A stretch of 41,110 nucleotides of DNA from NCBI GenBank assembly GCA_016186365.1, contig JACPLT010000008.1:1-41110 (forward strand), given 5' to 3'. The stretch comes from Candidatus Pacearchaeota archaeon. GTDB taxonomy: Archaea; Nanobdellota; Nanobdellia; Pacearchaeales; GW2011-AR1. Shown here in pieces: positions 1 through 41,110 of the stretch (position 1 is the stretch's first letter; each line of letters begins with the position of its first letter). Below the pieces are notes generated by a model. That model saw only the letters and a program-made list of their open reading frames with translations, was not told the origin of the DNA and searched no databases. The translations under genes and the position numbers were made by a program.

Positions 1-25
1 CTATGCTTATTTTCTCAAATACCAT
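1..25 (-). CDS. 5' end of a CDS running off the left edge (MVFEKISI...)
   Basis: Minus strand reads GGAGGAAAATAAC-ATG-GTATTTGAGAAAATAAGCATAG; strong SD (GGAGG) and an upstream TATA-like CTTATATAG near 60-70. Confidence 0.6.
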
Positions 26-314
26 GTTATTTTCCTCCAGATATAGTTAGCGACAACAACTATATAAGCTTTTCGTTGGTAAAATTGTACTATTGTAGAA
101 ACTTATTAGTAGGGATTATTTAAGAAGCAGTGTAGTTAAACCCCTCCCAAACCCAAAAATAATAAATAACTAAACCCTACAACCCAACTCCAAAAAACCG
201 CAAATAATACCTGGGGATAATCCTGTTAATCCTAATATCTCGTTCCAGAATTATTGGGATAGAAAATCCTCCCAAAAATGTGATTCAATTAACAGAATTT
301 TCTATAAAATCAAC

Positions 315-1703
315 TCACTGCAAAGCCGGAACAACGCACTTTCCCTCAAAACAATTGCAACTAAACTCTTCACGCTTCTCTTCCTCAAATCTATTAGATT
401 TTCCTGTCATAACCGCTATCATGCAGCTATTAGTTGGTGTAACTTTACAGCCTGGAATTTTTTCCAACTTCCTGCACGCATATTCCACCAAAGTATTGGC
501 ATCCCTGCAATAATCTACAAATTCTGTGCTTGCCTCTCCATTAATATAAATCGTTCCAACAGAAACCCTATTATCTCCTGTATCATTATCATAACATTTA
601 GATATTGTCTGCTTGCACTCTCCTAAAACACATTTCCCCCCTGTTTCAAATAAGTTGTTGCATACAACATCCTGTTTTGTTAAAGAAGCCCCATTGCAAG
701 AATATTCTGTAAGGGTATTGCCATTTTTGCATTTGTCAAACTGACTAGTTATCTTTCCTTTATCATCAACAATTAAAACTGCTCCTGTATCAGTGTAATT
801 TGTAGCTCCATTTACATAATCACTATCCACACAGCTTGATTTTACCGGATTGCAGACATCAGAACTCTGCCAGGGTGTTAAAGAACAGCCCCCATCACAC
901 GGAATTACTATACTCTCTACTTTATCATATTCACAGAAAGTTTCATTTATATCGGGGTATACCATAGTACCTCCACTACTCTCTCCAATACATTCATCAG
1001 GATAATAATATACTCTATTGTTTATATTAATATTAAGATTTCCCGGCTTATTTGGAACAATTCCCTTATCCATCTCTTTGCATTTTTTTGGCGGAGGCAA
1101 ACACCTTCCCTTAGAACAGCGAGTACTGCAATCTATATTTCTGCTTAATACTTCGTCCTCTCCTATATTAGTATTAGTGTTCGCTGGTTCCCATCCGCAA
1201 TAATACTCTTTGACTGTCCATAAACTCAAACAGCTGTCAAAAAAAACATCTCCTGATGTTAAATCAACGGTCTTTCCTGCAATATACATCTCCCCATTAT
1301 ACTCTTCCTCTCCGATATCTATATCTGCACAAAGATAAAGTTCGTTATGTTCTAAACAAGCTCCCTCTTCACACCCATTAATGCAATAAGCATTCCTGAA
1401 TTTTACTTTATTCCCTTCGCAATAATACTCCTTAACATACTGATTTTTCTTAGTGCAGATATCTTTCTTTATCTTGGGTTTTTCAATTTCTCCATTCTTC
1501 AACTTTCCTCTGCTAACTTTTCCTGCAGTATAAATATCAAATTCATCGCTATTCGCATCATCATCCAGGCATACTATCTGCTCGCTGCTTGAAGTATATC
1601 CAGTTATCTTTCCAGAAATATCAGATAAAGAAAATGCAGAAACAAAATAAGAAATAAATACTACTGCTAAAACTAATATCACTGCACTCTTTTTATTAAC
1701 CAT
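315..1703 (-). CDS. Secreted Cys-rich repeat protein (N-terminal signal/TM; repeats of C-x-D-x-D...Y.x.G type)
   Basis: ORF 315..1739; better start MVNKKSAVILVLAVVFISYF at 1703. Repeats begin CLDDDANSDEFDIYTAGKV, CADIDIGEEEYNGEMYIAGKT, CVDSDYVNGATNYTDTG, CYDNDTGDNRVSVGTIYINGEA. Confidence 0.8.
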   Translation of the reverse strand: MVNKKSAVILVLAVVFISYFVSAFSLSDISGKITGYTSSSEQIVCLDDDANSDEFDIYTAGKVSRGKLKNGEIEKPKIKKDICTKKNQYVKEYYCEGNKVKFRNAYCINGCEEGACLEHNELYLCADIDIGEEEYNGEMYIAGKTVDLTSGDVFFDSCLSLWTVKEYYCGWEPANTNTNIGEDEVLSRNIDCSTRCSKGRCLPPPKKCKEMDKGIVPNKPGNLNININNRVYYYPDECIGESSGGTMVYPDINETFCEYDKVESIVIPCDGGCSLTPWQSSDVCNPVKSSCVDSDYVNGATNYTDTGAVLIVDDKGKITSQFDKCKNGNTLTEYSCNGASLTKQDVVCNNLFETGGKCVLGECKQTISKCYDNDTGDNRVSVGTIYINGEASTEFVDYCRDANTLVEYACRKLEKIPGCKVTPTNSCMIAVMTGKSNRFEEEKREEFSCNCFEGKCVVPALQ

Positions 1704-1781
1704 CTTATCTCTAAGCAGGACACATTTATAAATATTCACTTATAAAACTACTAATTGCTCAGTTTTATGCTGTTTAAAAAA

Positions 1782-1800
1782 CTGCTAGAAAGTAGCAGTA
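1782..1800. terminator. Short hairpin ACTGCTa..AGCAGT between divergent genes
   Basis: Inverted repeat in actgctagaaagtagcagt. Confidence 0.3.
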
Positions 1801-1848
1801 AATTAAACAAAAGAAAAGGTTTAAATAACTGCTTTTCCATTGTAAAAT

Positions 1849-2442
1849 ATGGGAAAGCTAAAATCCGTATATTCTGCACTCTTAAACAGAGGCGAAAAGG
1901 TAATGAAAAGAAAAGAAATAGTTAAGCTGATAGAAGACTACAAGAAAATAAAAAAGATTAATACGGCTAATGCTTTATGGTATCTTTCAAGACAGAGGTA
2001 TATCAAAAGGATATTTTTGGATTATTATTATATAAATTCCATAGAAGAAAGAGAACAAAAGTTCTGCAAATATTTAGACAAAGAACTTTTATTTCTTGTC
2101 TTGAATAAAATAAATCTTAAATGGTATTTAGGATTAACTTCTGCAAGATATAGCTTAGGAGAAATATGGCAGACTCCAAATATGATTATTATTATAAATA
2201 ATAAATTCAGCGGCAATAGAGTAATAACGGACTTTAAAACAAGATTTATTAAATTAAAAGAAAGCCTAATATTTGCATTAATTAAAGGAAAAACTGATAA
2301 AGGAATAGAATATTATTATTCTGATAAAGAAAAAACAGAGCTGGATGAAATTTATTTATCTAAAAAAGGGAGAGTAGCAAAAGATAAGAGGACAAAAACT
2401 TATCTTAAAAGATATCCAAAATGGCTTCAAAAATTAATATAG
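1849..2442 (+). CDS. AbiEi-like antitoxin/transcriptional regulator
   Basis: 197 aa with N-terminal helix-turn-helix-like region; overlaps the AbiEii-like gene by 22 nt; TTTAAATA box about 25 nt upstream (leaderless). Confidence 0.6.
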   Translation: MGKLKSVYSALLNRGEKVMKRKEIVKLIEDYKKIKKINTANALWYLSRQRYIKRIFLDYYYINSIEEREQKFCKYLDKELLFLVLNKINLKWYLGLTSARYSLGEIWQTPNMIIIINNKFSGNRVITDFKTRFIKLKESLIFALIKGKTDKGIEYYYSDKEKTELDEIYLSKKGRVAKDKRTKTYLKRYPKWLQKLI

Positions 2443-3338
2443 AGCAATATATTGGAGAAATTAAAAAAAGGATGAATCTTAATATTAAAGATGATATTAT
2501 CAAAAAAGATTTATTGCTTACTTTAATATTGGCAGAGTTTGAGAAAATGGATTTAGGCAGGGAGCTTATTTTCAAAGGTGGAACTTTACTTTCAAGAAAT
2601 TATCTCAAATATCATAGATTCTCAGAAGATTTAGATTTTGTCTTTAAAGATTCAAATTCTATAAGAGAATTAACAAGAAGTGCTAGAGAAAGAAAAGTAA
2701 AAGCATTTCTCGATATTTTTGTTCCTAAACTAAAAGAGGCAGCAGATATACTTGGGCTTGATTTTAGCACAGATAGAAGCAATAAAAAATATTGCAGAAT
2801 GTTAAAAGGAAGAACAGTTTATACATTTAAGATTTATTATTCTGATGAGAATTTTATAAAAGTAGAAATAAACTTTATAGAAGAGATGCTAAATAAGCCC
2901 GCAGAGCAGTCAATCAAGACAATTACAGATTTTTTTGATTCAAGAGAATTAATGTTTATTTTAGGATTAAAAATAGACCATTTTAAAGTTTTAAGCTACC
3001 CTCTTGAAGAAATAATCCTTGAAAAATATCGGGCATTATTAACAAGAAATAAATTAGCAGAAAGAGATTTATTTGATTTATTTTTAATTCCAAATTCTTT
3101 AAATGTAGATACAAAACAGGTTACTAAAAAAATAAAAAGCTCTTCTTTGATAAAAAGAGACTTAGCAAGTTTGATTAGAGAGAAACTTCTTCTCTTGAAA
3201 GAATGTAAATTTTTTGAAAGCGAGGAAAAAATAGAAGAGCTTGCACTAGCCAAATATAATCCTGCAGATTTTGAAAAATTCAAAGAAAACATAAAGCCGA
3301 TTTTAATTGAGATTTGCAGGGATTTTTTGAAAGAGTAA
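2421..3338 (+). CDS. AbiEii/AbiGii-type nucleotidyltransferase toxin
   Basis: LIFKGGTLLSRNYLKYHRFSEDLDFVF matches the FKGGTxL...RFSEDLDF signature of the family. Confidence 0.85.
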   Translation: MASKINIEQYIGEIKKRMNLNIKDDIIKKDLLLTLILAEFEKMDLGRELIFKGGTLLSRNYLKYHRFSEDLDFVFKDSNSIRELTRSARERKVKAFLDIFVPKLKEAADILGLDFSTDRSNKKYCRMLKGRTVYTFKIYYSDENFIKVEINFIEEMLNKPAEQSIKTITDFFDSRELMFILGLKIDHFKVLSYPLEEIILEKYRALLTRNKLAERDLFDLFLIPNSLNVDTKQVTKKIKSSSLIKRDLASLIREKLLLLKECKFFESEEKIEELALAKYNPADFEKFKENIKPILIEICRDFLKE

Positions 3339-3460
3339 GCATCAAATTATTGCATCATTAATTTCATCAATCAAAAGTAATGATAAACCTAGACTGCGTA
3401 TTATATATAATAAACTATAAGAAACTATTTAAATCAAATATCTTTCTTTCAAATACAAAA

Positions 3461-4069
3461 ATGGTGGGATTAAATATCAACATAGAGAAGAAGCATGTTT
3501 TCTTGATAGTTGCTGTCAGCGTTTTTCTCGCAGGAATTATCCTGGCAGTTGCTTTAGCCCCGGGAGAAACCCCATTTTCAGGGCATAACCCCGATGAATT
3601 AGGAGCTCCGGCAGACTGTCTTATTGGACAAGCTCTAGTCTGGAATGGAACAGGATGGATATGTTCAGGTTCAGCTTCTTCTGGAAGTTCTTGCATCACC
3701 TACTCCAACTTTGCAGTTAAAGGAAAATTCTTAATCAATGTCCCGGATTTCTGCAAGTTCCCAAATAAATGTGCTATTTTCGGCTCAAGTTCTGAAACTT
3801 ATCAGGATGTTTTTTACACTCAATATTCAAACGGAACCTGGATTAATAATGAAAATAACCTTCCAAAAATAAATGGAGATTCAGAAAGAACAGATATAAT
3901 AAACATAAATACAAAAAATGAGAATGACTGGGTGACAATATATGACGATGATTCTTCAGCAGGAGAAACAAGTGTTAATCGATGGATAATGGAAAGTAAA
4001 GAGGAAAACCTTCAGGAATCTGCAATTATTCTGGTCTGCCCTGTTCAGGAATTGCCTCTTGCAAATTAA
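3461..4069 (+). CDS. Secreted/membrane-anchored protein of unknown function
   Basis: ORF 3380..4069; likely start MVGLNINIEKKHVFLIVAVSVFLAGIILAVALA at 3461, about 30 nt after a TTTAAAT box; GQALVWNGTGWIC motif. Confidence 0.65.
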   Translation: MVGLNINIEKKHVFLIVAVSVFLAGIILAVALAPGETPFSGHNPDELGAPADCLIGQALVWNGTGWICSGSASSGSSCITYSNFAVKGKFLINVPDFCKFPNKCAIFGSSSETYQDVFYTQYSNGTWINNENNLPKINGDSERTDIININTKNENDWVTIYDDDSSAGETSVNRWIMESKEENLQESAIILVCPVQELPLAN

Positions 4070-4085
4070 TTATTTCTATTAGTCA

Positions 4086-4210
4086 ATAGTCTATCCAAAT
4101 AATAAGTTGTATAAGATATATTCAAGGACACATTTAATTGAACAAGTTTTGTGCCTTGAATAGATAGGATAAGAACTAAAAACTGCTCAAATATTTAGTT
4201 CTTAGACTAT
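4086..4210. terminator. Structured convergent intergenic region: outer stem with two internal hairpins
   Basis: ATAGTCTA (4086-4093)/TAGACTAT (4203-4210); TATTCAAGG (4119-4127)/CCTTGAATA (4154-4162); AAGAACTAAA (4171-4180)/TTTAGTTCTT (4194-4203). Confidence 0.55.
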
Positions 4211-4269
4211 ACTTCTCAATTAATAAACCCTGCCAGATGAGAGAATTCCAAAATTAAAAAAAGTGATAA

Positions 4270-7200
4270 TCAGCATCTCTTATTATAGCTGATTCCTACA
4301 ATTGCCAAATCAAAAATATCTATCTTGCTGTCAAAATTTACATCAGAATACCCGCATAGTCCTTGAACTAAAGAATTATAGCACATCCCTATATAAGCTA
4401 AGTCAATTATTCCCACCTTGCAGTCATCATTAATATCTCCTTCTAATTCGCTATTATCCCCGAAACTCTTGCAGTTCAAATTTCTTGAATAATAAGTTCC
4501 GTTAATCTCGCATCCGTCATAATCACACTTGCTATTGCTCTCTTTTCTGTCATTGCATCTTTCATTCAGGTCACATGCATCTCCAATAAAATCCAAGTCA
4601 ATATCGCTCTGATTATCATTGAAAATTTCAGGGCAGTTATCCAAAACAGATACAAAATTATCTCCGTCTAAATCACTATAATTAGAAATATCAACAGAAA
4701 TCAGCAGTTCTGTATTGTTATAAATCTCAATTTTCTCTGCGCTATTGTAATAGGGAATAACAAAAGTATTCTCTGTCAGGTTTGTAATTTCTAAACTTTC
4801 ATTTGGAATAAAAATTTGTGTTCCATCCTCATTAAACAAATCCATAGGAGGAGAATATGCTCTCGCTAGGCTGAAACTTATGTTTATTCTCTCTAACATC
4901 TCTCCATTATTGGATATCATCCTAATATTATAATCGCTATTAATTTTATCTTCTCCCGGGCTGCCGCTTACCAAAGAAAGATTAACCAATGAAACATTTC
5001 CAGAATCATATTTTAATTCTAAAACATAACTCTTGCTTTCAGCATACGCCCTGTAAACCTGCCTGCTTCTTGACTGCATATTAATAGTTTCCAGAAGTTT
5101 CTTCTCGTTTATTGCTTTATAATCATCATGTTTTCCTCCCAGTTTATATTGGTGCCTCATTATAGTATTATTAAACCCCCTATACCAGTTAGTGTGTCCG
5201 CAAACTTCAAAACATCCTTCATTTAATCCTCCAAATTTTGAGCAGGAAGAATTATCGCAGTTTACAATTATTTCAGGAGGATTCTCGCTTCCTTCTGTAT
5301 GGGTGTCATATTCATCAAATAGCTTTCCAAAACTATGCCCAAATTCATGCAGCACTGTTCTTATGAGGTCGCTTTTTATATTCCCAAAATATCCGCACAC
5401 TGCTTTTCCGCAATTAATTCCGCATTCATCGTCACAAATTCCAGTATATTCATCATCTATAACATCTAAAGGAAAACTGCAGTTTCCAAGATATTCGCAT
5501 CCAAAAGTAATATCTGCTATATTCTTCGAACTCCCTTTTTCTATGCTTCCAGGATTAAATGCTCTGAATCTTGGGCTTATAGAAAGCAAAATTATCTGGT
5601 CAGAAAAAGCGCACATCTTCTTTGCTTTTTTCTCTGCCTGCGAATCTACACTATAAATTGGAGGATTATGCTTAAAAGTTTCCAAACTATTCACATACCA
5701 AAAATTAAATCTTTCTCTAGTTACATTGAATGGCTCAACAGACATCAGCCCATAACTAATTCCTTCATAATCTATAGACTCATTCACTGCCCTGATAAAA
5801 ATACTCATGTTAGGAAATCCCGAACCCACAAAGACAACATCTATCTTATCCTGGCTGTTTCCATTGTTATAAACAGGAATGCAGTTGCTGTCGCAAAGAT
5901 TATCACAAACCCATCCGCAGTCAACTCCCTCTTCATAGCCGTTCATTTTCCCGTCAGAACAGGAAGGTTTTAAGCATAATTTATTCTCATTGCAATAATT
6001 ATTCTCGCAATCAATATTTGTTTCGCATTTTTTTCCCTCGTTGCATTTCTTGCAGCTTCCCCCGCAGTCAATATCACTCTCTCTTCCATCCATAAGTTCA
6101 TTAGAACAGCTGGTTTCCACATTGCAAAACTGATGGGCAAATCTGTCTAAGCTTAAAACTACACTTCCAGAAGATTCATGTTGATCTAGCCATATAGTTC
6201 TCCAAAATTCTGATGTGCTATAATCTTGCAGATTAGTATCAATATTTTTTTGAATTACTTTTAACCTTATTTTATTGTTAGAAACTTTTTCTTTTCCCAG
6301 ATAAATATCCATAGTTGCTATAATATTATGATTTTCATCCCAGCTAGGATACCTCATATTTTTTGCAACACTCTCCCAGCTGTTATTATAAAAGTTGTAA
6401 ATATAAACTTCATTTGAAAAAAATATGCTATTCCTGCTGTTATTGTTGGCAAAATATGAATATGACACTCTTAGCTTGTTTCTATTTGCAGGAACTTCCA
6501 GCTCATATTCCATTGAATAATTATAATTGAAATTCTTTTCACTGCTTCCGCCGGAATTCTTTGTCCTGTTAGAATATCTTACCCAATCTAAAAAATTAAC
6601 TTTTGAATTATACTCCTGATAATTCAATAGATTAAACCCATAATCGCTCGCCCTGCCAAATCTATCACATCCCTCGCTATTGCAGTCATAAGAACATCCA
6701 GGAATGCTGGCGTCTTTCCACATCCAGATTAAATCCCCCGGATTATCACAGGTGTTGTCATCCCCAAAAAAATATTTTTTATTATTATAAAAAAGATAAA
6801 TATCCATGCTGTTATTGCAGAGCTGATTGTTATTAACAGAAATATTAGCTGCAGTTGTTCCAAGCCTTATTCCAGATGAGCCGAATTTTATAGATGCGCT
6901 GATTCCATATCCATTTGCAAAATTATTTTCAGTTATTTTATTGTTATAAGACAGGCTTCTCATCCTTATGCCTAATGCGCAGTATTGAAAATTATTCTCT
7001 TTTACTTCAGTCAGGTTTGATAACATAATTTCCACACATTTATAACTCATTTTAGATATCTGATTGCCAAAAATAGAAATATTCACAGATTTATAGATTT
7101 GGATGCCCATACAATCAGAGTCATTCATATAGTTGTCGTAAACTTTAGTATTATTGCTGTCAATAACTCCAATGAATGTTCCAAAGGGATAGTGAATTCC

Positions 7201-7818
7201 ACATTCATCAGCTCGAATATAATCCAGGCGGTTATTATAAACTTCTCCTAACTCCACATCGTCTATTCTAATGCCTACGCCACTGTTATTAAAAAGAGTA
7301 TTATCATGCACCTTTGCATTTTTTATGTCATTTATACTTATTCCATACATATTTCCGTCTAGAGTGTTATTATAAACATAGTAATCTCTCCTCAAAGTAT
7401 AATAGCCCGAGGATATTCCCCGCAAATAATTTTGAACTATGCAGTTTTTTACTGTTATGTTATTATAATTTGATGAGCTGATTCCATAATTTGTAAAATT
7501 GGATCTCCTTAAACCTCTTAACACAGAATAATTGCAGTCTAAAATAATATTAGATTTTTTAATATCCAACCCTTCAGGAAGACTATAATTCCCTCTTGCA
7601 AATACTGTATTTTGTGTTATAGTGCAATTATTAAAAGGAACACTTCCGCATTCTGTAACCGCCTTAACTCCCGGATTGCTATCTTCAGGGATAATCTCTT
7701 CTTCAAGATATATCTCACTCTCTTCATTTCCAAATTCGTTATAAAAATAACCCTCTCCATAAACAGAAATAGAAAATAAAATAACAAAAATCACAGCTAT
7801 AACTAACTCCTTTTTCAT
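4270..7818 (-). CDS. Giant secreted protein: right-handed beta-helix (NosD-like) + M64-like metalloprotease + dockerin-like C-terminus
   Basis: Signal peptide; repeated N-G/NN beta-helix pattern; VVFVGSGFPN...; LHEFGHSFGKLFDEYDTH zinc-protease motif; Cys-rich GVDCGW repeats; DINDDCKVGIIDLAYIG...DVNFDSKIDIFDLAIVG dockerin-like pair. Confidence 0.85.
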   Translation of the reverse strand: MKKELVIAVIFVILFSISVYGEGYFYNEFGNEESEIYLEEEIIPEDSNPGVKAVTECGSVPFNNCTITQNTVFARGNYSLPEGLDIKKSNIILDCNYSVLRGLRRSNFTNYGISSSNYNNITVKNCIVQNYLRGISSGYYTLRRDYYVYNNTLDGNMYGISINDIKNAKVHDNTLFNNSGVGIRIDDVELGEVYNNRLDYIRADECGIHYPFGTFIGVIDSNNTKVYDNYMNDSDCMGIQIYKSVNISIFGNQISKMSYKCVEIMLSNLTEVKENNFQYCALGIRMRSLSYNNKITENNFANGYGISASIKFGSSGIRLGTTAANISVNNNQLCNNSMDIYLFYNNKKYFFGDDNTCDNPGDLIWMWKDASIPGCSYDCNSEGCDRFGRASDYGFNLLNYQEYNSKVNFLDWVRYSNRTKNSGGSSEKNFNYNYSMEYELEVPANRNKLRVSYSYFANNNSRNSIFFSNEVYIYNFYNNSWESVAKNMRYPSWDENHNIIATMDIYLGKEKVSNNKIRLKVIQKNIDTNLQDYSTSEFWRTIWLDQHESSGSVVLSLDRFAHQFCNVETSCSNELMDGRESDIDCGGSCKKCNEGKKCETNIDCENNYCNENKLCLKPSCSDGKMNGYEEGVDCGWVCDNLCDSNCIPVYNNGNSQDKIDVVFVGSGFPNMSIFIRAVNESIDYEGISYGLMSVEPFNVTRERFNFWYVNSLETFKHNPPIYSVDSQAEKKAKKMCAFSDQIILLSISPRFRAFNPGSIEKGSSKNIADITFGCEYLGNCSFPLDVIDDEYTGICDDECGINCGKAVCGYFGNIKSDLIRTVLHEFGHSFGKLFDEYDTHTEGSENPPEIIVNCDNSSCSKFGGLNEGCFEVCGHTNWYRGFNNTIMRHQYKLGGKHDDYKAINEKKLLETINMQSRSRQVYRAYAESKSYVLELKYDSGNVSLVNLSLVSGSPGEDKINSDYNIRMISNNGEMLERINISFSLARAYSPPMDLFNEDGTQIFIPNESLEITNLTENTFVIPYYNSAEKIEIYNNTELLISVDISNYSDLDGDNFVSVLDNCPEIFNDNQSDIDLDFIGDACDLNERCNDRKESNSKCDYDGCEINGTYYSRNLNCKSFGDNSELEGDINDDCKVGIIDLAYIGMCYNSLVQGLCGYSDVNFDSKIDIFDLAIVGISYNKRC

Positions 7819-7981
7819 TAGCTGATAAGAAATATTAATCTTTTAAATATTTATCTATAATTGCATTGATTATATTAAAGGACATTAATAATTAACCATT
7901 TTCTGTCTTTTACTATAGTATAAAAATATAGTGCAATTATAGAGATAGATAATTGTGATAGCAGTATACTAATTATTGCAA

Positions 7982-8404
7982 TTATCTATAGCTTCTCCAG
8001 ATGGATATTTTAACTATCTTAGGATTATGATTATTCGCTGAAAGACTGGAGCTTATCACCCTCTCCTTAGAATAAATCTCTCCCTCTTGATTAAAACTGC
8101 ACTCTCCATCTATCTCGCATATTAAAACATCATGATTATAACCATGAGGAATAATCTTTTCCTCCTCATTAATTCCGTCAATATATCCTTTTACTTCTTC
8201 CACATCCCCAGATAAAACCGCATCTCTCATTATCTCATTACTTGCAACTCTTTCAAGCAAATAGCTCTCAATATCAAGTATATTATCTGCTTTATTCTCT
8301 TTTTTAGCATTCTGGCTGTATACAAGCAGCAAAATCCCAATTATCAATATGATAGCAATAAATGCTTCTAACATTTTCATCCACGCTCTCTTTCCTTTTA
8401 CCAT
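7982..8404 (-). CDS. Pilin-like small membrane protein
   Basis: N-terminal hydrophobic helix WMKMLEAFIAIILIIGILLLVYS; overlaps next pilin-like gene by 7 nt. Confidence 0.65.
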   Translation of the reverse strand: MVKGKRAWMKMLEAFIAIILIIGILLLVYSQNAKKENKADNILDIESYLLERVASNEIMRDAVLSGDVEEVKGYIDGINEEEKIIPHGYNHDVLICEIDGECSFNQEGEIYSKERVISSSLSANNHNPKIVKISIWRSYR

Positions 8405-9105
8405 ATTCCAAAATTCAGCTTTCCATAGCTTATTTCCCCTGCTTCATTTATCATTTCAATAGGAATTGTTTTAGCAATAACCCTCACTCCAAATGGTTTT
8501 TTCTTATTCCCTGCAGCAATTTCCACTCCTTCTGAATTTGTAAAATTAAAATAAAAATCAAAATTCGGAATGTTCAGCTCATTTTTTAAATTAGAATAGC
8601 TTTCATCATACTCATTATCTAGAACAGCAATATTCTCATTAAATATAAATTCCTTAGTATAGTTTATCCCAAATTTATATTTATCACTGGCAAGAACCTC
8701 ACAGCTTCCCAAATCCTCTTCCTGCACTTCTAACCCCTCTCCATAATAAATATAATAAAAATTATCTCTATCATTGTCATTAATACAAAGATTCTCTCCA
8801 TTCTTATCATACTCTTTAATCTCTCCCCCCTTATTCTTAATCACAAAATTATCTCCAGAATATTCAAAACAAAAACAAGTTTCTCCGCTAGATAAATCTG
8901 TCAAATCTATTGCTCCAATACTATCAATAGTTGCAGTCATCTTTACTTTTTCTATAATCTCTCTTTCCAAAATATTAACTATCTCCTGCTTATTAGGATT
9001 ATTTTTTATTGGATTAAAAATAATAATAAGAAAGAAAACTGCTCCTATAAATAGCACAAAAGACAGCACAATTTCAATATGGCTTATTCCTTTTTTATTT
9101 TTCAT
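8398..9105 (-). CDS. Pilin-like protein with class III-type signal
   Basis: MKNKKGISHIEIVLSFVLFIGAVFFLIII; SD (AGGA) in hairpin loop upstream. Confidence 0.7.
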   Translation of the reverse strand: MKNKKGISHIEIVLSFVLFIGAVFFLIIIFNPIKNNPNKQEIVNILEREIIEKVKMTATIDSIGAIDLTDLSSGETCFCFEYSGDNFVIKNKGGEIKEYDKNGENLCINDNDRDNFYYIYYGEGLEVQEEDLGSCEVLASDKYKFGINYTKEFIFNENIAVLDNEYDESYSNLKNELNIPNFDFYFNFTNSEGVEIAAGNKKKPFGVRVIAKTIPIEMINEAGEISYGKLNFGIW

Positions 9106-9107
9106 CT

Positions 9108-9511
9108 TAAATTTCTCCTGAAATTTAATGAGGCAAAAAATTCATTAATTTTTTTCATTTCGAGTTCCCCCGGAACGAGAAAGCCAGAAAATCCCTGATT
9201 TTCTGGATCTCAAAAACTCTTGATTGTATTCTGAGTTTTTGAATACCTCGAAAATTAAATTTGTGTGCAAATTTAATTTTCTTAGTCTCAGAAATGCTAT
9301 TTGTCGCGTGCATTTCTGAGCCACCTAAATTCATATTCTGAAAGCATGAATTTTTGATATTGAAAATTTTGTTTGTTATTAAATTTTTATTTTTCATCTT
9401 AAATTTCCTATTTCCCTCTCGGGAAATTTAACGACTTCAGAAATTTTTAATTTCTGATAGTGCTCAGGAATATGAAGTATTCCTGACAGGCAGAAATTCT
9501 CAAATTTCTGC
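9108..9511 (-). repeat. Tandem array of about ten short palindromes filling the gap between the 9517 and 8398 genes
   Basis: Perfect stems include 9108-9115/9120-9127, 9184-9192/9198-9206, 9210-9219/9233-9242, 9250-9263/9268-9281 (14 bp), 9287-9297/9310-9320 (11 bp), 9327-9334/9346-9353, 9400-9408/9422-9430, 9437-9445/9449-9457, 9464-9472/9478-9486, 9490-9498/9503-9511. Confidence 0.85.
9155..9397 (-). CDS. Putative leader mini-ORF (80 aa) made of palindromes; start duplicates the MKNK start of the downstream gene
   Basis: AGGAAATTTAAG-ATGAAAAATAAAAA versus AGGAGAAATTTAAG-ATGAAAAATAAAAA for the 9105 gene. Confidence 0.35.
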   Translation of the reverse strand: MKNKNLITNKIFNIKNSCFQNMNLGGSEMHATNSISETKKIKFAHKFNFRGIQKLRIQSRVFEIQKIRDFLAFSFRGNSK

Positions 9512-9513
9512 AT
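9394..9513 (-). CDS. Putative leader mini-ORF (39 aa: MQKFENFCLSGILHIPEHYQKLKISEVVKFPEREIGNLR)
   Basis: Starts 3 nt after the stop of the 9517 gene and ends TGA overlapping the ATG at 9397 (AAGATGA). Confidence 0.35.
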   Translation of the reverse strand: MQKFENFCLSGILHIPEHYQKLKISEVVKFPEREIGNLR

Positions 9514-9516
9514 TTT

Positions 9517-10362
9517 CTAAAATAACTTTGCTACTCCATACGTGAGAAGAGAGAGTGCAGTCATTATAAACGAATGTTTTACCCCGCTTTTAATAGTTCC
9601 TTCAGCCAACTTTCCAACTGCCAGCCCTGTAAAAATTCCTTGAGTAAGCAATAACAAAAGCAGAGGCCTTGCCAGCTGTTCAGGTGTTAGGCTTCCCTGC
9701 CCAAAAGAAATAAATCCTTCTAACCCGTCCCCTCCTCCCTCTGCTCCGGTTGTTAATCCTTCAGTTACAGGCAGAATCTTGAACTGCATTATCAGCATTA
9801 TAGCTATAAATACCATGAATATCACATACCCCTGAACAACAAGAGAGGCAATTGCAGACTCTCTCTCTTTCTTTAAGTCTTCTATCTGGCTTATTGATTT
9901 TGTTACAGAAGCGAGTATTCCTTCAATCTCCCCCCCGGCTTTTTCAGCTTCGCTTATAAGCGTTACTGCCCTCCTTATAACAATGCTGTCCACATCTCTT
10001 GCAAATGTTTCTAAAGCATCTCTAAGAGGAATGCCTATTGAAATTTGATTGGCTAATTTTCTGATATGCGGAGTCAAAGTTCCATAATATTTATCTCTTA
10101 AATTTAATACTCCCTTGCTGATAGGCGTTCCAGATTTTACACTCTCAACTAAATTTCTCGTAAACTCTAAAAACATCTCATTATTCTCTTTTTCTTTTCT
10201 TCCCTCAAGAACTATATACGCAACAAACGGAAATGCCGCAATTATAAAAGCCACTGCAATCAGAAGAAAAAATACTTTTTCCTCTCTTAAAAATATAAAA
10301 TTAAAGCCCAGCAATATTGCTCCTGCAATCACTCCTATTACTTCTCCTTTTTTTATTTCCAT
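9517..10362 (-). CDS. TadC/FlaJ-like pilus platform membrane protein (first of two)
   Basis: F-domain-like core: LVESVKSGTPISKGVL...LANQISIGIPLRDALETFARDVDSIVIRRAVTLISEAEKAGG plus several TM helices. Confidence 0.8.
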   Translation of the reverse strand: MEIKKGEVIGVIAGAILLGFNFIFLREEKVFFLLIAVAFIIAAFPFVAYIVLEGRKEKENNEMFLEFTRNLVESVKSGTPISKGVLNLRDKYYGTLTPHIRKLANQISIGIPLRDALETFARDVDSIVIRRAVTLISEAEKAGGEIEGILASVTKSISQIEDLKKERESAIASLVVQGYVIFMVFIAIMLIMQFKILPVTEGLTTGAEGGGDGLEGFISFGQGSLTPEQLARPLLLLLLTQGIFTGLAVGKLAEGTIKSGVKHSFIMTALSLLTYGVAKLF

Positions 10363-10374
10363 TTTAAATATCCC

Positions 10375-10479
10375 TCAGGATTTTAAAAGCCAGAAAATTC
10401 CCAATTTTCTGGATTTCAAAAATGCGACCTGTTTCATGCATTTTTGAATGGCTTTTATATTTATTTTTTTATTTTCCAT
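10375..10479 (-). CDS. Putative leader mini-ORF (34 aa: MENKKINIKAIQKCMKQVAFLKSRKLGIFWLLKS)
   Basis: Start region duplicates that of the 10362 gene; TGA lies just upstream of GGGATATTTAAAATG. Confidence 0.3.
   Translation of the reverse strand: MENKKINIKAIQKCMKQVAFLKSRKLGIFWLLKS
10384..10457. repeat. Three-way-junction palindrome: outer stem enclosing two hairpins
   Basis: TAAAAGCC (10384-10391)/GGCTTTTA (10450-10457); CCAGAAAATT (10390-10399)/AATTTTCTGG (10403-10412); TTCAAAAATGC (10415-10425)/GCATTTTTGAA (10438-10448). Confidence 0.8.
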
Positions 10480-10532
10480 TTTAAATATCCCTCATATGTC
10501 AGAAATCCTGACTTTATTTTTTTATTTTCCAT
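10461..10532 (-). CDS. Putative leader mini-ORF (23 aa: MENKKIKSGFLTYEGYLKWKIKK)
   Basis: GGAG SD directly after the stop of the 10542 gene; 23-nt exact repeat of start region at 10460-10482 and 10513-10535. Confidence 0.3.
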   Translation of the reverse strand: MENKKIKSGFLTYEGYLKWKIKK

Positions 10533-10541
10533 TTTTTCTCC

Positions 10542-11861
10542 CTAATATGTCGGCTGGTATAACTGCAAAAATACCAAAAATAAAATATTTATTAATCCGA
10601 CTATAAGCAGTATGACTATTGTCAGCGCGTCTATAGTCAGCCCCATAGCGCTTATTCCAGTTACTGCCATTAATACCAGCAATAACGTTATAATCATAGG
10701 TGCAGCAATCACAACTCCGATATAAATATCCATAAATGTTTCTGCAGCCTTGGTGTATTTCTCTCTCTCCATCTTATAATCAAAAAGAAGGGTTTCTGCT
10801 CTTTTTTCAAAAAATGATGCTAAGTCGCTCCCTCCTGAAATTGTAGTGGCTATTCCGTTCAGCAATTCTGCCAGCTTTTTGCTTGAGGTCTCTCTTGAAG
10901 TGTTTCTCAAGGCAGTAAGCAAGTCATAGCCATAAAGATTAATCTGGTTTATTATTTTTTTTACCTCATTTGCGGTATATGGATATTCCTCACTCAACGC
11001 AATTATCTTAAATATTTGAGTTGGCTCAATCCCGCTCTCTGCAATAGCAGACATATGTATTGCAACAAACGGAATTTCCTGATTTATTTTTCCCTCAATC
11101 CCGCTGACTTCGGCTTGAGGATACATATAGAGCAGGAGTGCAGTTATAATCGGAAGAAAAATCATTATCGCAAGGTTTCTTATTATCATTAAAAAAGTTA
11201 TCTCTCCAGCAGGAGATATAAAAGGTGAAGAAAAACTAACACTAAAGAAAAGGAAAAAAACAAATATTATTATTCCTAAAATAAAAGCCAGAAGAGCGGA
11301 AAATAAAGTCATTGAAATATAAGTGCTTACTAAAGAGTTTAGATTAGCCTTCCTTATCGCACTATTGAGTCTTTTGAATTTTCCCTCTTTAACAAAATGA
11401 TTAGAGATATTAAAAAAAAGCATATTTGATATTTTTGCGTATAACCCTGCTTTTCTATAAACTCCATATTTTCCCTCGACTTTATGCAATTTCCCTCTTT
11501 TCAGCTTTTCAAGTGTTCTCTTGCTCAATCTTAGCTCTTCTACAAATCTGTTTTCATCTTCTTTCTTGATTGTAGCAGAAATCAGCTCTCCGTTTTCTAT
11601 ATTCTGATAGTTTATATTCACAAGTTTCTCTACTTTTTCCTCTTTCTCTTTCAGCCCCTGAACAGGAGATATGGAGTCTAATATTTGGGGTATAGAACTG
11701 TTAACCATCTTAAGCTGTCCAACTGAAGATTTAAGCTTCTGCTCAATAAGCTGTCTTTCCTGCCCCTCTCCCAATCTCTGCATTTCAGAATTAATATTAA
11801 TTATACCATTGATTATATCTTTTTCAATCTTAATATTATTTTTAAGATTTTCAAGCGCCAT
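10542..11861 (-). CDS. TadC/FlaJ-like pilus platform membrane protein (second)
   Basis: INQEIPFVAIHMSAIAESGIEPTQIFKIIALSEEYPYTANEVKKIINQINLYGYDLLTALRNTSRETSSKKLAELLNGIATTISGGSDLASFF; multiple TM helices. Confidence 0.8.
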   Translation of the reverse strand: MALENLKNNIKIEKDIINGIININSEMQRLGEGQERQLIEQKLKSSVGQLKMVNSSIPQILDSISPVQGLKEKEEKVEKLVNINYQNIENGELISATIKKEDENRFVEELRLSKRTLEKLKRGKLHKVEGKYGVYRKAGLYAKISNMLFFNISNHFVKEGKFKRLNSAIRKANLNSLVSTYISMTLFSALLAFILGIIIFVFFLFFSVSFSSPFISPAGEITFLMIIRNLAIMIFLPIITALLLYMYPQAEVSGIEGKINQEIPFVAIHMSAIAESGIEPTQIFKIIALSEEYPYTANEVKKIINQINLYGYDLLTALRNTSRETSSKKLAELLNGIATTISGGSDLASFFEKRAETLLFDYKMEREKYTKAAETFMDIYIGVVIAAPMIITLLLVLMAVTGISAMGLTIDALTIVILLIVGLINILFLVFLQLYQPTY

Positions 11862-12024
11862 TGCTGATAATCTCCCCTATTTTTTTCTGAAAATTAAGAA
11901 TCTCTCCCTTAGCTTTCTTAAATTTGAGCAAATCTTTCTCTCTAAATCCCTCTTCCAACTCTATTGAAACAGCTTCAATAGATTCAATCAGCTGTTTAAG
12001 CATGCCTATCTCTTCTGGTTTCAT
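11851..12024 (-). CDS. Small helical protein preceding the TadC-like gene
   Basis: MKPEEIGMLKQLIESIEAVSIELEEGFREKD...; ATG at 12024 with AGAGG in a hairpin loop; 11-nt overlap with next gene. Confidence 0.6.
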   Translation of the reverse strand: MKPEEIGMLKQLIESIEAVSIELEEGFREKDLLKFKKAKGEILNFQKKIGEIISNGA

Positions 12025-12122
12025 CTTGAGCACACCTCTTGTGCGAGAGAGACAGAAAATTTCTTGGAAATTTTCTGTATCTTAAAATTTCTATTTAATC
12101 TAATGCAAATTTTAAGTTCCAT
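12021..12122 (-). CDS. Putative leader mini-ORF (33 aa: MELKICIRLNRNFKIQKISKKFSVSLAQEVCSR)
   Basis: AGAGGAACTCAAG-ATG duplicates AGAGGTGTGCTCAAG-ATG of the 12024 gene; TGA overlaps that ATG. Confidence 0.35.
   Translation of the reverse strand: MELKICIRLNRNFKIQKISKKFSVSLAQEVCSR
12030..12116. repeat. Palindrome array upstream of the 12024 start
   Basis: GCACA-cctct-TGTGC (12030-12044); ACAGAAAATTT/AAATTTTCTGT (12052-12062/12068-12078); CTTAAAATTT/AAATTTTAAG (12081-12090/12107-12116). Confidence 0.8.
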
Positions 12123-12180
12123 CTTGAGTTCCTCTTTTGTTTAAAAGATAACTAATCTCCGCCTTATAAAGTTTTTTATG

Positions 12181-12246
12181 TCAGAAAAATAAAACTACAG
12201 ACTTTAGTCTGTAGGCAATTGTTAAACAATTGTCAGATTTTTCTGA
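12181..12246. repeat. Three-way-junction palindrome: outer stem enclosing two hairpins
   Basis: TCAGAAAAAT (12181-12190)/ATTTTTCTGA (12237-12246); CTACAGACT-tt-AGTCTGTAG (12195-12214); CAATTGT-taa-ACAATTG (12216-12232). Confidence 0.85.
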
Positions 12247-12347
12247 ACATCCTAAAAACAAGGGACTTTACAAACCCTCCCTTTTAAGGTATGGACCCCA
12301 TTGTTTTTTTGATGTAAGTAGAATTAAGTTGTTGTATAAATATTTCT

Positions 12348-13520
12348 CTAGTAATCCAAATTAGCTGAAAAAACCTGCTTACTACTAGTTTTCACAACTT
12401 CTTCTTTTTTCTGCATTCTTCTATTCCCGTCATCATAAACCACAATATAACTTCCTATTGGCAAACTAATCTCCTGATTATTCTTTAGAATAGCTAAATA
12501 AGGCATAGCAAGATTTTCTTTTCCAGTTATAATCATTCCGCAATAAGAATTCAAATTCTTGCTGGTTATTCCGCATCTAACAGGATAGTTTTTGCTTGGC
12601 AACAATCCAAAAAGCGAACCCTTAGCAAATGTAGGTTTAAGAGGATTAATAACTTTTATCAACTTTCCATTCTTCAAGTCATCACATTTTATTGTCTTTA
12701 CCAGTGTTTTAAATATAGGATTAGTAAGAATAATTTTAGGTTTAGCTAATTTCTTATTAGAGCAGTTTAAATAAGAAAAATCAAAATTCATTGCCATTTT
12801 TGTCCCAGTATATTTCTGATCTTCTCCTTGAGGAAGATAATCTATAAGAACATCCCAAACATAACCATTAATCAGTTTCTTCCCTCCAGAAATGCTCATT
12901 TTAGCTGCTCCATCTTCAACCATAGTATCAGGAATAGCATAATCTTGCTTAATTTCAGCTTCTATTCCTTCATTAAAGTTTATCTTAGCAAATGTTTTAT
13001 CTTTAACTTGTCCAGCTAAAATATCCCAATAATATAATTTTCCATCTAATACTGCTCCTCGGGATATATCTCCATCTGGGCATAACTCATAACTTATTAC
13101 AACATTCAAATTTCCAGGAAGATTGTAATCTGTTTCAATAAAGATAAAAAACTTATTCCCATCAGCTGGTCTTTTAAGATAAGTCTTAGCTGTCTGCTGC
13201 CCTAGATTTTTAATATTTGTTTTTATGTTGTGTTCAGAGCATAATTTCAAATTATCTGACAATGATTCTTCTATCATTATATATTTTCCCTCTTGTTTCT
13301 CTAAATTGAGAGTTATATTTCTCTCAATTAGTATAGGAAAATTAGTATACATAAAAGTTGTTTGTACCTGTTCTGAAAATCCTAGTTCATTAATAGAACT
13401 AGATAATATCCCCTCCTGATTTCCGATAATCGCAGAAGCAAAGTTCCAGCTAAGAAAAACTGCTAATGCGGTTATAATTAACATTTTTTTTATCATTTTA
13501 ACCAAAACCAACTTGCTCAA
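12348..13520 (-). CDS. Secreted protein of unknown function
   Basis: 390 aa with N-terminal signal MIKKMLIITALAVFLSWNFASA; overlaps 15132 gene by 23 nt. Confidence 0.7.
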   Translation of the reverse strand: MSKLVLVKMIKKMLIITALAVFLSWNFASAIIGNQEGILSSSINELGFSEQVQTTFMYTNFPILIERNITLNLEKQEGKYIMIEESLSDNLKLCSEHNIKTNIKNLGQQTAKTYLKRPADGNKFFIFIETDYNLPGNLNVVISYELCPDGDISRGAVLDGKLYYWDILAGQVKDKTFAKINFNEGIEAEIKQDYAIPDTMVEDGAAKMSISGGKKLINGYVWDVLIDYLPQGEDQKYTGTKMAMNFDFSYLNCSNKKLAKPKIILTNPIFKTLVKTIKCDDLKNGKLIKVINPLKPTFAKGSLFGLLPSKNYPVRCGITSKNLNSYCGMIITGKENLAMPYLAILKNNQEISLPIGSYIVVYDDGNRRMQKKEEVVKTSSKQVFSANLDY

Positions 13521-15132
13521 ATCCTGCTGCTTCTAATGCCTCTCCATAATAATTTTGATTATTAGGATTATGAAAATATGCAACGGCAGATTGAGGAGTC
13601 ATAGAATAGCTGCTAGAAGCAACAAGAACGCTTTGCTGATTAGGATTAACATTTGTTTCATAAAGTGCACTTGGTCTGTCTGCAGGGCAGTTAGCAAAAG
13701 TTTCACTAGCCAGATTGACAAATCCATCTCCGCATCCTTCAGGAGTGCAGATTCCGTTTAGCCAGATAAAAAGAGCATTTCCCGCATCTGCAGTCTTACA
13801 TACTTTCCCCCCACAGTCTGGATCATCTCTATCATCTCTATACTCGTCACAATCTTGATTTCCTGCTTTTATGCAATCTTCTGTTCTTCCAGGATGTGTT
13901 TCTATATCGTTATCATCACAATCCTGATATTCCCATAATTCGCCAGTTCGAATTTCTCCGTAACCCGGACCATAATTCCAAGGTCTAATTTTAGTATAAC
14001 AATGAGGATTGTTCTTTTTTTCTTCATAAGTTCCAACACATTTTTGCCTATTCGCTAAAATATTGTCTATTCCAAAACATAAGCATTTCTCATTAGCCAA
14101 TGCGCTGGCATAATTATCTCCGTCACTATCTAGATAATGAGGAATACAATCATAAAGGTTCTCTTCAGTTGGAACACTATTCACATACTTTTCATTGCAG
14201 GTTTTAACATTATCCTTCAACCAAATTTTTCCTCCTGCTTCAAATATTAACTTCCAATTTATAGTACCTCCTCCGCTTCCTCCTCCAGCACTCCCCTCTC
14301 TTTGTGCCACTATTTTTGGTATGCACTGAACACAAACTTCTTTATTTGCATATTTTGCATCATTTTTAACAACTTCACAATATTTAGTTCCATCCCCCGC
14401 ACTTGCCTCACTAATCTCACTGCATTTCATATTATTATTAAGAACATTAATTATTCTAGCATATCCATATTGAGAAGTTAATTCTCTTTCGACATTAGTT
14501 ATTGGAAGAATTCTTGGACCTCCAGCTGTTTCACATTCTCCTACAGGACAAACTTCTTCTTTTGGAATGCAGGGCAGAAAACATTTTACAGGAGTTCTTA
14601 CCTCTGTCATAACTCGGTAAGGGATGCCCGCACAATTTTTAGTAGGCTCGAATATACATCTTTGAACACCTTCAAAAATAGAATTATATGATTTGCCCTG
14701 AACATGTCCAGAATAATAAAATTTACCGCAATATTTTTTTTTGCTGTCTTCAAATGTTAATGCAGAGTTTAATTGATCGCAAGAAAAAATATTGTCATTA
14801 GAAGAAGGAGTCATTTCCGATGTTAATGGAACCGGAGGATCCATTTCATAAATATAAGGAAGGGGATAAACTCCCGTCTCTCCAACATTATCACAACGAT
14901 CTGTTGTTCCTTGAGGGATATCCATATACCCTGCCCATTGACATTTATGAGCTGCTTGATCTCCCCATTTTTCATACAACATTCCACATTCTGTTCTACT
15001 TGTTATATATTCACATTGGCTCGTCAAATATTTTTGTTGAGCCGTCCCAGCAAGAACCAAATTAGAAACAAAAATAAATAAGATTAACAAAATATAAGCA
15101 TACAAAACTTTCCCACTCTTTTTACTACTCAT
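13498..15132 (-). CDS. Secreted Cys-rich protein with MopE-type metal-binding motif
   Basis: Signal/TM N-terminus; YQDCDDNDIETHPGRTEDCIKAGNQDCDEYRDDRDDPDC resembles the MopE DCDD...HPGA.E...DG.D.DCDG pattern. Confidence 0.7.
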   Translation of the reverse strand: MSSKKSGKVLYAYILLILFIFVSNLVLAGTAQQKYLTSQCEYITSRTECGMLYEKWGDQAAHKCQWAGYMDIPQGTTDRCDNVGETGVYPLPYIYEMDPPVPLTSEMTPSSNDNIFSCDQLNSALTFEDSKKKYCGKFYYSGHVQGKSYNSIFEGVQRCIFEPTKNCAGIPYRVMTEVRTPVKCFLPCIPKEEVCPVGECETAGGPRILPITNVERELTSQYGYARIINVLNNNMKCSEISEASAGDGTKYCEVVKNDAKYANKEVCVQCIPKIVAQREGSAGGGSGGGTINWKLIFEAGGKIWLKDNVKTCNEKYVNSVPTEENLYDCIPHYLDSDGDNYASALANEKCLCFGIDNILANRQKCVGTYEEKKNNPHCYTKIRPWNYGPGYGEIRTGELWEYQDCDDNDIETHPGRTEDCIKAGNQDCDEYRDDRDDPDCGGKVCKTADAGNALFIWLNGICTPEGCGDGFVNLASETFANCPADRPSALYETNVNPNQQSVLVASSSYSMTPQSAVAYFHNPNNQNYYGEALEAAGFEQVGFG

Positions 15133-15173
15133 CTTAACTTACATGATATAATAATTTGACATTTATAAATCTT

Positions 15174-16709
15174 TCATTCCACAATTCCATATTTAGCAAG
15201 AACCTCTTTGGGATTCTTGTAATACTCATTAACCTCTCTCTGAACCCTGTCAAATCCAAAAACTTTTTTCTTGAATAATTCATAAAGCAATTTTGTCCTT
15301 AGCTCAAATTCTTTCTGCATCTCTTCTTTCTTAAACCCGTATCTTGTGCATATTTTCTCAAAAACTTTGCTGTCTTTCTTAAAATAAAACCTATCATCAG
15401 CCGGATTCCAGATAAATGGAGTATTAGTCAGAGCAACTCCATCAGGATCAACCTTAACAATTTCTACAACACTTCTCAATCTTCTTGTCTGCTGTTTATT
15501 CACAATAGAATGGCTCATAATAGCTACTGCATCCAGAGTATTGACAAGAGTAGGAGAAAGCTCAATTGGCGGAGTTTCCAATCTTTTAATTACAGTATCT
15601 ACTGAATCTGCGTGTATAGTGCTGATGCTGGCATGTCCTGAAGCCATTCCCTGAAATAAGACAAACGCTTCTTTTCCTCTAACCTCTCCCACTATAACAT
15701 AATCAGGACTCTGTCTGAAGCTATTTTTCAGCAAATCAAACAAATCAATCTCTCCTACTTTCCCAACACCAATTGCAGTTCTTGCTACAGATGGCAACCA
15801 GTTCTCTCTCGGCAGGTTTAGCTCCCTAGTATCTTCAATAGATACTACTCTCGCTTCTGGAGGAATAAAAAAAGCAATAGCATTCAATAAAGTTGTTTTT
15901 CCGCTCGCAGTTCCTCCTGTAATTAAAATATTCATTTTATATTGGACTAAAAGCCAGAAATAAGCCAGCATTTCAGGGCTTAGAGTATTCATTGATATTA
16001 ACTGCATAGGTGTCCATGGAATTTTAGTGAACTTTCTTATAGTGAGTGTAGGTCCTTTGCTTGTAACATCTGCAGTATATGTAGCATTAACTCTGCTTCC
16101 GTCAGGAAGAGTTCCATCTAAAAGAGGAGAAGCATAAGAAATATACCTTCCACATCTCTGTGCAATTTTTTCAACAAAATTAGCCAGCCTCTCTACATTA
16201 TTAAAAACCACATTTGTTTTGATATTCCTGTAAACTCTGTGTATAATATAGATAGGGGTGTTTATTCCATTGCACTCTATATCTTCAATAAAATAATCCC
16301 TCATTAACGGCTCAAGCTGATTCAGTCCGATAAAGTCCCTGAATAAATAATAAAATATTTTTTTATAGCTTTCAGGATTTATCCTTAAGTTCAGCTCTGA
16401 AATAAGCATCTCTGCTGTCTTATTAATATGCTCAATCATCGCCTTGTTTGTCTTTTCAACCAGCACATTAATATTAATCAGCTCTCTCATGCCTGTTTCC
16501 AGCTCTTCAAGTATCTTTTTTTCTTCATCACTTAAAATCGGCTCTTCTAATTCATAAACCAGCTCGCTTATTCTGCTGTCCCAATAAATATGGGCATAAG
16601 CATACGGAGAAATAAGAGGGTATCTCACATCTATTTTTGTTTTGTCATCCGCCTTAGTAAGCGGAGGAATTGCAGGCCTCAAATCCATATAAATTGTTTT
16701 ATCTTCCAT
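15174..16709 (-). CDS. Type II/IV secretion-type ATPase (FlaI/ArlI, TadA/GspE family)
   Basis: ILITGGTASGKTTLLNAIAFFIP Walker A; VVSIEDTREL; VIVGEVRGKEAFVLFQGMASGHASISTIHADS. Confidence 0.95.
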   Translation of the reverse strand: MEDKTIYMDLRPAIPPLTKADDKTKIDVRYPLISPYAYAHIYWDSRISELVYELEEPILSDEEKKILEELETGMRELININVLVEKTNKAMIEHINKTAEMLISELNLRINPESYKKIFYYLFRDFIGLNQLEPLMRDYFIEDIECNGINTPIYIIHRVYRNIKTNVVFNNVERLANFVEKIAQRCGRYISYASPLLDGTLPDGSRVNATYTADVTSKGPTLTIRKFTKIPWTPMQLISMNTLSPEMLAYFWLLVQYKMNILITGGTASGKTTLLNAIAFFIPPEARVVSIEDTRELNLPRENWLPSVARTAIGVGKVGEIDLFDLLKNSFRQSPDYVIVGEVRGKEAFVLFQGMASGHASISTIHADSVDTVIKRLETPPIELSPTLVNTLDAVAIMSHSIVNKQQTRRLRSVVEIVKVDPDGVALTNTPFIWNPADDRFYFKKDSKVFEKICTRYGFKKEEMQKEFELRTKLLYELFKKKVFGFDRVQREVNEYYKNPKEVLAKYGIVE

Positions 16710-16770
16710 TTTTCACTCTCTTTTGTCTAGTATAAATTAGGTTTGCTGTTTTATAAACCTTTTTAAATTG

Positions 16771-16928
16771 TTAAGTAAACCTTGCAAGTTAACATCCCCA
16801 CGAAATACATATTATTCACCGAGAATTTAATTTTTCTCCCTCATTAATTAGGGGAGAACAAATAAAATTCCGGTTATACTATTAATTTAACGCTAAGCAG
16901 GGGATGTTAAGTTTGATTGTTTACTTAA
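16771..16928. repeat. Long nested inverted repeat in the gap between pilin genes and the ATPase gene
   Basis: TTAAGTAAAC (16771-16780)/GTTTACTTAA (16919-16928); TTAACATCCCC (16789-16799)/GGGGATGTTAA (16900-16910); CCG.GAATTT.ATTT (16819-16833)/AAAT.AAATTC.CGG (about 16859-16873); CTCCC (16836-16840)/GGGAG (16852-16856). Confidence 0.85.
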
Positions 16929-16935
16929 TCATTAA

Positions 16936-17472
16936 CTATGACATCGAAATATCAATTTTTATTTTATCCTCTTCTTCCCCATTATTTGTAATATAAACTT
17001 TGTAAGGAGTAGGAGCCTGTTGCAGTATTTTGTCTTGAGCTTCATTATTGAATGTTATTGAAGCAGAGTCATATTTTATTTTGAATGAAACATCATAATC
17101 AGTAGTTGCTTCATTTGTTCTTGCAATCACCTTTCCAATATTTACATTTTTTCCTGGCTGACTGTATTTATACTTGCTTCTCATCTTAAATTCTATCTCT
17201 CCCTCGCTAGGTTTTATCACAAGCTCTCCCTTCTTTATGCTTATCTCAACAGGGATGCTGTTCCCCTTGCCATAATATATTGCATTCTCTATCTCTCCGT
17301 TAATACTATTCATCATCTCTAAACTTTGCTGTAAAACTATCTGGTCTCTTTTTTCATCTATTGCCGGCTTGACAAAAGCCAACAGCAATCCAATTATAAC
17401 CAGCCCTATAAGCGTATAGATTACAGTTTCAACCCACACCTGTGCTCTTTTTTCCATATTCATTTTATACAA
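16936..17472 (-). CDS. Pilin-like protein
   Basis: MNMEKRAQVWVETVIYTLIGLVIIGLLLAFV hydrophobic N-terminus; gene overlaps within pilin cluster. Confidence 0.75.
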   Translation of the reverse strand: MYKMNMEKRAQVWVETVIYTLIGLVIIGLLLAFVKPAIDEKRDQIVLQQSLEMMNSINGEIENAIYYGKGNSIPVEISIKKGELVIKPSEGEIEFKMRSKYKYSQPGKNVNIGKVIARTNEATTDYDVSFKIKYDSASITFNNEAQDKILQQAPTPYKVYITNNGEEEDKIKIDISMS

Positions 17473-17995
17473 CAGGGCAGGGATTTAAATTATAGTTGCC
17501 CATCTCGCAAATTCCTCCATCCTCTTTTATTATTCCTAAACTAACCTGAATAATATCGCTATCTACAAAATCTAAAACATAGCTATTTGCTCCTCCAGGA
17601 GCAGGCAATGCTAACAAGTCTAGAAACTCTATCTCGCCATTTTCATCTAAGTTCATCATCTTAACTCCATCCACTCTTCCATCAATAATATCATATCTTT
17701 TTGATCCCGCTTCATTTGAAATAGTTACAGCAAATCCCCCAATATTATACTCTGCATCTCCTCTTTCTATTGTAAGTTTTACTTTGTTATCTTCATAGCA
17801 GGTATTCCCTATATCAATAATTTTTCCATAATCGCTTAAATCATAACAGCTCTTGCTCTTTTCCATACTCCCTCTTAAAAATGGAATTAAAAACTGGCTT
17901 ACTATATACACCGCTATAATCGCGAGCAATACAAATAATATTACAATCACTACTTCTGACATCCCCTTTTTATTATTTTTTATTTTATTTATCAT
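17465..17995 (-). CDS. Pilin-like protein, class III-type signal
   Basis: KNNKKGMSEVVIVILFVLLAIIAVYIVSQF. Confidence 0.8.
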   Translation of the reverse strand: MINKIKNNKKGMSEVVIVILFVLLAIIAVYIVSQFLIPFLRGSMEKSKSCYDLSDYGKIIDIGNTCYEDNKVKLTIERGDAEYNIGGFAVTISNEAGSKRYDIIDGRVDGVKMMNLDENGEIEFLDLLALPAPGGANSYVLDFVDSDIIQVSLGIIKEDGGICEMGNYNLNPCPVV

Positions 17996-18432
17996 ATTGT
18001 AAATTTGAAGCTATTTTTGCATGTATATACTCTCTTCCCAGCTTCTACCTCTCCCATTATTATCGGAGTGACTGTTATCTCTCCTGAAAAATCTTCACCG
18101 ATTATATCTTCGCCGATTACAGCGGATTTCCCACTTGTTAAACTTAGAACTTCAGAAAGCTCTTTTTTCACGCTTCCTCCGCTTATCGATTTTGTCTCTA
18201 CCTGATAAACAGGAATATTTCCAGTGTTTAATATTGTAAACCCCTCCACATTCTTGCTGAATTCTAATCTTATCTCCTCGCATCTCTGGTCAGCAGGTGC
18301 TCCTCTTTTTGTTACAGATTCTCCCACAAAACTCATTGCCCAAAAATAAACAATAACTGCAAGGATAATCACTATCAAAACAAGCAAAACTGTCGCAATT
18401 ACCGGACTTAATCCTCTCTTTTTATAATTCAT
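17992..18432 (-). CDS. Archaeal type IV pilin-like protein
   Basis: KKRGLSPVIATVLLVLIVIILAVIVYFWAMSF is a typical archaeal pilin leader. Confidence 0.88.
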   Translation of the reverse strand: MNYKKRGLSPVIATVLLVLIVIILAVIVYFWAMSFVGESVTKRGAPADQRCEEIRLEFSKNVEGFTILNTGNIPVYQVETKSISGGSVKKELSEVLSLTSGKSAVIGEDIIGEDFSGEITVTPIIMGEVEAGKRVYTCKNSFKFTI

Positions 18433-18462
18433 CTTTTAATCAACATTCTTTAGTTTAAAAAT

Positions 18463-18993
18463 TTATCCTTGTATCGCCAGATAATCTCCCTGTTTAATAA
18501 CAAAAAAGAAGTTTTCCCTTTCTTGAGATTCATCAGCTTCAAATTCATATTCCCTTCCGTCTTTCATAATCTCTATCTTGCTTTCTCCTTCCTGCAGGAC
18601 AATGTCTCCTGTTTCAACGACATCCGCATTATTAATCCTCACCTCTCCCCCTATATTTTTTACAAGATATTTTAGATTATCTCTTTTGCCATAAACAAAA
18701 ATCCATTCTATCTTTCCATTTTTATCTTTATAATTAGTGTAACTTTTCAGCCAGTCTTCAATTAAATCATTAAAATTATTATTCACATTTTGATCACTAT
18801 ACCCATTGACAATCCCATAATTATAAATCGCGGCAGTTTCCTCTTTTAATTCTTGTTTTATCTCATAAATCCTTGCTTTTCTTTCATCTCCTCTCGCATA
18901 ATTCTGAATAGCCATAAATTCTACAATAACAAAAATAATCAAAACTGCCCCAATAAGATAAAACTGCCCTCTTTTATTTTTTATCATGCTCAT
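18463..18993 (-). CDS. Pilin-like protein
   Basis: KNKRGQFYLIGAVLIIFVIVEFMAIQNYA. Confidence 0.7.
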   Translation of the reverse strand: MSMIKNKRGQFYLIGAVLIIFVIVEFMAIQNYARGDERKARIYEIKQELKEETAAIYNYGIVNGYSDQNVNNNFNDLIEDWLKSYTNYKDKNGKIEWIFVYGKRDNLKYLVKNIGGEVRINNADVVETGDIVLQEGESKIEIMKDGREYEFEADESQERENFFFVIKQGDYLAIQG

Positions 18994-19049
18994 ACCTATT
19001 CAAGATAAATTTAGTTTAAATAAGTTTCTAGTTTAGGGATACAAAAGGA

Positions 19050-19110
19050 GCTAAGGAAGAACCATCGGTTATATAAAAGGAAATGGTCTAAGGAAGAACC
19101 ATTGGTTCTT
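19050..19110 (-). terminator. Tandem terminator-like hairpins 3' of the SRP RNA
   Basis: Direct repeat ctaaggaagaaccatCggtt / ctaaggaagaaccatTggtt; the second forms AAGAACCA/TGGTTCTT. Confidence 0.5.
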
Positions 19111-19117
19111 CTTATAG

Positions 19118-19380
19118 TGCAGACTCGAGAGCTTGCCTCATAATCCATAACTAGTATCTCGAAGCATCCTCAGTTTTGCAACCCTACGAGCATCTTAACT
19201 AATGTTTAGGGCTGCTCCGGTCAAGGCCTGACCCATTTCGCAAAAGCAAGATCGAGTAGGACAAAACCTCAATGTTATCCTCAAGGCTTTTCTATATCAT
19301 ATGTCACTTACTCTCTTGCAGTCTGCCATGAAGCCCATTTGCAAATAGCAGAGGGCTAACCTGCTGACCTAGTCTGCAGA
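19118..19380 (-). ncRNA. Signal recognition particle RNA (archaeal 7S)
   Basis: Minus strand contains GCGAAATGGGTCAGGCCTTGACCGGAGCAGCCCTAA (helix 8 S-domain core); 5' TGCAGACT pairs with 3' AGTCTGCA; TATA-like CTTAAAAATG about 25 nt upstream. Confidence 0.88.
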
Positions 19381-19520
19381 ATTAGATGTTTTTGTGCATT
19401 TTTAAGTCTTTTCATCAACTAACTAGCCCGTCAAGTTTAGCTTTAACTTATAATTGCATTTGGATATCTTGGAATGTGTCCCAAATAGGGAGATATATTT
19501 GTATTTTCCAAGGATTAAAT

Positions 19521-20384
19521 TTAATTTTTTTTCTTGGTTAAATAAACATAAAGCAGCGGACAAAGAGACAGCGTTCTTTTGCTTTCTTCATTTATATCGT
19601 AATTACTATCCGACAATTCCTTTTCCAATTTCTTTATGATATCCCTCACTTTCTTTATATTTATGGAACCCGCACCATGAATGGCTATATATTGTTTATT
19701 CTCATGTATGCACCTTCTAACTTCTGATAAAATATCTTCTTCATCTGAAGCCGAATGTATAAAAAAGATATAATCTGATTCCTTAACAAAGCTTCTTATT
19801 TTTTCATTTATTTCAACTCTAATTTTTTCAGTGTTTTGTCCATATTCTTGTATAAGAAATTCTGTCATTCCATCTATATATCCTGATAAATAAAGATTAC
19901 AAAGTTTTCTTCCTTCTTTGCCATAATGTTTTCCAATATCCTCTCTAACTTTTTGAGCCCTTTCACTCTCTTTATTATCAAATAGCTTTTTAGAATATAT
20001 GGAAAGGTTAAGAATAGCTTTCAAGTCATAATCCAAAAATTTTAAAAATGGATTAATATTCTTGCTGTTTGGTAACTCTTTTTTAAAATCTTGAATTCTA
20101 TTAAAGAAATCGGTATCTATAATATCAAATTCTACCTCATTATTTGAAATAGGATTATAAATTTTATTTAATTTTAGTTTATCTTTATCATTTAATTGAC
20201 TTTTGTCTCCTATATAACAATCTCCTTTTTGAACATAAACAATTGTAGCATTGGGATTATTATTAAGAAAATCTTTTCGGGCTTCTCCATCCATTAATAC
20301 TTCTGGAATCTTTTTCAGATTGCGTGTTCCTTTTATAGTATCCCAAATTGCCTTTATTGCTAATACAATCGAAGAGATATCTGC
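19521..20384 (-). CDS. Uncharacterised soluble protein
   Basis: Likely start MADISSIVLAIKAIWDTIKG at 20384; no recognised family. Confidence 0.6.
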   Translation of the reverse strand, partial: ADISSIVLAIKAIWDTIKGTRNLKKIPEVLMDGEARKDFLNNNPNATIVYVQKGDCYIGDKSQLNDKDKLKLNKIYNPISNNEVEFDIIDTDFFNRIQDFKKELPNSKNINPFLKFLDYDLKAILNLSIYSKKLFDNKESERAQKVREDIGKHYGKEGRKLCNLYLSGYIDGMTEFLIQEYGQNTEKIRVEINEKIRSFVKESDYIFFIHSASDEEDILSEVRRCIHENKQYIAIHGAGSINIKKVRDIIKKLEKELSDSNYDINEESKRTLSLCPLLYVYLTKKKN

Positions 20385-20388
20385 CATA

Positions 20389-20664
20389 TCATAGTGTTCT
20401 CTTTTGGGCCAAGAATTCTGCGTAACTTGCAATATTATCTTTTATAAAATTCTTAGACGCAGAGGATATACTCCCCAAGTCTTTTAGTTTAATTTCGTCT
20501 TCATCCTGCGAGATTACCCTCTTTTTTGTGTCAGAATTTATTATAAAACCCTCCGAATCTTTTTCATTTCCTAAATCCCTCAGAAAACCTTCCATCTGTA
20601 TCACACTAACAACAAAAGAAACATTGTTACTAACAAGAACATCGTCCCAAGTTAAATCTTCCAT
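20389..20664 (-). CDS. Small uncharacterised protein paired with the 20384 gene
   Basis: MEDLTWDDVLVSNNVSFVVSVIQMEG...; stop 4 nt from the next start. Confidence 0.55.
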   Translation of the reverse strand: MEDLTWDDVLVSNNVSFVVSVIQMEGFLRDLGNEKDSEGFIINSDTKKRVISQDEDEIKLKDLGSISSASKNFIKDNIASYAEFLAQKRTL

Positions 20665-20855
20665 AATTTATCTATATATCCTCTTTTCTATACAAAGAAA
20701 ATTAGTATTTAAATATATGTCGTTTTCTAAGATATATTTTTTAGTACTCCTCAAATTTAGGAACAATTTTTAATGTTATTTTAGACAGTTTATTTTTTTT
20801 CTTTCAAAAAAGCTAATATTGAGTTCATCTCATTAATATTTATTTAGCCACTTTC

Positions 20856-21626
20856 CTATTCTTTCCTCAATTCCACATATCTGTCAAAAGAATCTTCGCT
20901 TATTCTGGCATTATTCTCAATCAAACCCCTTGCAATTTTTACAGGAAGCTCTTTCATCCCATTTCTTAAAGAATAATCAATCCAATAGTCATCCCCCACT
21001 CTCGCCCATATTTCATACATTCCAAGAAGAGTTCCTAAATCCCGCCTCAACACTTTAGCATTTCCATTTTTAGAAACTAAAAATTGAATAAGCTCTCTAA
21101 GATTATCATTAACTCTCCATCCAGATGTTTGAAATGCCCCAGTCCAAGCCATAGCATATAATTCTTGCAGATATTTATTTTTTATCTTGCCTTCTTGAGC
21201 ATTTTTCAAAAGTTTTCCAGATAAATTATCTGCGTCTATGTTATCTATAAGCTCAAGGGAAACAGGGACTCTCCTCCCATTTAAATAATTAAGAAAATGC
21301 CATCCTTTATGTCTTGCACTCTGTTCTGAAGATTTGAGTGCTTCATAAAGTAAGCGAAATGGAAAAAGTTTGATAGTCTCTTTATATCTTGCTTTGACAA
21401 GTTCTCTCACTCCTTCATCGGTAATATTTTCCGCCTCTTTTTCTCTTTTTTCTTCAACTTCCTTAAAATGCATATCAATATCATAAGGGCTTCCTGCATG
21501 AGGCATATAAACAAGTGTCCCAAACAGAAGTTTAGCAGCAATCTTCTCATCTTGAAGTGCAAATATACGTGAAACTATGATTCCTATATTTGTTGCAGTT
21601 CTCTCACGATATTCTTTATTTTCCAT
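20856..21626 (-). CDS. Uncharacterised protein (alpha-helical)
   Basis: ORF 20856..21659; likely start MENKEYRERTATNIGIIVSRIFALQ at 21626. Confidence 0.6.
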   Translation of the reverse strand: MENKEYRERTATNIGIIVSRIFALQDEKIAAKLLFGTLVYMPHAGSPYDIDMHFKEVEEKREKEAENITDEGVRELVKARYKETIKLFPFRLLYEALKSSEQSARHKGWHFLNYLNGRRVPVSLELIDNIDADNLSGKLLKNAQEGKIKNKYLQELYAMAWTGAFQTSGWRVNDNLRELIQFLVSKNGNAKVLRRDLGTLLGMYEIWARVGDDYWIDYSLRNGMKELPVKIARGLIENNARISEDSFDRYVELRKE

Positions 21627-21704
21627 TTTGTACAAGAATTTTTTCTGGAGTAATCTCACATAAATTTTAATTTATAAAACTTTCGTTTTTTCTAAAATAG
21701 AAAC

Positions 21705-24700
21705 CTACCTTCTTCTCAACCTGAATATCAAAACAAGAATAGCGATTATTCCGCCAATTAATAAAATATTAATTATTGTCATTGTTTTAATCTCACTTCC
21801 AGCATTGCTTACAGTTGATGATGAGCCCCCGTTCAATTTCACGCTTGGAACATTCTCTATACTTATTGTCTGTTTCTTCTGGCAGGTTACTTTTATCTGC
21901 CTGCTTGCAGAACTTTCCTTGGAATATTTAGCTTTCGCTTCAATTGTGTATTCCCTGCTTTCTGCATCTTCAGGAATAATCATTATAAAGCTGGTTTCAG
22001 CACTATTATCTTCATCATATTTCTCGAGGTTAATCTCCTGCGAAACAGCATGAATCTTTAGCTCTGAATTATCAACGCTCAAGATGACATCCTCATCTCT
22101 CTTCCCTAAATTCTCAATGCTTACTCTTGCTTCTGCAATCTCACCGCAATTGACAGTTTCAGGAACATCAAATCTTTTAATCTGAACATCATATTTCTTT
22201 CTCTGTATTTTTATCTCTCTGTATTTCTGGTTGCAATAATCTATCCCATCTTCTCCCTCTGCCCTTACATAGACAACATACTCATTCTCATCATCAATAT
22301 CAGTTATTGGAATGCTTAACTCCACATCTTCTTTGTCTCCGCTTTCAATGCTTACTCCCTCGCTGTCGCTTTCAACTTCCTCGTCATTTGTTACATCATA
22401 TAAAGATGCAAAAACTTCAACATCCAAATCTTCATCAGCATTATTTTCTATTCTAAGCTTAACCTCAACACTCTCCCCAATTTCAAATTCCTCGCCTTCA
22501 TCCGGGCTTCTTATTTCAATATCTAACTCTCCAGTTATATTTTCGCAAGTTTCAGCATCGCTCAATACCGGCTCACACTCGCTTAAACAGCAGGTTCCAT
22601 CAATAGCCTCTCTTGTTTCTCCAGAGCAAATTTGATTTTCCCTGCATACTTTCCCAGAATATTCTGAACATGAAAGAGTGTCTCCTACTCTAAAGCTTGA
22701 GAATCCGCTTGTTATAAAACTGAACACTCCATTATTGTAGCTTATATTATAACATTTATCTTTTGGGCATAAACTGCTTATACTGCTGGCATTCATACTA
22801 AATTCAGAATTGTAGTATATTGAAGGTGTTTTTTCTGAATTTATATTATAGAATGTTACAATTGCAGGTTTATTTAGCAATCCTGTAAAATATAAGCTGT
22901 CAATTGCAGCAATATTAGAAAGAATTCCAGAATAATGATTAAAGTCTACCCTGCCTCTTAAATCTACACTGCTCAAAAAAACAATCTTTCCAATATTAAT
23001 TTTTTCCAATATCAAATTAACATTGGACAAATCAGTTATTCCCGCAAAGTTTGTTGTTTCACCATTATAGTCATATGCAATTGGAGTATTGCTTATCATT
23101 ACATCCCATTTTATTTCAGTTGAATTCTCTAAATCTTTCACAATTGCTTTTATTTCATGTGTTCCTGTTCCTGCTGCCTGATAATTGAACAAGTTGTTAG
23201 ATTGCCCATCTACTTTTATATTATCCACTCTCCATTCAATGCTTAGCTCGTTCATAGGACTATCTATATCTCTCATTGTTATAGAAAACATCTGGTTTCC
23301 ATTCACAGCTAAAATAGGATTAAATCCAGGATAGCTTTCAGTTATCACAGGCGCATCATTGACATTTTTTACTTCTATTTTAATCTGCTTATTTCTTATT
23401 CCATTATCATCATCTCTTGCTTGTATAGTGCAGTATGCTGCATTATCTCCAGTTCCATAGAAATCTTTTGCCGGCTCTACTATTATCTTTCCTTCTGTAA
23501 AGTTAACCGAGCATCTCACTTTATTTATATCCTGCTCAATAATTCTCAAATCAGTTATATTTCCGTCGCTATCACGGGCATTTATACTTATTTGATTAAT
23601 TCCAGAATCTTCATTTATGCTTATATTATTTAAGTCAATTTGCGGCGGTTCATTTCTGTCAATTATGTTTAGTCTTGCATCTATTGAATCCGAAAATACT
23701 CCGTCACTAACCCTAATTTCAAAATAATATATTCCTGCATCATCATAATCAGGAGTCCATCTAAAAATATTTCCATTCTGTATAAATCTTGAATCATTTA
23801 TTGAATAAGACAAATTTGCAGAGTCAATATCCTCTCCATTCCCCACCAGCTCAACTATTTCCCCCTCTCCTCCATTTATCTCGCAATTATCCTTTTCTCT
23901 AAGAGGCAGATTATCCACATTTCTTGAGTCAATAGTATAAACACTATCACAAATTCCATCATTTTCAGCATCACTGCAAGTTTCAGAAAATCCAGTTCCA
24001 TTATAATCTGCCCAGTAATTTCCCCCCATTAGGTTTCCTCCCATTATATTCATTCCCGCGGTTAGTGTAGTATTATAACTGTTAGCTGACACTCCAATTG
24101 GTCCAACATTATAAGTATTTCTAAAATAATTATTGTAAATAACATTATCTCTTGAATATAAATCTATAAAATAAATTCCAAGATACCCATTATTCTCAAT
24201 TTTATTTGAGCTTATAATATTATTCCTGCTATACAAGAAAGCTATCCCCGCAAATTCATTATCTTTCAAATTATTATTATAAACAATATTGCTATCCGAA
24301 TATCCGGTTAGCTGAATTCCCGCTTTATTATCTTCGAGTTCATTTCCATTTATGTTGCTGGAATTAGTCCCCCATAAATATATTCCCGTGTCAAAATCTC
24401 TAACCCTGCAATTTCTGATAGTTGCATTCTTGACAAAACTTGTTAAAACTCCATAAACTTCATTATTCCTTCCAAGCCCTATAATTCTATGTCCATCACA
24501 ATCCAAGGTGATATTATCTGCCTGAATATCAAAGCAAGCCCATCCGCTAGAATAGTGAATATTTTCATTTAATTTATAAACAGAGTTAGCACTAGTTAAA
24601 TTCTGGCACGAAGTTAAATTAATAGTTGCTCCAGTGCTGTGTTGTCTTTCATAATCTACAGCAATATCTCCATTTCCGCTATTGCACACAATACTTCCAG

Positions 24701-27380
24701 AAGATATGCCCAATTCAGGCCCATCATTAACAGGGCTAACAATAACATTAAAACTATTCCCGCTAACACTTAAATTTCCATCACTCGCAGTTATAATAAT
24801 TGTTTCCTGCCCATTCCAGTTTCTAGATGGAGCTAAAACCTCATCTTCTTCTATATCAAAGTGAGTTGAATTAACCAAATATACTAGACTATCCCCATCT
24901 GGATCAGAGAAATAATCTTCTAAACTTAATTCTATTTTGCCATCTTCGTTCATAGAAACATCCGGCATATTCCCGGAAAATACAGGAGCTCTATTCTTAT
25001 TCAAAACTTCTATCCTAACTTCTTTTTCAGAAATAAATGTTCCATCAAAAACATGAACTTTAACATAATAAATTCCAGCATCATTATATCCTGTCTGCCA
25101 TCTAAAAATATTTCCATTCTGTGTAAATCTTGAATCATTTATTGAATAAGTTAAAACATCATTATTAGCATCTGTAGCATTCACATTGATTATTACCTCG
25201 CTGTTCTCTTCAGCAGTCGCATTATTAGCTAAAACAACAGGAGGATACTCTTTATCAATAGAAAAGCTCCAGTTATTCTGATTAATAACACTTGTTATTC
25301 CATCACTGCATTCAACATTCCAAGTATAATTCCCATTTTCAATTCCATTAGCATAAAAGCTTCCAATACTTCCATTTGCAATTGTTTGGTTGATTGTTTG
25401 TGTTTCATTTGTAAGGTATAAGTAAAAAGTGCAGTTTAAGCTTCCAGCTTTATTATCTATTGCAGTATAATTAAATGTAACATTGTTCTCTTTTATAACT
25501 GCACCATTAGCCGGAGATATCAAGCTCACAACAGGAGCAATTACATCTTCTTCATTTGACATTTCTTTTGTAGCTTTCTGTTTCACCCAATCACTATAAT
25601 TATCAGAATCCTGCCCGTTTGGCATTCTTTGCCAGCTTTCTTCATTGTTAGAATCATCAGAAAGAACAGGAGTAATATCTAATATTAAATTTCCTTGGGA
25701 ATCTCTTAATTCTAAACTTTGAGAACTATTCAATTCAGAAATATAACTTATATAATAATCATGGCTGTTTAGTATAATCCCTGCAGGTATAATATGAATT
25801 ATGTTTTTGCTTATTCCGTCTCTAATTTGAAAGTGAGATATATTTATACTAACATTCCCAGGATTATATAACTCAACCCATTTTTCTCCAGTTGTAGAAC
25901 TTAATTCCATCTCATTAATAACTATATTAGGAATAACATGAACAAGAACGCTCTTGGAACTGCTTCCCCCTTTCCCATCACTCGCAGTTATAATAACATT
26001 ATACTCTCCTGCATTCCCAACTATAGTCTGCCACTCTCCGCTTGAATTAAAAGGAGCAGAAAATCCTAAAGTTATGTTATCTTCATCAGCATCACTCGCA
26101 CTTGGATTAATTTTAACTAAACTTCCCTCTGTAAAATATAATTCAGAAGCAACATTTAATACAGGTGCGTCATTAATAGGGTTTACAATAAGAGTTATAT
26201 TATTGGTGGGAGTAATTTGTCCTATTGTATTCACTGCCTTGAATACTATCCAGTCATTTCCATTCCAGTTTGCTTCTGATTCAAAGTATGCGATTTCATT
26301 CTGAATATAAACATTAATCCCCTGATTTGATGATGTCTGGTGAACCTCAAAGTTCAGCTGATTTCCGTCAATAGAAGCAAAATAGCTGGAAAGATTAATA
26401 GCATGAACTCCAGAATCATCTTCATTCCACTGAAGATTTGCTATAGGTCCGTTAAATATTGCAGGCTCATCTCTGCAGTTCTGGTTAATCCCATCATAAG
26501 GAATTTCAGTCGCATTAGGATTTATTCCCGCATCATTATCATTGCAGTCTGTTCCTGTATTTCCTGGCTCTTTTGAACATTGCAACATTTTATTTTGAAT
26601 AAAATACCCCAGATTGCAATATCCGTCTAAATCCACATCTCCAATATCATAACCATCGCAATTCTGGTCAATTCCATCATAAATAATCTCAGTTGCATTA
26701 GGATTTATCCCTGCGTTATTATCATTGCAGTCAAAATCATATGTGAACCCATCTCCATCGCCATCATCTCCTGTTAAGAGCCATCTCATAGAATTTTCAA
26801 ATAATTTTCTGCTTGTGCTAGTCCAATAATCTGTCTCATCTATTCCAAAGAATACTCTTCTTGGATTTTCTTTTTTAGCGAGGATATACTCTCCCGCATT
26901 GTTAACTGCAGTGGTAATGCTGGTGATATCATATTTTCTCCCTCCCAAATAATGCATCTGAAGAGAAACTCCTGGGCTATCACAACAAGAAGTATAAACC
27001 TGAAACTGCCCAGTCATATTTTCAGTAATAGAAATATTAGTATTAGAATTATTTGCCCATAACGGCTGGCTTCCTGCCTTGCTTCCGTCGCTGTTGCTCC
27101 ATCCATCCCTGTATGCGGTATTTAAAACAATAGATTTATAACTATTAGCCGGAAGGTTGGCGATATTATCCTTAGTTAGTATAAATCTGTAATCTGAAAA
27201 ATCAGTTCCAGCAACATCTGAGTCATCAATTAATGTGTAAGTCAAATTTAATCCGGTTATTACACTAATTATATTATAATCCGGGCTTGAAAGAATTCTT
27301 AATACGTAAGCTACATCAGTTGCTAGGGTAAAATTAGCCAGCAATATTATTAAAAAAGCAAGAATAATTGTCTTATTCAT
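21705..27380 (-). CDS. Giant multidomain surface protein (MopE-like, lamin-tail-like, Ig/cadherin-like, beta-helix, C-terminal TM anchor)
   Basis: DCNDNNAGINPNATEIIYDGIDQNCDG repeats; IVINEMELSSTTGEKWVELYNPGN; repeated NDAPV/SDxDGD blocks; beta-helix block YNNNLKDNEFAGIAF; C-terminal IINILLIGGIIAILVLIFRLRRR. Confidence 0.85.
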   Translation of the reverse strand: MNKTIILAFLIILLANFTLATDVAYVLRILSSPDYNIISVITGLNLTYTLIDDSDVAGTDFSDYRFILTKDNIANLPANSYKSIVLNTAYRDGWSNSDGSKAGSQPLWANNSNTNISITENMTGQFQVYTSCCDSPGVSLQMHYLGGRKYDITSITTAVNNAGEYILAKKENPRRVFFGIDETDYWTSTSRKLFENSMRWLLTGDDGDGDGFTYDFDCNDNNAGINPNATEIIYDGIDQNCDGYDIGDVDLDGYCNLGYFIQNKMLQCSKEPGNTGTDCNDNDAGINPNATEIPYDGINQNCRDEPAIFNGPIANLQWNEDDSGVHAINLSSYFASIDGNQLNFEVHQTSSNQGINVYIQNEIAYFESEANWNGNDWIVFKAVNTIGQITPTNNITLIVNPINDAPVLNVASELYFTEGSLVKINPSASDADEDNITLGFSAPFNSSGEWQTIVGNAGEYNVIITASDGKGGSSSKSVLVHVIPNIVINEMELSSTTGEKWVELYNPGNVSINISHFQIRDGISKNIIHIIPAGIILNSHDYYISYISELNSSQSLELRDSQGNLILDITPVLSDDSNNEESWQRMPNGQDSDNYSDWVKQKATKEMSNEEDVIAPVVSLISPANGAVIKENNVTFNYTAIDNKAGSLNCTFYLYLTNETQTINQTIANGSIGSFYANGIENGNYTWNVECSDGITSVINQNNWSFSIDKEYPPVVLANNATAEENSEVIINVNATDANNDVLTYSINDSRFTQNGNIFRWQTGYNDAGIYYVKVHVFDGTFISEKEVRIEVLNKNRAPVFSGNMPDVSMNEDGKIELSLEDYFSDPDGDSLVYLVNSTHFDIEEDEVLAPSRNWNGQETIIITASDGNLSVSGNSFNVIVSPVNDGPELGISSGSIVCNSGNGDIAVDYERQHSTGATINLTSCQNLTSANSVYKLNENIHYSSGWACFDIQADNITLDCDGHRIIGLGRNNEVYGVLTSFVKNATIRNCRVRDFDTGIYLWGTNSSNINGNELEDNKAGIQLTGYSDSNIVYNNNLKDNEFAGIAFLYSRNNIISSNKIENNGYLGIYFIDLYSRDNVIYNNYFRNTYNVGPIGVSANSYNTTLTAGMNIMGGNLMGGNYWADYNGTGFSETCSDAENDGICDSVYTIDSRNVDNLPLREKDNCEINGGEGEIVELVGNGEDIDSANLSYSINDSRFIQNGNIFRWTPDYDDAGIYYFEIRVSDGVFSDSIDARLNIIDRNEPPQIDLNNISINEDSGINQISINARDSDGNITDLRIIEQDINKVRCSVNFTEGKIIVEPAKDFYGTGDNAAYCTIQARDDDNGIRNKQIKIEVKNVNDAPVITESYPGFNPILAVNGNQMFSITMRDIDSPMNELSIEWRVDNIKVDGQSNNLFNYQAAGTGTHEIKAIVKDLENSTEIKWDVMISNTPIAYDYNGETTNFAGITDLSNVNLILEKINIGKIVFLSSVDLRGRVDFNHYSGILSNIAAIDSLYFTGLLNKPAIVTFYNINSEKTPSIYYNSEFSMNASSISSLCPKDKCYNISYNNGVFSFITSGFSSFRVGDTLSCSEYSGKVCRENQICSGETREAIDGTCCLSECEPVLSDAETCENITGELDIEIRSPDEGEEFEIGESVEVKLRIENNADEDLDVEVFASLYDVTNDEEVESDSEGVSIESGDKEDVELSIPITDIDDENEYVVYVRAEGEDGIDYCNQKYREIKIQRKKYDVQIKRFDVPETVNCGEIAEARVSIENLGKRDEDVILSVDNSELKIHAVSQEINLEKYDEDNSAETSFIMIIPEDAESREYTIEAKAKYSKESSASRQIKVTCQKKQTISIENVPSVKLNGGSSSTVSNAGSEIKTMTIINILLIGGIIAILVLIFRLRRR

Positions 27381-27963
27381 CCACTTCCTTCAGCTCTTTT
27401 AACCTGTTTATTTTTCCCTCTTTATTTTTTTTAAGTGTAATTAAAACTAATAATAAAACAAACAGCACTATTGTGGAAATAATTGCAAAAATTGTGATGT
27501 TGCTGCTTTTTTCATCATCGCTGGTTATTATATTATCCCCAGTAATATCCGAACTATCATTTTGACTATTATTAGGAACTCCGCTTCCAGCCCTAATTAT
27601 TATTTCAGAAGCCAATCCTACCCCTGCCCCTTTATCTGCCTTGAAAAAAACTCTCACCTTTCCAGAGTAATCTCCTGCTTTTCTTGCATTTATCTTTATC
27701 TGGGCATTTCTTTCCTCTCCAGGAAGCAAAATAAACTCATTATCTATTGCTTCAACTACCTCTCTAATTTCTTCATCAACAGTCAGAGTTATATTTACAG
27801 AAACATCATTCATATTTTTAACTAAAATTGTTTTATACAATGTTGTTCCAACTTCAGGATATAATACCATTCTTGCATTGCCGAGTGCTGCAGTTATCCC
27901 GAATACAGGAGCAGAACTTACTAATATTAATGCTAAAACTAGGGTTATTATTTTTAATTTCAT
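27373..27963 (-). CDS. Secreted, TM-anchored protein with NEW3/DUF916-like beta domain
   Basis: Signal peptide; VNITLTVDEEIREVV..LLPGEERNAQIKINARKAGDYSGKVRVFF; C-terminal TM; 8-nt overlap with the 27380 gene. Confidence 0.6.
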   Translation of the reverse strand: MKLKIITLVLALILVSSAPVFGITAALGNARMVLYPEVGTTLYKTILVKNMNDVSVNITLTVDEEIREVVEAIDNEFILLPGEERNAQIKINARKAGDYSGKVRVFFKADKGAGVGLASEIIIRAGSGVPNNSQNDSSDITGDNIITSDDEKSSNITIFAIISTIVLFVLLLVLITLKKNKEGKINRLKELKEVDE

Positions 27964-28056
27964 TCTTTGTTATTATATAATAATCCAAAATGTTTTTACT
28001 ATATAATAATACTATATCTCTAATTTTTATTTATAAAGATTATTATACTTTTAGAT

Positions 28057-28085
28057 ATAGTTTTTTTTGTTACTAAGGTTTGACA
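28057..28085 (-). promoter_or_regulatory. Shared upstream motif, copy 1 (upstream of the 27963 gene)
   Basis: Minus: TGTCAAACCTTAGTAACAAAAAAAACTATA. Confidence 0.5.
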
Positions 28086-28104
28086 AAAAAATGAGAGTTG
28101 TTTT

Positions 28105-30846
28105 TTAGCTCTTGCAGCATATCTTAGTGCTATAAGGCAGTGCAGAATTGCATAGCGAAAGATGAGCATTCGTATTCTTTGATATTGTAACCACACATTT
28201 CTCGTCAGGATTGCAAGTTTGTCTTGCAGAACATACTAAGTTTCCATAACAAATATCAACAGCATAACTATTCAAAGAATTTATTTCTGCATGGGCATTG
28301 GTTAATTTTGATAATACCAAAACTTTATTTGTAGAGTTGCACTGATGAGGATTAGCCCCATTATATAAATTATTGAATATATCCGAATATCTTACAAGAT
28401 AGGAATATCTTTTTCCAGCATATGTTTCCGCATGAGCATTCATATTTTTTGACAACACTAGTATAACATCATTATCATTAATATTACAGCTTCCATTTAC
28501 ACATCCATAACTGCAAGTCTGAACACTGAAGTTAGTTATTACATTTGTGCAGTTTCCATTAATACAAGTAGGAGTATTAGTTACATTAATTACTACATTC
28601 CCGCTGCAGGTTAAATAAGAAGTCTTATTCCCACAATTTGAATTTTGCGTACAAACAGGAGGATTGCATATTCCATTGCTGCACCCATAACTGCAAGTTT
28701 TATTCAAAACCTGATTATAACTGAATGAACACTGCGAATTCTGCATTCCAGGATTCAAGCATAGAGGAGAAGAAACATTGCTATAAACATTATTGCCAGA
28801 ACAATAGTTATTCACAATTCCTCCGCTAGGGCAGTCTGAATTAAAATTGCATATTAGCTTATGCTGGCAAATTGCGCTATTATTCATAACTACACAACTA
28901 TCAAAGGTTAGAGAATTATTATCGCTGCAATTCTGTATTAAAACCGGAGACAAAGTTATGCTGCAGGAACTTTGCAGTGTTCCCGGATTATTGCACGTTG
29001 AATTTTGGAAATATTTAAACACATTGTTGCTTGAACAAGTTTCTTGTCCTGTAAATCCTGTAAATCCGCAGTCATTATTAGACAGGCAGTTTACCTCTGT
29101 CTGCCTGCAATACGAAGCACTAGTATTTGGATTGATGCACTGGTCAACTGTTCTTGCATTTCCATCATTACAATTTGAATCAATTGTGCAATTAATGACT
29201 GGATTGATACAAACTCCATTTACGCATCCATAACTGCAAGTCTGAACACTAAAATTAGTTATTACATTTGTGCAATTTCCATTGTTGCAAGTAGGAGTAT
29301 TAGTTACATTAACAACTATATTTCCATTGCAGGTTAAATAAGAAGTCTTATTCCCACAATCTGAATTCTGTAAACAAACTGGAGGAGGATTGCATACTCC
29401 ATTATTGCACCCATAACTGCAAGTTTTATTCAAAATCTGATTATAACTGAATGAACACTGCGAATTCTGCATTCCAGGATTCAAGCATAGAGGAGAAGAA
29501 ACATTGCTATAAACATTATTGCCAGAACAATAGTTATTCACAATTCCACCCCCAGTACAATTTGAATTGCTATTACATATAATACTCACTACTGAAAATG
29601 CCCTTGTTTCAGAACTCCCAATATTATTGAATATATCTGTTCCAACAATTTTCCAGGTATGATCCCCAGGAGTTATCACACTTGTAATAACATTCATTCC
29701 CCCATTAATCAAGCCAGTGACTGTTGTTTTTACAATTCCATCAATAATCAAGCTGGCATTTGCAAGTCCGCTTGCATCTGAAATATTAAACACAAAACTT
29801 ACACTCGAATTTGATAATGCACTATTATTCGCAGGAGAAACAAGACTAATAACCGGGGGGGCAACATCTCCTAAACATGCCCCATTATTGCATCCCAGCG
29901 AGCAAGTCTGTTTCAAAACAAGAGTAGTAGTATTTGAGCAAAAACTATCAATTGTTCCAGGATTATTGCATGTTAAATTCAAAAAATTCTGATAAACATC
30001 ATTCCCACTCGCCCCATTACAAAATGGGCTTCCTGTAAATGTATCCTGCCCGCAATCACTATCAACAATGCAGGTTATAGGCGTGTGAATGCAAGTTGAA
30101 TTTATCTGTCCAGGGCTAAGGCAGATATCTTGGGTTTTTGAATTAAAATCATTACACTCGCTATTATTATTGCACTGAATAGCCACACTTTTGACACAAT
30201 CAATAAACAAGTTTCTCGCATTGCTTGTCCAGTAGGGTGTTTTAGCAATTCCATAAAAACATATATCTCCTCCTGCATTTTGTCCATTCTTAAGTCTTGT
30301 TCCTTTGTTTATGTACATAATAGCATCCCCAAAATCGTTTTCATTCTCTCCAACATAAGTTCTTGCAATACTTGTCCCATTAGCCTTATTTCCGTCTTCT
30401 AAATAATAGTAATAAAGATAGCTTGTCCCTACTAGTGCGGTGGTGTAAACCTGTCTTGGCCCATTTCCAGTTAACTGGACACTTAAAGGAGTATTAGAGG
30501 AAAGCTGGGATATTCCATCATTATCTGTTATCCCCCACTCTTTTCCATAATATTTGTTCATAACTACAGAAGGATATCTGTAAATTGCAGTTTTTCCAGT
30601 ATTTCTTAATCTCATATCGTCAATAAAAACCAGTCTATATGCTGCAAGGCTTGTCCTTGGCAAATCAGAATCTTTGATTATGTCTACGCTTAAATTCAGC
30701 TGGGAAAAAACATTTAATACCTCGCTGTTAGTTATTCTTGGAGTATTGACAATGTAAGCTACATCTTTAACTCCCAAGGCAGAATACGAAATTATAGAAA
30801 TTAGGGCTAATAAAATTATTACTCTCACTGCTTTTTTTGCGCTCAT
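28105..30846 (-). CDS. Secreted Cys-rich repeat protein with internal duplicated block
   Basis: SCSYGCxNGxC repeats; N-terminus similar to that of the 27380 protein. Confidence 0.8.
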   Translation of the reverse strand: MSAKKAVRVIILLALISIISYSALGVKDVAYIVNTPRITNSEVLNVFSQLNLSVDIIKDSDLPRTSLAAYRLVFIDDMRLRNTGKTAIYRYPSVVMNKYYGKEWGITDNDGISQLSSNTPLSVQLTGNGPRQVYTTALVGTSYLYYYYLEDGNKANGTSIARTYVGENENDFGDAIMYINKGTRLKNGQNAGGDICFYGIAKTPYWTSNARNLFIDCVKSVAIQCNNNSECNDFNSKTQDICLSPGQINSTCIHTPITCIVDSDCGQDTFTGSPFCNGASGNDVYQNFLNLTCNNPGTIDSFCSNTTTLVLKQTCSLGCNNGACLGDVAPPVISLVSPANNSALSNSSVSFVFNISDASGLANASLIIDGIVKTTVTGLINGGMNVITSVITPGDHTWKIVGTDIFNNIGSSETRAFSVVSIICNSNSNCTGGGIVNNYCSGNNVYSNVSSPLCLNPGMQNSQCSFSYNQILNKTCSYGCNNGVCNPPPVCLQNSDCGNKTSYLTCNGNIVVNVTNTPTCNNGNCTNVITNFSVQTCSYGCVNGVCINPVINCTIDSNCNDGNARTVDQCINPNTSASYCRQTEVNCLSNNDCGFTGFTGQETCSSNNVFKYFQNSTCNNPGTLQSSCSITLSPVLIQNCSDNNSLTFDSCVVMNNSAICQHKLICNFNSDCPSGGIVNNYCSGNNVYSNVSSPLCLNPGMQNSQCSFSYNQVLNKTCSYGCSNGICNPPVCTQNSNCGNKTSYLTCSGNVVINVTNTPTCINGNCTNVITNFSVQTCSYGCVNGSCNINDNDVILVLSKNMNAHAETYAGKRYSYLVRYSDIFNNLYNGANPHQCNSTNKVLVLSKLTNAHAEINSLNSYAVDICYGNLVCSARQTCNPDEKCVVTISKNTNAHLSLCNSALPYSTKICCKS
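28498..28826 (-). repeat. Intragenic direct repeat, copy 1
   Basis: Encodes GGIVNNYCSGNNVYSNVSSPLCLNPGMQNSQCSFSYNQ-LNKTCSYGC...FSVQTCSYGCVNG; near-identical to 29220-29547. Confidence 0.75.
29220..29547 (-). repeat. Intragenic direct repeat, copy 2
   Basis: See copy 1; boundaries approximate. Confidence 0.75.
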
Positions 30847-30920
30847 TTTATCGTATATCTCTCTCGCATTTTTAATATATAAACACTATGACATAAAAAA
30901 GTATATTTTCTATATTACTA

Positions 30921-30944
30921 TGTTTGTGATTACTCACGTTTGAT
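30921..30944 (-). promoter_or_regulatory. Shared upstream motif, copy 2 (upstream of the 30846 gene)
   Basis: Minus: TATCAAACGTGAGTAATCACAAACATA. Confidence 0.4.
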
Positions 30945-30949
30945 AAAAA

Positions 30950-33667
30950 TTAACTCGAACTGAAAGCAATTTCCTGCTCATCAGAATTTCCAGCAAAATC
31001 TATTGCTCTTATTACCACATCATGGTTTCCAATTCTAAATGTTCTTGTACTTTTGTAATTAACACAGCTGCTGCACAAAACTCTCCATCTCGGAGAAACA
31101 TCCAGCAAATCCATATATTCTATTCTTACTCTTTCGCTTGAGCTTAAATTGAATAATACTCTTGTGCTGTAATCTGTGGTTATAGGGGAGATTACATTCA
31201 AAACAGGAGGAATTGTATCAATTCTTATTCTTGTTGTTTTTGACTTAACACTTCTTGCGTAATCGCTTACATTCATAAAAAAATCAATATACCTGTCTTC
31301 ATACCTGCTTAAATTTAAGCTAAAGTTGCAGTTAATTTTTAGTTCGCTACTTTCATTACAAGGAATATTTACTATCTCGCTTGAACTTTCATTCAAGATG
31401 TTAAGCTTAATATCTCTCAAGTTAATTTCAGAATAATCCAAGGAGAATATGCTTCCATTGAATATTTTTCCTCTTCTTGGAAAAATAGAGCTTATTCTCG
31501 GAGCTCTTGAATCCACAAAAAATGTAAATCTTTTTTCTTGAATTCCCCCGTATAAATCCGTTGCCCTAATAGTTATATTGTGCCATCCCTCGCTGAATGT
31601 TCTTCTTATTATCCTTGTATTTCCATAACTCTTGCAATCCCCGCATAGCAATGTCCATCTTGGAAATAAATCGGCATAGTCAATGAACTCTAGTTTATCT
31701 AACACAACTTCAGAAGTTATATTCATAGGAATTCTGTTATTCCCAGAAGGAGAAATATAGCTATTATTTACAGGAGAGATAACACTCAAATTAATTGAAG
31801 CATTGGTTAAAATAATCTCAAAACTCCAACTTAGCTGAGAATTTCTCCCAGAATTATCGCTCACATTAATGGTTACATTATTTATCCCAATATTCAGCCC
31901 AAGAATAGGATTATATCTTAATAAAGCATCAATATCTCCATAATTCAAAACATTATAGTCTGCAGGAGAAATTAAATTTCCATTCACTTTTAACATTGCA
32001 GTTGACTTGTTTATTCCAGAATTTTTAAAATATAATTCATCTAATACTGCGCTTATTATAGGAGTAAGATTATTGTAAACTTTGCTGTTATTAGCAGGAG
32101 ACAATAATGTAATAAACGGGCTTACTAAATCTACATAAACTGTTATATTGCTGTCTGATTCATTTCCAGGACAAGAATTTCCCCAATAGTGAAGCTCTAA
32201 TACTCCTGCTGTAATATTCCCATTATTTGGAGCTTTTTCTAATCCAAATGTTCCCGTATATGAGATAGCATAAGAGCTGTCCCACCTATACCATAAGTTA
32301 GTAGCATCCGGGTTTGTAAGTGTAAAATGCGGCTCTGTTACATACCAAGAATTTAATCCATCAGGAACAACAGGAGTCATAGTCAATATTGTTCTTCTTG
32401 TTAAGGTATAAGCATTCAATATTCCCATACCCAAATTTCCTATAGAATCATTTGCAAAAAACTGCCATGAAAAACTCTCCCCATCTTGCAAAAATGAAGA
32501 ATTAATAATATACCTGCAATTTCTTATAGAAGAACTGATATTAACACAGCTGGCAAGATAATTTATAGGAATCCCTTCCCAGTTTCCCTGCACCCAAACA
32601 TTCTGTATATTTGTATCATTTATAGTCGCATTTAATATAATATTAGAATAATTAAATGCGCATAAAGGCGAGAAATTTTCTGCATAAATTGCAGGAGCTA
32701 TTGTGTCTATTCCGAATGTTATTGGTCCTGTCGTGACTATCTGACCAAGCAAATTTTGAGAATATCCCTGATAGCTATGCAATCCTTCATTCAGATTAGT
32801 AAAATTTACTCCAAGATATTTTAATGTTTGATTGGCATATAAAGAAACTATCTCCGGTTCTGTCAGCGCCCTCTTAAATATCATAAAGTCATCTATACTC
32901 CCATTCCAATTGAATATATGCCATACTCCTATATTCAAAGCTCCTTCTGTTGCTCTCATAAAATTACTTCCAGAAACAGAAGAAACCAATTCCCCATCAT
33001 AATACAAAGAGGCATTAGTATTATTAAATCTAAAAACTGCATGATGCCAGTTAGTATCTCCATCAACAATATCTTTTATTATTCCTGCAGTATAGTCTGT
33101 TCCATTATAAATCATGCATCTTAACATCTCATTTCCCGCAGGGGTTGTATGCTCGCAATGAGTTGTATCTCCAAATCCTCCTAATCTCCATAATCCTTTT
33201 GCCTGTTCTTCATCTGGTTTATACCAGAATGAAAAAGTGTAAGAATTATTGGGATTATACCAGTTTGTCAAAGAAGTTGAAATAACATCATTAATTCCAT
33301 CAAAATCATAAGCCCCTCCTAACTTTCCATTCGCATTAAATATGGGGCAACTCACTTCAGAACAGCTTCCGTTATTTCCATAACTGCTCCAATCTTTAAT
33401 AAATGTAGAATTTTCTCCAGCTTCATTATTCATTCTCATCCACAAAATCAAACTTCTGTCAAAATCAAGGATTATCGAGTTATTTTCAGTATCCGCACTT
33501 GACAGGTTTATAAAAGCAGAATTCTGCGGATAAAAAACTCCGTTTGCAGGAGAGGGAATTTCTGCGGAAATTGCAAGAGCAGATATTCCATTAATATTTA
33601 ACAGCCCGAGGGCTAAAAACAAAGCAGTCAAAAATAAAATTTTAAAACATAATTTTCCTCTTTTCAT
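30950..33667 (-). CDS. Secreted LamG/concanavalin-like domain surface protein with Cys-paired Ig-like C-terminal repeats
   Basis: SLILWMRMNNEAGENSTFIKDWSSYGNNGSC...LGGAYDFDGINDVIS...IDDFMIFKRALTEPEIVSLYANQ is a LamG pattern. Confidence 0.85.
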   Translation of the reverse strand: MKRGKLCFKILFLTALFLALGLLNINGISALAISAEIPSPANGVFYPQNSAFINLSSADTENNSIILDFDRSLILWMRMNNEAGENSTFIKDWSSYGNNGSCSEVSCPIFNANGKLGGAYDFDGINDVISTSLTNWYNPNNSYTFSFWYKPDEEQAKGLWRLGGFGDTTHCEHTTPAGNEMLRCMIYNGTDYTAGIIKDIVDGDTNWHHAVFRFNNTNASLYYDGELVSSVSGSNFMRATEGALNIGVWHIFNWNGSIDDFMIFKRALTEPEIVSLYANQTLKYLGVNFTNLNEGLHSYQGYSQNLLGQIVTTGPITFGIDTIAPAIYAENFSPLCAFNYSNIILNATINDTNIQNVWVQGNWEGIPINYLASCVNISSSIRNCRYIINSSFLQDGESFSWQFFANDSIGNLGMGILNAYTLTRRTILTMTPVVPDGLNSWYVTEPHFTLTNPDATNLWYRWDSSYAISYTGTFGLEKAPNNGNITAGVLELHYWGNSCPGNESDSNITVYVDLVSPFITLLSPANNSKVYNNLTPIISAVLDELYFKNSGINKSTAMLKVNGNLISPADYNVLNYGDIDALLRYNPILGLNIGINNVTINVSDNSGRNSQLSWSFEIILTNASINLSVISPVNNSYISPSGNNRIPMNITSEVVLDKLEFIDYADLFPRWTLLCGDCKSYGNTRIIRRTFSEGWHNITIRATDLYGGIQEKRFTFFVDSRAPRISSIFPRRGKIFNGSIFSLDYSEINLRDIKLNILNESSSEIVNIPCNESSELKINCNFSLNLSRYEDRYIDFFMNVSDYARSVKSKTTRIRIDTIPPVLNVISPITTDYSTRVLFNLSSSERVRIEYMDLLDVSPRWRVLCSSCVNYKSTRTFRIGNHDVVIRAIDFAGNSDEQEIAFSSS

Positions 33668-33789
33668 CTTAAACTTCCATCTTCCCTTTCGGGAAGTTTA
33701 ATGAGACAGAAATTATCAAATTTCTGTATATTAAATTTTTTATCTCTTATCATAAAATTTAAGAGGTAAAAACTTTCAAGTTTTTTCAT
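33664..33789 (-). CDS. Putative leader mini-ORF (41 aa: MKKLESFYLLNFMIRDKKFNIQKFDNFCLIKLPEREDGSLR)
   Basis: Starts about 29 nt after a TTTAAATA box; TGA overlaps the ATG of the 33667 gene; C-terminus resembles the 9394-9513 mini-ORF. Confidence 0.4.
   Translation of the reverse strand: MKKLESFYLLNFMIRDKKFNIQKFDNFCLIKLPEREDGSLR
33670..33785 (-). repeat. Palindrome array upstream of the 33667 start
   Basis: TAAACTTCC/GGAAGTTTA (33670-33678/33692-33700); CTTCCC-TTTC-GGGAAG (33681-33696); ACAGAAATT/AATTTCTGT (33706-33714/33719-33727); TTAAATTTT/AAAATTTAA (33731-33739/33754-33762); AAAAACTT/AAGTTTTT (33768-33775/33778-33785). Confidence 0.85.
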
Positions 33790-33851
33790 TCTTATATTTA
33801 TTCATTTAACTATTTAAATTCTTACTACTACTTTGAATAGACAAAAAAATG

Positions 33852-33992
33852 TCATATCATCCGCAAATCATCTTTCAAAACTTCTCTCTTCCTATTCCTA
33901 ATTAATGCTAAAATAATCAGTATCAGCAATAAAATTATTCCAGCTCCAAAAATAAGAGAAATCTTCATCATCAAATAATTGTCAACTATCAT
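33852..33992 (-). CDS. Small single-TM protein, possible membrane anchor partner of the 35214 gene
   Basis: MIVDNYLMMKISLIFGAGIILLLILIILALIRNRKRE; ATG at 33992, one base after the upstream stop. Confidence 0.55.
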   Translation of the reverse strand: MIVDNYLMMKISLIFGAGIILLLILIILALIRNRKREVLKDDLRMI

Positions 33993-33993
33993 C

Positions 33994-35214
33994 TTATGCC
34001 AAAATTGTAAATTCAATTCTCTGGGCAACAGCATTTCCTGCTTCATCTAATGCAGTTATATCCAAAGCGTGCTGTCCAGCTGTAAAAGTTTTTCTTGTAA
34101 TACATCCGCCATTTCTCAAGCTTGAACATAATTTTATAACTCTCATTCTATAATCATACAAATCAGTGTAAGTTAATGATTCAAAATTTTCTTCAGTCAC
34201 GCTTACATTAAACAAAACATTCCTTCCGCTAACTTTATAATTAAGCGAATTAATAACCGGAGAGGTTACATCTACATACAATATTAAGGGTTTGCTTGAG
34301 CCAACCGAGTCTGCAACATCAGTTACTTCAAACCAATAATCAATCTGCTGTCCATTATAGTTATTTAGATTAACTGAAGTAGTGCAGGTGTATATCTCTC
34401 CAATAACAGAGCAATCCGCAATATTCAATGTTTTAGTTAAATAACCTGTTCCAAAATTTCCATAATGCAAAACAACAGACTTAGGATTTACCTCGCCGAA
34501 TGCAACCTCAAACTCTCCAGAAGCAAAACTTCCTTTCTTAGGCAGGGTTTTCCTTATTCTCGGAGCTTTTGAATCCACAAAAAATGAAATTGTTTTCTCA
34601 TCTATATTACCTCTTGAATCTTCTGACATAATCTGCACATCCTGCTGCCCATCTCTAAAGCTTATCGCCCTGTAATATGAATCACAATTAGTGCACAATA
34701 CATCCCAAGACTGCCTTGTAGGATTATACTTCTTTATCTTTGCTGTTTTTGCAACTGTAATATCAAAAAGAACATTCCTATTTTTATACACTTGATTTTT
34801 AACAGGGCTTGCTATTGTTAAGTCAGGAGTGCTTGTATCCACCACTCCAGTACTATCTCCATCTCCAAATCCGCAAGCAGGCAATCCTGCACATTTGTAA
34901 TCAATTGTTGTATAATTCCCAGAATCAGTAATCAGCACACAAACCTGGCAGACATCATGACTGCAGCTAAAACTAGTCTGCCCGCACTTATTTTTCAATT
35001 TTTGCCCATTTGACAAACATCCCGAAGCATATCCTAAAACAAGAGCTTCTGAATTATCACTTGAATTTATACATCCTGCATCAGATAAATCAGTGCTGCC
35101 ATCGCAATCATTATCCAAACCATCAGAACACTGAGTTATTGCAAGAACTCCTCCTGCTAATAATATAGTAAATACTAGACTGATTATTGCAATTCCGTAT
35201 ATTATTCCTTTCAT
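33994..35214 (-). CDS. Secreted surface protein with Cys-paired Ig-like repeats
   Basis: Signal peptide; MopE-like CSDGLDNDCDGSTD; repeats WDVLCTNCDSYYRAISFRDGQQDVQIMSEDSRGN. Confidence 0.8.
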   Translation of the reverse strand: MKGIIYGIAIISLVFTILLAGGVLAITQCSDGLDNDCDGSTDLSDAGCINSSDNSEALVLGYASGCLSNGQKLKNKCGQTSFSCSHDVCQVCVLITDSGNYTTIDYKCAGLPACGFGDGDSTGVVDTSTPDLTIASPVKNQVYKNRNVLFDITVAKTAKIKKYNPTRQSWDVLCTNCDSYYRAISFRDGQQDVQIMSEDSRGNIDEKTISFFVDSKAPRIRKTLPKKGSFASGEFEVAFGEVNPKSVVLHYGNFGTGYLTKTLNIADCSVIGEIYTCTTSVNLNNYNGQQIDYWFEVTDVADSVGSSKPLILYVDVTSPVINSLNYKVSGRNVLFNVSVTEENFESLTYTDLYDYRMRVIKLCSSLRNGGCITRKTFTAGQHALDITALDEAGNAVAQRIEFTILA

Positions 35215-35292
35215 TTTTATTACTCTCCTATTTTATCTCCCCTCTTCCTTAAAAATATAAATTAAAAAATAAAAAAAACAAAAAATTTATTC

Positions 35293-36495
35293 TTATATAG
35301 CTTCTCCCCAGAAGTATATTTGACCTTCTGAAAAGTCTCCTACACATGGTTCTGGCAATCCTAACTTAAAGGTTATAGCTATTTCAGCTCCAGGTGTTAA
35401 GAAGTTTCCAGGATAGAATCCATTTGAGCCAGGTACTTCTATTCCCTGTATAATTTCTGCATCTCTGTAGAAATCTCTTGTGAATTCATTGCTGTATACA
35501 ATAGGCTTGTATCCTTCTGCATCAGCATTCGCATTTCCAGCTGTGCCGTATGCTCCTGATGTCGCATAATAACACAAATGGTCATGATTATCTACACTTC
35601 TTTCTGCAGGTGTATTTATCCAAGTGTCTATATCACAATCAGTTGAGAAAGTTGCTCCTGGTAATATTCCAGCTCCTAAAGCAGCCTGTTCTCTTAGATT
35701 AAGAGATAACTTCAAGTGATTTGTTGTAGGGCATCTTGCTCCTGATGAAGCAGGGTCGTAAAAGTCTGTTCCTGATATAAACATATCAAGTAAAACTCCA
35801 CTTCCAGCTTCTGCATCGTTTCCTACTAACATTGTGCTTGAGTAAGCTATGCTTCCTGGTCTGACATCACTGAATGTCATGTCGCCATCTATACTTAATG
35901 CTATTACTGGGTTTAAGAACCAATATTCGTTCTCATCCATTATAGCGCTTTGTCCGTCTGTTCCAATTGCTTCGCCTGTTATGAAGTATTCTCCATGCAT
36001 AGAAGCAGGTGTTTCGACAGTAAAGGTGCAAGTATAGTAGTCCATTGTTTCAGCGTCAAATTCTGTAAGCTGCTCTTCTAAAATTCTTGCATTGCAAGAA
36101 GCTTCAAGAGCTTCCCCATCTGTATGGGCATTTTCTCTTACACATTCAACTTCAATATCATTTCCAGTTCCTTGTGTTGGTCCGATTGTTCCAACAACTT
36201 CTTGGATTTCTTCAATCTTGTTCTTATCCATAGCAAGAACTCTCCACTGGATTTGTTCTCCCTCAAAAGCGTAGTTATTTACTCTTTCAACAAGCATAGT
36301 GCCTGCATTGCTGATTCTTCCAGCTTCAACCGGGTCTTCAAGAACAATTCTTGAATCACACATCCAAATTCTTGGAGCAAATTGTTCTGGTGTTATATCA
36401 AGTCCAATACCGCTTCCTATGCTAACTGCGAGGGCTCCTGGAATTACTGATAAAGCTAATAAAGCCATTACTAAAATTCCATATATTGTTTTCAT
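35293..36495 (-). CDS. Abundant surface protein candidate (secreted, no TM anchor)
   Basis: Signal peptide MKTIYGILVMALLALSVIPGALA; strong SD AAAGGAGG; less AT-biased codon use than neighbours. Confidence 0.75.
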   Translation of the reverse strand: MKTIYGILVMALLALSVIPGALAVSIGSGIGLDITPEQFAPRIWMCDSRIVLEDPVEAGRISNAGTMLVERVNNYAFEGEQIQWRVLAMDKNKIEEIQEVVGTIGPTQGTGNDIEVECVRENAHTDGEALEASCNARILEEQLTEFDAETMDYYTCTFTVETPASMHGEYFITGEAIGTDGQSAIMDENEYWFLNPVIALSIDGDMTFSDVRPGSIAYSSTMLVGNDAEAGSGVLLDMFISGTDFYDPASSGARCPTTNHLKLSLNLREQAALGAGILPGATFSTDCDIDTWINTPAERSVDNHDHLCYYATSGAYGTAGNANADAEGYKPIVYSNEFTRDFYRDAEIIQGIEVPGSNGFYPGNFLTPGAEIAITFKLGLPEPCVGDFSEGQIYFWGEAI

Positions 36496-36644
36496 TTTAT
36501 AAACCTCCTTTCACTTGTTGTATTGCTATAATTGTTATTATAGCAATGAATATGATTTGTTAATACTTTATAATTACGATAGTTTCCCTTTTTCATATAA
36601 AAGTTTACACAAAATAGTATTTAAGCATTGTTGCATTTTTGACT

Positions 36645-36673
36645 ATACTTTTTTTTGTTACTTCGATTTGACA
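36645..36673 (-). promoter_or_regulatory. Shared upstream motif, copy 3 (upstream of the 36495 gene)
   Basis: Minus: TGTCAAATCGAAGTAACAAAAAAAAGTATA. Confidence 0.5.
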
Positions 36674-36756
36674 CTAAAAAATTTAATCCCTTTTTTGACC
36701 CGCATAACTTTAAAAACATCTTCCTCTTACTAAAGATAATAAAAGAGGACTAAAAT

Positions 36757-37035
36757 ATGAACAGCTTAATAATTTCAATCTCTCTTGGAGCTCTTGGAGG
36801 GCTGACAAGAGGAGTAGTTGGCTTGCTAAAAGCCCTGTCAATGAGAAGGCGGGTTCTCTGGGGATACTATCTCATAACCCTTTTAGTTTCAATAATAATC
36901 GGCTCCTTCGTAGGAATGATATTTAATTTTGACCCAAGGTTATCCCTATTAGCAGGATATGCAGGAACAGACATACTTGAAGGAATATACAAAAGTTTTG
37001 CAGTGCAAAAAGTTTATACTTCAGGAAAAAAATGA
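36757..37035 (+). CDS. Small membrane protein (holin-like topology, weak)
   Basis: 92 aa, hydrophobic with GYAGTDILEGIYK tail. Confidence 0.5.
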   Translation: MNSLIISISLGALGGLTRGVVGLLKALSMRRRVLWGYYLITLLVSIIIGSFVGMIFNFDPRLSLLAGYAGTDILEGIYKSFAVQKVYTSGKK

Positions 37036-37069
37036 ACAAATTTAAATATCCCTGTTCATTATAATAAAC

Positions 37070-37282
37070 ATGGAAAATATTGCTATAGATTTTGACTCTT
37101 TATCAGAAGAAATTCTTACCAGATATGCAGGAGAGTGGGTTGCAATAATAAACGGAGAAGTGATTTGTCATGGCAAATCTTTTAAAGATGTGAATGAATG
37201 TTGCAAAACTCTTATCATAAAAAACAAACCATTAATAGGCAAGCTTCCAGAAAATTCTCTTAGTGTCCTTTCTGTATATTAA
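37070..37282 (+). CDS. DUF5678-like small protein
   Basis: YAGEWVAIINGEVICHGKSFKDVNE. Confidence 0.7.
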   Translation: MENIAIDFDSLSEEILTRYAGEWVAIINGEVICHGKSFKDVNECCKTLIIKNKPLIGKLPENSLSVLSVY

Positions 37283-37283
37283 A

Positions 37284-37718
37284 ATGGTTTTCTCATTCAG
37301 ATATAAACCTATAAGATTAAAATCAGGAGACATTCTGTATAAGCCCCTAATTCCAATTACAATAGATGAGCAAGAAAAAATAAATGTGATTGGAATACTT
37401 GATTCTGGCTCCGATATAACAATAATTCCCAAGGATTTAGCAGATTATTTGCAAATAGAAATTTTAGGAGATAATGAAGTAACAGGATTAGGGAAATCTG
37501 TTTTGTCAGCAAAACAGGGAAAAATAAATGTAAAATTTGGGAGAGGGAGAGAAATTTATGCATTTAAAATTCCAGTTTTAATCCCTATCAACGAGGATGT
37601 GCCCATAATAATTGGGAGATTAGGATTTTTTAACCAGTTTAAGATAACATTTGTAGAACAAGAAAAAAGAGTAGAATTTAAAAAAGTAGAAAACATTGAG
37701 AATATATCACTTAAATAA
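37284..37718 (+). CDS. Retropepsin-like aspartic protease
   Basis: IGILDSGSDITIIPKDLADYL... IPVLIPINEDVPIIIGRLGFFNQFKITF; likely start MVFSFRYKPIR at 37284. Confidence 0.75.
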   Translation: MVFSFRYKPIRLKSGDILYKPLIPITIDEQEKINVIGILDSGSDITIIPKDLADYLQIEILGDNEVTGLGKSVLSAKQGKINVKFGRGREIYAFKIPVLIPINEDVPIIIGRLGFFNQFKITFVEQEKRVEFKKVENIENISLK

Positions 37719-37721
37719 AAA

Positions 37722-37946
37722 ATGCCAAATAAAAAAATAATAACTATCTCCTTGGACGAAAAAGTATTAAAATCCATAGAAAAAAGAGCAAATAAAAATA
37801 TGCTATCAGTCCAGCAGCAGATAGAAGACATAATAAGAAGAAGCTGTGTAATGTCAAAAACAAATTCTGCTCCAAAAGAAAAATTAGACGACCCGCTAAT
37901 TTCAATTTTCTCAAGAAGAAAACATAACCTCAAAAAGAAAAAATAG
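37722..37946 (+). CDS. Ribbon-helix-helix-like small protein
   Basis: KKIITISLDEKVLKSIEKRANKNMLSVQQQIEDIIRRS. Confidence 0.65.
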   Translation: MPNKKIITISLDEKVLKSIEKRANKNMLSVQQQIEDIIRRSCVMSKTNSAPKEKLDDPLISIFSRRKHNLKKKK

Positions 37947-37947
37947 T

Positions 37948-38071
37948 GCGGGAGGTAGGACTCGAACCTACGAAGGCACTAAGCCACAGGATTTCGTCCA
38001 ATGAAGGGTCTTAAGTTTAGCATCTAGATTTTCTCTAGAACCTGCTCGTTTGACCACTCCGAAACCCCCGC
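37948..38071 (-). tRNA. tRNA-Leu with an anticodon-region intron of about 41 nt (anticodon TAG or TAA, not resolved)
   Basis: Acceptor GCGGGGG/CTCCCGC; D-arm TCGGAGTGGTCAAACGA; long variable arm TGGCTTAGTGCCTTC; T-arm GTAGGTTCGAGTCCTAC; A discriminator. Confidence 0.85.
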
Positions 38072-38104
38072 ATAAAATTTTAATATAATATACACTTATA
38101 AATC

Positions 38105-38821
38105 TTATCTAAACCCTAAAATTTTAAGTCTTTCTTTTAGGCAAGTATTTGGTTGGAGATACCCTTGCTTTTGAAAAACAAGCCATTTAGTTGTATGTTT
38201 TGAATTTTTGAATCCTATATTCTTGATGTAGTTTGTTATGTCTTTCTTTCTGTATATCAAAATAGAATAAACTTTGTTTTTATCTTTTTTACCTTTGTAA
38301 GGTTTTTTCATTCTAGGGTTAAATCCGAGAAGTTTTAAAGAGTTAAAAACACTTTTTACCAATCTTTTTGATGTTATTCCCAATTTTATCAAAGGCACAT
38401 TATTAATAGGGTTTTTGCAAGACCTATTCTTATCAAAATAAATGCTCCCATCTGTGTCAAATAGACCTCTTGTAAATCTTTTTATTAAGTATTTTTTTCT
38501 TAAAATTTCTTTAGGAATGTCCTGCTCTTTTTTAGAGCCACTCAAAATCCCAAATTTTTTAAAGAAACTAACAACCTCTTTATCAAAAATATAAACTCCA
38601 TAAACTCCCGTAGAGTAATACTCTTTATAATGTGCTTGTTTTTTATTTAGGGGGAAAAGAACTTTTTTATTGAGGAGTTTAGAAACCCACACATCATGAT
38701 ACTCTTTTTCTTCATTTATATCTCCACCTAAATAGTACATTGAGTATCTTTTATTTACGCTTATACATCCATCGCCAATGTGTATGCCTAGAAGTTCTGC
38801 CATATCACCATCTATTTTCAT
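38105..38821 (-). CDS. LAGLIDADG-type homing endonuclease, free-standing
   Basis: Two motifs: MAELLGIHIGDGCIS and FTRGLFDTDGSIYF. Confidence 0.8.
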   Translation of the reverse strand: MKIDGDMAELLGIHIGDGCISVNKRYSMYYLGGDINEEKEYHDVWVSKLLNKKVLFPLNKKQAHYKEYYSTGVYGVYIFDKEVVSFFKKFGILSGSKKEQDIPKEILRKKYLIKRFTRGLFDTDGSIYFDKNRSCKNPINNVPLIKLGITSKRLVKSVFNSLKLLGFNPRMKKPYKGKKDKNKVYSILIYRKKDITNYIKNIGFKNSKHTTKWLVFQKQGYLQPNTCLKERLKILGFR

Positions 38822-38944
38822 ATAAGCAAGAAGTTTTTAAGATATTTATATTTTTGTGTGTAACAATTCAACTCTTAAGAAAAAATCTATTTAAAAAATC
38901 TTCTGTTTTCTATATCCTAATAAAATTGTCTTAGAAGTAAAATT

Positions 38945-39382
38945 TTATTCACAAAGTTGGCATAATGGCAAATCTTGCGTTTGGGGGTTATCTGCCCTGC
39001 AAAAGTTATTGTAATCCTCTTCACAAAATGTTTGTATTGTGTCATATTTAGAATTTTCTCCATTTTTGCAATCTTGCACACAATTGCAAGCATTTTCTGT
39101 CTCTTCACACACTCCATTTCCGCAATTTATACAAGTGTCTACTGGACTTCCAGCTAAAAGAGAAGTTTCATAGCATTTGCTTCCTATAGATACACTGGTA
39201 TCCATACCAGATGCCCAAGAGGTTAGCCCTTCACAGCATTTTTCTGGATATTCCTCATAAATACTTGAAACTTGTTCTCCAATTTTCCCGCAATTTGCTG
39301 AATTATTTCCCGAATAAAAATATACTGCTAAAACTGCAATAACCACAATTACAACAATTCCTGTAACTAATCCCCTTTTCAT
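38945..39382 (-). CDS. Small secreted Cys-rich protein
   Basis: Signal/TM N-terminus; CGNGVCEETENACNCVQDC. Confidence 0.7.
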   Translation of the reverse strand: MKRGLVTGIVVIVVIAVLAVYFYSGNNSANCGKIGEQVSSIYEEYPEKCCEGLTSWASGMDTSVSIGSKCYETSLLAGSPVDTCINCGNGVCEETENACNCVQDCKNGENSKYDTIQTFCEEDYNNFCRADNPQTQDLPLCQLCE

Positions 39383-39422
39383 AGTAATGTAATAATCTCT
39401 AACTTTATAAATCTTATTTAAA

Positions 39423-39944
39423 TCAAGTTGTTGAATCGCAATCTACATCCTGACTAATTATAGAATTATCACAGACCAGAATTTTTCCATCTTCCTGAAT
39501 AAACGGCTGTATTGATATTTTCACAATGTCATTAACATCTTCATTATAATATAATTTTAGAACCTCTCCTCTTCCAGGGCTTACTCCATTTATTCCTCCA
39601 ATACTTATTTCTGTGTCCCCATCGCTTTCTATAATTGTGTCTCCATTTGCATCCTTCCTTTCTATAGCCCTTGTTAGCTCACTAACTCTCTCGCTGTTTG
39701 TAGCTTTTGCAAAGATTCCCCTTATATTAAACAACCCATTATTTTTAATTTTTAATGATATGGTATTATCTGTATTATCACATACATACTCCTCAATCAT
39801 AATAGAAACACTATCCGGACAGGTTGCTGTTTGTTTTAAAATTCTGTCTTTCATCCATCCATAAACTAGCACACTTAAGGTTATTGCAATTACCACAAGA
39901 AGAACATATCCCACCACTTCTGACAATCCTCTTTTATTTCTCAT
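39423..39944 (-). CDS. Archaeal type IV pilin-like protein
   Basis: MRNKRGLSEVVGYVLLVVIAITLSVLVYGW. Confidence 0.8.
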   Translation of the reverse strand: MRNKRGLSEVVGYVLLVVIAITLSVLVYGWMKDRILKQTATCPDSVSIMIEEYVCDNTDNTISLKIKNNGLFNIRGIFAKATNSERVSELTRAIERKDANGDTIIESDGDTEISIGGINGVSPGRGEVLKLYYNEDVNDIVKISIQPFIQEDGKILVCDNSIISQDVDCDSTT

Positions 39945-39984
39945 TTATATTCAAATAAAAACTCTTTTATAAACTTTTCTTAAA

Positions 39985-40428
39985 TCAGTGAGTTAGCGGA
40001 CCCATATCTATAACTAAATCTTTAATCCCAGAACAGCTTTTTGAATCAACTTCAATATAATCTATATCTTTTAACTGCACAAAACCATCTGTATTACTTG
40101 TATACTGTTTTTGCAGGCATTCCCCTGCTTTTAATTCCAAGTCTTCTTTAATAACGCTACCTTTTCTGAACTTTACTATCAGTTTTACCTCTTCATCTTT
40201 GTTTGAATAAAGGCAGAAATTTGCCCCCTTAAGCTGGTCAATAGTTACTCTTCCAGTAGATTTTATCTCAAGATTTAAATCAGAACAAAATACTTTTAAT
40301 TCTTGTTCTGCTTTCTCTTTCTCTTTTGCTCCATTATAAAAATTTATTAGGCTTATTGCCAACACAATCACACATATAATTAATACTCCATTTATAACAA
40401 GATTAATATGTTTTTTTGCTTTTTCCAT
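39985..40428 (-). CDS. Small membrane-anchored protein of unknown function
   Basis: NLVINGVLIICVIVLAISLINFYNG N-terminal TM. Confidence 0.6.
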   Translation of the reverse strand: MEKAKKHINLVINGVLIICVIVLAISLINFYNGAKEKEKAEQELKVFCSDLNLEIKSTGRVTIDQLKGANFCLYSNKDEEVKLIVKFRKGSVIKEDLELKAGECLQKQYTSNTDGFVQLKDIDYIEVDSKSCSGIKDLVIDMGPLTH

Positions 40429-40468
40429 ATTCCTTATTATACTCCTGCTATATAAACCTTTTCAGCAA

Positions 40469-40540
40469 GCTTCAGGCAGGGATTGAACCTGCGACCCCTG
40501 CTTTACGAAAGCAGTGCTCTGCCAGCTGAGTTACTGAAGC
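40469..40540 (-). tRNA. tRNA-Thr (CGT)
   Basis: GCTTCAG...CTGAAGC acceptor; anticodon arm CTGCTTTCGTAAAGCAG; T-arm GCAGGTTCAATCCCTGC. Confidence 0.95.
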
Positions 40541-40694
40541 ACAAATTCCGTATATTTTAATTATGTTTTATATTTTGTGTAAAGACTTAACCTCTTTATT
40601 AATTATAGTGCTATTATATAGTAGTCACAAAACGAAAGCTTTATAAACTCCAAATGTGTTACTATTATATAAATACAAAAGGAGCAATAATAAC

Positions 40695-40985
40695 ATGGCA
40701 ACTGAAAATTCAAGAGATTACGAAAGGGTAAGTATCCCTGATGCTGGAGAACTAGCATCAATAGCAGAGACACTAGGATTTTCACCAGAACATCTGGAAA
40801 TAGCTAATGTTAATCATCAATATGATGGAAAGGTAGAAGATTTAAGAAAATTGAGAGCTTATTGGGAAAAAAGCAAACCGGTTAATACTCCAACACCCAC
40901 ACCAAGAAAAAGTTTAAGAGAAAGACTGTTAGAAAAAAATCCTGCTCAACTGCCTCCTAACATAGTTAATTACACTAAACCATAA
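40695..40985 (+). CDS. Small uncharacterised protein
   Basis: ORF 40656..40985; likely start MATENSRDYERVSIPD at 40695. Confidence 0.6.
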   Translation: MATENSRDYERVSIPDAGELASIAETLGFSPEHLEIANVNHQYDGKVEDLRKLRAYWEKSKPVNTPTPTPRKSLRERLLEKNPAQLPPNIVNYTKP

Positions 40986-41110
40986 TACTTCCCTCCTTTT
41001 CAAAGTAGTTTGAAATTCTATTCATTGCTTCTCTAACAGATTTAAAATTGCTATTCTGCAAAACATCTCTTGAAACAAAACCAAAAACTCTTTCAATCTT
41101 GTTCAAGAAA
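40975..41110 (-). CDS. 3' end of a CDS running off the right edge (...FLNKIERVFGFVSRDVLQNSNFKSVREAMNRISNYFEKEGSIMV*)
   Basis: Continuous open frame on minus strand to TAG at 40975-40977; overlaps the convergent plus-strand ORF by 11 nt. Confidence 0.6.
   Translation of the reverse strand, partial: FLNKIERVFGFVSRDVLQNSNFKSVREAMNRISNYFEKEGSIMV

Follow-up and report, generated by a model that had tools for sequence, protein, structure and literature searches.

The gap between a TadC-like and a pilin-like gene in the window (the whole 41,110-nt stretch of Candidatus Pacearchaeota contig JACPLT010000008.1 analyzed here) is very probably a stack of mobile palindromic units of Pacearchaeota, whose start-codon form supplies a ribosome binding site (RBS) and an ATG. 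The units are dispersed, recombine as modules, covary in their stems, are inserted precisely in one relative and not another, and are placed at start codons. Taken together, dispersal, covariation, start placement and empty and filled sites identify a family of modular, evidently mobile palindromic elements that resemble Rickettsia palindromic elements (RPEs) but carry translation-start signals.

Architecture of the TadC-pilin gap

The end of the TadC-like gene (9517) and the start of the pilin-like gene (9105) lie where an earlier sequence-only reading had placed them, and the string of about ten inverted repeats reported between them is real. Positions 9106-9516 (minus strand, as are all features described below for the window) contain 11 perfect stems 8 bp or longer, which pair 214 nt; the expectation from 1000 dinucleotide shuffles is 0.36 stems and 6.1 paired nt, and none of them exceeded three stems. 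The RNA fold of the gap is -120.3 kcal/mol against a shuffled mean of -72.7 (z = -9.4). The palindromes are not unique, as had been thought; the gap modules have partial matches at 52 other places in the home genome (E<=0.001), in shuffled combinations.

Read in the direction of transcription, the array opens with a leader ATG and a first hairpin, CAGAAATT..AATTTCTG (9491..9513), and continues with hairpin TGTCAGGAATA..TATTCCTGA and its GAGCACTAT linker (9464..9488), a module also found in locus L003 and, in diverged form, in genome G036 from another family. Start unit B (9395..9457), composed of hp1 CAGAAATTAAAAATTTCTG and hp2 TTAAATTTCC..GGAAATTTAA, ends at the ATG of an 80-aa ORF and matches covariance model R1 (below) at 65.2 bits. 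It is followed by hairpin module AAATTCATGC..ATGAATTT (9327..9353), common to L002, L005/L040 and L041; by the long-loop hairpin hp0, CTCAGAAATGC[ACGCGACAAATA]GCATTTCTGAG (9287..9320), among the commonest modules in the genome; and by the 14-bp perfect stem already noticed by eye, which has a 4-nt loop (9250..9281; arms 9250-9263 and 9268-9281). A further long-loop hairpin, TTCAAAAACTC..GAGTTTTTGA (9210..9243), lies 5' of start unit C (9156..9206), in which hp1 CCAGAAAATC..GATTTTCTGG and hp2 TCGTTCCGGGGGAACTCGA, with GGGGG in its loop, lead to an ATG at 9158; this unit is also present in L039 and L041. Finally, start unit D (9103..9156; R1 match 52 bits) consists of hp1 AAAAAATTAATGAATTTTTT, GCCTC and hp2 TTAAATTTCAGGAGAAATTTAAG with AGGAG in the loop, ends at the pilin ATG, and recurs before rpL15 (L002/L039) and in L042.

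The gap had also been read as two coupled mini-ORFs. Both exist as described: TAG-AAA-ATG starts a 39-aa ORF (9513-9394), and the TGA that closes it shares letters with the ATG of the 80-aa ORF (9397-9155). The count was one short, as a third mini-ORF of 18 aa, MKKINEFFASLNFRRNLR (9158-9102), had been missed. The TGA of the 80-aa ORF overlaps its ATG, and its own TGA overlaps the pilin ATG. Because it links the 80-aa ORF to the pilin gene, three coupled mini-ORFs span the gap, jointed by ATGA overlaps from the TadC-like stop through to the pilin-like start. The longest ATG-started ORF reaches at least 80 codons in 1.1% of gap shuffles.

Other genes in the window are preceded by related units. 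A second array (10360..10446), with a long-loop hairpin (10417-10446) and an R1-matched start unit, ends at the ATG of the TadC-like gene itself; a start unit with AGAGG between its hp2 arms (12022..12078) ends at the ATG at 12024; and two tandem start units (33665..33789; R1 matches 89.3 and 47.4 bits) end at the ATG of a 905-aa gene, and a 41-codon leader ORF runs through both. Distinct from these units is another dispersed repeat, rich in palindromes, MITE-like and about 120-140 bp long, at window positions 7850-7990 and L062 at about 965-1100; its copies are 85% identical and share ATAGATAATTG..CAATTATCTAT and GACAGAAAATGGTTAATTATTAATGTCC blocks.

Dispersal, covariation and insertion of the units

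Each core unit consists of two hairpins, hp1-CUC-hp2, and measures about 45-65 bp (most R1 units span 46-68 nt); hp2 carries a Shine-Dalgarno (SD)-like stretch and ends at AUG. Hp1 takes the form ACAGAAATT..AATTTCTGT, CCAGAAAATC..GATTTTCTGG or AAAAACT..AGTTTTT; the linker is CTC or CTTTT; and hp2 is TTAAA..TTTAA or a relative, with AGGAG, GAGGG or GGGGG in its loop or 3' arm. AAG or AAA stands immediately 5' of the ATG, such that the start-codon form terminates in ..AAGAUG or ..AAAAUG. A long-loop hairpin often lies 5' of the core unit, successive units in tandem arrays meet at AT(G/A/C), and some palindromes occur in both orientations.

Exchange of modules is visible at L002, an rpL30-array-rpL15 arrangement (both genes named from their sequence, without a profile) that repeats the module order of the second half of the TadC-pilin gap with the middle hairpins exchanged. 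Across the roughly 300-340 kb sampled, 222 gaps contain 133 hairpins whose stems reach 9 bp or more, versus 8.6 in shuffles, a density biased upward because the stretches were chosen around matches.

Three tandem 70-bp double-hairpin copies with flank at L162:701-890 (G074 C135) suggest local amplification. Genome G153 has amplified its own version (L139, L144-L146, L151, L155, L156, L159 and L160), and many of these copies share an upstream TTAGTAAGAGCATTTTTGATAT stretch at different genes. Arrays with a GATAGTGCTCA linker in L009 and L025 (G036, from another family) reach 89% DNA identity to home-genome modules. At L057:3411-4273, an acetyltransferase-like frame is interrupted by a hairpin array with TGAGCAC linkers, and a start unit then precedes the next gene. 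A tRNA-Ser (GCU)-like sequence at L053:12536-13093, not called by ARAGORN, has repeated 3' halves with several hairpin modules between them and resembles either a broken tRNA or a site of integration.

Covariance model R1, built from 7 copies, finds the unit in 34 of 200 genomes and 22 of 104 genera of the order, nearly all within the same family. Among 371 genomes sampled across the phylum (E<=0.001), it matches only seven, all of the unit's own family. In the 80 matches outside the home genome, 92.2% of cells in the structure of 19 pairs and two helices are paired, and double-changed cells number 228, versus 73 in shuffles and at most 32 when slid. Stem covariation, which had been put forward as a check, is thus found in both helices outside the home genome, where 18 of the 19 pairs change on both sides. 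At gathering score, Rfam matched nothing in the window beyond a tRNA, and a known RNA family was rejected as the identity of the unit. One exact pattern run against IMG/VR, a narrow test of viral spread, gave 0 matches, and a search of the open literature returned no report of this palindromic family.

Presence and absence between relatives, likewise suggested as a check, is found at several sites. The CCA-adding enzyme gene of G125 contains a clean 57-bp in-frame unit that its congeners G124 and G027 lack; in the empty site of G027 the flanking DNA runs on directly from AGATTT into GATAAAAAATAT, and the G125/G027 comparison reveals no target-site duplication apart from the ends of the unit itself. 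A YGR210/Obg-like GTPase of G153 is longer by about 20-22 aa owing to an in-frame unit that is absent from 8 aligned homologues. A unit lies upstream of rpL24e in G074 and G065 and is absent from the other same-genus species whose upstream region was read, some of which have the rpS28e stop directly against the rpL24e start; G062 has other hairpins before rpL24e. In G071, a unit sits within a duplicated 3' fragment of tRNA-Lys, next to an intact tRNA-Lys. In L034, L035 and L038 there is no TadC-pilin gap at all: the genes overlap or are separated by 18 nt.

Copies within genes encode related, ENxxFSVSxTSKxxKQEV-like peptides (TENKKFSVSESSKKKQE, PENQRFSVSKTSKKQK, TENKSSVSQTSKTNKQE and PGNFEFPVSSTSKEKHKE), a signature that two in-gene matches besides those of G125 and G153 share; the in-gene copies at L164 (at the N-terminus) and L169 (without a solved relative) are counted as candidate insertions. 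The loose analogy drawn earlier with RPEs is thereby given substance, as RPE-like in-frame insertion is real in genes of other Pacearchaeota.

Placement at start codons and relation to known repeats

Of 78 R1 matches outside the home genome, 35 terminate precisely at the ATG of an ORF 35 aa or longer, a share biased upward because R1 includes the terminal GATG. Five more lie just before a start, 6 lie in sense orientation inside called genes and 32 lie elsewhere between genes. SD 4-mers occur in 23 of the 35 start units versus 10 of the 43 others (P = 2e-4); the 16S 3'-end pattern by which the anti-SD would be verified was not found in the assembly. One 'inside gene' call, L163, probably reflects an ORF called too long around a start unit, the unit ending in an ATG that opens 83 codons, and the L087 match looks like a chance coding match. 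The dispersed units ending at ATGs bear out the proposal that a palindromic family inserts at gene starts. The accompanying idea, that insertion duplicates the RBS and ATG of its target, needs changing: both signals are present but are carried at the unit's 3' end, and copying from the target is not demonstrated.

A fixed, non-mobile cis-regulatory RNA at particular genes, acting for instance in translational control through SD sequestration, would also explain the strong covariation, the start-codon placement, the enrichment of SD in start units, and the occurrence of several units ahead of genes for ribosomal proteins (L15, L24e). We consider it unlikely, however, as units also stand before unrelated genes, in frame inside genes and in a tRNA remnant, 32 of 78 matches are away from start codons, and the family forms tandem and mosaic arrays and varies in presence within one genus. 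The filled site of G125 against the empty site of G124 and G027 largely refutes it as a full account. A regulatory role gained after insertion is possible.

Alternatively, the units could be REP/BIME-like palindromes spread by a Y1 (RAYT/IS200-type) transposase. They are palindromic, arrayed with short linkers between genes as REP/BIME are (PMC3733652, PMC12306157) and in some cases present in both orientations, and the home genome has Y1 transposases. Against this highly unlikely origin, the IS200-type copies have different, GC-rich ends; the Y1 transposases of the genome flank different hairpins; Y1_Tnp occurs in 15 of 34 unit-bearing and 64 of 166 other genomes (P = 0.57); and G203, G012, G154 and G165 carry units without a Y1 match. 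Moreover, no GTAG/CGTC tag was seen in the unit sequences inspected by eye, and the units end at start codons whereas REP/BIME follow stop codons (PMC3733652, PMC12306157). Y1 transposase, the sole transposase family tested, was rejected as the mover given the differing ends and the lack of association over 200 genomes, and no mobilizing enzyme was found.

RPEs are short palindromic repeats that lie in frame in unrelated protein genes and add a related peptide, according to the part of PMC10969869 consulted. The units share this behavior, being in frame and absent from homologues in the G125 CCA-adding enzyme and the G153 Obg-like GTPase. They differ in being archaeal, about 45-65 bp long (the G125 insert is 57 bp) and formed of two separate hairpins, whereas the same excerpt gives about 150 bp for RPEs and describes no start-codon form with an SD-like loop and ATG (PMC10969869). 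The likeness is one of behavior, R1 having been searched in the archaeal order and phylum only.

Like MITEs and BOX elements, the units are dispersed, non-autonomous, often upstream of genes, and modular or clustered; pneumococcal BOX elements are themselves modular. MITEs such as Correia and BOX are non-autonomous, dispersed, often upstream of genes and able to alter expression, as outlined in the excerpt of PMC10969869. Unlike MITEs, the units have palindromes that form internal hairpins and no terminal inverted repeats framing the whole; they show no target-site duplication, and no parent transposon was found here (Y1_Tnp tested, IS200-type ends different).

Mitochondrial double-hairpin and other repetitive hairpin-forming elements repeatedly invade intergenic gaps and differ between close taxa (PMC2800124). 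Similarly, two adjacent hairpins here make up one mobile unit in which both helices covary and presence/absence is seen. Those elements are organellar, whereas the structural likeness here is drawn from archaeal sequences. To our knowledge, they neither carry translation-start signals nor insert in frame.

Overall, we file the family under none of RPE, MITE or REP because it fails on size, target-site duplication and RAYT association, respectively. What we could not match to a described family is the start-codon form, which has an SD loop of its own.

Leader reading frames and operon translation

Eighteen units have an ATG at their 5' boundary. Reading from this ATG meets no stop within the unit in 15 of them, whereas the +2 frame is open in 4 of 18. 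The nominal P = 2.7e-7 for this test is inflated because the +1 frame closes automatically where an A follows the ATG; 15/18 versus 4/18 is the fairer contrast, among units related by descent. Of 43 array gaps, 23 contain a mini-ORF, 8 codons or longer, whose end falls at -1 or +4 relative to the next start. Here the caution voiced earlier about the overlapping TGA is well placed, as the unit end TTTAAGATGA itself contains a stop at both -1 and +4.

The longest stop-free run covers 0.81 of array gaps, 0.76 on the opposite strand (P = 0.12) and 0.79 of hairpin-free gaps. Selection for openness lacks support because these runs do not exceed those of the opposite strand or hairpin-free gaps, and openness was rejected as a sign of selection. 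ATG-started ORFs cover 0.65 of the sense strand versus 0.18 of the other strand (P = 1e-6); as stop-free runs match controls, this excess reflects the built-in ATGs. The sequence-only reading had allowed that simulated AT-rich gaps might prove equally palindromic and equally open. Palindrome density far above shuffles, along with presence/absence and covariation, counters that possibility, and openness, which equals its controls, does not. Its claim that insertion preserves coupling is similarly divided: the open leader frames are suggestive and the stop-free runs are not.

It is very unlikely that the mini-ORFs are genuine small protein genes with incidental palindromes, as the rarity of the 80-aa length in shuffles and the open leader frames might suggest, given that the 80-aa ORF has no Pfam match, the same sequences occur elsewhere without a downstream start, stop-free runs equal controls, and the conservation signal lies in hairpins, not peptides.

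Coupled leader mini-ORFs recur across genera, and coupled re-initiation at the units is plausible. Leader-assisted re-initiation is described in bacteria, where a short leader ORF adjoining the start codon is proposed to raise translation (PMC4833913); the leader here differs in being made by an inserted repeat and is known from sequence only.

We propose that the gap is a tandem, partly mosaic stack of dispersed, non-autonomous palindromic mobile elements. With an SD-like purine run in the loop or 3' arm of hp2 and an AUG at the unit end, a unit landing at the start of an operon gene would supply its own RBS and start codon. The upstream AUG may then open a short leader ORF, and because that ORF ends at or overlaps the new start, the gene would be expressed by coupled re-initiation through hp2. 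Repeated landings at one start would build arrays such as the TadC-pilin gap, and copies elsewhere would survive where harmless, namely between genes, in a tRNA remnant and in frame within genes.

More tentatively, and with somewhat less than even confidence, we suggest that the element prefers, or is best tolerated at, the start codon; the old ATG would open the leader ORF while the hairpin-borne RBS and new ATG rewire operon translation, including that of ribosomal-protein operons, across an archaeal family, and copies inside genes may over time have become peptide insertions that keep the frame and contain no stop.

The usual view of small palindromic repeats is that they are inert debris between genes or, as in Rickettsia, inserts in proteins. 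One family here plays both parts and would in addition take control of translation initiation in the operons of DPANN archaea with tiny genomes. New leader peptides and coupled mini-ORFs may arise from it naturally, it may help in studying the tolerance of compact operons to insertion, and the R1 covariance model allows the family to be mapped.
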